The notes under the pieces were generated by a model. It was not told the DNA's origin, did not search any database, and worked only from the letters and a program-made list of their open reading frames with translations. From Spirochaetales bacterium (lineage in GTDB: Bacteria > Spirochaetota > Spirochaetia > Sphaerochaetales > Sphaerochaetaceae), in contig JALEVV010000013.1 in the NCBI GenBank assembly GCA_022788185.1, positions 1 through 46,512 of the forward strand: 46,512 nt of DNA, read 5' to 3'. Positions 1 to 46,512 of this stretch are shown one piece after another (position 1 is the stretch's first letter; each line of letters starts with the position of its first letter). The position numbers and the translations under genes were made by a program.

Positions 1-332
1 AAGATGATGAATCGAACTAAGGGTTTTGAGGTGAAGTAGGATCCCTTTTCGCCGCGTTCGAAGGTCCTTGCCTGATCACGGAGGGCCTTGGTCAAATCCT
101 CCGAGCCCTTCATCCTAGTGCATCCGCCGAGCGGGATCAGGGCAATGGAAAAGTCGGTCTTCCTTCCATGAAAGGTGAAGAGCCTGGGGCCGAAGCCGAA
201 AACGAATTCCTCAACTTCCACATGAAGAGCCCTGGCAGCGATGAAATGTCCTATCTCATGGAGCATGAGTACAAGGGATATTGCTGCAAAACCAATGAGG
301 AATGTGGTTATGAATGAGATGAGGCCAGCCAT
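1..332 (-). CDS. rseP: M50 site-2 protease, RseP-like (partial, N-terminal part)
   Basis: This is the N-terminal 110 or so residues of an intramembrane zinc metalloprotease; the rest lies beyond the window edge. Translating the minus strand from the ATG at 332 gives a hydrophobic first helix containing HEIGHF (about residues 29-34), the HExxH zinc and catalytic motif of M50 proteases. It is followed by FGFGPRLF and IPLGG, which match the membrane-hairpin region of the RseP family. The start overlaps the dxr stop by one base, so translation is probably coupled. Family members cleave membrane-anchored anti-sigma factors or leftover signal peptides in the inner membrane; the substrate here cannot be told. 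The position after cdsA and dxr is the usual one in many bacteria. Confidence 0.92.
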   Translation of the reverse strand, partial: MAGLISFITTFLIGFAAISLVLMLHEIGHFIAARALHVEVEEFVFGFGPRLFTFHGRKTDFSIALIPLGGCTRMKGSEDLTKALRDQARTFERGEKGSYFTSKPLVRFII

Positions 333-1405
333 CAGATTGCCTGGAAAGCCAGCTTCCTCGCCCGTGCATCCTCCCTGACTATCTCATCAAAGGAATTGCA
401 CTTTGCGGAAAAATCATTTTCATGCAGGACACGCTCAGTAATCCGGGCGATGTCCGTGAATCTTATTTTTCCTTCGCAGAAAAGCTGTACCGCAACTTCG
501 TTTGCCGCATTGAATGCAATCGGGTAGGACCCTTTTTTCCCAAGTGCTTCGTACGCCAGGGCGAGAAGGGGAAATTCCTCCGGATCCCACTCTGAAAACG
601 TAAGGGTGAGATTTCTGAAGGAAAGGGGTGTGACAGCATCAATTATTTCCTCTGCCTCATCGTTCACGGCTGAAACGATGGGAAGTGTCATGTCAGGAGG
701 GGAAAGCTGAGCATATACCGCACCGTTTTTCATCCTGATCATCGAGTGAATGACTGACTGCCTGTGTATGGTTACCTCAATCTGAGAGGCATCAAGGCCG
801 AAGAGAAAACCTGCTTCAATTACCTCAAGGCCCTTGTTTGCAAGGGTTGCACTGTCTATGCTGATTTTCCTTCCCATCTTCCAGGTGGGGTGGGCTGCAG
901 CCTGCTCGGGAGTGACCTGATTGAGATCATGTCTGCCGTAGAAAGGTCCGCCTGAGGCCGTGATGACACATGAAGCAATATCGGGATAACCCTTAAGAAG
1001 GTGGTATATTGCGCTGTGTTCACTGTCAACAGGTATGATCCTGCGGCCAAATCTCCGGGCTTCAGAGAAGAGGAAATCACCACCCATCACGACAGATTCC
1101 TTATTTGCAAGGGCCAGGTCAAAGCCTGCTTCAAGGGAAAGAAGCGATGCCTCAAGTCCCGATGCTCCGGCAATACCGTTAAGCACAATGTCTCCATCCA
1201 GTGATGAAAGGAAGCCCTTAAGCTGTTCCGGACTGTCATTAAGAAGGTATGGACATGAGAATTCTTCTGAAATTGACCTGAGCGCTGATACGGATGAACG
1301 GGCGACGACACCCATTACCTTTGCCTTCAGTATACCATTCCTGATGGCATTGAGACACGTTGTTCCGATCGAGCCGGTGGCACCGAGGATTATTAATTTT
1401 CTCAT
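332..1405 (-). CDS. dxr: 1-deoxy-D-xylulose 5-phosphate reductoisomerase
   Basis: Converts DXP to 2-C-methyl-D-erythritol 4-phosphate with NADPH, the first committed step of the MEP isoprenoid pathway. Visible motifs: the Rossmann loop GATGSIG at 8-14, ANKE at 100-103, the metal and substrate motif DSEHSAI at 127-133, SGGPF at 151-155, the long SIDSATLANKGLE stretch at 182-194 and HRQSVIHSM at 214-222. At 357 residues it is slightly short for the family. It overlaps the stop of cdsA by 4 bases and is followed by the M50 protease. With ispG at 38976 it shows that this organism makes isoprenoids by the MEP route. Confidence 0.97.
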   Translation of the reverse strand: MRKLIILGATGSIGTTCLNAIRNGILKAKVMGVVARSSVSALRSISEEFSCPYLLNDSPEQLKGFLSSLDGDIVLNGIAGASGLEASLLSLEAGFDLALANKESVVMGGDFLFSEARRFGRRIIPVDSEHSAIYHLLKGYPDIASCVITASGGPFYGRHDLNQVTPEQAAAHPTWKMGRKISIDSATLANKGLEVIEAGFLFGLDASQIEVTIHRQSVIHSMIRMKNGAVYAQLSPPDMTLPIVSAVNDEAEEIIDAVTPLSFRNLTLTFSEWDPEEFPLLALAYEALGKKGSYPIAFNAANEVAVQLFCEGKIRFTDIARITERVLHENDFSAKCNSFDEIVREDARARKLAFQAI

Positions 1406-2247
1406 GGTACGAACTGCATGAAATGCATGAATGCCATGAAGACAGGAGCTGCGAAAACCAGTGAATCTATGCTGTCAAGCATTCCACCACGCCCGGGGAT
1501 GATGTTTCCGCTGTCCTTCATTTTGGCACTGCGCTTCAGAACGGATTCCACCAGATCGCCGATTGCAGCGGCGGCGGCTGTGCATAGACCGAGGAAGAAG
1601 CCAAGGACGCCGTCAACGGCGAAGTCCTTGATGAATACTCCGCAGAGACTTCCGATGATGGCCGGACAGAGCAGGGCGGCTATGAAGCCTGCAACTGACT
1701 TGTTCGGACTCACCTTCACAATACCCTTATTGTTCTTTCCGAAGAGAATGCCGAAGCAGTATGCGAATGTGTCAGATGAGAACACAAGGGCAAAGAATAC
1801 CAGAAGGTACAGCCAGGCATCCTTCATGAAGCAGAACTTGATGAAGAAGATTGCGAAGGTGTTCGGATAAATTACCTGAAGAACCGTATATGCGAGACGC
1901 TCGATGGATTTTTCGAAACCGTCAGTCTCTCCCTTCTTTATTTCCAGGGCCAAAGCTATCATGACAAGTCCGATGAGACTGTATAAGGAGAGGCTGTACT
2001 GGGGGAAGAAGGCATACTGTATGTAGGTTGCGATTATCTGGAGTGAGCCGAGATAGGGGGGAAGAAGTAGCTTTCCGATCGTATGACGGCTGAGCATTGC
2101 ATGCAGTTCGTAGGATCCCAGGACGGAAACAGCAAGGACTAGCACTGCGAATGCAAGGTAGTAATACTGAGGCAGAAAGAGGATTATCGAAGCCAGTAGC
2201 GGTATTGCAACCACTGCAGTAATTATTCTCTTTGTGTTTGAAGTCAT
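1402..2247 (-). CDS. cdsA: Phosphatidate cytidylyltransferase
   Basis: An inner-membrane enzyme that makes CDP-diacylglycerol from phosphatidate and CTP for phospholipid synthesis. The 281 residues form about eight hydrophobic segments. The C-terminal family signature runs from about 235 to 260, with SVLKRSAKMKDSG followed by PGRGGMLDSID. The usual PGHGG histidine is Arg here (residue 252) and the usual DR ending is DS, so the signature is recognisable but variant. It overlaps uppS by 4 bases upstream and dxr by 4 bases downstream, consistent with co-translation in the rpsB-to-rseP operon. Confidence 0.94.
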   Translation of the reverse strand: MTSNTKRIITAVVAIPLLASIILFLPQYYYLAFAVLVLAVSVLGSYELHAMLSRHTIGKLLLPPYLGSLQIIATYIQYAFFPQYSLSLYSLIGLVMIALALEIKKGETDGFEKSIERLAYTVLQVIYPNTFAIFFIKFCFMKDAWLYLLVFFALVFSSDTFAYCFGILFGKNNKGIVKVSPNKSVAGFIAALLCPAIIGSLCGVFIKDFAVDGVLGFFLGLCTAAAAAIGDLVESVLKRSAKMKDSGNIIPGRGGMLDSIDSLVFAAPVFMAFMHFMQFVP

Positions 2248-2930
2248 TTCACACCCCCAAATCTTCGAACACGATGTGAGTACTCTTTCAGGACAAAAGC
2301 CACATCCTCTTCATTCCAGTCTGGCCATAGTTTATCACAAAATATGAATTCGGCATAGGCTGAATCATAAAGGAGGAAGTTTGAAAGCCTGATTTCCCCT
2401 GCGGAGCGGGCAATGACGTCCACTGGAGGGATTTCGGGGTGTTCAAAGTATGATCTGAGGATTTCAGGAGTGAATTCGGTGACGCCGTCGGCAACTGCCC
2501 TGCCGACCGCCTGACAGATCTCGCTCTGTCCGCCGTAGTTGATGGCAAGCTGAACTGTGATGACACTGTTGTTCTCTGTTGCCCTGATGGTATCGGCAAT
2601 TGCTTTTTTTGCGTCTTCGGGAAGAGGGGAGAGGTCTCCGAGAGTCAGGATTCGGATCCCGTTTTCGTTGTAGAAGGGGAGCTCCCCGTAGATTTTGGAG
2701 GAGAAGAGGCTCATCAGATACTTAACCTCTTCTTCACTCCTTTTCCAGTTCTCAGTGGAGAAACAGTAGAGGGAAAGGTACTTCACGTTCTGGTTTATCG
2801 CACCGAGAACAACCTTCTTCAGGCTCTTGAGACCGGCCAGATGGCCTGCCGTGCGCGGCAGATGTCTCATTTTGGCCCAGCGGCCGTTGCCGTCCATGAT
2901 AAGTCCAAGGTGAAGTCCCTTCTCACTCAT
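2244..2930 (-). CDS. uppS: Isoprenyl (undecaprenyl) diphosphate synthase
   Basis: A cis-prenyltransferase that elongates farnesyl diphosphate with IPP to the C55 carrier used for peptidoglycan and surface glycan synthesis. The catalytic motif MDGNGRW is at 12-18 (Asp13), a Phe-Ser-Thr-Glu-Asn-Trp stretch is at 57-62, and the pyrophosphate-binding segment RSAGEIRLSNFLL is at 175-187. The length of 228 residues is slightly short but complete. It draws its substrate from the MEP pathway, whose dxr gene is two genes downstream in the same operon. Confidence 0.96.
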   Translation of the reverse strand: MSEKGLHLGLIMDGNGRWAKMRHLPRTAGHLAGLKSLKKVVLGAINQNVKYLSLYCFSTENWKRSEEEVKYLMSLFSSKIYGELPFYNENGIRILTLGDLSPLPEDAKKAIADTIRATENNSVITVQLAINYGGQSEICQAVGRAVADGVTEFTPEILRSYFEHPEIPPVDVIARSAGEIRLSNFLLYDSAYAEFIFCDKLWPDWNEEDVAFVLKEYSHRVRRFGGVK

Positions 2931-2935
2931 ATGCT

Positions 2936-3493
2936 TCAGATCTCCATGATTTCTTTTTCTTTTGCTTCAGCAACGCGGGCAACCTCAGCGATGGCATTGT
3001 CAGTCATCTTCTGGATTTTGGTCTCGCCGTCCTTCTGCTGGTCCTCACTGATCTCGGAAGCCTTCTGCTTCTTCTTCAGCTCTTCCATTGCATCGCGGCG
3101 TACGTTGCGGATGGCGACACGGGCACTTTCAGCAGTCTGCTTCGCGCTCTTGGCAAGCTCCTTCCTCCTCTGCTCAGTGAGGGCAGGGAAGCTGATGCGG
3201 ATAAGCTTTCCGTCGTTGTTGGGGTTGAGACCGAGCTCGCTCTTCTGGATTGCCTTTTCAATTGCGGGAAGAACGCTCTTGTCCCAGGGCTGGATGACCA
3301 CGAGTCTTGCCTCAGGAACACTGATTGAGGCTACCTGGTTCAGAGGAGTCTCCGAACCATAGTAGTCAACCTTGATCCTGTCAAAGAGGGAAGCATTCGC
3401 ACGACCGGTCCTCATTGCCTGATATTCGGTTTCCAGGGAAGAAACACACTTCTTCATCCTGTCCTGACAGTTGTCGAGTACAGTCTGCATCAC
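2936..3493 (-). CDS. frr: Ribosome recycling factor
   Basis: Splits post-termination ribosomes together with EF-G. The 185 residues match the family length. The conserved start region around EYQAMRTGRANASLFD and the helical C-terminal half around RRDAMEELKKKQK are clear. The gene lies 6 bases behind tsf and 5 bases ahead of uppS, in the standard bacterial order rpsB-tsf-(pyrH)-frr-uppS. Here pyrH is absent from its usual place between tsf and frr. Confidence 0.96.
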   Translation of the reverse strand: MMQTVLDNCQDRMKKCVSSLETEYQAMRTGRANASLFDRIKVDYYGSETPLNQVASISVPEARLVVIQPWDKSVLPAIEKAIQKSELGLNPNNDGKLIRISFPALTEQRRKELAKSAKQTAESARVAIRNVRRDAMEELKKKQKASEISEDQQKDGETKIQKMTDNAIAEVARVAEAKEKEIMEI

Positions 3494-3499
3494 GCCTCC

Positions 3500-4342
3500 T
3501 CAGCCTTCAACACCGGCCTGGAAGTAATCGCAGGAAACGATTGAAAGCTTTGCACCGGCTGCCTTTGAAACCTCTGCCATCTTCTTTGAGACGCTCATTG
3601 AGTCATCCTTGACGAAGGGCTGGTTGAGGAAACAGACTTCGCTGTAAAGCTTGTTGAGCTTGCCTCTGACGATACCCTCGAGAACCTTCTCAGGCTTGTC
3701 CATCTGAGCTACCTGAGCGCGGAAGATTGAGAGCTGCTCTGCCTCATACTCCTTTGTGACGCTGTCGGTGCTGAGGAACTGGGGCTTGAATGCGGCAACG
3801 TGAAGAGCACAGTCGTGAGTGAACTCCTTTACTGCATCGTTCTCGAAAGCTGCTGCATTGTCGCTCTCGAAGCCTACGACTACTGCGACTGAACCCTCAC
3901 CGTGGAGGTAAGTTGCGGCATAACCGTTTGCGGGGATGGAGATGACCCTGATTCTCTTGATGGCCATGTTCTCCTTGATGATTGCGATGAGACCGTCAAC
4001 CATGCCCTTGAGCTCGTCATTGGGTTCTGTGTAACCCTTCTCAAGGATGACGCGGCACATCTCTTCACCGAGAGCCTTGAACTGATCGTTCTTTGCAACG
4101 AAGTCGGTTTCGCATGAGAGCTCGAGGAGGACAGCCTTGCCGTTAGCGGCGTCAACGAAGACGCGGCCGTTCTCAGTTGCCCTGTCCTGGCGCTTTGCAA
4201 CGGCTGCAAGACCCATTTCCTTAAGGATCTTTTCAGCCTGAGCCATATCACCGTTAGCCTCGTTAAGGGCCTTCTTGCAGTCCATCATGCCTGCTCCCGT
4301 GATGTCACGGAGCTTCTTTACATCAGATGCTGTGATAGCCAT
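3500..4342 (-). CDS. tsf: Elongation factor Ts
   Basis: The nucleotide exchange factor for EF-Tu. The N-terminal UBA-like region has the family signature around LRDITGAGMMDCKKAL (about 11-26). The core begins with SCETDFVAKNDQF, the stretch that contacts the EF-Tu nucleotide-binding domain. The length of 280 residues is typical. It begins 11 bases after rpsB and is probably transcribed from the rpsB promoter. Confidence 0.97.
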   Translation of the reverse strand: MAITASDVKKLRDITGAGMMDCKKALNEANGDMAQAEKILKEMGLAAVAKRQDRATENGRVFVDAANGKAVLLELSCETDFVAKNDQFKALGEEMCRVILEKGYTEPNDELKGMVDGLIAIIKENMAIKRIRVISIPANGYAATYLHGEGSVAVVVGFESDNAAAFENDAVKEFTHDCALHVAAFKPQFLSTDSVTKEYEAEQLSIFRAQVAQMDKPEKVLEGIVRGKLNKLYSEVCFLNQPFVKDDSMSVSKKMAEVSKAAGAKLSIVSCDYFQAGVEG

Positions 4343-4353
4343 TTGTTATCTCC

Positions 4354-5157
4354 TTATTTTGTGTATAACTCGTCTTCAAGAGTCTCAGCTTCCTCATCCT
4401 TGTCGGGAGCGGGAGCTGCTTCGACTGCTGCAGCCTCATCCTCGTCGCCGAGAGACTCGATGATCTGGATGCCTGTCTCGTTATCAGCATCGATGACTGC
4501 GTTGGCGATGATCTCAACGAAGAGAGAGATTGCCCTGATTGCATCGTCGTTGCCGGGGATGGGGTATGTGATGTCTGTGGGGTCACAGTTTGTATCGACG
4601 ACAGCGACAACGGGGATACCGAGTCTCTTAGCCTCTGCAACTGCAAGGGCTTCCTTCTTTGTGTCGATGATGAAGAGGGCGCCGGGAAGCTCTTTCATGT
4701 CCTTGATACCGCCAAGGTTCTTCTCGAGCTTGTTCTTCTCCTTTGTGAGGAGTGCGACTTCCTTCTTTGTGAGTGAATCGAATGTTCCGTCTGCTTCCAT
4801 CTTCTCAATCTTCTTGAGGCGAGCGATGCTCTTCTTGATTGTTGAGAAGTTTGTGAGCATACCGCCGAGCCAGCGGTTGTTGACATAAGGCATGCCGCAG
4901 CGCTTTGCTTCCTGCTCGATTGTCTGCTGTGCCTGCTTCTTTGTTCCTACGAAGAGGACTGTCTTACCGTTCTTGACCTGAGCGCGTACTGCTTCGTAAG
5001 CCTCTACGATGCATGCACTGGTCTTCTGAAGGTCGATGATGTGAATACCGTTTCTTTCAGTGAAGATGAAACGATCCATCTTTGGATTCCATCTCTTTGT
5101 CTGATGTCCAAAGTGTACGCCTGATTCCAACAGGCTTTTCATGGTTACTACTGCCAT
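4354..5157 (-). CDS. rpsB: 30S ribosomal protein S2
   Basis: A small-subunit ribosomal protein and the first gene of the seven-gene minus-strand operon. The start region contains [16 protein letters not shown], and the middle contains FVGTKKQAQ and [12 protein letters not shown], all diagnostic of S2. The C-terminus carries an acidic Glu/Asp/Ala-rich tail (about residues 236-267). An AGGAGG ribosome site lies just upstream of the ATG, preceded by a structured leader of about 95 bases described separately. Confidence 0.98.
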
Positions 5158-5254
5158 AGTAATCCTCCTGACTTTACGCTGAATTGTATTCAGCCCCTAA
5201 CACTGTATCTCAGCAGGTCACCCTGCCGGAAAATCCGGTCCAACGGACACGGTC
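5158..5254 (-). promoter_or_regulatory. Structured 5' leader of rpsB mRNA (candidate S2 autoregulatory leader)
   Basis: The leader can fold into successive hairpins. GCAGG/CCTGC closes a GTGA (GNRA-type) tetraloop at 5213-5226. CCGGA/TCCGG with a TTT loop lies at 5226-5238 and excludes an alternative GTCC/GGAC hairpin further upstream. GCTGAAT/ATTCAGC with an ACA loop lies at 5178-5194, directly before the AGGAGG ribosome site. Bacterial rpsB operons are commonly autoregulated by S2 through their leaders; that this one is so regulated is inference. Confidence 0.45.
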
Positions 5255-5260
5255 TGAATT

Positions 5261-5289
5261 ATTTAATCAGATATCTGAAAATGATTCAA
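5261..5289 (-). promoter_or_regulatory. Sigma-70-type promoter of the rpsB operon
   Basis: On the minus strand a TTGAAT -35 box (5284-5289) is followed after exactly 17 bases by a TTAAAT -10 box (5261-5266). It lies upstream of the S2 leader and just past the argG terminator. Confidence 0.55.
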
Positions 5290-5309
5290 TATTATTTTGC
5301 CTTTATCGG

Positions 5310-5342
5310 TGAAAAAGAAACCCTTCCGGGTGAGGGAAGGGT
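5310..5342 (-). terminator. Rho-independent terminator of argG
   Basis: The stem ACCCTTCC (5320-5327) pairs with GGAAGGGT (5335-5342) around a 7-base loop. On the minus strand it is followed by TTTCTTTTTC. It sits 23 bases downstream of the argG stop and separates argG from the rpsB promoter. Confidence 0.8.
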
Positions 5343-5364
5343 GATGCTGAGGATTGGATCATTC

Positions 5365-6591
5365 TCAGTTGGTGCGTTCTCTCTGGGAGGATGCCATGAG
5401 CCTGATCGCGGAAATGTTGATGAAGCCCTTGCAGTCAACGGGATGGTAGCCGCCGGCCTTGTCCATGCTTCCCAGATCCTGGTTGTACAGTGAGCACGGT
5501 GATGTGATTCCCGCATTGATGACGTTTCCCTTGTAGAGGGCAACCCTTGCGGTTCCGGTAACGTGCTTCTGGCTTGTCTCGAAGAGACTTGTGAGCATGT
5601 TGAATTCAGGAGCTCCCCAGTAACCGTTGTAGATGAGCTCCGCATATTTCGGAGAGAGCATGTCCCTGAGGTGCATTGCCTCTTTGTCCATGCAGATGCC
5701 TTCGAGGTTGTGGTGTGCCTTCCAGAGGATCTCGCAGCCCGGAGTCTCGTAAACACCCCTGGACTTGATGCCGACGAACCTGTTCTCGACCATGTCGACG
5801 CGTCCGATCGCATTGTCATGTCCGGCCTTGTTGAGATACTCGATCATGGCAAGATCGCCTTCTACGACAGTGCTGTCATTCTCATTCGTGATCTTGACGG
5901 GAACACCGTCCACGAAATCAATGGCAAGGACCGTTTCCTCATCGGGTGCATCCTTGGGGCTGACTGTCAGGGAGAAGACGTCAGCTGGACATCTCTGGGC
6001 AGGATCCTCAAGAATTCCGGCCTCATGAGAGATGTGGATGAGATTTGCATCCTCACTGTAGGGCTTCCTGAGGGATGCCTTTACGGGAATGCCGTATTTT
6101 TCAGCGTAGGCAAGCATGTCTGACCTTCCCTCGAACTGGGAAAGGAACTCGGGATCCTTCCAGGGAGAGATGATTTTCACATCGGGCATGTTCATGTAGT
6201 ATCCGAACTCAAACCTTACCTGGTCATTGCCCTTACCGGTTGCCCCGTGGGCGACATACTTCGTGCCTTCCTTTTTCGCGATCTCGATGTGCCTCTTGGC
6301 GATGATGGGGCGGGCAAGGGAGGTTCCGAGCATGTAGGTGCCCTCATAGATGGTGTTTGCCTTAAGGGCAGGGTAAACATAGTTCCTGACGAGTTCTTCC
6401 TTCAGATCCTCGATGTAAACCTTGCTTGCACCCGTAAGGTAAGCCTTCTCCTCAATTGCCTTGAAATCCTCATTCTGGCCCACGTCAGCCACATAGGCGA
6501 TGACGTCGAAACCCTTGTTTGAGAGCCACTTGAGGATTACCGATGTATCGAGTCCGCCGGAATAGGCGAGTATTACTTTTTCTTTTTTCAT
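5365..6591 (-). CDS. argG: Argininosuccinate synthase
   Basis: Condenses citrulline and aspartate with ATP to argininosuccinate, the penultimate step of arginine synthesis. The ATP-pyrophosphatase P-loop AYSGGLDTS lies at the N-terminus (about residues 8-16 from the start chosen here). Further typical stretches are [15 protein letters not shown] and a Y(S)EDANL motif. Two in-frame ATGs exist, at 6597 and 6591. The GGAG ribosome site (6599-6602) is only 1 base from the first but 7 bases from the second, so I place the start at 6591 (408 residues). It is monocistronic; argH and other arg genes are not in the window. An ARG-box-like site overlaps the promoter. Confidence 0.97.
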
Positions 6592-6618
6592 TGTCATTCT
6601 CCGTTATGTCCTGTAGAC

Positions 6619-6654
6619 AGTGAATAATTATGCATAAAAGACGCGGTATGGCAA
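6619..6654 (-). promoter_or_regulatory. argG promoter with overlapping ARG-box-like operator
   Basis: On the minus strand a TTGCCA -35 box (6649-6654) is followed after 16 bases by a CATAAT -10 box (6627-6632). The 18-base stretch 6619-6636 reads TGAAT-AATT-ATGCA in its core on the plus strand, one base off the E. coli ARG-box core TGAAT-N4-ATTCA, and covers the -10 box. A weaker second copy, TGCAT-AAAT-ATTTA, lies at 6663-6676. ArgR repression is inferred from this similarity only. Confidence 0.45.
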
Positions 6655-6683
6655 GTAGGTTTTGCATAAATATTTAGATATTT

Positions 6684-6713
6684 TTGCACTTTCCTGAATA
6701 ATACCTGTATATT
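6684..6713 (+). promoter_or_regulatory. Candidate promoter for the 6769 membrane-protein gene
   Basis: A TTGCAC -35 box (6684-6689) and a TATATT -10 box (6708-6713) are separated by 18 bases. This predicts a leader of about 50 bases before the ATG at 6769. Confidence 0.45.
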
Positions 6714-6768
6714 CATTATCTGTTTTTAGCTCTTTTCCATTTGAAGCCGAGAAGTTAAACTTATACTC

Positions 6769-7542
6769 ATGATAGGATTTTTCATAAACAAGGCTTTTTT
6801 TGACGGATGGGACAACCTCATCGGACTTGTCGTGTACAACCTCATCAGCGTGGGTTTCCTCATGCTCCTGCTGCTCTCTTCCTATGTAATGGACGTGAGC
6901 ACCGTGCTCTGGTTCGTGGCCGTCATGGCAGTCGTGTTCTGTTTCTGCCTCTTTCAGGGCGCGCTTTCAAACGTCTGTCTGGGGTATTCCAACTATCAGA
7001 GAGGGGGCTTTGCCTCCTTCAGAGAGGGATTCGGAAGATATCTTTCCCACTCGGTCTTCTACTTCGTGATGGTAACCGCGATCATTGTGATCATGTTCTT
7101 CGTGATCCCATTCTACATGGCACTGGAAGGCATTATCGGAACCCTGCTGAGCGTCATCATGGTCTGGGTTGCCGTGTTCCTTCTGCTGGCAATGCCATAT
7201 TACTTCGCGCTATCATCCTACCTTCCCGGAGACGGACCTCTGAAGACCTTCAAAAAGTGTTTCATCATAATGGGTGACAACATCGGCTTCACTCTGTTTT
7301 TCGCCGTCTATAACGTGATACTCCTCATCCTTACAGTCGTGACCATGGGCTTCATCCCCGGAGTTGCGGGAATGAATCTGGCATGTCACGATGCGATAAA
7401 GCTCATGATGCTGAAATATGATTACCTTGAGGCAAATCCCGATACTGACAGACGCCATCTTCCCTGGGACGACATCCTTTTCGACGAGAGGGAGAAGGTC
7501 GGTCCGAGATCGCTCAGAAGCATGATTTTCCCCTGGAAGTAG
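6769..7542 (+). CDS. Multi-pass membrane protein of unknown function
   Basis: I do not recognise the family with certainty. The 257 residues contain about five hydrophobic segments, roughly 17-36, 44-64, 95-115, 120-148 and 172-195. The C-terminal tail of about 60 residues is soluble and charged. The layout, with a short conserved stretch before the last helix pair (LKTFKKCFIIMGDNIG), is reminiscent of YesL/DUF624 inner-membrane proteins, but that is only a resemblance. No strong ribosome site precedes the ATG. The CYTH gene starts 4 bases after its stop, so the two are probably co-transcribed. Confidence 0.75.
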   Translation: MIGFFINKAFFDGWDNLIGLVVYNLISVGFLMLLLLSSYVMDVSTVLWFVAVMAVVFCFCLFQGALSNVCLGYSNYQRGGFASFREGFGRYLSHSVFYFVMVTAIIVIMFFVIPFYMALEGIIGTLLSVIMVWVAVFLLLAMPYYFALSSYLPGDGPLKTFKKCFIIMGDNIGFTLFFAVYNVILLILTVVTMGFIPGVAGMNLACHDAIKLMMLKYDYLEANPDTDRRHLPWDDILFDEREKVGPRSLRSMIFPWK

Positions 7543-7546
7543 CACT

Positions 7547-8101
7547 ATGGCATATGAAGTTGAGATAAAGGCCCATGCATACCCGCAGCTGAAGGAAGTC
7601 ATTGATTCCTTCACTGGAACTGAGGGCCACCCTGTCAATAAGGACGATGTGTACTATGCGATGGAAGGGGATGTGTCTCCCCGTTTCCGCATCCGGGACG
7701 AGGGCGATGAGCTTCTCATCACTGCCAAAAGAAACCACAGGGAAGGCGGCCTTGAGTGTAATGAGGAGCTGGAGTTCTCCCACGGAAGGGAGGATAAGGA
7801 GACGATGCATCAGATGGCCCTGATGCTCGGCTACCATGTTTTCATTGAGAAGCACAAGGAAGGCTTTGAGTGGATGCACGGGGACGTGCATATAGAGCTG
7901 CTGAATGTGCGTCATCTCGGCTGGTTTCTCGAGATGGAGATCCTCAGTCCCACCGATGACAGGAATGCCAACAGGGACAGGATCCTGGCCCTGTATTCCA
8001 TCCTGAATTCCGTCGGCCTCTGCTCGTGCGACGTGGAAGCCAAAAGCTATCAGCAGATGCTGAGGGAAAGGATGAACAGCAATACCTCTGAAAGCAGGTA
8101 G
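7547..8101 (+). CDS. CYTH-domain protein (class IV adenylate cyclase / thiamine-triphosphatase-like)
   Basis: CYTH proteins fold into a triphosphate tunnel that binds organic triphosphates or polyphosphate with divalent metals. The N-terminal signature EVEIK (residues 4-8, the ExExK motif) is present. It is followed by FRIRDEGDELLITAK and later by EELEF and FLEMEIL, alternating charged strands typical of the tunnel. At 184 residues it is the size of CyaB-like members. Whether it makes cAMP, hydrolyses a triphosphate or has another role cannot be told from sequence. The last 52 bases overlap the 3' end of the convergent membrane-protein gene. Confidence 0.88.
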   Translation: MAYEVEIKAHAYPQLKEVIDSFTGTEGHPVNKDDVYYAMEGDVSPRFRIRDEGDELLITAKRNHREGGLECNEELEFSHGREDKETMHQMALMLGYHVFIEKHKEGFEWMHGDVHIELLNVRHLGWFLEMEILSPTDDRNANRDRILALYSILNSVGLCSCDVEAKSYQQMLRERMNSNTSESR

Positions 8102-8799
8102 AAGAGACTGCTGGTTCCGGCGGTTCTCGTCAGAACCGATTTCTCCGAGAACATGAATGCATTTATCATGGCATTCAGCATGACGGAAACCGCGATAAGA
8201 ACCGTGTAGACATTACCCGGAGAGGTGATGAACATCATAAGGGCCATCAGCGCGATCATGATGTTGGATGCCATAAGGCCGCCCTTTGTTGAAAGGAGGG
8301 CGAGAAAGAGGGAAAGCACCGCCGTGGCCGAGCCTAAGAGTGCGATGACCACGGAGCTTCCTGCCGCGAGCGTCATCTCCAGCGTCATAAGGGAAAGGGA
8401 CAAAAGCAGGAAGAAGTGCCTCACCAGCAGCAGGACCCGGGCGGTCCGTCTGTGGTTCACCGAAAAGAGATGGTATACCGCCGAAATAATGTATGTGCAT
8501 ATGAAGAAGGCGTAAACCAGGATGGATGTGAGCCAGAGGACCGCATTTCCCGGCCTGAGGGCCGATAGGGAGAGCAGTGAGACCGTAATCAGGGCTGAGA
8601 TTATGTCAGCAACTCCGTTCACTGCCGAATTCACTTCCTTCTTTTTCACCACGTCGAAGGAGTCGGCATCGTAGACGAAACTGAACCTGGTGCCGTTTCT
8701 GAGGGACGCAAAGAATTTCACTTCCTCAACTTCCGACGCATGGTCGGCTATCTCTGCCGTTCTTTTCCTGAACTCTTCAAATACTTCATTCTTATCCAT
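8050..8799 (-). CDS. Degenerate HlyIII/PAQR-like membrane protein
   Basis: This protein has 249 residues, a soluble N-terminus of about 60 and six to seven hydrophobic segments. The stretch around residues 58-75 (EVNSAVNGVADIISAL) and the later SAVYHLFSVNHRR followed by VRHFFLLL resemble the first half of hemolysin-III/PAQR proteins. In those, a Ser...Tyr-His motif is followed by an Arg-rich turn and Leu-Asp-His. Here the Asp is Arg, and the C-terminal HxxxH metal motif is absent, so it would be a metal-free relative at best. It starts 5 bases after the acyltransferase gene, probably in the same transcript. The 3' end overlaps the CYTH gene by 52 bases. Confidence 0.6.
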   Translation of the reverse strand: MDKNEVFEEFRKRTAEIADHASEVEEVKFFASLRNGTRFSFVYDADSFDVVKKKEVNSAVNGVADIISALITVSLLSLSALRPGNAVLWLTSILVYAFFICTYIISAVYHLFSVNHRRTARVLLLVRHFFLLLSLSLMTLEMTLAAGSSVVIALLGSATAVLSLFLALLSTKGGLMASNIMIALMALMMFITSPGNVYTVLIAVSVMLNAMINAFMFSEKSVLTRTAGTSSLFYLLSEVLLFILSLSIC

Positions 8800-8804
8800 A
8801 TGCT

Positions 8805-9494
8805 CTAACTCCAGAACCTGTTGGTCTTTATGTCTTCGATCAGGAATGAAACTTCCTGCTTTATCTTATCAGTTATAAGTTCCTCCGCCTTTTTCCTGTC
8901 CGACAGGGCGAGTTTCCGTTCTTCGGGAAAGGTCATTGGGGAACCGATGTTGGCGTAGTAATTCTTGGAAACAACGGTCATCTCGTGGCCTGTGAAGCTG
9001 CTGTCCCTCTTTTTGATGCCCCGCCTCGGTGCGATCAGGCCAATGGGGATGATCGGGGCACCGCTCTCAAGATATATCCGGGCCGCACCCTTTCTGAATT
9101 CCAGAAGCTCCTTTCCCGTGTTGAGCATGCCTTCGGGGAAGATGTAGATACTGTCTCCCTTTCTGAGGTATTCCGCTGCCCTGGAGACGACCTGAGCCCT
9201 TGTTTCCTTTGTGTTTGCCGGTATCTGCTCCGCCCAGACCAGATAGTGCTTCAGAAGCGGAACGTTGAAGCCGGGACCGATGACCATGTGCAGGTCATCC
9301 TTCATAAGGGTCGTGACGAAGTGGGCATCGGAGGATGAAAAGTGGTTGGATACGAAAATCTTGGGCCCCGGAGGGAGGGGCTCCTTTTTCCAGCAGTGGA
9401 AATCAAACCTGATGGAGAGGAATATCCTGACTCCCAGGCGGTATATGCCATGAAGGATCTTCGCATGCAGTTTCACATCAACAATATTCGCCAT
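8805..9494 (-). CDS. plsC: 1-acyl-sn-glycerol-3-phosphate acyltransferase family protein
   Basis: A PlsC-type acyltransferase of phospholipid synthesis that should acylate lysophosphatidate at the inner leaflet. The catalytic HX4D motif is NHFSSSD (His51, Asp56). The second conserved block is FPEGMLNTG near residue 120, followed by FRKGAARIYLESGAPIIPIGL. The length of 229 residues fits the family. Only the N-terminal stretch around 11-30 is hydrophobic. The intergenic gap to the divergent PpiC gene is 36 bases. A CATAAT -10-like box in it would give a leader of about 11 bases. The exact acyl acceptor is not known from sequence. Confidence 0.88.
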   Translation of the reverse strand: MANIVDVKLHAKILHGIYRLGVRIFLSIRFDFHCWKKEPLPPGPKIFVSNHFSSSDAHFVTTLMKDDLHMVIGPGFNVPLLKHYLVWAEQIPANTKETRAQVVSRAAEYLRKGDSIYIFPEGMLNTGKELLEFRKGAARIYLESGAPIIPIGLIAPRRGIKKRDSSFTGHEMTVVSKNYYANIGSPMTFPEERKLALSDRKKAEELITDKIKQEVSFLIEDIKTNRFWS

Positions 9495-9530
9495 ATTTTC
9501 ACATCAAGTCAATTATGGTAAGTTAGACGT

Positions 9531-9806
9531 ATGGAAATGAGAGCAAGTCACATCCTCGTTAAGGACAGGGCACTGGCCGAGAGGATCTATGAGGAAGTAA
9601 AAAAGGGCGGTGATTTCGCTGCCCTGGCAAGAAAGTATTCAACATGTCCCTCCAAATCCAAGGGCGGGGACCTGGGCTGGTTCGGTGAAGGTCAGATGGT
9701 AAAGGAATTTGAGGAAGCGACGAAGAAGCTTTCATACGGTGCAGTCTCAAGACCTGTCAGGACCCAGTTCGGCTTTCATGTCATCAAGAAGACGGGAAGC
9801 AGATGA
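9531..9806 (+). CDS. Parvulin-type peptidyl-prolyl cis-trans isomerase
   Basis: A stand-alone PpiC-type rotamase domain of 91 residues with no signal peptide, so it should be cytoplasmic. The whole chain matches the domain: ASHILVKD at the start, [20 protein letters not shown] in the middle, MVKEFEEA, and the final FGFHVIKK strand. It ends 4 bases inside the RNase HI gene, so the two are co-translated. No clear ribosome site precedes the ATG. Confidence 0.95.
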
Positions 9807-10240
9807 AGAAGGTTCTTATATATACTGACGGAGCGTGCAGCGGAAATCCCGGTCCGGGAGGCTGGGGCGCAATCCTGAAATACGGGGAAGCCGAGAAGGA
9901 AATCTCGGGAGGGGAGGCGGAGACCACCAATAACCGCATGGAGCTGACTGCAGCGATCATGGCACTCAGGGCCCTGAAGGAACCCTGTGAGGTCGATCTC
10001 TACTCTGACAGCAAGTACCTGATCGACTCATTTGACAAGGGGTGGGTTTATTCCTGGCAGAAGCTGGGATTCGTGAAAAAGGGAAAACCCGTGCCCAACA
10101 CCGATCTGTGGAAAATACTGCTGGAGCTCTTCCGCATTCATAAGATCAACCTGATCTGGGTGAAGGGTCACGCGGAAAATGAATACAACAACCGCTGCGA
10201 CAGATTAGCTGTCAGTGAGTGGAAGAAGTTCAAGGCCTGA
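9803..10240 (+). CDS. rnhA: Ribonuclease HI
   Basis: Cuts the RNA strand of RNA-DNA hybrids during replication and repair. The four catalytic acids are all present: Asp9 in YTDGAC, Glu47 in NNRMELTA, Asp69 in YSDSKY and Asp133 in RCDRLA. His123 of the WVKGHAENE loop is also present. The length of 145 residues is slightly short of the E. coli enzyme but complete. It overlaps the PpiC gene by 4 bases upstream and the convergent lipoprotein gene by 36 bases at its 3' end. Confidence 0.97.
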
Positions 10241-10831
10241 GAGCTCGCTGATGGGAGGAAAGACGGGAGGTTCATTTCTTTTCCTGTACTCAGTAATTGC
10301 CTTTTCATCACTTCTGAAGAGCGAATAGAAGGAATCGGTTTTTCCGAGCACCTCAAGAGCCTCCTCATTGTCCTTCTCATACTTCAGGACGAGTCTGGCC
10401 TTTTCAGCAGCCTTCTCATGCTCGAACATCGCCTCATAGTGGTGCATGAGCTCAAGGGATATGGCAGTGTATGCCTCATCAAGCTCAAGCAGGGCCTCAT
10501 AGGTCCTTTCATATTCCCTGAGGCGTCCCAGCATCTTTTCGCAATATGCCTTGAGGGTGTAGAACCTCACTGCATCCGGATTTGCCTCCAGTGCCGGCGT
10601 TATTACCTGAAGGGACTTCTCATATTCATTCAGTGAAGCAAGGGCGAAGGCCCAGTTGTATGAAACGCTCCGGTCCAGAGGTGCCTCCTCATAGGCCCGC
10701 TGCAGGGCTGTGAGCGTTTCATCCATGGTTTGCTTGGCACTTATCGCATCCTCCGTCACTGCCATCCCTGTGGTGGCACAGGAGATGAGGAGGAGTGCGA
10801 TCAGCAGATCAGCCCAGAACAGTCTTTTCAA
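10205..10831 (-). CDS. Predicted TPR-containing lipoprotein
   Basis: The N-terminus is a lipoprotein signal with a lysine-arginine start, a hydrophobic core and the lipobox LISC, so Cys18 would be lipidated. From about residue 35 the chain is helical, with a tetratricopeptide-like rhythm ([43 protein letters not shown]). This suggests a protein-protein interaction scaffold on the membrane. Its start overlaps the end of the upp-like gene by 23 bases, so it is the second gene of that transcript. The function is unknown. Confidence 0.8.
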
Positions 10832-11858
10832 TTTCCCTTACCTGATCCCTGTAAAGGTTGACTATCGACTGACCGTAATCGGCAATGAGCTGTATCATGT
10901 TCCTCTGCTTTTCACCGTCAACGCCGTTGAGACGGTCACCTGCATCACCGAGACCGGGAAGGATGTACGCCTTCTCATTCAGGACGGGGTCCATCCAGAG
11001 CGTGTAGATTTCCGCATTGGGAATCGCCCTTGCGATTCTGAGCGCACCCTTCAGGGCGGAAATGACGTTGATGAACTTTACTGATCTGGGCCTTACACCC
11101 TGACTTTCCAGATATTTGATGATCGTGACGAGGGAGCCGCCCGTTGCGTTCATGGGATCGGCGAAAATAAGGTCCTTGCCGTTAAGCTCCTCCAGGCTGA
11201 AGAACGATCTGTCCAGATCCAGGACGTAGTCCATGTTCTTTTCCTTCCTGCTGTCATCCCTTTTAATCCTGAAAAGGGCGAAGGGGGTGATGTAGTCATC
11301 ACTGGAGTAATCCTGGATTTCCTTGGATATGATCATCGAGGGCAGCAGGGCGCCGCGGAGCATCACGCACATGACGCTGTCATGAATGAGCGCATCCACA
11401 TCGGGAATGCGGTGAACCGCATAGTTCTGACAGGGAATTCCCACGGGTGTCTTCTCGATAAGGGATCTCTTGTTCTTCAGGGCCTTGTCACAGTAGGTGT
11501 GGGCAAAGAGCATTTCATAGGCTCTCTGGATGTAGTAGAGGAACTCCTCATGACCCGTTGCCGGGTGGCGGAGCTTTGCGATGAGGCGGGAAGCCGCACC
11601 ATGCTGCTCATCGGGAGTTTCAAAGGAATAGACATGGACCTGAGGCTCCTGTGAACATATTTCCTCCAGACGGTGACCGATCTCTGCCGCCTTTTCGGTG
11701 AGCTGACGGTCCAGACCGGGATCTGAGGAGCTCTCCTTAAGGGTACATATCTCCAGATATTCGTCATATAGGGCACCCACGCCCTCTATCATTTTCTTAT
11801 CATCATCGTTAAGGTAGCCATCAAGGTCGGTGGCATGAAGTATGACTTTGTTTGACAT
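10809..11858 (-). CDS. upp: Uracil phosphoribosyltransferase with N-terminal extension
   Basis: Makes UMP from uracil and PRPP. The PRPP-binding loop is DPMNATGGS (about residues 233-241; the family has DPMLATGGS). The uracil-binding C-terminal block is DPVLNEKAYILPGLGDAGDR. The UPRT-like part begins around RLIAKLRHPATGHEEF. About 85 residues of charged helical sequence precede it, and these are not part of the usual enzyme of about 210 residues. I place the start at the ATG at 11858 with an AGG site 6 bases upstream; a TTG 21 bases further upstream is less likely. Pyrimidine salvage fits the uridine phosphorylase at 28278. The function of the extension is unknown. Confidence 0.85.
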   Translation of the reverse strand: MSNKVILHATDLDGYLNDDDKKMIEGVGALYDEYLEICTLKESSSDPGLDRQLTEKAAEIGHRLEEICSQEPQVHVYSFETPDEQHGAASRLIAKLRHPATGHEEFLYYIQRAYEMLFAHTYCDKALKNKRSLIEKTPVGIPCQNYAVHRIPDVDALIHDSVMCVMLRGALLPSMIISKEIQDYSSDDYITPFALFRIKRDDSRKEKNMDYVLDLDRSFFSLEELNGKDLIFADPMNATGGSLVTIIKYLESQGVRPRSVKFINVISALKGALRIARAIPNAEIYTLWMDPVLNEKAYILPGLGDAGDRLNGVDGEKQRNMIQLIADYGQSIVNLYRDQVREIEKTVLG

Positions 11859-11932
11859 TTTAAACCTCGCTTTTTCCAATATAAATGAAAAGCAGAACTT
11901 TCACCACAGCATATTTTATTAAAAGAAACATT

Positions 11933-11961
11933 TTGATATCATTGAAAACATCTTTTAACTT
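11933..11961 (+). promoter_or_regulatory. Candidate adk promoter
   Basis: A TTGATA -35 box (11933-11938) is followed after 17 bases by a TAACTT -10 box (11956-11961). It is just upstream of the AGAGG ribosome site of adk. Confidence 0.45.
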
Positions 11962-11974
11962 ATAGAGGCCACAA

Positions 11975-12604
11975 ATGAATCTGGTATTTTTAGGCCCTCC
12001 GGGAGCCGGAAAGGGCACAATTGCAAAGGAAGCCAAGGTTTTCTACTCAATCCCCCACATCTCCACCGGAGATCTCTTCAGGGCTGAGCAGGAAAAGGGC
12101 AGTGAGCTTGGAAACAAGGTTAAGGCAATCATCGCAAGCGGTCAGCTTGTTCCCGATGAAATCACCATCGAGATGGTAAGGCAGCGCCTCAGTCAGGATG
12201 ACACGAAGAACGGCTTCATCCTGGATGGTTTCCCCCGCACCATCGCACAGGCAGATGCCCTTGCCGGTATCGTTGATCTTGACTATGTCGTGAACTTCGT
12301 CGTCGATAAGGATGCGGTCATCAAGAGAATAAGCGGCAGAAGGTTCTGCAAGAGCACCGGAAGGACTTACCATGTCATCTACAATCCTCCCAAGGTTGAG
12401 GGTATCGATGACGAGACCGGAGAACCCCTCTATCAGAGAGAGGACGATGCTCCCGAAAGAGTTGCCACAAGACTCGAGGTTTATGAGAAGTCAACGGCAC
12501 CCCTCATTGCCTACTACCGCGATAAGGGACTTCTTGTGGACGTGGATGCTTCCCCCGCACCGGAAACAGTCCTCGAAAACATGAAGAAGGCTCTTACAAA
12601 ATAA
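11975..12604 (+). CDS. adk: Adenylate kinase
   Basis: Interconverts ATP+AMP and 2 ADP. The P-loop GPPGAGKGT is at residues 7-15, followed by STGDLFR, the AMP-binding DGFPRT motif, and a long-type LID from about 121 to 158 beginning GRRFCKSTGRTYH. The LID lacks the four-cysteine zinc site found in some members, having a single Cys. The length of 209 residues is normal. A terminator hairpin follows the stop; its 3' arm doubles as the ribosome site of the next gene. Confidence 0.97.
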   Translation: MNLVFLGPPGAGKGTIAKEAKVFYSIPHISTGDLFRAEQEKGSELGNKVKAIIASGQLVPDEITIEMVRQRLSQDDTKNGFILDGFPRTIAQADALAGIVDLDYVVNFVVDKDAVIKRISGRRFCKSTGRTYHVIYNPPKVEGIDDETGEPLYQREDDAPERVATRLEVYEKSTAPLIAYYRDKGLLVDVDASPAPETVLENMKKALTK

Positions 12605-12620
12605 GATTCAAAGTTATAGA

Positions 12621-12645
12621 ATACCCTCCGACGGAGGGTATTTTT
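12621..12645 (+). terminator. adk terminator hairpin that contains the next gene's Shine-Dalgarno
   Basis: ATACCCTCC (12621-12629) pairs with GGAGGGTAT (12633-12641) around a GAC loop and is followed by TTTT at 12642-12645. This is a complete intrinsic terminator. The GGAGG at 12633-12637 lies 9 bases before the ATG at 12647 and is the only ribosome site for the glucanase gene, so folding of the hairpin would hide it. Confidence 0.85.
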
Positions 12646-12646
12646 C

Positions 12647-14488
12647 ATGTTCAGGGATATTGTTTTCAGTCAGGTTTCCGCAGAGTACGTCTCACCTCTC
12701 TTTCCGAAGGAAGGTGAAAAAGTCGTCCTCAGTCTTTTCCATAGTGCTGATTTGAAAAGCGCATCTGTTTTTACCAACAGGATGGGACTTGAGTGGCGCT
12801 ATGAGATGGAAAGGGACGGTGAATACTACAGATGTGAAGTCATTGCACCATATGCACCCGAAGTACTTCGTTACTACTTCGCATTTGAATATGAAGATAG
12901 GTTTTACTATTACTCAAAAAGGGGAGTGACCATATTCCCTCCTGCCGCAAAGGATCATTTCACGCTGAATCCCACTAACACGTCACCTCATTACATAGCA
13001 TCTTCCACAAGCTATCAGATCTTCCCCGACAGATTCTTCAACGGGGACGAATCAAACGACGTTAAGGACGGAGCGTACACATTCAACGGAGGAACGGTAT
13101 CCGCACACACCTTCGATGAAATCCCGGAAGATTATTCCAGGGCAAGGTGTGTTGACTTCTTCAACGGCGATCTTAAGGGCATTGAGGATAAGCTTGACTA
13201 CCTGAAGGAGCTGGGAATAACCCTGCTTTACATCAACCCGATAATGAGAAGTCGCACCGTCCATCGCTTTGACTGCATCGATTACTTCAATGTGGATGAG
13301 AAGCTCGGCGGTAACGAGGCACTCGTCTCCCTTACGGAAAAAGCCCATGAAATGGGAATTAAGGTCATCATTGACATTTCCATCAACCATACAGGAAGCG
13401 ACCATGAGTGGTTCAGAAAGGCTGTCAGCGATCCCGAATCTCCCGAGGCGGCATATTACTACAGGAATGAGGACGGAAGCTTTTTATTCTGGCAGGGAGT
13501 TGATACCCTTCCCCAGCTGAATTACAACAGTCAGGAACTCAGGGACATCGTCTACAGGAAGGAAGGATCCGCCATGCAGAAGTTCCTCCTGCCGCCTTAC
13601 TCGATAGATGGCTGGAGACTTGACGTGGCACCTGAGCTCGGACGAACCGAGACCGATCAGCTGTGCAAGGAGGTGTGGCGTGAAGTCAGATCCTCACTCA
13701 GAAAGGTAAAGAATGATCTCTATCTCGTCGGTGAGGACTGGAACGATGCATCCGAATACGTGTCAGGTGACATGTGGGACGGTACGATGAACTACTACTG
13801 CTCATCCAGACCCCTCAGATCCTGGATGGGGGAGCGGGACCGCTTTCTTTCATCCGGATGGGGGCACTCTCCCGAAAAGGAAAAGCACGCCTACAATGCC
13901 TATGAGCTGGCTGCCGCCCTTACGGACAGCATGAATGCCCTCCCTGATCACTCAAGATTCTTCCAGATGAATCTCATCGACAGCCATGACACGCCCCGTC
14001 TGCACAACAACAGCCTGGTCTATAATGAGAATGTTTACAAAGGCTGCGTGATGGCACTGTACCTTCTTCCCGGCATGCCCAATGTCTACTACGGCGATGA
14101 GATTTCGATCGGAGGTCAGATGGGCAGCGTGGAGGCTTCAAGATACCCGATGGTCTGGGATGAGAGAAAGTGGAACAGGGGTATGCTCGATGTCCATAAG
14201 AAGCTCGGTAAACTGAGACTTAATAACGATGATCTTGCTTTTGCATCCTTCTGGACCTTCCCGCTTGATGAAGAGACCCTCGTGATCATGAGAAAGGGAG
14301 TGGAAAGGTGCTATCTGCTATTCATGAACAAAGCAGGGAAGGCAAAGACTCACACCTTCTCCCATGAAATGCTTAATGGGTACACCTCAGCTGAGGACAT
14401 CTTCTCAGGTGAGAAGACAGTACTTAAGGACAAAACGGTATCAGTGAAACTGGAAGCTGAAACAAGCACGGTTCTCGTGCTTCACTGA
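12647..14488 (+). CDS. GH13 alpha-glucan hydrolase (neopullulanase/cyclomaltodextrinase-like)
   Basis: A 613-residue glycoside hydrolase family 13 enzyme that should act on alpha-1,4/1,6 glucans or maltodextrins. Without a signal peptide it should be cytoplasmic. Residues 1-105 form an N-terminal beta domain like CBM34. The barrel carries the four conserved regions: DISINHTG (region I), GWRLD with nucleophile Asp326, VGED with acid/base Glu363, and IDSHDTPR with Asp448. A C-terminal beta domain follows from about residue 540. The variant DVAPELG after the nucleophile (commonly DVANE) is typical of the neopullulanase group. The 3' end overlaps the convergent exported-protein gene by 7 bases. 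Its ribosome site is inside the adk terminator. Confidence 0.93.
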   Translation: MFRDIVFSQVSAEYVSPLFPKEGEKVVLSLFHSADLKSASVFTNRMGLEWRYEMERDGEYYRCEVIAPYAPEVLRYYFAFEYEDRFYYYSKRGVTIFPPAAKDHFTLNPTNTSPHYIASSTSYQIFPDRFFNGDESNDVKDGAYTFNGGTVSAHTFDEIPEDYSRARCVDFFNGDLKGIEDKLDYLKELGITLLYINPIMRSRTVHRFDCIDYFNVDEKLGGNEALVSLTEKAHEMGIKVIIDISINHTGSDHEWFRKAVSDPESPEAAYYYRNEDGSFLFWQGVDTLPQLNYNSQELRDIVYRKEGSAMQKFLLPPYSIDGWRLDVAPELGRTETDQLCKEVWREVRSSLRKVKNDLYLVGEDWNDASEYVSGDMWDGTMNYYCSSRPLRSWMGERDRFLSSGWGHSPEKEKHAYNAYELAAALTDSMNALPDHSRFFQMNLIDSHDTPRLHNNSLVYNENVYKGCVMALYLLPGMPNVYYGDEISIGGQMGSVEASRYPMVWDERKWNRGMLDVHKKLGKLRLNNDDLAFASFWTFPLDEETLVIMRKGVERCYLLFMNKAGKAKTHTFSHEMLNGYTSAEDIFSGEKTVLKDKTVSVKLEAETSTVLVLH

Positions 14489-15576
14489 GTGGCAGTTACT
14501 GTTACCGTGACTGTATCGGAATAGGTTCCTGCAACGGCGTTCAGGAGCCTTGATACATCCTGAAAGTCAAATACGACTTTGATTATGCCGTATCCGCCTG
14601 TCGTGAGTTCTGACAGGTGATATGTGTCCAGGTTCTTATCAATGGTGAGACCGGACGCTGTGCCCTTTGATGTTTTCATGGTATAGGGAATTCCGGCTCT
14701 TCCCGCTGAATCGGAGAGGATTCCATCGGATGAGAGGGTGACATCGAATTCCTGGGAGAAGCTCATTACACGCTCTGAAAAATCACTGTTGCTGACAGTG
14801 ATTTTTATGTCCGTGACGGCAACATTTCCGGGTGATGAAAGAATTGTATCGTAATTCAGATTCCTTGTTCCGTCGTTTATTTCGATGTCGGTACCAGGCT
14901 CAAGGAACACGGCAGTAAGTCTGGGAGTAACAGACTCGGTCATGGCACCCGGTTCGGTACTGACTCCGGGGACATTCACATTGCCCCCGCTTAGCTGCGG
15001 AGTATTGTTCACGTTTGTAATCGGTGTGTTTTTAATATTATTAGTTACGTTAGTTCCATCTACCGTAAGGCTGAATTTCGTGGATCCGATATTATATATG
15101 GTTATCGTGGGTAAAGTTTTATCGGTAAGGTAGTAGTTCCCGCTAAGAACACCGTTATATGCAAGATACAGTTTCAGGTAGATCGGGGTGAAATGATTTT
15201 TATAGACCGGAAGGGAAAGTCCCGTGGTGGGATACACACCTGAATGACTGATTGAATCATCGGAATTCCCTCCGTTCCAAGTATAATACAGATGGAATTT
15301 TTCCTCTCTCACTGCATCACTGCCAGGGAATATTCCTCTGAAAGAAACATCAAACTGGGAGCTGTTTGATAACGTGAGATCGAATTCCGCATTATTGTTC
15401 TGTATTACCGTAAATGTACCGATAAGAAAACCATACCATCCGTTATTGTCCGGTATTCTTTCAATGATCATCTGGTCTGCGCTGTTCTGCCGGTAGCTGA
15501 TCTGTGTTGCTGCGGCATTCAGGATTGTCAACGACATTAATGAAAGCAGTAATGTTCCAATGATTTTCTTACTCAT
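14482..15576 (-). CDS. Exported beta-rich protein with two repeated domains, function unknown
   Basis: This 364-residue protein has a clear signal peptide (MSKKIIGTLLLSLMSLTILNA). The mature part looks like two beta-sandwich domains joined by an Asn/Thr/Pro-rich linker (about residues 178-205). Each domain ends in a similar strand: GNYYLTDKTLPTITI in the first and GTYSDTVTVTVTA at the C-terminus. The last motif resembles the ends of secreted spore-coat-U/pilin-type domains, but I cannot assign a family. There is no ribosome site. An extended -10 box ends 6 bases before the ATG, which predicts a leaderless mRNA. Confidence 0.75.
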   Translation of the reverse strand: MSKKIIGTLLLSLMSLTILNAAATQISYRQNSADQMIIERIPDNNGWYGFLIGTFTVIQNNNAEFDLTLSNSSQFDVSFRGIFPGSDAVREEKFHLYYTWNGGNSDDSISHSGVYPTTGLSLPVYKNHFTPIYLKLYLAYNGVLSGNYYLTDKTLPTITIYNIGSTKFSLTVDGTNVTNNIKNTPITNVNNTPQLSGGNVNVPGVSTEPGAMTESVTPRLTAVFLEPGTDIEINDGTRNLNYDTILSSPGNVAVTDIKITVSNSDFSERVMSFSQEFDVTLSSDGILSDSAGRAGIPYTMKTSKGTASGLTIDKNLDTYHLSELTTGGYGIIKVVFDFQDVSRLLNAVAGTYSDTVTVTVTATQ

Positions 15577-15582
15577 GACACA

Positions 15583-15591
15583 AGCATATCA
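15583..15591 (-). promoter_or_regulatory. Extended -10 promoter directly before the 15576 ATG
   Basis: On the minus strand TGA-TATGCT (TGN plus -10 hexamer) ends 6 bases before the ATG, so transcription should start at or next to the start codon. No convincing -35 box is present; that region is a T-run belonging to the tRNA terminator. Confidence 0.4.
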
Positions 15592-15602
15592 GATATGGGA
15601 AA

Positions 15603-15631
15603 TAAAAAAAAGTCAGGATAGAATCCTGACT
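15603..15631 (-). terminator. Terminator of tRNA-Val
   Basis: On the minus strand AGTCAGGAT pairs with ATCCTGACT around a TCT loop (15611-15631), followed by a T-run at 15603-15610. It begins 6 bases after the tRNA. Confidence 0.88.
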
Positions 15632-15636
15632 GGTAG

Positions 15637-15708
15637 TGGAGGATATAAGGATTGAACTTATGACATCCTGCTTGTAAGGCAGGCGCTCTCCCGCTGAGCT
15701 AATCCTCC
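15637..15708 (-). tRNA. tRNA-Val (anticodon TAC)
   Basis: The minus strand folds as a full cloverleaf. The acceptor stem is GGAGGAT/ATCCTCC, the D arm GCTC...GAGC, and the anticodon stem CCTGC/GCAGG with loop CTTACAA (anticodon TAC). The T arm is ATAAG/CTTAT with TTCAATC. The discriminator base is A. The CCA end is not encoded (CTA follows), so it must be added by tRNA nucleotidyltransferase. Confidence 0.96.
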
Positions 15709-15734
15709 GATTCATCTGTTCAACAGACTTGGAT

Positions 15735-15763
15735 TTTATACCAGTTTCGAGAGAAATAATCAA
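15735..15763 (-). promoter_or_regulatory. Promoter of tRNA-Val
   Basis: On the minus strand TTGATT (15758-15763) and TATAAA (15735-15740) are spaced by 17 bases, giving a start about 20 bases before the tRNA. Confidence 0.6.
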
Positions 15764-15893
15764 GTGAGTTGGGAAGAAAATTTGTCATTATTATTGAATA
15801 TTCAGGATAACATAATGTACTGACAGGAATTAGACATGTAAATAATCCTTGACACAATGGATTATTTTGTACAGATTTGATTCAGAGGCTAAT

Positions 15894-16706
15894 ATGTGGA
15901 CACTTGATACTTTTATCATATCTTTTTTCATCTACAGTTTCATCGGCTGGTGCTGCGAGGTCGTATACTGCTCGGTTCCGAAGAAGAGATTCGTGAACAG
16001 GGGCTTTCTGTTCGGACCGTACCTTCCCATCTATGGTTCGGGCGCAATGGTCGTGCTAACATTGCTCAGACCGTTTCATGACAGATGGTACCTGGTATTC
16101 ATCTTCGGTGTCATTTCAACAAGTATCATTGAGTATGTCACATCATGGGCGCTTGAGAAGATCTTCAAGGTAAAACTCTGGGACTACTCTAACCATCCGA
16201 TAAACATAAACGGAAGGGTGTGCGAGCTCAACTCAACTCTCTTCGGCCTGCTGTCCCTCTTCCTTGTATACGTTGCCGATAAGCCAGTGAGCGCATGGGT
16301 TGCGAAGATTTCCGATTTCTGGCTTGAACCGCTTGCAATGCTCATAGTTGCGGTTCTCTCAGCAGACTTTGCCACATCCGTTGTCAAGATGAGTGCCTTC
16401 AGGAAGGCAGTTGATGACTTCAACAGGATCAGGAATGAGTATGAGGCCAGGATCAGGGCAATGGTCAGTGAAAACCAGGAGAACGTGGCCTTCATCAGGG
16501 AGCGCTTTGCCCATGAGCTTGAGGCTGTACGCAACAGGTCCTACAGGAACACAAGACGTATCTTCAACTCCAACCCGACCCTTACTGCCCGCGCTGACAT
16601 GAAGCAGAACCTGCAGAACGTCAGGAAGAGCATAGAGGAAAGAACACAGAAGCTTAAGGAACTAAAGCTTCAGAGAAAGGCGGAAAAGCATGGTAAATCT
16701 GAATGA
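15894..16706 (+). CDS. PF06541-family membrane protein (putative CmpB/YmcB-like)
   Basis: About five hydrophobic segments fill the first 170 residues, with the family hallmarks FIGWCCEVVYCSVPKKRFVNRG near the start, FGPYLPIYGSGA, and later an EYVTSWALEKIF stretch. The last 90 residues are a charged, probably coiled-coil cytoplasmic tail. The family is often labelled a putative ABC permease, but its function is not established. I use the ATG at 15894 with AGAGG 5 bases upstream (270 residues), not the TTG at 15849. That TTG is part of a TTGACA that may be the -35 box. The next gene overlaps the end by 17 bases. Confidence 0.85.
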   Translation: MWTLDTFIISFFIYSFIGWCCEVVYCSVPKKRFVNRGFLFGPYLPIYGSGAMVVLTLLRPFHDRWYLVFIFGVISTSIIEYVTSWALEKIFKVKLWDYSNHPININGRVCELNSTLFGLLSLFLVYVADKPVSAWVAKISDFWLEPLAMLIVAVLSADFATSVVKMSAFRKAVDDFNRIRNEYEARIRAMVSENQENVAFIRERFAHELEAVRNRSYRNTRRIFNSNPTLTARADMKQNLQNVRKSIEERTQKLKELKLQRKAEKHGKSE

Positions 16707-17361
16707 TGTCAGAGATGAAATAAAGGAATATGCCCCTTCGGTGGAGCTTATGGCGGTCAGCAAGACCCATCCCTATGAGGCGGTACTGGAGTGTTATGAC
16801 CTCGGTCAGCGCCTATTCGGGGAAAACAGGGTACAGGAAGTGGCTGAGAAGTTCCCTCCGAAGGCAGAGCGGCCGGAAGGAATGTATGTGGCCCTCATAG
16901 GGCACCTTCAGTCCAATAAGGTCAGGAAGGTCCTTCCCCTTGTGGACAGGATCGACAGCGTCGACTCCATTGCCCTTATGGATAAGCTTGAAAGGGAGCT
17001 TTCCGGGAATGACAGGGTCCTTGACATCCTTTTTGAGGTCAATGCGTCCGGTGAGGCGCAGAAGAGCGGGTTTGAAAGTGACGATGCGCTTTTTGAGGCA
17101 GTAAAACATCTTCCTGAGGTTCCCCATCTTAATCTCAGGGGCCTCATGACGGTAGGTCCCCTGGGAAACGACAGGGATGCAAACATCAGATGTTTTTCCC
17201 ATGTGAGACAGCTCTATGATAAAATAAGGGATGAATATGGCATCAGCCTCGACATTCTCTCGATGGGCATGAGCGGCGACTGGAAGGAAGCCTGTGACTG
17301 CGGTTCCACTGAGGTCAGGATCGGGACCGCCATATTCGGGAAACGGAGTTACGATGTTTAA
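16690..17361 (+). CDS. YggS-family pyridoxal-phosphate homeostasis protein
   Basis: A PLP-binding, alanine-racemase-fold protein of the YggS/PROSC family that balances PLP and amino-acid/keto-acid levels; no enzymatic reaction is established. The PLP lysine is Lys25 in AVSKTHP. The other signatures are LFGENRVQE, IGHLQSNK, VNASGEAQKSGF, GLMTVGP and the phosphate-binding SMGMSGD followed by RIGTAIFG. The length of 223 residues is typical. It overlaps both neighbours, by 17 bases upstream and 8 bases downstream. Confidence 0.96.
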   Translation: MVNLNDVRDEIKEYAPSVELMAVSKTHPYEAVLECYDLGQRLFGENRVQEVAEKFPPKAERPEGMYVALIGHLQSNKVRKVLPLVDRIDSVDSIALMDKLERELSGNDRVLDILFEVNASGEAQKSGFESDDALFEAVKHLPEVPHLNLRGLMTVGPLGNDRDANIRCFSHVRQLYDKIRDEYGISLDILSMGMSGDWKEACDCGSTEVRIGTAIFGKRSYDV

Positions 17362-17683
17362 AAGACTCATCCTGATGATACTGATCGCTGCCATTGCGCT
17401 ATCCCCCCTTACCGCCGAGGCGGAGCTCTCCTATGAACCATATGGTGAAAAGGAGTTCCCGATCTGGACGATGCAGCTGAGAAGGGCTGAGTCCATCTTC
17501 TTCGGCTCCCTGGTTCTCACGCTTCCCATCACATCCCTGGTCTGGTCCCTCTGTGAAAACGGAGGCCTGATTCCGAAAATTGAGGACCCGATGAAGAGGT
17601 TCTTTGCCCAGGCAGGAGCCGCCTCCCTGATCTCAGTGGGGATTTCCACTGCTGACTGGATAATAGGTGAGGTACAGTCTTGA
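17354..17683 (+). CDS. Small exported or membrane protein of unknown function
   Basis: The start is the ATG at 17354, with CGGAG 5 bases upstream and overlapping the yggS end. It gives 109 residues beginning with a signal peptide-like stretch (MFKRLILMILIAAIALS, cleavage plausible after TAEA). A second hydrophobic segment lies near residues 52-65 and a third near 88-105, so it may stay in the inner membrane. I recognise no family. It is locked between yggS and the pseudouridine synthase, whose TTG start overlaps its stop by 4 bases. Confidence 0.75.
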   Translation: MFKRLILMILIAAIALSPLTAEAELSYEPYGEKEFPIWTMQLRRAESIFFGSLVLTLPITSLVWSLCENGGLIPKIEDPMKRFFAQAGAASLISVGISTADWIIGEVQS

Positions 17684-18594
17684 GGGAGGAAAAGAGCGTA
17701 AGCTTCATCAGTCAGACATCAGGACGTGTCGACAGGGCATCGGATGATGTTCCGAGAAGTGTTTTTTCCCTTCCCGAGACGGTAATTACCGTAAATGGCC
17801 GCACTGTGAAGAAAAGCCAGAAGGTGAGGGAAGGGGACAGTGTTACCGTTACCTGGACAGAGGAGGTCTTTGCCGGACTTGAGGCCGAGGACATACAGCT
17901 TAAGGTAATCTATGAGGATGATGCCATCCTCGTCATAGACAAGCCATCGGGCATGAACGTTCATCCCGGGGCCGGGTGTCCGGGCGGTACGGTCGCCAAC
18001 GCCCTGCTTTTCCGCTATGGCGATGATTTCCAGACCCAGGACGATGAGGAAGGGGAACTACGTCCCGGTATCGTCCACCGACTGGACAAGGATACCAGCG
18101 GGGTGCTCATCACTGCCAAGACAAGGGAAGCCCATACGGCGCTTGCCAGGCAGTTTGCCGCCCATACCAACGAAAAGGTATATATAGCCATATGTAAGGG
18201 ATTATTTGAGCGGAAGCGGGGCACGATTGACAGAAACATCGTCCGAAATGAGAAAAACCGTAAGACCTTCACTGTGACCGATTCGGCTGACAGGGGAAAG
18301 AGTGCCGTTACCCACTACACGGTTCTGAGGCAGTTTGAAGGCTATGCCTTCGTCCGGATCAGGATAGAGACGGGACGGACCCATCAGATCAGGGTGCACA
18401 TGCAGAGCATCGGTCACCCCGTACTGGGCGACCCGATCTACTCGAGAAAGGATGAGAGGTTCGACATACCACTGGCGCTGCATGCGGCAATGCTTACAAT
18501 AGATCATCCTGTAACCGGTGAGAGGATGACCTTCAGGGCAAAGCTTCCTGAAAGGATCAGGGATACGGTACTGAGACTCAGCGGAAAAAGGTAA
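17680..18594 (+). CDS. RluD-family 23S rRNA pseudouridine synthase
   Basis: Isomerises uridines in rRNA to pseudouridine. The N-terminus is an S4-type RNA-binding domain (about 16-57, with VNGRTVKKSQKVREGD) that looks a few residues shorter than usual. The catalytic domain has DKPSGMNVHP and HRLDKDTSG with catalytic Asp136, and later GRTHQIRVHM. The length of 304 residues fits RluD/RluC. The start is a TTG with GAGG 7 bases upstream, overlapping the preceding stop as TTGA; no ATG would preserve the S4 domain. Which uridines are modified cannot be told. Confidence 0.93.
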   Translation: MREEKSVSFISQTSGRVDRASDDVPRSVFSLPETVITVNGRTVKKSQKVREGDSVTVTWTEEVFAGLEAEDIQLKVIYEDDAILVIDKPSGMNVHPGAGCPGGTVANALLFRYGDDFQTQDDEEGELRPGIVHRLDKDTSGVLITAKTREAHTALARQFAAHTNEKVYIAICKGLFERKRGTIDRNIVRNEKNRKTFTVTDSADRGKSAVTHYTVLRQFEGYAFVRIRIETGRTHQIRVHMQSIGHPVLGDPIYSRKDERFDIPLALHAAMLTIDHPVTGERMTFRAKLPERIRDTVLRLSGKR

Positions 18595-19126
18595 AACGCT
18601 TTTCCAGGGCGATGGTGGAAGCAGGTCCGTGTCCCGGATAGATGCATGTCTCATCGGGAAGGCTCATAATCTTTTCCTCTATCCCGAGACGGAGATCCTT
18701 CTCATGTCTCAGCGTGCGGCCTGCTCCGGGTTTCACGTCACCTGCAAAGACGTTATCCCCGATCAGGTAAACTAGACTGTCCGGTGAGTGCCCCGGGATG
18801 TGGAGCACTCTTACGGAAAGAGTTCCGCACATTGCCCGTTCCTGTCCTGCAAGAGATACCGTCTGCACGCCCCTGACGGAAGAAAGATAAGAAAACACCT
18901 TCACACTGTAAATCCTCTGCAGCTTCAGCAGACCTGAGACATGATGCTCATGGGCATGGGTGAGGAAAACGCCCTGAAGCCTGTACTTCCCATCTTCGAT
19001 AAAATCGATCATGGCCATGTCCACGTCGGTGCAGTCGATCAGAATGGCATCACGGCTCTCCTCATCGGTAACTATGTAGTTGTTGGTTATTCCGAATGAC
19101 TGGAAGAAGGGATTGACGGTAATCAT
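18578..19126 (-). CDS. Metallo-beta-lactamase-fold hydrolase (glyoxalase II-like) with a substituted metal ligand
   Basis: A 182-residue MBL-fold protein like small glyoxalase-II-type hydrolases. The metal-site residues are His57, His59, His62, His113, Asp130 and His166. The usual THxHxDH motif is here THAHEHH, so the Asp ligand of the second metal is replaced by His61. The rest (IPGHSPDSLVYL, FAGDVKPG, YPGHGP) is conventional. The start overlaps the pentapeptide gene by 4 bases. The 3' end overlaps the convergent synthase gene by 17 bases. The substrate is unknown. Confidence 0.88.
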   Translation of the reverse strand: MITVNPFFQSFGITNNYIVTDEESRDAILIDCTDVDMAMIDFIEDGKYRLQGVFLTHAHEHHVSGLLKLQRIYSVKVFSYLSSVRGVQTVSLAGQERAMCGTLSVRVLHIPGHSPDSLVYLIGDNVFAGDVKPGAGRTLRHEKDLRLGIEEKIMSLPDETCIYPGHGPASTIALEKRFTFFR

Positions 19127-19560
19127 CTTCCATCCCCGTCAAAAAAAGCTTCATCCGGATCTGAGTACCTGAATGAGATCGCAGTAAGATCTGATTTCCT
19201 GAAGTCGGTGCGCTTCAGCAGGCAGTCCTCAAAGAGTGTGTTTCTTATCCGGCAATTTGTGAAGTCCGAAAAGAAGATCTGGCATGCGGAAAAGTCCGAA
19301 TCGGTTATTTCCGATCCCCTGAAATTGGAAATCAGCAGTGAAGAGCCCGTAAACGAGCACCCTTTCATGACGGAAGAGGCAAGCACTGAATATCTCATTT
19401 CGCAATCGAGGAAGGTGCAGTTTTCAAAAGTGCACGATATGAAGTGGGCATCGGAAATCAGGGCCCTGTCAAAGGAGCACTCTCTGAAAATGCCGTTCTT
19501 CATTCTTTCGTGGGAAAAATCCCTGGAAGTGTAATCCTGCCTTAAGAACACGCTCTGCAT
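19123..19560 (-). CDS. Pentapeptide-repeat protein
   Basis: The chain of 145 residues is built almost wholly of five-residue repeats with a central Phe/Leu, for example CSFDR, ALISD, AHFIS, CTFEN, CTFLD and SDFSA, SDFTN, TDFRK. This predicts a right-handed quadrilateral beta-helix. Some members mimic DNA and protect gyrase, but most have no known role. No ribosome site is visible. A consensus-like promoter places the transcription start at the A of the ATG. It is co-transcribed with the MBL hydrolase. Confidence 0.9.
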   Translation of the reverse strand: MQSVFLRQDYTSRDFSHERMKNGIFRECSFDRALISDAHFISCTFENCTFLDCEMRYSVLASSVMKGCSFTGSSLLISNFRGSEITDSDFSACQIFFSDFTNCRIRNTLFEDCLLKRTDFRKSDLTAISFRYSDPDEAFFDGDGR

Positions 19561-19566
19561 GATGCG

Positions 19567-19618
19567 ACTTTATTATCTTTCCCATGTGTTGTCAACTTCA
19601 GCCCTAACGGGTTAAAAT
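19567..19618. promoter_or_regulatory. Back-to-back divergent promoters with overlapping -35 boxes
   Basis: For the minus-strand pentapeptide gene: TTGACA (19590-19595), 17 bases, TAAAGT (19567-19572), then 6 bases to the ATG. For plus-strand rsgA: TTGTCA (19589-19594), 18 bases, TAAAAT (19613-19618), then 8 bases to the ATG. The two -35 boxes occupy the same 7 bases on opposite strands. Neither gene has a ribosome site, which suggests leaderless transcripts. Confidence 0.55.
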
Positions 19619-19626
19619 CACCACAT

Positions 19627-20559
19627 ATGACTGGCAGTATCAGAAGGGCGATAAATAATCTATACACGGTTTTCTCCGAGGACGGCAGGATTTACAGCTG
19701 CAGGATAAAGGGCAAGAAGCTGCCCCTGGAGGAGTATGAGTACAACCCGCTCGCGGTTGGGGATAACGTGGAGTTCACGCCATACAGTGAAAACGAAGGA
19801 CTCATAACGAGGAGGCTTGAGCGCAGGAGCGTCTTCAGACGGTGGAACATCAAGCTGGAAAAGAATCAGACAATTGCGGCCAACATGGATCAGGTTGCAA
19901 TCGTGACCAGTGCCGACTGTCCTCCCTTCAGACCACGTTTCCTTGACAGGGCACTGGCGTGTTCATCGGGGTGTGAGCGGATAATCGTCATGAATAAGTG
20001 CGACTATGACATCACCGAGTTCGAGTTTGAACGCTGGGGACTCTATCACAGGCTGGGGTACAGGATCATTGCGGTAAGCGCCGCAACCGGTGAGAACATT
20101 GAGGAGCTTAAGGAAATGCTCCGGGGTAAGACCACTGCATTCGTGGGCCAGTCCGGTGTGGGAAAGTCCACGCTTGTGAATCTTATCACCGAGCCGGAGG
20201 TGCTTCAGGCTACCTGTGAGATCTCTGAAAAGTATCAGAGGGGAAGGCATACCACGAACCATGCGCTCTGGCTGGAAAAGGATGATATCAGGATTATTGA
20301 CACTCCGGGAGTCAGGGAGCTGCTTGTTCCCCTTGAGGATTATTCCCTCCTTTCGGCTTCATTCCCCGAATTCGCACGCTTTGAGTGTGCCTTCAGCGGT
20401 TGTACCCACACCGATGAACCCGACTGCGGCGTCAGGGAGGCAGTGGAGGAGGAAGAAATCGACTTTGACCGATATGAGTCATACCTTCACATGTATGAGA
20501 GCCTGAAGGAGCGCTCTCCCCAGTGGGCCAGAACGAAGTTCAGGAAGAATAAACAATGA
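19627..20559 (+). CDS. rsgA: Ribosome small-subunit biogenesis GTPase RsgA
   Basis: A circularly permuted GTPase that checks 30S maturation. An OB-like N-terminal domain (about 1-75) precedes the permuted motifs: G4 NKCD at 123-126, P-loop GQSGVGKS at 174-181, G2-region RHTTNH at 207-212 and DTPG at 225-228. The C-terminal zinc knuckle uses Cys254, Cys259, His261 and Cys267. The length of 310 residues is normal. The stop overlaps mutS2 by 4 bases. There is no Shine-Dalgarno before the ATG, and the -10 box lies 8 bases upstream. Confidence 0.97.
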   Translation: MTGSIRRAINNLYTVFSEDGRIYSCRIKGKKLPLEEYEYNPLAVGDNVEFTPYSENEGLITRRLERRSVFRRWNIKLEKNQTIAANMDQVAIVTSADCPPFRPRFLDRALACSSGCERIIVMNKCDYDITEFEFERWGLYHRLGYRIIAVSAATGENIEELKEMLRGKTTAFVGQSGVGKSTLVNLITEPEVLQATCEISEKYQRGRHTTNHALWLEKDDIRIIDTPGVRELLVPLEDYSLLSASFPEFARFECAFSGCTHTDEPDCGVREAVEEEEIDFDRYESYLHMYESLKERSPQWARTKFRKNKQ

Positions 20560-22832
20560 ACGACAATACCATACGTGATCTTGAAATAGATGAAATACTC
20601 TCCCTTATCGCCCACTGTTCGGTTTCCGACAGCGGCAGGAAGAGGATAAATCCCTCTGCCTTCACGGATGATGAGGCAGTAATCTCATCAAGGGCAGACA
20701 GGATAGGCGAGATAATAAACACAGTAGCGGAAAAAGGTTACTTCAGCTCTTACTTCGTTTCCCTGGAGAGTCTTTTCTCATTTACCGGCTCAGCATGTTA
20801 TCAGGGGAAGGATATTTATGCCTGCGGATCTTTCCTTCAGGCACTTAAGCACCTTGAGTCCTACCTGGATAAGGTAATGATGGACACTGAGCTGGGAAAA
20901 CTTGCAAAGGACATTCTGGAAGCCGTAGATGAAGCAGGGCTCGTGAAGGAAACCCACCCGCTTCTGTATCCTCTCTACAGAAAGGCTGAGGAAGTCAGAC
21001 AGAAACGTCAGATTTACTCCCAGAGTTTTCTCTCTGAGCATCAGGATGCGGCTCAGAACCTCAATGCGGTGTACAGGAACGAAAGGGTCGTTCTCCCGAT
21101 CAGAAGGGAAAAAAGGGGAGAAGTGAGCGGTTACATTCAGGGTGCCTCCCAGTCTGGAGGAACGCTCTACATCGAGCCTTTTGAGCTTGTCGATCTCAAT
21201 AACCAGGTCACACTGGCCGAGGATGAGATAAACAGGATGAAGCACCAGATCCTGCTGGAGCTTTCCGAGAGGATAAGATCGAGAATACCTACCATTAAGA
21301 AAGCCGATGAACGTGTTGCAGATTTCGACTTTCACTATGCGGCCGCACTCTTCATCATAAAATCTTCTTCAAAAAGGATTTCTTCCGGGCCTTCAATATC
21401 CCTGATAAATGCAAGGCACCCGCTGCTTGGAAAGAGGGCGGTTCCCATAACGCTTTCACTTGCGGAGGGAATAAGGGCGGTGGTCCTTTCCGGTGCCAAC
21501 GCAGGCGGTAAGACCGTCTCCATGAAGACTGCCGCAGTGGCGGTCTTCCTCAGGCAGCTCACCGGGTATGCACCGTGCGATGAGGCATCGGTTCTTCCCA
21601 CCTTCTCTGCCATATACACCGATATCGGTGACGGTCAGTCGATCAGCGACAGCTTCTCCACCTTCAGCCATCACATGGCCAATGTGGCAGCCATTACCTC
21701 GGCATCCGACGAAAGAAGCCTCATCCTTCTTGATGAGCTTGGAAGCGGAACCGATCCCGAGGAGGGAGCGGCGCTCACCATCGCCCTGCTTGATTACCTC
21801 TCAGCCAGGGGTGCGACCGTCTTCACCACATCCCACTACGGGGTTGTAAAGATGCATGCCTGGTCCAGTGAAGTGATGATGAATGCCAGCATGGAGTTTG
21901 ACGAGAGATCGGAAAAGCCCACTTACCGGATCATCTCCGGTCTTCCAGGGGAAAGCCACGCAATAGAAACCGCAAAGCGTATGGGCCTTCCGAAGGCCGT
22001 CATCTCAGCTGCCAGGGATAACATCGGAAAGGGCGCCAATGTCACGAAGCTCATGAACGAGCTTGCAGGCAGGAACAGGGCCCTTGACCGGAAGATCACC
22101 CAGCTGGAGCTGGAAAAAAGGGCGCTGGCCGCCAGGGAGAAGGAAGCTGAGAGGAAGGCGGAAGAATATGATGAACTCACAAGGCGCCTTCAGAAGGAGG
22201 GTGCCGGTGATATCAGTGCCTTCCTCAGTGAGTCCAGGAAAGAGCTTGAAAAACTCGTTCACGATGTTTCCACGGGAAAGCTGACTAAGGAAAAGACAAA
22301 AAACGTGAAGGCATTCCTGCAGAAGGTCTCAGAAAAATCAGATGAGGCTGATAGGGAGAAGCAGCGCCTTGAACAGGAGGAAATCGAGAGAATCGACATC
22401 TCTTACAGTGTCGGTGACGACGTATACTGCGGCTCCTACGACAGACGCGGCGTCATTCTGAGGGATGAGGGAAAGGGCAGGTATCTTGTGTCCGTGGGAG
22501 CCATGAAGATGACGCTCACCAAAAAGGACCTGAAGCCGGCGCCACGGGAGGAATTCAAAGCCTCCTCCACCTACAGGATATCGGCAGTCAGGCCCCATGC
22601 CGTGCTGGATGTAAGGGGCAAGACACTGAAGGAGACGCTGGAAATCCTCGATACCCAGATAGAAGGGTGTCTTGTGCACTCCCTCTCATCCTTTGCCATA
22701 ATCCACGGCTACGGGGACGGAATTCTTTCCCGAGGCATTCATGACTATCTGAAAAAACAGAAGGATGTGAAGGATTACCGTTTCGCCGCCCCGGAGGACG
22801 GCGGAATGGGAAAGACTTACGTTTTCTTCTGA
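20556..22832 (+). CDS. mutS2: MutS2 endonuclease / ribosome-splitting ATPase
   Basis: A MutS-family ATPase without the mismatch-recognition domain. It is known to suppress homologous recombination in some bacteria and to rescue collided ribosomes in others (RqcU). Walker A GANAGGKT lies near residue 313 and Walker B LILLDELGSGTDPEE near 389. A coiled-coil region follows (about 500-620) and a C-terminal Smr domain from about 685, with LDVRGKTLKE and the catalytic HGYGDG. The length of 758 residues is typical. It is translationally coupled to rsgA by an ATGA overlap. Confidence 0.96.
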   Translation: MNDNTIRDLEIDEILSLIAHCSVSDSGRKRINPSAFTDDEAVISSRADRIGEIINTVAEKGYFSSYFVSLESLFSFTGSACYQGKDIYACGSFLQALKHLESYLDKVMMDTELGKLAKDILEAVDEAGLVKETHPLLYPLYRKAEEVRQKRQIYSQSFLSEHQDAAQNLNAVYRNERVVLPIRREKRGEVSGYIQGASQSGGTLYIEPFELVDLNNQVTLAEDEINRMKHQILLELSERIRSRIPTIKKADERVADFDFHYAAALFIIKSSSKRISSGPSISLINARHPLLGKRAVPITLSLAEGIRAVVLSGANAGGKTVSMKTAAVAVFLRQLTGYAPCDEASVLPTFSAIYTDIGDGQSISDSFSTFSHHMANVAAITSASDERSLILLDELGSGTDPEEGAALTIALLDYLSARGATVFTTSHYGVVKMHAWSSEVMMNASMEFDERSEKPTYRIISGLPGESHAIETAKRMGLPKAVISAARDNIGKGANVTKLMNELAGRNRALDRKITQLELEKRALAAREKEAERKAEEYDELTRRLQKEGAGDISAFLSESRKELEKLVHDVSTGKLTKEKTKNVKAFLQKVSEKSDEADREKQRLEQEEIERIDISYSVGDDVYCGSYDRRGVILRDEGKGRYLVSVGAMKMTLTKKDLKPAPREEFKASSTYRISAVRPHAVLDVRGKTLKETLEILDTQIEGCLVHSLSSFAIIHGYGDGILSRGIHDYLKKQKDVKDYRFAAPEDGGMGKTYVFF

Positions 22833-23683
22833 GGAAGCTGGGCCAGAAGCACGGCGGCAAAGACTATCGCACAGCCTGCAAGCTCCTTTGCACTGAGTTT
22901 GTCGGAGAGGATGAGCCAGGCGGCAAGTACGCTGAAGACGCTTTCAAGGGAGAGCACGAGAGTCGCCACCGTCGGGTGGATGTACTTCTGTGCAACCACC
23001 TGAAGGGTGTATGCAATGCCGCAGGAGAAAACGCCCGCATAGAGGACCGGAACGGCTGCCTTCATTATTTGGCTGATGCTGATCGTCTCTGTTAAAATGG
23101 CACCTATAAGGCATATGATGCCGCTTGTGAAGAACTGAAGGCATGAGAGCGTGATCCCGTCCACATCGGTGAATCGGTCAATGACAATGATGTGGATGGC
23201 GAAGAAAATGGCACAGATCAGAAGGTAGAGGTCTCCCTTTTCGATCCTGAAGGTGTCTCCGATGCAGAGCAGGTACATGCCTGCAATGGCGATAAGGGCA
23301 TAGAGGAAGATCTTCCTGTTTACCTTTCTTCCCATAAGAAGAAGGATAATGGGCACGAAGATGTTGTAAAGGGATGTGATGAAGCCTCCCTTTCCGGCAC
23401 CTGAGTACTGGACTCCGATCTGCTGGACGACGGAGGCAACTGCCAGTGCTGTTCCGCAGGCGGCACCTGCCAGGACTGTCCTCTTATCATCCTTTGCGCT
23501 TATCTTTCTTCCCTTACGGTTTTTCATGACGAAGGGAACAAGAACCAGTGAGCCTATGAAGAAGCGGGTGAAGTTGAAGGTGAAGGGTCCGAGGAAATCA
23601 CTTGAGACATCCTGGGCGACAAACGAACAGCCCCAGATCAGGGCTGTCAGCAGCAGAAGAAGAGTTGCGGTTTTTCTGTTCAT
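22817..23683 (-). CDS. EamA/DMT-family transporter
   Basis: A 288-residue drug/metabolite transporter with ten hydrophobic segments in two EamA repeats. The first begins LLLLLTALIWGCSFVAQD and the second LYLLICAIFFAIHIIVIDRF. The substrate cannot be told; relatives export amino acids or other metabolites. I use the ATG at 23683, which overlaps the acetyltransferase stop as ATGA, rather than the upstream GTG. No ribosome site is seen, which agrees with translational coupling. The 3' end overlaps mutS2 by 16 bases. Confidence 0.9.
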   Translation of the reverse strand: MNRKTATLLLLLTALIWGCSFVAQDVSSDFLGPFTFNFTRFFIGSLVLVPFVMKNRKGRKISAKDDKRTVLAGAACGTALAVASVVQQIGVQYSGAGKGGFITSLYNIFVPIILLLMGRKVNRKIFLYALIAIAGMYLLCIGDTFRIEKGDLYLLICAIFFAIHIIVIDRFTDVDGITLSCLQFFTSGIICLIGAILTETISISQIMKAAVPVLYAGVFSCGIAYTLQVVAQKYIHPTVATLVLSLESVFSVLAAWLILSDKLSAKELAGCAIVFAAVLLAQLPQKKT

Positions 23684-24234
23684 GAATGTGGAATATACCA
23701 CTGTCGGCGGAAAAAATCATCCTTACTCATGATGTATATGATGAGATCAATCTCCCTTCCATCAGGTGAGAGACCGAAGTGGGGGATGTGTCCGGTTTGC
23801 GTGAAGCCAAGTCTTTCTATCACCTTCCTGCTGTCATCGTTGAAGGAAAAGTGCTCGACGCTGATGTATTCGAGCTGAAGCTCCTCAAAGCCGAAGCGCA
23901 TCAGAGTGACGGCGGCTTCATGCATGTACCCCTGATGGCGGTAGGACGATCCAAGGTAATATCCCAGTGCCATCACCCTGTCATTTTTGCGAAGCGTATC
24001 CCGGTGAAGGGATATGTTTCCGATTATCTTCCCGTCACACTTTCTCTCGATCGCAAAGGCCTTTTCATCGGGATTCCCAGTGAGAATCTTCCTTATAACG
24101 TTAAGGGACTCATCTTCGTTCTGATGAACCGCCCATCCGCATGGAGGACCCACCAGGGGATCCTTCGCGATCTCAAAGAGGGCAGGGGCATCATCATCCG
24201 TCCAAGATCTTAAAACAAGTCTTTCACTTTCCAT
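23680..24234 (-). CDS. GNAT-family N-acetyltransferase (RimJ/RimL-like)
   Basis: Transfers an acetyl group from acetyl-CoA, in this subgroup often to protein N-termini or small amines. The 184 residues start with the typical SERLVLRSWTDDDA and continue with IGNISLHRD. The acetyl-CoA loop region is LGSSYRHQGYMHEA, and the C-terminal conserved piece is FNDDSRKVIERLGF. It is the first gene of a two-gene transcript with the EamA transporter, a pairing that would fit modification and export of a metabolite, though that is speculative. Its promoter overlaps that of the divergent aconitase X operon. Confidence 0.9.
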   Translation of the reverse strand: MESERLVLRSWTDDDAPALFEIAKDPLVGPPCGWAVHQNEDESLNVIRKILTGNPDEKAFAIERKCDGKIIGNISLHRDTLRKNDRVMALGYYLGSSYRHQGYMHEAAVTLMRFGFEELQLEYISVEHFSFNDDSRKVIERLGFTQTGHIPHFGLSPDGREIDLIIYIMSKDDFFRRQWYIPHS

Positions 24235-24262
24235 TTCATCATAATATTCCTCTGTGTCTCTA

Positions 24263-24330
24263 TGGACAATATCAGTATTGGATATATAATGTAATTATCT
24301 TTTCTGACATTTTTCACTGAATTGTCAGAA
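24263..24330. promoter_or_regulatory. Divergent promoters and inverted repeat before aconitase X
   Basis: On plus, TGGACA (24263-24268), 16 bases, TATAAT (24285-24290) precede the aconitase X operon. On minus, TTACAT (24289-24294), 17 bases, TATTGT (24266-24271) precede the acetyltransferase gene. The two promoters occupy the same 30 bases. An 8-base inverted repeat TTCTGACA/TGTCAGAA (24302-24309 and 24323-24330) lies just after the plus-strand start, as a candidate operator or leader hairpin. Confidence 0.5.
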
Positions 24331-24350
24331 GACGAGATAGGAGAGACAAT

Positions 24351-25619
24351 ATGCAGCTCACAGCCAGACAGCAGGCCATTTATGATGGCCGTGAAGGTGA
24401 AGTCAAGGCAAAGATAATGAAGACTCTTGTCATGTACGGTGAGACCTTCGGCTCGGATCGCATGGCGGACATCACCGGTGAGTACGGTCACCTGGTGACC
24501 AGCTTCGGATTATCGGTAATGAAGCCTGTCTATGCACTCATGGATGAGATCATCGCCTCGGGAGCCGTTTCCGGTCAGAAGTTCACCGTTGACCCGAAGC
24601 CCCTTGATCCCAAAGTGCCCAAGAATCTGATCCAGGAGATCTTCTTCAGGGTAATGTATTCCAAGCAGAAGGATTACGATGAACAGCTAAGGAAGCTCGG
24701 CATCATCAGTGATGACGGCTACACCTGTACCTGTTACATGAATGAGGTCGGTAACGTCCCCAAAAAGGGTGATATCCTCTCATGGGCGGAAAGCTCAGCA
24801 GTCGTTTACGCAAACAGCATCCTCGGTGCCAGATGCAACAGAAACAGCGGAATCTTCGATCTCTTCGGCTCGATAGTGGGCTGTGTTCCTTACTTCGGCC
24901 TTCTGACCGATGAGGGAAGAAAGGCTGACTGGCTTGTCGAGGTAAGGACCACCCATAAGCCTGAAGCCCAGCTGCTCGGCTCCGCAATAGGCATGAAGGT
25001 CATGGAGGACGTTCCCTTCGTCACAGGACTGGATAAGTGGTTCCCGTCCCTTGACGATGATGCCAAAGCCTATTTCAAGGACTTCGGTGCGGCAACGGCA
25101 AGTAACGGTGCTGTAGGACTTTACCATATTGAGAACCTCACGCCGGAAGCTGTTGAAAGCGGCAGGTCCCTGCTGAAGAGCGGATATAAGACATATGTGA
25201 TTGATGACGCGGAACTTGAGAGGGTTGAGAAGAACTACCCCGTGATCTGGAAGGATCCTGCGGCGGAACCTAAGCTTGCCTTCATCGGATGTCCTCATCT
25301 TTCTGCTGCACAGCTCAGAAGCTGGGCCGTGAACATCAGCACAGAGCTCAAGAAGAACGGAAAGAAGAAGGTTGCCGTTCCCACGGTCATGACAGCGGCT
25401 CCCGCCGTCGTGAAGGAATTTTCCTCAGACCCTCTTTACTCTGTGCTTGAGAATGCAGGAGTGGTCATTTCCTCAATCTGTCCCCTCATGTACATGAACA
25501 ACCCTCAGTGCGGAAAGATGCCGGTCCTCACATGTTCCAACAAGTTAAGGACATACACGAGTGCGAAGTACATGAAGGAAGCAGCGCTGCTTGAGGTCAT
25601 CACGGGAGGTGCAAAATGA
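24351..25619 (+). CDS. Aconitase X large (catalytic) subunit
   Basis: An Fe-S dehydratase of the AcnX/DUF521 family. Characterised bacterial members dehydrate cis-3-hydroxy-L-proline, and archaeal two-subunit members dehydrate mevalonate 5-phosphate. Family blocks are clear: EVGNVPKKGDILSWAESSA (about 131-150), VYANSILGAR (152-161) and IGCPHLS (about 306). From memory the first Fe-S block is usually T-C-T-P-Y; here it is TCTCY, with Cys126 and Cys128. The GART of the family is GARC (Cys162). The C-terminal half has further cysteines in ISSICP and NPQCGKMPVLTC. The start has AGGAGA upstream and the stop overlaps the small-subunit gene by 4 bases. The substrate is not known. Confidence 0.9.
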   Translation: MQLTARQQAIYDGREGEVKAKIMKTLVMYGETFGSDRMADITGEYGHLVTSFGLSVMKPVYALMDEIIASGAVSGQKFTVDPKPLDPKVPKNLIQEIFFRVMYSKQKDYDEQLRKLGIISDDGYTCTCYMNEVGNVPKKGDILSWAESSAVVYANSILGARCNRNSGIFDLFGSIVGCVPYFGLLTDEGRKADWLVEVRTTHKPEAQLLGSAIGMKVMEDVPFVTGLDKWFPSLDDDAKAYFKDFGAATASNGAVGLYHIENLTPEAVESGRSLLKSGYKTYVIDDAELERVEKNYPVIWKDPAAEPKLAFIGCPHLSAAQLRSWAVNISTELKKNGKKKVAVPTVMTAAPAVVKEFSSDPLYSVLENAGVVISSICPLMYMNNPQCGKMPVLTCSNKLRTYTSAKYMKEAALLEVITGGAK

Positions 25620-26062
25620 AGAAGACTTTCACTGGAAGGGTAGTGGTAAAGGGCGAGTGTAAGGCTGAGGCCCTTGTCAGCCACGGTGGTTTCAACACTC
25701 TGGCATCTTATCAGCACTCGCTGATGTTCGGTGACAAAACGGCCAAGTGCTCAGACCAGAACAACCCCGATCTCTATGGCAGGGCAATGGCGGGCAAGGC
25801 CCTCTGCATGCCCCAGACGATCGGATCAACGACCGGAGGCCTCGTTCTCTTCTGTGCGGCCAGCATGGAGCGTCAGGCGGCATGTCTCCTGTTTTCCAAG
25901 CCTATCGACTCCCTTGCGGCGGCAGGTGCGATCCTAGCGGATGTCTGGACCGAACACTCAATGCCTACCGTTGACAGCCTGGGCGACGAGTTCCTCTCCT
26001 TCGTTCAGAGCGGTGACACGATCACAGTGAGCAGTGACGGAAAGGTTACTGTCGAGAGGTAG
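25616..26062 (+). CDS. Aconitase X small (swivel) subunit
   Basis: The DUF126/swivelling domain partner of aconitase X, 148 residues. VSHGGFN at 21-27 and the active-site loop IGSTTGG at 69-75 (conserved Ser71) are visible, as is MAGKALCMP. In other bacteria the two domains may be fused; here they are separate genes with a 4-base overlap, so a heterodimer is expected. An inverted-repeat terminator lies 8 bases behind the stop. Confidence 0.9.
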   Translation: MKKTFTGRVVVKGECKAEALVSHGGFNTLASYQHSLMFGDKTAKCSDQNNPDLYGRAMAGKALCMPQTIGSTTGGLVLFCAASMERQAACLLFSKPIDSLAAAGAILADVWTEHSMPTVDSLGDEFLSFVQSGDTITVSSDGKVTVER

Positions 26063-26070
26063 ATAATAGG

Positions 26071-26100
26071 GGAGGCCGGAAAACCGGCCTCCTTAATAGT
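26071..26100. terminator. Hairpin between convergent aconitase X and OYE reductase genes
   Basis: GGAGGCCGG (26071-26079) and CCGGCCTCC (26084-26092) form a perfect 9-bp stem around AAAA. On plus it is followed by TTAATAGT, a weak T-tract, so termination efficiency is uncertain. It would also lie just past the stop of the minus-strand gene. Confidence 0.65.
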
Positions 26101-26102
26101 TT

Positions 26103-28154
26103 TCAGATCTTTGCTGCGGTCTCGAAAGCCTTCCAGATTACTGAACGGAGGTTTCCGACCTTAACGCAGTCACCGACAAGTCTTACCTTACCGCCCGCCT
26201 CATGGAGGGGAGCAGGAACATATCCGGCAGACATTATCACGTCATCGGTCTTAACCGTCACTTCAGATCCATCCTTACGGGTGCATATGATTTCCCCGTC
26301 CCTGACTTCCTTAAGTTTAGTTTCAAGGTATACGGGAATTTTGTGAAGCTCGAAGTACTCCCTGAGATAGGAGGAGTTGGCAAGACATACACCGGTCTGG
26401 CTGATGAGATCATCCTTCATCTCCACAATTACGGGATGCTTTCCTTCAAGGGCAAGCTCATAGGCGATTTCACATCCGGTAAGGCCGCCGCCGATGATGG
26501 CAACCTTATCACCGACCTTCCTGCCGGAAAGATACTCACAAGCCTCAACGGTCTTTTCGATTCCGGGTACGGGGAGCCTTCTCGGCTTGGCACCGGTGGC
26601 GATGATTATGTCACGTCCCCTGAATTCATCCAGTGACTTTATTTCAGTATTTAGGTGGACTTCGACCTTAAGTGTTTCCATCTGACGGACATACCAGGCA
26701 AGAAGATCCCTGAGTTTTCCCTTATAGGACTCTGCCGAGGCCGCAATGAACGTTCCGCCGAGCCTGTCTGCCTTTTCGTAGATGACTGGCTCATGTCCGC
26801 GGAGCTTCAGGACTCTGGCAGCCTCCATTCCTCCGATACCGCCTCCGATGATGATTACTTTCTTTGGCTTATCCGTCTTTACTATGCGGTGCTTCTTCCA
26901 CTGCATGGTTTCAGGGTTGACCGCACAGCGGGCCAGACCGAGGGAGTCAAAGAGATCCTGATCATTCGGAACACCTTTGTAGTGGCACATGTTGAAGCAG
27001 CCGTTGTGGCATAGGATACAGGGTCTGATGTCCTCGCTTCTTCCCTCAATGAGCTTCGTCACCCACTCCTGATCGGCAAGGAAGGAGCGGGCGAAGCCTG
27101 CACCGTCCAGACGTCCGGCTGCGATTTCCTCTGCAGCCACATAGGGATCAAGTCTGCCGGCGGCAACAACCGGAGCGGATGTGAAGTTCCTGATGTGCTC
27201 CACGTCGGCCAGGTTGCAGTTTTCAGGCATGTAGATGGGAGGATGGGCCCAGTACCAGGCATCGTAGGTACCGTTGTCGCAGTTGAACATGTCATATCCG
27301 GCTTCGGTAAGATACTTCACGGCCTTCTCGCTTTCAGCCATGTCACGCCCTGCCTCTTTATAATCCTCACCGGGAAGGGCACCCTGTCTCATTCCCTTTG
27401 TCTTTGATACGACGGAGTAACGGAGCGAAACGGGGAAATCCTTTCCGCATGCGGCCTTGATGCCCTGAACGATTTCAACGGCAAAACGATAACGGTTTTC
27501 AAAAGAGCCGCCGTATTCATCTGTCCTCTTATTGACATAGGGGAGGGTGAACTGGTCAAGAAGATATCCCTCGTGGACTGCATGGATCTCGACACCGTCA
27601 ACACCCGCTTCCTTCAGGAGCACGGCACTTTTGATGAATGAATCGATGATATCATGGATCTCATCCCTGGTCATCTCGCGGGATGGAACCCTGTCGGACC
27701 AGCGGTTGGGGGAAGGGCTTGCCGAGGCGGTTATCTTATCGAGGTTCATAATGGGCTTCGAGAGTGTCCTTACGACCGGTGTGTTATAGAGCATCTCCAT
27801 CATCTTTGAGATGGTGAATGAGCGGCCGAATCCGGCAGTGAGCTGGACAAAGAGCTTTGCACCGGTCTTATGGAACTCCGGCATCCACTCTGCCAGATCA
27901 CGGAACATCTTCTTATTCTTATGCAGCCACTGACCCAGCATCGGGTTGTAGACAGGCTGACAGCCGGGAAGCACGAGACCTGCGTTGTTTTTCGCAACCC
28001 TCATTATGAACTCGGCACCTGCCTTATCGAAATGATTCTTTTCCATCCAGCCGAAGAGGTCGGTTCCTCCCATGCTGGTAAGCACTATCCTGTTCTTGAT
28101 TTCACAGCTGCCGATTTTCCACGGCGTGAATAGGGGCTCCAATCGTTTATCCAT
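26103..28154 (-). CDS. NADH:flavin oxidoreductase, enoate-reductase/BaiCD-like, Fe-S and FAD containing
   Basis: A three-domain flavoenzyme of 683 residues like 2,4-dienoyl-CoA reductase, BaiCD/BaiH and enoate reductase, which reduce an activated C=C bond. The N-terminal OYE barrel carries HAVHEGYLLDQF at 191-202 (candidate proton-donor Tyr197), and NKRTDEYGGSFENR follows. The Fe-S ligands are probably Cys379, Cys382, Cys386 and Cys410, with an extra Cys390 and a longer loop than in E. coli FadH. An FAD Rossmann loop (IIGGGIGG, about 435-442) and an NAD loop (IIGGGLTG, about 553-560) follow. The substrate is unknown. It is monocistronic and convergent with aconitase X. Confidence 0.9.
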   Translation of the reverse strand: MDKRLEPLFTPWKIGSCEIKNRIVLTSMGGTDLFGWMEKNHFDKAGAEFIMRVAKNNAGLVLPGCQPVYNPMLGQWLHKNKKMFRDLAEWMPEFHKTGAKLFVQLTAGFGRSFTISKMMEMLYNTPVVRTLSKPIMNLDKITASASPSPNRWSDRVPSREMTRDEIHDIIDSFIKSAVLLKEAGVDGVEIHAVHEGYLLDQFTLPYVNKRTDEYGGSFENRYRFAVEIVQGIKAACGKDFPVSLRYSVVSKTKGMRQGALPGEDYKEAGRDMAESEKAVKYLTEAGYDMFNCDNGTYDAWYWAHPPIYMPENCNLADVEHIRNFTSAPVVAAGRLDPYVAAEEIAAGRLDGAGFARSFLADQEWVTKLIEGRSEDIRPCILCHNGCFNMCHYKGVPNDQDLFDSLGLARCAVNPETMQWKKHRIVKTDKPKKVIIIGGGIGGMEAARVLKLRGHEPVIYEKADRLGGTFIAASAESYKGKLRDLLAWYVRQMETLKVEVHLNTEIKSLDEFRGRDIIIATGAKPRRLPVPGIEKTVEACEYLSGRKVGDKVAIIGGGLTGCEIAYELALEGKHPVIVEMKDDLISQTGVCLANSSYLREYFELHKIPVYLETKLKEVRDGEIICTRKDGSEVTVKTDDVIMSAGYVPAPLHEAGGKVRLVGDCVKVGNLRSVIWKAFETAAKI

Positions 28155-28188
28155 TTTATTCTGACACTCCTGGGTCTTAATGTAAATA

Positions 28189-28250
28189 ATATTACCACAG
28201 TGTTACCTGTTTGGAAAACAGTTTTGATAGCGCATGTTTTATGTTATGAT
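28189..28250. promoter_or_regulatory. Divergent promoter region with small palindrome, OYE reductase / uridine phosphorylase
   Basis: Minus: TTTCCA (28212-28217), 17 bases, TAATAT (28189-28194) for the reductase. Plus: TTTTGA (28222-28227), 17 bases, TATGAT (28245-28250) for the phosphorylase. A perfect inverted repeat CTGTTT-GGA-AAACAG (28207-28221) covers the minus-strand -35 and abuts the plus-strand -35, so one repressor could control both genes. Both -35 boxes are weak. Confidence 0.45.
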
Positions 28251-28277
28251 TAAGACATTCATTTTTCAGGAGGCTTT

Positions 28278-29054
28278 ATGTCAGATTACATGAACGGAAC
28301 CGGCATCCAGTATCATCTCAGGATAAAGAGGGGTGATGTCGGTCGCTATGTCATAATGCCGGGTGACCCGAAAAGGGTTCCCCTTATTGCGGCTTATCTC
28401 GATGATGCAAGGGAAGTGGCCGATTCGCGTGAATATGTTACCTATACGGGATATCTTGACGGGGAGATGGTAAGTGTCACAAGTACCGGAATCGGGGGCC
28501 CTTCAGCCTCAATTGCCATGGAGGAGCTCTACAAATGCGGTGCTGACACTTTTGTCAGGATGGGTACGTGCGGCGGAATCGCACTCCCTGTCATGGGAGG
28601 GGATGTCGTCATCGCCACGGGAGCCGTCAGGATGGAAGGCACCAGCCGTGAGTATGCCCCGATAGAGTTTCCCGCCGTTGCCGACTTCGATGTGGCAATG
28701 TGCCTCAGAAGTGCGGCAAGGAAGCTGGGAATGCGCCACCACATGGGTGTCGTCCAGTGCAAGGACAGCTTCTACGGCCAGCATGATCCGGACATAATGC
28801 CTGTCAGCTATGAGCTCAACGCCAAGTGGGAGGCGTGGAAGCGACTGGGAGTTCTGGCCAGCGAGATGGAATCTGCGGCACTCTTCACCGTAGCCGCCAG
28901 ACTTGGCGTCCGCTGCGGCTCTGAGTTCTTCGTGGTCGGCAACCAGGAGAGGGAGAAGCTCGGAATGGAAAATCCCAAGCTCCATGACACTGAGCCTGCA
29001 ATAAAGGTCGCCATTGAGGGCGTGAGGGAGCTTATCAGGCTTGATAGAGAGTGA
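28278..29054 (+). CDS. udp: Uridine phosphorylase family protein
   Basis: Phosphorolyses uridine to uracil and ribose 1-phosphate. The family blocks are MPGDPKRV near residue 28, the phosphate/ribose region [37 protein letters not shown] and the ribose-binding SEMESAAL with its Glu pair. The length of 258 residues fits. An AGGAGG site precedes the ATG. Together with the uracil phosphoribosyltransferase at 10809 it completes uridine-to-UMP salvage. Specificity for uridine over purine nucleosides is a family-based call. The 3' end overlaps the GIY-YIG gene by 20 bases. Confidence 0.9.
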
Positions 29055-29337
29055 TTCCCTTATCAAGATATTCCTTAACGGTTTTCTGAAGGAGGTCGGA
29101 CAGATCCTGTCCGTCTTCCTTTTTTCTGACGAGGTCGATCGTGAAAAGCTCCAGTCCCGTTTTGGTGTAATCACTCTGGAGCTCGGAGGAGGAGTGAATT
29201 CCCAGATCCAGGGCAAAGCGCTCATCAGCCCTGGTTTTTATTATGTCCTCGGTAATTCCGAGGTATGTCCTGTCCGTCTTCAGATTGCGGATCGCATAGA
29301 TCCCGGCCTCTTTCCTGCCTATCATATATTCATTCAT
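29035..29337 (-). CDS. Small GIY-YIG-domain protein
   Basis: A 100-residue protein that matches the GIY-YIG nuclease fold nearly end to end. It has GIY at 12-14, YLG at 25-27 (usually YIG) and Arg36 as the likely catalytic arginine. The typical [10 protein letters not shown] stretch lies around 48-57, and an F-T-I-D-L strand follows where a catalytic Glu would be expected but is not evident. A strong GGAG site 7 bases before the ATG supports it as a real gene. Neighbours give no hint of a phage or intron context. It may be a repair nuclease or a non-catalytic binder. Confidence 0.7.
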
Positions 29338-29463
29338 ACAATACTCCTCTCTTGTCTTAAAGAAATATTCGTTTGAGAATTTTTATGTTTCCTTTCACCT
29401 TTTTTTACTATATCATAAACAATGAGATTTTTTTTGATCTATCATTGATAAAGGTGGAATATC

Positions 29464-30051
29464 ATGGAACAACAGATTCAGGATTTAGTTGCTTCTATCA
29501 GAAAGGAAGGTATAGAAGAAGCTAAAAGGCAGAGCGCTGAGATTCTGGAAAAAGCCAGGGCTGAAGCCGATGAGATCGTCAGGAAGGCCAAAGAGCAGAG
29601 TGACGCCCTCATAAGTGAGGCAAAGGCAGCATGCGCCCTTGAAGAGGAAAGTGCCAAGGCTAAGATAGTCCAGGCGAGCAGGGATGTTTCCCTTTCTCTT
29701 AAGAAATCAATTGAGGCACTTTTTGCCCGTATCCTCACCGATGAGGTTTCGAAGGCAATGGACCAGGGGCTTCTTTCGGATCTTGTGGCTGAAGCCGTCA
29801 GAGCCGATCTTAAAGGAACGTCCATAGAAGTACCGGTAGGAAAGAAGGCCGAAGTGGTCGCAGCCCTCCGCGGGGAAGCTGCAGATGCACTGAAGAAGAA
29901 GGATAATGTGAAAGAGAACAGGGGAGTGCTCTCCGGACTCAGGCTCACAAGCGATGACGGCTCCGGATATGTCGATCTTTCGGCAGAGGAGTGCGCACTT
30001 CTCATCAAGCCCTATCTTTCCGATAAACTCAGAGAGCTCATTTACGGTTAG
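29464..30051 (+). CDS. atpE: V-type ATPase subunit E
   Basis: A peripheral stalk subunit of the V/A-type ATPase. The 195 residues begin with a long Ala/Glu/Lys-rich helix (about 1-90, coiled-coil forming with its stalk partner) and end in a globular domain with SGLRLTSDDGSGYVDLS. It is the first gene of the seven-gene operon, with an AGGTGG site before the ATG. The 126-base region upstream is AT-rich; I could not fix a convincing promoter. Confidence 0.9.
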   Translation: MEQQIQDLVASIRKEGIEEAKRQSAEILEKARAEADEIVRKAKEQSDALISEAKAACALEEESAKAKIVQASRDVSLSLKKSIEALFARILTDEVSKAMDQGLLSDLVAEAVRADLKGTSIEVPVGKKAEVVAALRGEAADALKKKDNVKENRGVLSGLRLTSDDGSGYVDLSAEECALLIKPYLSDKLRELIYG

Positions 30052-30059
30052 GATAATCT

Positions 30060-30602
30060 ATGGCTAACTATTACTATCTTGTCCCCACGCTCCCATCCCT
30101 CAGGCCTGACATGGACGATTACATGTCCCTGGAGGAATTTCTCGCGCTGTGCCGGGGCCATCTTACGAAGAAGGATTACGAGATTCTCTCCCACGCTACC
30201 CTCACGGGCAGTGATGAGGTGGAGGGAAATGCCTTCATGAAGGCATTCTCCCGCTTCCGTTCGATGGTTGACTCGGCCCTGATCGCGGAAAGGGCAGCGA
30301 AACTGGGTCTTAAGGATCCATGCTATGAAAACAGAGGTGACAGGGAAGGAAGGATTCAGGAGGCAGTGAAAAAGGCTGTCAGATCAGACGATCCGCTCAT
30401 GGGCGAGAAGCTGATCCTTAACCTGTACTGGGGATTTCTGGAGAACAACCTGGGACTGGGACACTATTTCGATCTCACGTTCCTCATCAGCTATGCGCTG
30501 CGTCTTCAGATCCTGTCACGGCTTTCAAGCTTTACTTTGGATAAGGGTAATGCGGAGTTCGCAAAGCTCTTTGGTCAATTGAAAGAGGAAATATTCCGCT
30601 AG
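30060..30602 (+). CDS. DUF2764 V-ATPase operon protein (probable C-subunit replacement)
   Basis: A 180-residue helical protein starting MANYYYLVPTLPSLRPD, characteristic of DUF2764. These proteins are found between atpE and atpA in spirochaete, chlamydial and bacteroidete V-ATPase operons. No canonical C subunit is encoded here. Its position suggests that it supplies the central-stalk-to-rotor connection, but that is inference. It lies 8 bases behind atpE and 9 bases before atpA. Confidence 0.85.
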   Translation: MANYYYLVPTLPSLRPDMDDYMSLEEFLALCRGHLTKKDYEILSHATLTGSDEVEGNAFMKAFSRFRSMVDSALIAERAAKLGLKDPCYENRGDREGRIQEAVKKAVRSDDPLMGEKLILNLYWGFLENNLGLGHYFDLTFLISYALRLQILSRLSSFTLDKGNAEFAKLFGQLKEEIFR

Positions 30603-30611
30603 AGGTAAAAT

Positions 30612-32339
30612 ATGACTACAAACAGAGGACATGTTGTTTCGGTTAACGGCAACATGGTAAATGTTGAGTTCACTGGTGCGGTCACTAAAAACGAGGTAGG
30701 GTACATCGTCCTTGGCGATACACGCCTCAAGAGTGAGGTCATCAGGATCAACGGTAATACCGCTTCCCTCCAGGTCTATGAGATGACCGGCGGCGTTGCG
30801 GTCGGGGATGAAGTCGAGTTCACAGGCGAGCTTCTCTCCGCAGAGCTCGGTCCCGGGCTTCTGACACAGATTTATGACGGTCTGCAGAATCCGCTTCCCA
30901 AACTGGCGGAGGAGTGCGGCTTCTTCCTTCAGCGCGGTGTCTATCTCACCGCCATCCCGGATAAGGACTGGCCCTTCACCCCGAAGGTGAAGAAGGGCGA
31001 CACGGTCATTGCCGGTGACACGCTCGGAACAGTTCCCGAAGGAGTCTTCACCCACCAGATCATGGTTCCCTTCTCCCTTCTCGGAGAGTGGACCGTTGAG
31101 GACATCGTCCCTGAGGGTGTATACAACGTGAGAAGCACCATTGCCAGGATCAGGAACGCCAAGGGTGAGGAGAAGGAGCTTTCAATGGTATTCGAGTGGC
31201 CGGTCAAAAAGGCCATAAAGTGTTATGACGAGCGCCTTCGCCCCGATGAGACCATGGTCACTAAAATCAGGCTCATTGACACGTTCCTTCCCGTTGCAAA
31301 GGGCGGTACATACTGTATCCCCGGTCCCTTCGGTGCGGGAAAGACCGTACTGCAGCACCTGACAAGTAAGAATGCCGACGTGGACATCGTAATCATCGCA
31401 GCCTGCGGCGAGCGTGCCGGTGAGGTAGTAGAGGTTCTCAAGGAGTTCCCGGAGCTCATCGACCCGAAGACGGGCAGAAGCCTTATGGAACGCACGATCA
31501 TTATCTGCAACACCTCAAGTATGCCCGTTGCCGCCCGTGAGGCATCCGTATATACGGCGGTAACCCTGGCCGAGTACTACAGGAACATGGGACTCGACGT
31601 ACTCCTGCTTGCCGACTCCACGTCCCGCTGGGCTCAGGCAATGAGAGAGATGAGCGGACGTCTTGAGGAAATTCCCGGTGAAGAGGCATTCCCTGCATAC
31701 CTGGAATCCAGAATCGCCGAGTTCTACGAAAGGGCAGGTAAGGTAAGACTCCGTGACGGCAGGACCGCATCGGTCACCATCGGAGGAACGGTATCACCCG
31801 CAGGCGGTAACTTCGAGGAACCCGTAACCCAGGCAACACTGAAGGTAGTAGGAGCCTTCCACGGACTTTCAAGGGAAAGATCGGATGCAAGAAAGTATCC
31901 TGCCATCGATCCCCTCGATTCCTGGTCCAAATATGAGGGCGTCCTTCCGCAGGATAAGGTCAATGAAGCATATTCAATTCTTGTCCGCGGCAGTGAGGTC
32001 AACCAGATGATGAAGGTCGTTGGTGAGGAAGGAACCTCCCTTGAGGACTACATCACCTACCAGAAGGGTGAGCTCCTGGACAGTGTTTACCTCCAGCAGA
32101 ACTCCTTCGATCCCGTTGATGCCCAGGTAACCGTCGAGCGCCAGATTGAGACCTTCAATGTCCTTTATGACATTCTGACAAGTGACTTCGATCTTGGGGA
32201 CAAGAAGGACGTGAGACTCTTCTTCAATCAGGTAAGACAGGCATTCCTCGACTGGAACGGCACTGCGGAAAGCGATGCCAGATACGGAGAGAGGAAGCAG
32301 GAGCTTACTAACCTGTACAAAGCAAAGGTGAGGGCCTGA
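30612..32339 (+). CDS. atpA: V-type ATPase catalytic subunit A
   Basis: The nucleotide-hydrolysing subunit of the V1 head. The P-loop is GPFGAGKTV at about residue 235. The characteristic non-homologous insert of V/A-type A subunits lies before it (residues about 110-185). Further motifs are [32 protein letters not shown] and [15 protein letters not shown]. The length of 575 residues is normal for bacterial members. Confidence 0.98.
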
Positions 32340-32341
32340 CA

Positions 32342-33634
32342 ATGCAGAAAGTATATACAAAGATTGAATCCATCGTCGGAAACGTCATCACCGTCAGGGC
32401 AACCGGTGTAAAGAACCAGGACCTGGCAGAGGTGACCACATCCTCCGGCGTCAGCTATGCGAACGTCATCAAGCTTGACCATGATCTGGTATCGCTGCAG
32501 GTATTCAGCGGTGCACAGGGTATCAGCACCGGTGACAGCGTACGCTTTTTGGGCGTTCCCATGAGGGTCAGCTTCTCAGATGACCTGCTCGGACGTATCT
32601 TCAACGGTTCAGGCGAACCCCGTGACAAGGGTCCCTCCCTTACCGACAACATGATCGAGATCGGTGGACCTTCGGTAAACCCCGCAAAGAGAATCATCCC
32701 GAAGAACATGATCAGGACCGGTATTCCCATGATCGACGTCTTCAACACGCTCGTCGAATCACAGAAGCTTCCTATCTTCAGTATCTCCGGTGAGCCGTAC
32801 AACCAGCTGCTTGCCAGAATCGCCATGCAGGCTGAGGTTGACCTCATCGTCCTCGGCGGAATGGGTCTCAAGTATGATGACTATCTCTTTTTCAGGGAAA
32901 CACTTGAGAAGAGCGGTGCAATGAGCCGCACGATAATGTTCGTCCATACCGCTTCGGATCCGACGGTAGAGTGTACGCTCGTTCCTGACATGGCCCTGGC
33001 CGTTGCTGAGCAGTTCGCGCTGAAGGGCAAGAAGGTCCTGGTCCTGCTTACCGACATGACGAACTACTGTGACTCCCTCAAGGAAATGGCAATCACCATG
33101 GATCAGGTCCCTTCCAACAGAGGTTACCCCGGTGACCTTTATTCAAACCTTGCCGCACGCTATGAGAAGGCAGTTGACTTCGATGACGCCGGTTCCGTCA
33201 CCATCCTGGCAGTAACAACCATGCCCGGTGACGACGTCACCCACCCGGTTCCTGACAACACCGGATACATCACCGAGGGTCAGTTCTATCTCAGAAACGG
33301 CCATATCGAACCCTTCGGTTCACTGAGCCGTCTCAAGCAGCAGGTCAACAAGGATACCCGTGATGATCACCGCTCACTGATGGATGCAATGATCAAGCTC
33401 TATGCGGCTTACAAGGAATCAGTCGAGAAGAAGGCAATGGGCTTCCAGATGAGTGAATGGGATGATAAGCTCCTGCGCTACGGCTCACTCTTTGAGTCAA
33501 AGCTTATGGATCTGTCCGTGAACATTCCACTTGAGAAGGCCCTCGACCTCGGCTGGGAGATCCTCGCGGAGTGCTTTGAAAAGAATGAGACGGGACTTAA
33601 GTCCGATCTCATCAGCAAATACTGGCCTAAGTAA
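32342..33634 (+). CDS. atpB: V-type ATPase subunit B
   Basis: The non-catalytic nucleotide-binding subunit of the V1 head, which alternates with A. As usual for B subunits the P-loop is degenerate ([16 protein letters not shown] around residue 145). Other typical blocks are [28 protein letters not shown] and the [11 protein letters not shown] strand. It starts 2 bases after atpA. The length of 430 residues is slightly short for the family. Confidence 0.97.
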
Positions 33635-33646
33635 GGAGTTTGTTTT

Positions 33647-34264
33647 ATGGCTGTCAAGCTGACAAAGAATGAACAGAAGAAGCAGAAGGATGCGCTTAAA
33701 CAGTATAACCGCTACCTTCCCACGCTGCAGTTGAAAAAGCAGCAGCTTCAGACTGTCATCAGGCAGATTGAAAGTGAGATTGAGGAGTATAAGGTCCAGC
33801 AGAAGGCCCTTATCGCTTCCCTTCAGAACTGGATAGCTGTCTTCGGTGAGCACAGTTCTTTTGACTCTCTCCACAGCCTGGACAACCTGGTTAAGATCGA
33901 TACGATAGTGAAGGGTAAGGGAAACATCGCCGGTGTCGAGATTCCCGTCTTCAGGGAACTCACGTTCCAGGATATTTCCTATTCGCTCTTCGAATATCCC
34001 CTTTGGGTCGACAGCGGTATCGACGCACTCAAGAAGTGCAGTGAATACGATGCCAGGATCAGGACCCTGCAGGAGCAGATCGATCTTCTCGGCAGGGAGC
34101 TCAGGACAACAAGCCAGCGTGTCAATCTCTTTGAGAAGGTTAAGATACCTGAAGCAAAAGAGAATATCAGAAGAATTGGCATTTACCTCGGTGACCAGCA
34201 GACCAGCGCGGTTGTCAGGGGTAAGATCGCAAAGAAGAAACTGGTCAGGGAGGATCCGTCATGA
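33647..34264 (+). CDS. atpD: V-type ATPase subunit D
   Basis: The central rotor shaft. The 205 residues are two long antiparallel helices. The N-terminal one starts LTKNEQKKQKDALKQYNRYLP and the C-terminal one carries RVNLFEKVKIPEAKENIRRI, the family signature. The end overlaps atpI by 4 bases. Subunits F and G/H, which usually accompany D and E, are not encoded nearby. Confidence 0.95.
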   Translation: MAVKLTKNEQKKQKDALKQYNRYLPTLQLKKQQLQTVIRQIESEIEEYKVQQKALIASLQNWIAVFGEHSSFDSLHSLDNLVKIDTIVKGKGNIAGVEIPVFRELTFQDISYSLFEYPLWVDSGIDALKKCSEYDARIRTLQEQIDLLGRELRTTSQRVNLFEKVKIPEAKENIRRIGIYLGDQQTSAVVRGKIAKKKLVREDPS

Positions 34265-36105
34265 TCGAAGGAATGAAAAGCGTGACTCTTGCAGCGCCCT
34301 TCTCTCAGAAGAAGGAGATGCTTAAGAGCCTGCGTAAGCTCGGTCTCATGCATGTTTCGTCCCTTAAGAGATCGTGTGAGGCATCGGATGTGACTGATAA
34401 GAACATCACGGTCCTGATGAACACGCTCTCAGTGATCAGGGAAGAAGCTGATAAAAAGAAAAACTATGAACAGGTGGCCTCCGAGGGCCGGGATTTCGAG
34501 GAACTCTCGTCCAGGCTTGAAGGGCTTATCAGAAGGAGAAGTGAGGACAGTGAGGAGCTGAGGAGACTTGGATTTGCCGAAGCTTCCCTTGCTCCCTGGG
34601 GTGACTTCGATCCCGCTGAACTCTCGGCGCTGGAAGGTGAGGGCGTAAGACTCAGCTTCTACACCATGGGCAAAAAGGAAAAGGAGACCCTACGTCAGGA
34701 TGAGAACGTCTTTTTCATCTCCCTTAAGGAAGTGAATAAGATGGAAGCGGTGGCAGTTGTGGGCGAACCCCTCAGCGACAGCTTCCCTGCAGTGAGGTTC
34801 ATCCCCTCCGGTGAGAGCCTATCCGAAGTCAGGGCAAAGATCGACGCACTGAAAGCCGATATGTCCGCAATCTCTGAAGAGCTTGAAAAGGCCAACGTCT
34901 ATGCAGATGCATTCCGCTGGCAGATAAAGCTGAGAAGTCAGAAATCCATGCTGGAAAGGGTGGATGCATCGTGTGAGGATGTGGAACAGATCACACTCAT
35001 TCACGGTTACATCCCCGATGCCGACCTGGATGCCTTCAGAACCTTCGCAAAGGATAGGGGATACGCCTGGCTCATCGATGATGTAAAGGATGACGAGATG
35101 CCTCCCACAAAGATCCGTTACAAGGGCTTTGTCAGGATCATCAAGCCGCTCTATGACGTACTCGGCACTGTTCCGGGGTACAGGGAATATGACATTTCAC
35201 TCTACTTCCTGCTGTACTTCTCCGTGTTCTTTGCCATGATCATAGGTGATGCCGGATACGGCCTTATATTCATACTGGCCGCTGCCCTCATCCAGATGAA
35301 AACCAAAAAGGCAAGTGACATGGTCATCCTGATCTATGTTCTGGGTGCCACGACGGTGGTATGGGGTGCGCTGACCGGAACCTGGTTCGGTTCGGTTGCC
35401 ATCATCAACGCGATTCCGCCGCTGAAATATCTCATTATCCCGTCGATATGCAACTTCTCCATGGAGCTCTTCGGGATAGAGAGTGTTTTCGCACAGAACA
35501 CGGTGATGAAGTTCTGCTTCATCCTCGGTGCCTCCCAGTTGGTGCTTGCATGCGTCATCAACGTGGTGGCCAAGATCAGGGCCAAAAATCTGTCCTTCGT
35601 GGCCGACATCGGCTGGCTCCTGGACGTGCTTGTGATATACATGCTTGTCCTCTTCCTTGTTCTCAATGAGGAAGTGAACTTCGGCATCATCATCGCAGGC
35701 GTTGCCGCAGGATTCGTACTGATCTGTCTTTTCGGCAAACAGGAACCCGGTGTTCCCTTTGTCAAAGGAATGGTAAAGAGTCTCTCTGATGCCTTCACGG
35801 TATTCCTTAACACCATAAGCTGTTTCGGTAACGTGATGAGCTACATAAGACTTTTCGCGGTGGGAATGGCCTCCCTTGCCATAGCTGACTCGTTCAACTC
35901 AATGGCAGGCGGACTGCTCTCAGGTTTCGCCCTCCCGGCAGGAATACTCGTACTCGTGCTCGGTCATGGACTTAACCTCATCATGGGTCTTCTAAGTGTC
36001 GTGGTACACGGAGTGAGACTCAATCTTCTGGAATTTTCCAATCAGCTCGGAATGGAGTGGAATGGATATAGCTACGATCCGTTTAGGGAAACGGCAATAA
36101 AATAA
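34261..36105 (+). CDS. atpI: V-type ATPase subunit I (a-type membrane stator)
   Basis: The membrane stator that provides the ion half-channels. The N-terminal half (about 1-290) is a cytoplasmic, coiled-coil-containing arm that contacts the peripheral stalk. The C-terminal half has seven to eight hydrophobic helices starting near residue 315. The essential arginine lies in SYIRLFAVGMASL, and a second conserved segment, HGVRLNLLEF, follows. The length of 614 residues is typical for bacterial NtpI proteins. Confidence 0.96.
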   Translation: MIEGMKSVTLAAPFSQKKEMLKSLRKLGLMHVSSLKRSCEASDVTDKNITVLMNTLSVIREEADKKKNYEQVASEGRDFEELSSRLEGLIRRRSEDSEELRRLGFAEASLAPWGDFDPAELSALEGEGVRLSFYTMGKKEKETLRQDENVFFISLKEVNKMEAVAVVGEPLSDSFPAVRFIPSGESLSEVRAKIDALKADMSAISEELEKANVYADAFRWQIKLRSQKSMLERVDASCEDVEQITLIHGYIPDADLDAFRTFAKDRGYAWLIDDVKDDEMPPTKIRYKGFVRIIKPLYDVLGTVPGYREYDISLYFLLYFSVFFAMIIGDAGYGLIFILAAALIQMKTKKASDMVILIYVLGATTVVWGALTGTWFGSVAIINAIPPLKYLIIPSICNFSMELFGIESVFAQNTVMKFCFILGASQLVLACVINVVAKIRAKNLSFVADIGWLLDVLVIYMLVLFLVLNEEVNFGIIIAGVAAGFVLICLFGKQEPGVPFVKGMVKSLSDAFTVFLNTISCFGNVMSYIRLFAVGMASLAIADSFNSMAGGLLSGFALPAGILVLVLGHGLNLIMGLLSVVVHGVRLNLLEFSNQLGMEWNGYSYDPFRETAIK

Positions 36106-36131
36106 TGTAAATTGAAAGGAGTTATTTCAAT

Positions 36132-36572
36132 ATGTCTAATTTAGCTTATGTCGGTATGGTTTGTGCTCTCTGTTTTTCAGCAATCGGCTCCGGTCTCGGT
36201 GCCGGTATGGCAGCTCAGTCAGCAGTCGGTGGCTGGAAGAAGTGCTACGCTGAGGGTAAGCCCGCTCCGTTCATCATGGTTGCTTTCGCAGGTGCGCCTC
36301 TCACACAGACGATCTACGGCTTCCTGCTCATGAACTTCATCAACTCTGCCTTCCAGGCTACTGGCAACATGCTCATGTGCCTTGGTGTCGGTGTTTTCGG
36401 CGGTATCGCAATCGGTCTCTCCGCTTTCCTGCAGGGTAAGGTTGCCGCATGCTCCGCAGATGCACTTGCCGAGACAGGTAAGGGTACTGCCAACTACTTC
36501 ATCGTAGTAGGTATCGTTGAGACAGTCGCTCTCTTCACCCTCGTCTTCAGCATGCTCCTCCTGAACAGCTGA
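36132..36572 (+). CDS. atpK: V-type ATPase subunit K (rotor ring, probably Na+ specific)
   Basis: A 146-residue proteolipid with four hydrophobic helices, the double-hairpin type of V-ATPase rotor ring. Aligned by eye with E. hirae NtpK, the sodium ligands Thr64, Gln65, Gln110 and Glu139 correspond to Thr58, Gln59 (APLTQT), Gln101 (FLQGK) and Glu130 (GIVET). Retention of all four suggests Na+ rather than H+ coupling. AGGAG lies before the ATG. The gene ends the operon and is followed by a hairpin. Confidence 0.95.
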   Translation: MSNLAYVGMVCALCFSAIGSGLGAGMAAQSAVGGWKKCYAEGKPAPFIMVAFAGAPLTQTIYGFLLMNFINSAFQATGNMLMCLGVGVFGGIAIGLSAFLQGKVAACSADALAETGKGTANYFIVVGIVETVALFTLVFSMLLLNS

Positions 36573-36581
36573 TTGTCAAAA

Positions 36582-36632
36582 GATAATAAAAGAGAAGGCT
36601 GCATCAATTGGTGCAGCCTTCAATATTATTAT
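36582..36632. terminator. Bidirectional hairpin between atpK and the ABC permease gene
   Basis: GAAGGCTGCA (36594-36603) and TGCAGCCTTC (36612-36621) form a 10-bp stem with an 8-base loop. On minus it is followed by a T-rich TCTCTTTTATTATC and on plus by AATATTATTAT. It is likely shared by the two convergent operons and works best in the minus direction. Confidence 0.75.
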
Positions 36633-36641
36633 GGGGTTATG

Positions 36642-37307
36642 TCAGCTTATGGAGGTTGTCTTCATGTCACTCATCCTGAGGTGATGTATTGCCGAGGCAA
36701 GGGTCAGAAGGATAAATGAAACGGCTATAATAATAACACTGTGAACCAGTGAGAATGCCTCGACCTCATCAATTACTTCAAGCACCTCTGATCCGGGCAG
36801 CGAGGTAATGCATATTGCCGCAATGACCAGGAAGGAAATAAAGGGTTTGAAGAGCGTCGTTATCGATGAGAAGAGACATCCTGCGGAAAAGCCCAGGAAA
36901 GCCGAAAGTGCAAAGGAAAGAATGTATGTGCTCACGGAAAGCAGCTGAAAGCCAGAGATCATGCCACTTATGAAATAGACTGCCAGGAGTCCGATCAGCG
37001 AGATGATCATCGTGACTGCAACTCTGATTACGTATCTTACGAAGGCAGTTGTTCTTGTTGCTCCGAAAAGCATCAGAAGTCTCATATACTGGAGTGAGAG
37101 ACATCCGGCCACAAGATAGAATATTGAGAGTACCCCGATGTTCACCAGCGGTATCATGGCAAAAATGTCTTGCATTTCGGATGATGACAAGTCACCTCCC
37201 GTAAGGAACTTCAGGGCAACGCTGACTGCTCCCATGGCAAGAGTTGCCGTTCCAATGGCAATGAGTGAACCCTTTGAAAGTTCAAATGTTATGATATCTT
37301 TCTTCAT
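36642..37307 (-). CDS. ABC transporter membrane protein (Ytr-type)
   Basis: A 221-residue integral membrane protein with about six hydrophobic segments and no extracytoplasmic domain, partner of the ATPase just upstream. The ATG at 37307 has GGAGG 6 bases upstream, so I take it over an upstream start at 37370. The arrangement of GntR regulator, ATPase and small permease is that of YtrA-type systems, which respond to envelope stress or antibiotics in Gram-positive bacteria. The substrate here is unknown. Confidence 0.85.
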   Translation of the reverse strand: MKKDIITFELSKGSLIAIGTATLAMGAVSVALKFLTGGDLSSSEMQDIFAMIPLVNIGVLSIFYLVAGCLSLQYMRLLMLFGATRTTAFVRYVIRVAVTMIISLIGLLAVYFISGMISGFQLLSVSTYILSFALSAFLGFSAGCLFSSITTLFKPFISFLVIAAICITSLPGSEVLEVIDEVEAFSLVHSVIIIAVSFILLTLASAIHHLRMSDMKTTSIS

Positions 37308-37318
37308 TTTTATCCTCC

Positions 37319-38146
37319 TCAGCGGGCAAGAGCGATGAACGCATCCTGCAGATCGGCATGGGAAACGCAACCATCAGGAGCATTCACTTCCCCTCTTACC
37401 GTCATCGTGATCTTCCCAAGCGACTCAGTTTTTGAAAGAATCTCATAGGAACCGGTAACAGAACCAAGCGCCTCAGAAGTAACCGTAACTTTCCTGATAT
37501 TCTGAAGCAGCTTATCCTTGTCCTCATCGACGATGAGTTTTCCCTTATGGATTAGTTTCACGCTGTCCAGCAGGGAGGCGACCTCCTCAATGAGGTGGGT
37601 CGAGATCACGAAGCAGCGGTCAGGCGTGAATCTTTCCAGCAGCAGTGTGTAGAAAAGCTCCCTGTGGGCGGCATCCAGTCCCAGAATCGGCTCGTCGAAG
37701 AATACGAAGCGGGCAGGGGACGTAAGCGCCAGAATATCCTTGAAGATCGTCCTGTATCCGGTGGAGAGCTTCTCCCACGATTTTTTCAGCGGAAGCTCGA
37801 AGGAATCGGCAAGCCTTTCCATTTCATTCCTGTCGGCACCTGAGTACTGCTCTGCCTGACGGAATATGAGGTTTACCTTATCGCCTGAGACAAAGGGGTT
37901 TTCCTCACCGATTGCAAAGACGTTCCTCTTCAGCGAGGGATCGCTGCCAAGTGACCTTCCATCTGCCTCAATTGTTCCGGCCGTAGGATAAATCATGTTT
38001 GTACAAAGCTTTATCATAGTACTCTTTCCTGCACCGTTGCGTCCCAAAAGACCGTAGATGTGTCCGGTCTCGAATTCTGTCGTGACAAGATCAAGCGCAT
38101 TCTTGCTGCCATAGGTCTTGGTCACACCCTTAAGTTCAATTTTCAT
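37319..38146 (-). CDS. ABC transporter ATP-binding protein (YtrB-like)
   Basis: The ATPase of the Ytr-like transporter, 275 residues. Walker A GRNGAGKST lies at about 36-44, the signature motif is LSTGYRTI (degenerate from LSGGQ, as usual in this subfamily), Walker B is FVFFDEP and the switch histidine is in STHLIEE. A C-terminal accessory region of about 60 residues follows. It overlaps the regulator gene by 11 bases and precedes the permease by 11 bases. Confidence 0.95.
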   Translation of the reverse strand: MKIELKGVTKTYGSKNALDLVTTEFETGHIYGLLGRNGAGKSTMIKLCTNMIYPTAGTIEADGRSLGSDPSLKRNVFAIGEENPFVSGDKVNLIFRQAEQYSGADRNEMERLADSFELPLKKSWEKLSTGYRTIFKDILALTSPARFVFFDEPILGLDAAHRELFYTLLLERFTPDRCFVISTHLIEEVASLLDSVKLIHKGKLIVDEDKDKLLQNIRKVTVTSEALGSVTGSYEILSKTESLGKITMTVRGEVNAPDGCVSHADLQDAFIALAR

Positions 38147-38507
38147 TAAATCCTCCCATCACCATATGCGTGAGTTCCTCTTCTGTTATTCGAAGCGATA
38201 AGGCGGCTTTTACAAGCGGCCTGATGTGATCTTTCATGAAGGTTTTCCTTTTCATCATGATCACTTCCTCCCTGGCTCCCGTCCTCACGAACATACCGAT
38301 ACCCCGTTTCTTTTCCACAAGACCTTCCTCAACCAGAAGGTTGACAGCCTTCATCGTCGTTGCCGGATTGATCTTAAGCTCAACGCTGAGCTGTGTGGAG
38401 GAGGGGATCGGCGAGCCTTCCTGATAGACACCGTTCATGATGTCCTCTTTAAGATATTCAGCAAGCTGCTGGAATATCGGTCTGTCATCGGTAAAGCTGT
38501 AATTCAT
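38136..38507 (-). CDS. GntR-family transcriptional regulator (YtrA subfamily)
   Basis: A short 123-residue GntR protein: a winged-helix domain from about 1 to 75 (PIFQQLAEYLKEDIMNGVY, SSTQLSVELKINPATTMKAVNLL, GLVEKKRGIGMFV) and only a short C-terminal dimerisation helix pair. This is the YtrA subfamily, which represses its own ABC transporter operon. A near-perfect palindrome at its promoter is the obvious binding site. The start is preceded by GGGAGGAG. Confidence 0.95.
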   Translation of the reverse strand: MNYSFTDDRPIFQQLAEYLKEDIMNGVYQEGSPIPSSTQLSVELKINPATTMKAVNLLVEEGLVEKKRGIGMFVRTGAREEVIMMKRKTFMKDHIRPLVKAALSLRITEEELTHMVMGGFNEN

Positions 38508-38520
38508 GCTCCTCCCAATT

Positions 38521-38573
38521 GGTTAGTTACTCGAGTAATTAACCATATAACGCATTAACTATCTTTCTGTCAA
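38521..38573 (-). promoter_or_regulatory. Promoter and 24-base palindromic operator of the ytr-type operon
   Basis: On minus, a consensus TTGACA (38568-38573), 17 bases, then TTATAT (38545-38550). Immediately downstream, 38521-38544 is a 24-base palindrome (GGTTAGTTACTC and GAGTAATTAACC, one mismatch) that covers the transcription start. This is the expected site for autorepression by the GntR protein. Confidence 0.75.
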
Positions 38574-38648
38574 TGGAAACAAATAAATTTTTCAGGATTT
38601 TGAAGAATGAGTGACCGTGCATTATCTCGCGACTATTTTGATTAATTG

Positions 38649-38657
38649 TGCTATTCT
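38649..38657 (+). promoter_or_regulatory. Extended -10 promoter directly before the 38664 ATG
   Basis: TGC-TATTCT ends 6 bases before the ATG, so the mRNA would start at or next to the start codon. No -35 box is evident. It would drive the YhcH-like gene and probably ispG, uvrA, lptD and phoH behind it. Confidence 0.4.
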
Positions 38658-38663
38658 GTCCCC

Positions 38664-38972
38664 ATGATCATCGACTCAGTTGCAAATCTCGGGTTATACG
38701 AACCGGTCCTTCCTTCCATAGCAGGGAGGGACGGATATCTTTATACAATAGCCGAAAAAATGAATGCCTTCGTAAGTGATCGTTCTCACTCCGTACTGCT
38801 GATAGCTGAAAAGGGCGATGCCCGCATTGCCACCGGGTGGCGGGAAAGCCGTGATTCCAGGGACGTGACGGCGGCATGCATTCTCCGGGAAGGGGAGTTT
38901 GCCCTCTTCCTTCCGGGAGAGAAATATGTAATCAGTGAGTGTGACAGAGTCCTCAGGTACGTTCTGGAGTAA
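38664..38972 (+). CDS. Short degenerate YhcH/YjgK-like protein
   Basis: 102 residues from the ATG at 38664 (an upstream TTG at 38646 is unlikely). The N-terminus MIIDSVANLGLYEPVLPSIAGRD and the end REGEFALFLPGEKYVI resemble the first and last parts of YhcH/DUF386 cupin proteins of about 150 residues. The central metal-binding histidine segment is missing, so it would be a shortened, probably metal-free relative, and its role is unknown. No ribosome site is visible. ispG starts 3 bases after the stop. Confidence 0.65.
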   Translation: MIIDSVANLGLYEPVLPSIAGRDGYLYTIAEKMNAFVSDRSHSVLLIAEKGDARIATGWRESRDSRDVTAACILREGEFALFLPGEKYVISECDRVLRYVLE

Positions 38973-38975
38973 AAC

Positions 38976-40016
38976 ATGTACAGCGAAAGAAAAGCAGTTG
39001 TGAATAATCTTGTGATTGGTGCTGATGCCCCTGTCAGGGTTCAGACAATGTATGACAGCCAGATAGCCGACACCGATACCGATGAGGTAATAAGGAGGAT
39101 AAGGCTGCTGGAGGCAATGGGATGCGACCTTATAAGGTTTTCCTATGTGTCGTCCAGAGACAGGGAAAATTTCACAAAAATAGTGAAAGAGTCGCCGATT
39201 CCCGTTGTTGCTGACATACACTTCGACTATAAGCTTGCCATTGAGGCGCTGCAGTGCGGTGCTCCGAAGATAAGGATAAACCCCGGTAACATCGGACCCC
39301 GTTGGAAGACCGAGGAGGTCGTGAAGGCGGCCCGGGACAGGGGTGCGTGCATCAGGATCGGGCTCAACAGCGGATCCCTTCCTCGCAACACATCAGGTAA
39401 GGATGTTCCTTCCCTGATGGCCGATACCGCAATGGAGTACCTGTCCTGGTTTGAAGGATGGGGATTTGAAAACAGTGTCGTTTCCCTCAAGGCATCCGAT
39501 CCGGAAGTGACCCTTAAGGCCAACAGACTGCTGAAGCAGCAGTGCACCTATCCCATCCACCTCGGTGTCACAGAGGCCGGAGGCGCCGTCACCTCATGCA
39601 TCCGCTCGGCATGGGCGCTGGGCAATCTGCTGAAGGAGGGAATAGGGGACACGATCAGGGTTTCCATCACCGGGTCGATTGAGACCGAAGTTCAGGCTGC
39701 CGTCGAGATCCTGAGAACCCTCGGCCTCAGGAAAGGAGGGGTACGCATCGTCTCATGCCCCCGCTGCGGAAGACACACCTTCGATTCCCAGGCCTTCCTT
39801 TCCAAAGTTGAGCCCAGGCTGCTGTCACTGAAAAAGAACATCACCGTTGCCATTATGGGGTGCCAGGTAAACGGCCCGGGTGAAGCTAAGAACGCAGATG
39901 TGGCCGTAACCGGTATCGGCAACAGGATTTTCCTCTACAGGAACGGGGAACTGCTGAGGGATGTGGAAGAGGATAAGGCAGAGGATGCCCTCTTCGATAC
40001 GATTGAGAGTTTATGA
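38976..40016 (+). CDS. ispG: 4-hydroxy-3-methylbut-2-enyl-diphosphate synthase
   Basis: The Fe-S enzyme of the MEP pathway that reduces MEcPP to HMBPP. The N-terminal TIM barrel has [24 protein letters not shown] and [10 protein letters not shown]. The C-terminal Fe-S domain has [11 protein letters not shown] and [11 protein letters not shown], with cysteines near residues 261, 264 and 296 and the ligating Glu just after. The length of 346 residues matches the compact bacterial type. It overlaps uvrA by 4 bases. With dxr at 332 it anchors the pathway in this genome. Confidence 0.97.
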
Positions 40017-42844
40017 ACGACAGAATTGTAATTAAGGGTGCCAGACAGCACAATCTGAAGAACATAGATCTGGAGCTGCCGAAGAACAGTCTCATTGTCA
40101 TGAGCGGTCTTTCAGGTTCGGGAAAATCATCACTGGCCTTCGACACGATTTTCGCTGAAGGTCAGCGCCGCTATGTGGAGTCCCTCTCAGCCTATGCCAG
40201 ACAGTTTTTAGGCAGGCTGGACAAACCGAACGTGGACAGCATCGACGGACTGTCGCCCGCAATCGCGATCGAGCAGAAGTCCACCCACAAAAATCCCAGG
40301 TCCATCGTGGGAACGATTACGGAAATCTACGATTACTACCGCCTTCTATGGGCCCGCTGCGGTCATGTTCACTGCCCTGAGTGCGGCAGGGAAATCAGCG
40401 AGATGTCCGTTGACCAGATCATCGACATCATCTTTTCCCATGAGGAAGGCGGCCGCCTGATCGTCACAAGCCCCGTTGCAAGGGGAAGAAAGGGTGAATT
40501 CAGGAAGGTCTTTGATGATGCCCTCAGTGCTGGCTACACCCGCTGTATCGTGGACGGAAAGATGTTCATGCTCGAGGATGAGATTCCCCAGCTGGACAAA
40601 CAGTTCAAGCATACCATCTCGGTCGTGATAGACAGGCTCATCAACCGCCGTGATGAAAGGGCCAGGCTTGCGGATGCCATTGAGCGGGCAACTGAGATGT
40701 CCGATGGACTTGTGGAAGTCGAATATGTCACAGAAGGCCGGAAGGAGCTTTACAGCGAAAAGAACTCATGTCCAGACTGCGGTATAACGGTACCTGAGCT
40801 GGAACCGAGGCTCTTTTCATTCAACAACCCCTACGGTGCATGTCCAGACTGTAACGGACTGGGATTCAGGAGCGAATTTGACATAAAGAAGATAATTCCA
40901 GATTCCTCCAAAAGTTATCTGGAAGGGGGAATCGTTACCCACAATCCTGATGCTTCCTACAGCGGCTCCTACATAAAGGCGCTTGCCGAGGCTTATCACT
41001 TCGATCTTTCCATCCCGCTGAAGGACTGGCCGAACGATGCCAAGAAGGTGCTTCTTTACGGGGGCGGCAAGCTTCTGGACATTGAGTATGAAAACGGCAG
41101 GAAGACGACCAAATTTCATAAGAAGGAGCAGTACCCGGGAATAATCAGGGAACTGGAGCGAAGATATTTCGAAACCCAGTCCATGGCAGTCAAGGTGTGG
41201 CTTGACACCCTGCGTGTCACCCATGAGTGTACCACCTGCCATGGGGACAGGCTCAGAAAGGAGGCCCTCAGCGTCTATGTGGGCGGGAGGAACATCATGG
41301 ACGTCACCAAACTCAGCGTCCGTGATTCAATTGCCTTCTTCAATGAGCTCTCCCTTTCAGACACCGAAAAGGAAATATCCAAAGAGATAATGAAGGAAAT
41401 CAAGGCAAGGCTGAACTTCCTTCTGAACGTCGGACTCGGATATCTTTCCCTGAACAGGGCCAGTGCCACCCTCTCGGGAGGTGAGGCCCAGAGAATCAGG
41501 CTTGCAACCCAGATAGGATCGGCCCTGTCCGGAGTATTATACGTTCTGGATGAGCCTTCGATCGGACTACATCAGAGGGACAATGAAAAGCTCATTTCCA
41601 CCCTGAAAAACCTCAGGGATCTGGGAAACACCGTGATTGTGGTCGAGCACGATGAGGATACCATCAGGTCGGCCGATTACGTCGTTGATCTTGGACCCGG
41701 GGCAGGGGAGCTCGGAGGCTATGTTACCGCAAAGGGAACACCTTCAGAGGTGGAAAACTGCGTGGACAGCGTAACCGGAGCCTATCTCAGCGGCAGGCTC
41801 ACGATCGACGTGCCCTCTGAAAGAAGAAAGGGTAACGGCAAAGAGCTCATCCTCCATGACTGCACGAGGAATAATCTTAAGAACGTGACGGTGCATTTCC
41901 CCCTTGGAAAGCTCGTTGTCCTCACCGGTGTTTCCGGAAGCGGCAAGTCCACGCTGCTCAACGAACTTCTCATTCCCAGCATAAAGGCTCGCCTTGCAAA
42001 GGAAAAGGACCGGAGCATTGAAGGGTGTGGAGCGCTTGAGGGAGCAGAGGCGATCGATAAGGTCATCAACATCGACCAGAGTCCTATCGGAAGGACTCCC
42101 AGGAGCAATCCGGCAACCTACGTCGGACTCTATACCGCGATAAGGGATCTTTTTGCCTCCCTGCCCGAGTCAAAGGCCAGGGGCTTCAAACCCGGACGCT
42201 TCTCATTCAACGTGCCCGGAGGAAGGTGTGAAAACTGTCAGGGAGACGGAACGATCAAGATTGAAATGCACTTCCTTCCCGATGTTTACGTTCCCTGTGA
42301 TGTATGTCACGGCAGAAGGTACAATAAGGAAACACTTCAGGTTCAGTATAAGGGAAAGAGCATTGCGGACGTGCTGGACATGACTGTCCATGAGGCAAGT
42401 GAGTTCTTCAGCTCCATTCCCCAGATTAAGGCAAAACTTGATACCCTTATGAGCGTCGGCCTTGACTATGTCCACCTCGGACAGAGTGCCCTTACGCTTT
42501 CAGGCGGTGAGGCCCAGAGGGTAAAACTTTCTCTGGAGCTCTCGAGGAGAAGCACCGGTAAGACCCTTTATGTGCTGGATGAGCCCACCACAGGACTTCA
42601 CTTTGCGGATGTGAGAAAACTGCTTGAAGTCATTCAGTCACTTGTTGACCAGGGAAACAGCGTCATTCTGATCGAGCACAATCTCGACGTGATAAAGTGT
42701 GCGGATCACATAATCGATCTCGGACCGGAGGGCGGTGATGAGGGCGGATGCGTCATTGCGGAAGGCACGCCTGAGGAGATCGCCGCTAATGAGAAGAGTC
42801 ATACGGGAAGATTCCTGAGGAGGTATCTTGGCCTCAAGGATTAA
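40013..42844 (+). CDS. uvrA: Excinuclease ABC subunit A
   Basis: The damage-recognition ATPase of nucleotide excision repair, 943 residues. The first P-loop GLSGSGKSS lies near residue 32. Zinc modules are present at CPECG, at CPDCG/CPDCNG and in the C-terminal half at [14 protein letters not shown]. Two ABC signatures ([12 protein letters not shown] and [12 protein letters not shown]) and a second P-loop GVSGSGKST complete the tandem arrangement. It is translationally coupled to ispG, and its 3' end overlaps the lptD start by 17 bases. Confidence 0.98.
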
Positions 42845-45800
42845 ATGCTTCATCGCCCTGATGCTCCTTTTACTGTCATCCAGCCTTATGGCCTCATCGC
42901 CTAAGGCCGGGTACATTTCGGCAGCAGGGCACGATGAACTTTTATCCATGGCAGAGCTGCGCGGCATAGATGCTGACGGGCTTGATGACGAGGCAGTAAG
43001 GGCCCTTCTTATGACGTATGAGGGACTGGCGGAAGGGGAAACAGTGAGTGAAGGGGAGCCGGACGGAGAGGAATACTCCATGCAGATACTCTCCTCAGAC
43101 ACGGTGAAACTGCTTCCGAACTCCTGTGTGATGCTGAATGGAGGAGTATCGGTCTCCTTCAGCCTTGCAGACGGCAGGAGCGAAAAGATCCTGAGTGCCG
43201 AGAGCATGCTCGTAAATCCTGAAGTCGGTATGGTATCTGCTTACGGCAGTGTCAGATATGAGGATAAGGAGAAGGACAGCGGCCTTGGGGAAATCAGTGC
43301 CGACGTCGTTACTTATGTGTATTCATCGGGGGACCTGATCGTATCGGGCGGAACTACATACTCCGAGCGCACCAATAATGAGGATGCGAAGATCACGTTT
43401 TCAACCGGTGCATCGCTTCTGAACTACAGGGCAGCGGACGGTGGAATCTTCTTCTCTGAAGGGTCCATCACGACCGGAACCTCATCACTCTCATCAATTA
43501 AGGCAGATGAAATCGCGATCCTTGACGGGGGTGACATGTTCCTCTCCAGAGCCTTCCTGTCGATAGGACGGGTTCCTGTAATGTATCTGCCTTTCTTCTT
43601 CTATCCTGGATCACGGCTGTCACTCAATCCCGCATTCGGTTTTTCATCCTCCCGCGGCCTTTTCGTTTCCGCAACCCTGGAGCTCTTCGGGAAATACCCA
43701 TCCTTCAGTGAAAGCGGAGAGGAGTCATCATTCGCATCACTGCTCAGGACCGGCGACGGGGCAGACCTCGTGAGTAACGGTCTTTACTACGACACACCCG
43801 GAGAGGAGCAGGGAGCCCTTGCAAAGTGGGCAGCGTCCAGCGGAAGTCACATGACACTGCTTTTGGATGCCTACGCCGACAGCGGACTTCATGCCGGATT
43901 CGACACTCTCATCAAGGCAGGCAAATTCCGGTTCTCCACGATAAGCGGAATATCACTCACCCCTCTGGAAAAAACACTCTACGGTGAGAAATTCAGATAC
44001 TATTCGGTGAATGATCTCTCACTCAGCCTGACGGACATCTCCCTGAAGGCAAGCTTCCCCCTTTACTCCGATCCCGGAGCCCTGAGCGAGTACAGCGGAC
44101 GCCTCACATCATACTCCATCGATTCTTTCTTCGGCTCAGAACAGAAGTTCCCCACGGGAAAGAGTACGGTGAAAGATTATGAGGCCACCCTGGACGCATC
44201 CCTTTCCCTCCCTTCCGCACTGAAGCCCTTCTTCATTGACAGTGCAAGGATCTCGACACTGCAGGCACGGGCAAAATATACATATTCGTCTCAGGAAAAA
44301 AAGTACATTATCAGTGACATAATCCTGCCCAGACTCACCGGCTCCCTCTCGGGAACGATCTTTTCCCTTTCGGGAAGTGAAGCGGAAAGCGGGGAGGAAG
44401 CGGAGCGCAAAACCCCGGCCTTCTCCGATTATTTCATCCTTTCCGACCCCCTCCTTGCCCCGATGTACGAGACAAAGGCCGGGTCAAAGAGTCAGAACCG
44501 GAAGTATGACATCTATCTGAAGTACACCCTCAGCGAGGATCTTACCAACAGCTATGACTGGTCCGTACAGAAAAACACGGTTGAAAACGGGGAGTTTACC
44601 TCAAAACTGACGGGAAAGCTTACCTTTGCCGCCTCACTTACGGACGTCATATTCCTTACCCAGAGTATCTCTCCAGACTGGAGCAACACCTTCCGGGAGG
44701 AAGGAGACGGGGCAGGGAAGAATGTGTTCTCTGCGAGAAGCGACACTACGGTGAAGCTTCCCTTTCTTGGCCTTACATACAATTTCAACACCTATGTATA
44801 CAGAATGGAGTCTTCCTTCACAAATGGCAAAAGTGAGAGCGAGGAGACGTGGTACTCCTTTGACAGGGAAAACGTAAAGGCCCACTCCCTTTCCCTCTCA
44901 AAGACCTTCAAAACCCCGGCCGGAGACTTCAGCCCCAGTCTGAAGTATACCCTTCCGCCCCTTACCGGGTCCCTTACGGCAGGCCTTTCCCATAAGGCCG
45001 GAGCATTTTCCCTTTCATTTACAGAGGAGTGGAAGGAAAAGGACGGTGAGTACAGGGCAGAGAGTATAAAGCTAAGTACCGGATACCTGGGAAAGTATTA
45101 CACCCACTCACTGGCGGCTGACTATGACTGCACATCCTTCGATCCATCGGATCTCCTTCTTCCGCTGTCCCTGACCGCATCCGTTTCCGTACGCAGTGCC
45201 GATAAGAAGTACTCCCTGACCGAATATGTGAAATATGACTATGAGTCCGGTGGAAAGTACCATAACTTCAATGCGCTCACTACGACGCTGGTGACGCCTT
45301 ACGTCGGTGCCGTATACAGCGGGACCGCCACGGACGGGAAGTACGCCCCCGACTACGCTGAGCTTACATGCAGCATATCCACAGGGAAGCTTTACGCCTG
45401 GAAGAACAGGATCGTCACTGATTTCTATGCCAAGGGCAAGCTTCACTATGCATTTGACAATATCTACGGCACAAGCCTCTCCATAAAGCTGGGACTTTCG
45501 TTCACCATCAGGGAATTCCTGGCACTGAATTTTGAGCTTGTAACCAACAATAACTCCTTCTACCGCTGTTATGAGAATGATGTCTTCAGCTTCCCGCTGC
45601 TCTGGCAGGAGCTGAAAAACAGTTTCGACTTCTTCGGAAACGGCAGGTACAACACCGGTTTCACCATGGACTCGGTATCGGTGGAGCTGGTTCACTACAT
45701 GTCGGACTGGGACTTTTATTGTAAATATTCCGCTTCTATTGTATCATCAAGACAGGGATACGAATGGGTCCCGACTGTCAGTTTCTATCTGAAATGGAAG

Positions 45801-45890
45801 ACGATACCTGACCTGAAGGTCGATGAAAATTACAGGAAGACTTCCGACGGAAAGTGGCAGACGACCACCAGTGTCTATGGCAAGAAATAA
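42828..45890 (+). CDS. lptD: LptD/OstA-like outer-membrane assembly protein
   Basis: A large outer-membrane beta-barrel, 1020 residues. A signal peptide (about 1-23) is followed by an OstA/LptA-like periplasmic domain (about 88-230, with VMLNGGVSVSF and VNPEVGMVSAYGSVRYED). A long barrel of alternating strands follows, with the family's P-V-M-Y-L-P-F-F-F-Y-P-G-S-R-L motif near residue 247. In LPS-bearing bacteria LptD inserts LPS into the outer leaflet; in Treponema, without LPS, the ligand is unknown. The TTG start has AGGAGG 4 bases upstream and lies within the uvrA end. After the presumed last strand (VSFYLKW) about 30 polar residues follow. Confidence 0.88.
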   Translation: MASRIKCFIALMLLLLSSSLMASSPKAGYISAAGHDELLSMAELRGIDADGLDDEAVRALLMTYEGLAEGETVSEGEPDGEEYSMQILSSDTVKLLPNSCVMLNGGVSVSFSLADGRSEKILSAESMLVNPEVGMVSAYGSVRYEDKEKDSGLGEISADVVTYVYSSGDLIVSGGTTYSERTNNEDAKITFSTGASLLNYRAADGGIFFSEGSITTGTSSLSSIKADEIAILDGGDMFLSRAFLSIGRVPVMYLPFFFYPGSRLSLNPAFGFSSSRGLFVSATLELFGKYPSFSESGEESSFASLLRTGDGADLVSNGLYYDTPGEEQGALAKWAASSGSHMTLLLDAYADSGLHAGFDTLIKAGKFRFSTISGISLTPLEKTLYGEKFRYYSVNDLSLSLTDISLKASFPLYSDPGALSEYSGRLTSYSIDSFFGSEQKFPTGKSTVKDYEATLDASLSLPSALKPFFIDSARISTLQARAKYTYSSQEKKYIISDIILPRLTGSLSGTIFSLSGSEAESGEEAERKTPAFSDYFILSDPLLAPMYETKAGSKSQNRKYDIYLKYTLSEDLTNSYDWSVQKNTVENGEFTSKLTGKLTFAASLTDVIFLTQSISPDWSNTFREEGDGAGKNVFSARSDTTVKLPFLGLTYNFNTYVYRMESSFTNGKSESEETWYSFDRENVKAHSLSLSKTFKTPAGDFSPSLKYTLPPLTGSLTAGLSHKAGAFSLSFTEEWKEKDGEYRAESIKLSTGYLGKYYTHSLAADYDCTSFDPSDLLLPLSLTASVSVRSADKKYSLTEYVKYDYESGGKYHNFNALTTTLVTPYVGAVYSGTATDGKYAPDYAELTCSISTGKLYAWKNRIVTDFYAKGKLHYAFDNIYGTSLSIKLGLSFTIREFLALNFELVTNNNSFYRCYENDVFSFPLLWQELKNSFDFFGNGRYNTGFTMDSVSVELVHYMSDWDFYCKYSASIVSSRQGYEWVPTVSFYLKWKTIPDLKVDENYRKTSDGKWQTTTSVYGKK

Positions 45891-46512
45891 TGCAGAACAT
45901 ATATTTTGACGACAGTGCGGTGATGAGCGCCGTCCTTGGTATAAACGACAGAAACATTCCATATCTTGAGCTGCTTCTTGGTTCCGAGATTTATGTGAAG
46001 GGTAACTGCCTTTCCTGTGAGGGATCACCTGTTTTTCCATCCCTGATCGCAAGGCTCAAGGACCTGGCAAAGGACAGGAGGAGTGAGCTATCAGAGAGTG
46101 AGATCTTCATGGAGTACCAGCTGGCCAACGGGGATCTGGTATCAGCGGATGTCTTTAAGCCGAAGGATACCTCGATCAGCGTGAACTCAAAGACCATCTA
46201 CCCCAAGAGTGCCCGCCAGGCCGAGTTCATCACGAGTCTTTATGAGAATCAGATCAACTTCGCGGTGGGTCCTGCCGGAACGGGTAAGACCTTCCTGGCA
46301 ATCGCATATGCGCTCATGCTGCTTCTTTCGGGAAAAAAACAGAAGCTTGTCCTGACACGTCCCGTTGTGGAAGCGGGAGAGTCCCTCGGCTTTCTTCCCG
46401 GAGACCTGTCCCAGAAGCTCAATCCCTATCTCAAGCCGCTTTACGATGCGATGGAATTCATACTCACTCCGGCCCAGATAAAGAAGCTGGAAGAGAACGG
46501 CTCAATAGAAAT
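45890..46512 (+). CDS. phoH: PhoH-family ATPase (partial, N-terminal part)
   Basis: The first 207 residues of a PhoH-like P-loop protein; the gene runs off the window. The P-loop GPAGTGKT is at about 125-132, and the following LTRPVVEAGESLGFLPGDL is diagnostic of the family. The N-terminal domain includes IYPKSARQAEFI. The ATG overlaps the lptD stop by one base (TAATG). In other bacteria phoH often precedes ybeY; the downstream side is not visible here. Confidence 0.95.
   Translation, partial: MQNIYFDDSAVMSAVLGINDRNIPYLELLLGSEIYVKGNCLSCEGSPVFPSLIARLKDLAKDRRSELSESEIFMEYQLANGDLVSADVFKPKDTSISVNSKTIYPKSARQAEFITSLYENQINFAVGPAGTGKTFLAIAYALMLLLSGKKQKLVLTRPVVEAGESLGFLPGDLSQKLNPYLKPLYDAMEFILTPAQIKKLEENGSIE

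Follow-up and report, generated by a model that had tools for sequence, protein, structure and literature searches.

The locus studied here lies within the window, the whole stretch of 46,512 nucleotides that was analysed, which is contig 71 of a source genome of 2.27 Mb in 90 contigs. Two pairs of genes point away from each other across a short gap. On the plus strand, rsgA (19627..20559) encodes a small-subunit biogenesis GTPase of 310 aa and is followed by mutS2 (20556..22832), the second cistron, whose start overlaps the rsgA stop as ATGA. On the minus strand, a gene for a pentapeptide-repeat protein of 145 aa (19123..19560) is followed by one for an MBL-fold hydrolase-like protein (18578..19126), with a 4-base overlap at the pentapeptide stop. 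Both first cistrons are apparently leaderless, and the leader of rsgA would be 0–2 nt long. Domain and equivalog models agreed with the names that the original prediction, made from the sequence of the window, had given to rsgA, the pentapeptide gene, and the MBL gene; for RsgA the matches were PF03193 at 7.7e-44 and TIGR00157 at 194.5 bits, against a cut-off of 100. A first search, for phage with the locus, gave no matches.

The pentapeptide protein of the window is a short form, without about 55 N-terminal residues of five aligned relatives. It thus lacks their N-terminal Cys/His part, and it sits on a long branch (1.69), while its gene retains the 6-base spacing between -10 box and ATG despite the short form. 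Identity as a gyrase-protecting protein of the Qnr or MfpA type was considered and rejected, with scores of 47.3 bits against a Qnr cut-off of 240 and 32.6 bits against an MfpA cut-off of 360. Gyrase protection was also set aside on structural grounds, since a model of one relative (mean pLDDT 91) matched pentapeptide folds only generically.

The ATG codons of the pentapeptide gene (19560, minus) and rsgA (19627, plus) are separated by 66 bases. On the plus strand, a -35 box TTGTCA (19589-19594) is followed after a spacer of 18 by the rsgA -10 box TAAAAT (19613-19618) and, 8 bases further on, by the rsgA start. On the minus strand, TTGACA (19595-19590) is followed after a spacer of 17 by the pentapeptide -10 box TAAAGT (19572-19567), which ends 6 bases before that gene's ATG. 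The two -35 hexamers have 5 bases in common and jointly cover the 7 bases TTGTCAA (19589-19595, both strands), with the -10 boxes 40 bases apart on either side. Because the reverse complement of TTGTCAA is TTGACAA, this one element can serve as the -35 for both strands. Each promoter matches the consensus at 10 of 12 bases on its strand, and the pair are two of the three best among 23 sites found in a scan of positions 15000-26000, for which shuffles expect 9.0. When the gap was shuffled by dinucleotides, both promoters with leaderless spacing and overlapping -35 boxes were reproduced in 2 of 60,000 sequences, while a plus promoter was reproduced in 186 and a minus promoter in 220 of the same shuffles. 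The sequence, the scan, and the shuffles thus place the promoter-like sites on both strands where they had been predicted, and the -35 boxes described as common do overlap, by 5 bases within the heptamer.

We saw by eye no purine-rich Shine-Dalgarno (SD) motif before either ATG in the window sequence, as had been claimed. Both genes have a -10 box 5–8 bases before the start codon and, by eye, no SD, the features by which we recognise a leaderless gene. The missing SD is no independent proof of leaderless translation, because the -10 box occupies the place where the SD would stand.

Conservation of the gap in the genus and family

rsgA was present in all 16 genomes of the genus, and in each of them a TAnnnT hexamer ends 6–10 bases before the chosen rsgA start (ATG or GTG). 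A divergent pentapeptide gene was in reach at 12 of these 16 loci, and the -35 boxes overlapped in 12/12. The upstream sequence of L006 is cut by a contig end. Three further loci (L002, L003, and L004) have no pentapeptide match, and a search of their genomes (G001, G006, and G004, respectively) gave no match to the gene either (E up to 1e-8). L002 and L003 carry TTGAAT and TTGACT in place of TTGTCA, while L004 retains TTGTCAA. The original prediction had named as evidence against itself an upstream start codon that is conserved and accompanied by a ribosome site; by eye, none was seen in the genus upstream sequences.

We then took in the family, where 74 of the 81 genomes searched had an rsgA match (the 7 without one gave no locus). 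Upstream DNA was obtained for 75 loci (16 from the genus, 19 + 40 others), and 73 were tabulated, with L041 and L126 left out because a contig end cuts their upstream DNA. A divergent pentapeptide N-terminus lies upstream of rsgA in 46 of the 73. The distance from the -10 box to the pentapeptide ATG was 6 bases in 38 of these 46 loci, 5 bases in four, and 7, 8, 9, and 11 bases once each. It thus fell at 5–8 bases in 44/46; in L009 and L011 the best-scored promoter stood at 11 and 9 bases, respectively. The distance to the rsgA start was 6–10 bases in 34/46 and 15–32 bases in 12/46. Our scorer takes the best promoter 3–40 bases upstream of a start, and in shuffled upstream DNA it placed this promoter at 5–8 bases in 4.2 of 46 loci (maximum 8), compared with 44 for the real pentapeptide genes and 31 for rsgA, the latter being somewhat favoured because promoter score was one of the criteria for picking the rsgA start from as many as three in-frame candidates.

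The -35 boxes overlap by at least 4 bases in 34 of the 46 family loci and are separate in 12; both sides are leaderless-like in 22 loci with the overlap and in 10 without it. Among the 34 overlapping loci, the shared heptamer is TTGTCAA in 27, GTGTCAA in two, CTGTCAA in one, TTGTTAA in two, and ATTGCAC in two. In an ungapped alignment of these loci (33 distinct), the shared box reached 1.2–2.0 bits per column versus at most 0.9 in other columns, a contrast that is partly built in, as the scorer's choice of minus -35 served as the anchor of every row. Elsewhere in the gap, the same alignment had no comparably strong block that might represent an operator.

On a tree of the pentapeptide protein and partial RsgA protein (46 rows, midpoint root), the -35 overlap was found on both sides of the root, and its state needs four changes. 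In one clade of eight loci (genera g2, g15, g17, and g21), the -35 boxes are separate, 9–17 bases apart, and read TTTACA (at one locus, TTTACT) and TTGCAC. The gaps in this clade are 78–87 bases long, and both -10 boxes are still 5–8 bases from the starts, so the leaderless spacing outlives the -35 overlap. A different departure was observed in genus g3, where the rsgA -10 box lies 15–23 bases before the ATG in 9 of 11 loci and a GGAG string can be seen by eye between them. These nine loci have gaps of 70–79 bases and retain the -35 overlap, and their rsgA looks to be leadered from the same promoter.

The pentapeptide gene and its divergent partners across the class

Across the class, 144 of the 198 genomes sampled have a relative of the pentapeptide protein (E up to 1e-15). 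The relatives are about 200 aa long, with an N-terminal Cys/His stretch followed by a pentapeptide coil. We chose 40 of their upstream regions, from 25 other families, out of 127 matches outside the family; the choice was made by N-terminal match (query residue 1–6) and spread, before the upstream DNA was viewed, and the set includes some near-copies. TAnnnT ends 5–8 bases before the ATG in 36 of these 40 genes (shuffles 4.5, maximum 9), and the best promoter falls there in 34 (shuffles 4.0, maximum 8), while an SD 4-mer is present in two. As a control, recA was sought together with rsgA in 30 of the 40 genomes and read in 25, five being dropped because the motif was not found. None of the 25 recA genes has TAnnnT at 5–8 bases (shuffles 2.2), 18 have an SD, and the best promoter falls at 5–8 bases in three; recA, murI, and rsgA starts outside the genus were chosen automatically, and several of the recA starts look internal. 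One gene therefore keeps a leaderless-like start in 36/40 class genomes, against 0/25 for recA, which mostly has an SD. Taken with the family counts (44/46 for the pentapeptide gene and 34/46 for rsgA), this comparison supports the predicted leaderless starts at both genes. Judged by these upstream sequences, the start of the pentapeptide gene has probably been kept leaderless-like for some reason in most of the sampled class genomes. Why some genes stay leaderless is a long-standing question, which now becomes testable on one spirochaete protein.

rsgA behaves differently outside the family: among the 27 of 30 loci read (L276-L278, one fragment and two paralogues, were left out), TAnnnT stands at 5–8 bases in four and an SD in nine. 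The leaderless-like start of rsgA is a trait of loci with the two genes face to face, at present or in the past. The same-strand ORF right before rsgA reads by eye as a glutamate racemase (murI) in 18 of these 27 class loci, and the two that were tested scored above the TIGR00067 cut-off. Conversely, a divergent murI match was found within the available stretch in 23 of the 40 class pentapeptide loci, across a gap of 196–500 bases in 19 and of 62–109 bases in four. In G162 (family f25), the pentapeptide/murI gap is 62 bases long with one shared -35 box, the promoters read TTGACA-16-TACTCT-6-ATG and TTGTCA-17-TACTAT-6-ATG, and rsgA lies directly behind murI (L273). In families f3 and f4, rsgA directly faces the pentapeptide gene, as in the window's family, and has TTGTCA with a spacer of 17; its -10 box is 7 (L249), 8 (L251), or 9 bases (L250) from the ATG. 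The box is also shared in f17 (L271), where the rsgA -10 box is 27 bases from the start, while rsgA in f20 (L257) uses a different -35.

Since the G162 design serves murI with rsgA behind it, rsgA may have inherited its promoter. The likely history, drawn from few lineages, would be that the pentapeptide promoter came first, that the near-symmetric TTGTCAA allowed a divergent gene to share the -35, and that rsgA inherited it after the loss of murI; independent origins are possible. Such a history would offer a simple route to promoter gain, in which a gene loses its upstream neighbour.

Leaderless-like gene heads in the source genome and its relatives

To set the locus against its genome, 340 kb of the source genome (the window and 20 other stretches) was passed through a simple gene caller, which gave 296 genes, 166 of them with at least 30 bases upstream. 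Of these 166 gene heads, 29 have a TAnnnT that ends 6, 7, or 8 bases ahead of the start, versus about 8 expected (2.6 per nearby position), so that the leaderless-like excess amounts to ~12% of the heads. SD motifs accompany a further rise at 19–26 bases. An SD was found in 0 of the 29 leaderless-like heads versus 29/53 in the comparison, with the -10 hexamer occupying the SD place. TAnnnT at 6–8 bases was observed in 17/105 heads from genus relatives versus ~7.5, and in 6/83 from two other family genomes versus ~3.6. The fuller motif TTGACA-N16-18-TAnnnT-N6-8-ATG had 133 matches in the 16 genus genomes and 39 in a backward control, with 72 for N13-15 and 103 for N24-26. Whole-promoter scoring of the 166 source-genome heads gave 30 versus 20 in shuffles (maximum 30). 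A leaderless gene class in the source genome is likely on these counts, and its size is rough.

The signal and its spacing are the same as those described for leaderless bacterial genes in the available text of Zheng et al. 2011 (PMC3160421), which places TAnnnT some 12 bases upstream of the start and names Spirochaetes among its groups. That survey, as far as its text was available, counts genes per genome, whereas here a single gene is leaderless-like in 36/40 genomes from 25 families. In Leptospira interrogans, a spirochaete of another class, about 440 mRNAs are reported with a leader of less than 10 nt in the portion of PMC5243855 consulted; the 5' ends there are experimental, whereas ours are predicted from sequence. 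No 5'-end map came up in the literature searched on leaderless genes with Sphaerochaeta or Treponema denticola.

A probable two-way promoter and its competing explanations

We consider it very probable that the 66-base gap is a minimal bidirectional promoter with a shared -35 and two leaderless first cistrons. The gap would act as a promoter of the sigma-70 type, with each -10 box on its own side at 17–18 bases from the shared element. Transcripts would start at the start codons or within ~2 bases of them, so that the pentapeptide protein and RsgA would be translated from leaderless mRNAs, while the MBL protein and MutS2, whose genes overlap the first cistrons, would be translated by coupling. 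Polymerase could occupy the gap in only one orientation at a time, which would probably amount to light competition and not to a switch. The leaderless pentapeptide start would be the old, constrained part, and the near-symmetric box would let the opposite direction share the -35. On that opposite side the promoter would drive murI in at least one lineage, and rsgA once murI is no longer in between, presumably by inheritance.

Promoter-like strings could also have arisen in the gap by chance, in which case the real promoters or starts would lie at other positions. Consensus scans do give many sites (23 in 11 kb) and -35 overlap is not enriched elsewhere, but the two successes in 60,000 gap shuffles and the conservation in family and class, with recA as a control, make this highly improbable. 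It is more conceivable, if on balance still somewhat doubtful, that the overlap is kept only by compactness: leaderless genes would shrink the gap to ~62–69 bases and the boxes would coincide, which is compatible with a bidirectional promoter. The 22 overlap loci that are leaderless-like on both sides indeed have gaps of 62–69 bases, and the eight-locus clade, leaderless-like on both sides with gaps of 78–87, has separate boxes. However, the nine g3 loci retain the overlap at gaps of 70–79, and T is found in 29 of the 34 overlapping loci at the one base that only the plus hexamer reads (the first of TTGTCAA), in rows anchored on the minus hexamer.

The original prediction had made the two operons mutually exclusive at initiation. 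The geometric part stands, as one -35 box cannot seat two polymerases. The regulatory part, in which the overlap would be a working switch with rsgA/mutS2 and pentapeptide/MBL expressed alternately, appears quite unlikely. Such a switch would fit a single -35 box serving both directions, 10/12 consensus matches on both strands, and an overlap kept in all 12 genus loci with a divergent pair in reach; yet 12 of the 46 family loci lack the overlap, 10 of these 12 remain leaderless-like on both sides, and the tree needs four changes between overlap and its absence. In the available text of PMC12825309, five natural E. coli bidirectional promoters likewise showed no competition at basal activity, being too weak, and strengthening one side lowered the other in all but one. 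Some competition is possible in the gap, because both of its promoters match the consensus at 10 of 12 bases.

A bolder extension of the bidirectional promoter would make it a ribosome-state sensor, with the ~200 aa pentapeptide protein held by selection to leaderless translation regardless of its neighbouring gene, and with rsgA, which encodes a 30S assembly factor, captured by the same promoter; we regard this as unlikely. Leaderless messages are readable by 70S or incompletely matured ribosomes. Because of this, production of both proteins would continue during a failure of 30S maturation, in which Shine-Dalgarno-led messages starve.

The gap resembles the E. coli and other prokaryotic bidirectional promoters of Warman and Grainger in that a near-symmetric element works both ways and polymerases are sterically exclusive. 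Those promoters share a -10, with starts mostly 18 bp apart and 10 and 23 also common, according to the portions consulted of PMC12825309 and PMC10268837, whereas here the -35 is shared, the predicted starts are ~65 bp apart, and the messages would be leaderless. By its sequence the gap would work like a bidirectional promoter, as one core element, TTGTCAA, can be read in both directions; it is no strict member in the Warman sense, which has a shared -10 and starts 18 bp apart. A shared -35 in place of a shared -10 would be a second geometry for two-way promoters. The Pc/Pr promoters of pLS20 are also divergent and overlapping, with polymerase binding only one at a time, as the geometry would allow here (PMC4207663, text available in part). 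In the reading favoured there, -10 and -35 boxes coincide in position and the switch is driven by a regulator, in contrast to the shared -35 of the gap. We found no account of this locus in the literature searched on leaderless genes with Sphaerochaeta, Treponema denticola, or divergent or bidirectional promoters, nor in that on RsgA with leaderless messages, including PMC5101352.

Overlapping -35 boxes are no habit of these genomes, because the stretches sampled have 56 divergent pairs, and such boxes occur in 2 of them versus 1.24 in shuffles, which is no enrichment; the caller missed the true pentapeptide start in this count, so the pair studied here did not register as leaderless on both sides. 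The window contains another divergent pair whose -35 boxes overlap, at 24235-24350. Its GNAT acetyltransferase gene (minus) has the leaderless-like TTGTCC-17-TATTAT-6-ATG, and its aconitase X gene (plus) has TGGACA-16-TATAAT about 60 bases before the ATG; overlaps of this type are about as numerous as expected by chance. At L061 2780-2843 (G000:C15), a sensor kinase gene and a YcxB-like gene diverge across a 64-base gap, with TAnnnT 6–7 bases before both ATGs and weak overlapping -35 boxes, TTGAAC/TGTTCA. Finally, at L127 (G000:C51), TTGACA precedes a conserved string that includes TAAAGTGGAATCATG, and only a 30-codon ORF follows; slightly varied, the string recurs a single time in each of 12 of the 16 genus genomes (by eye).
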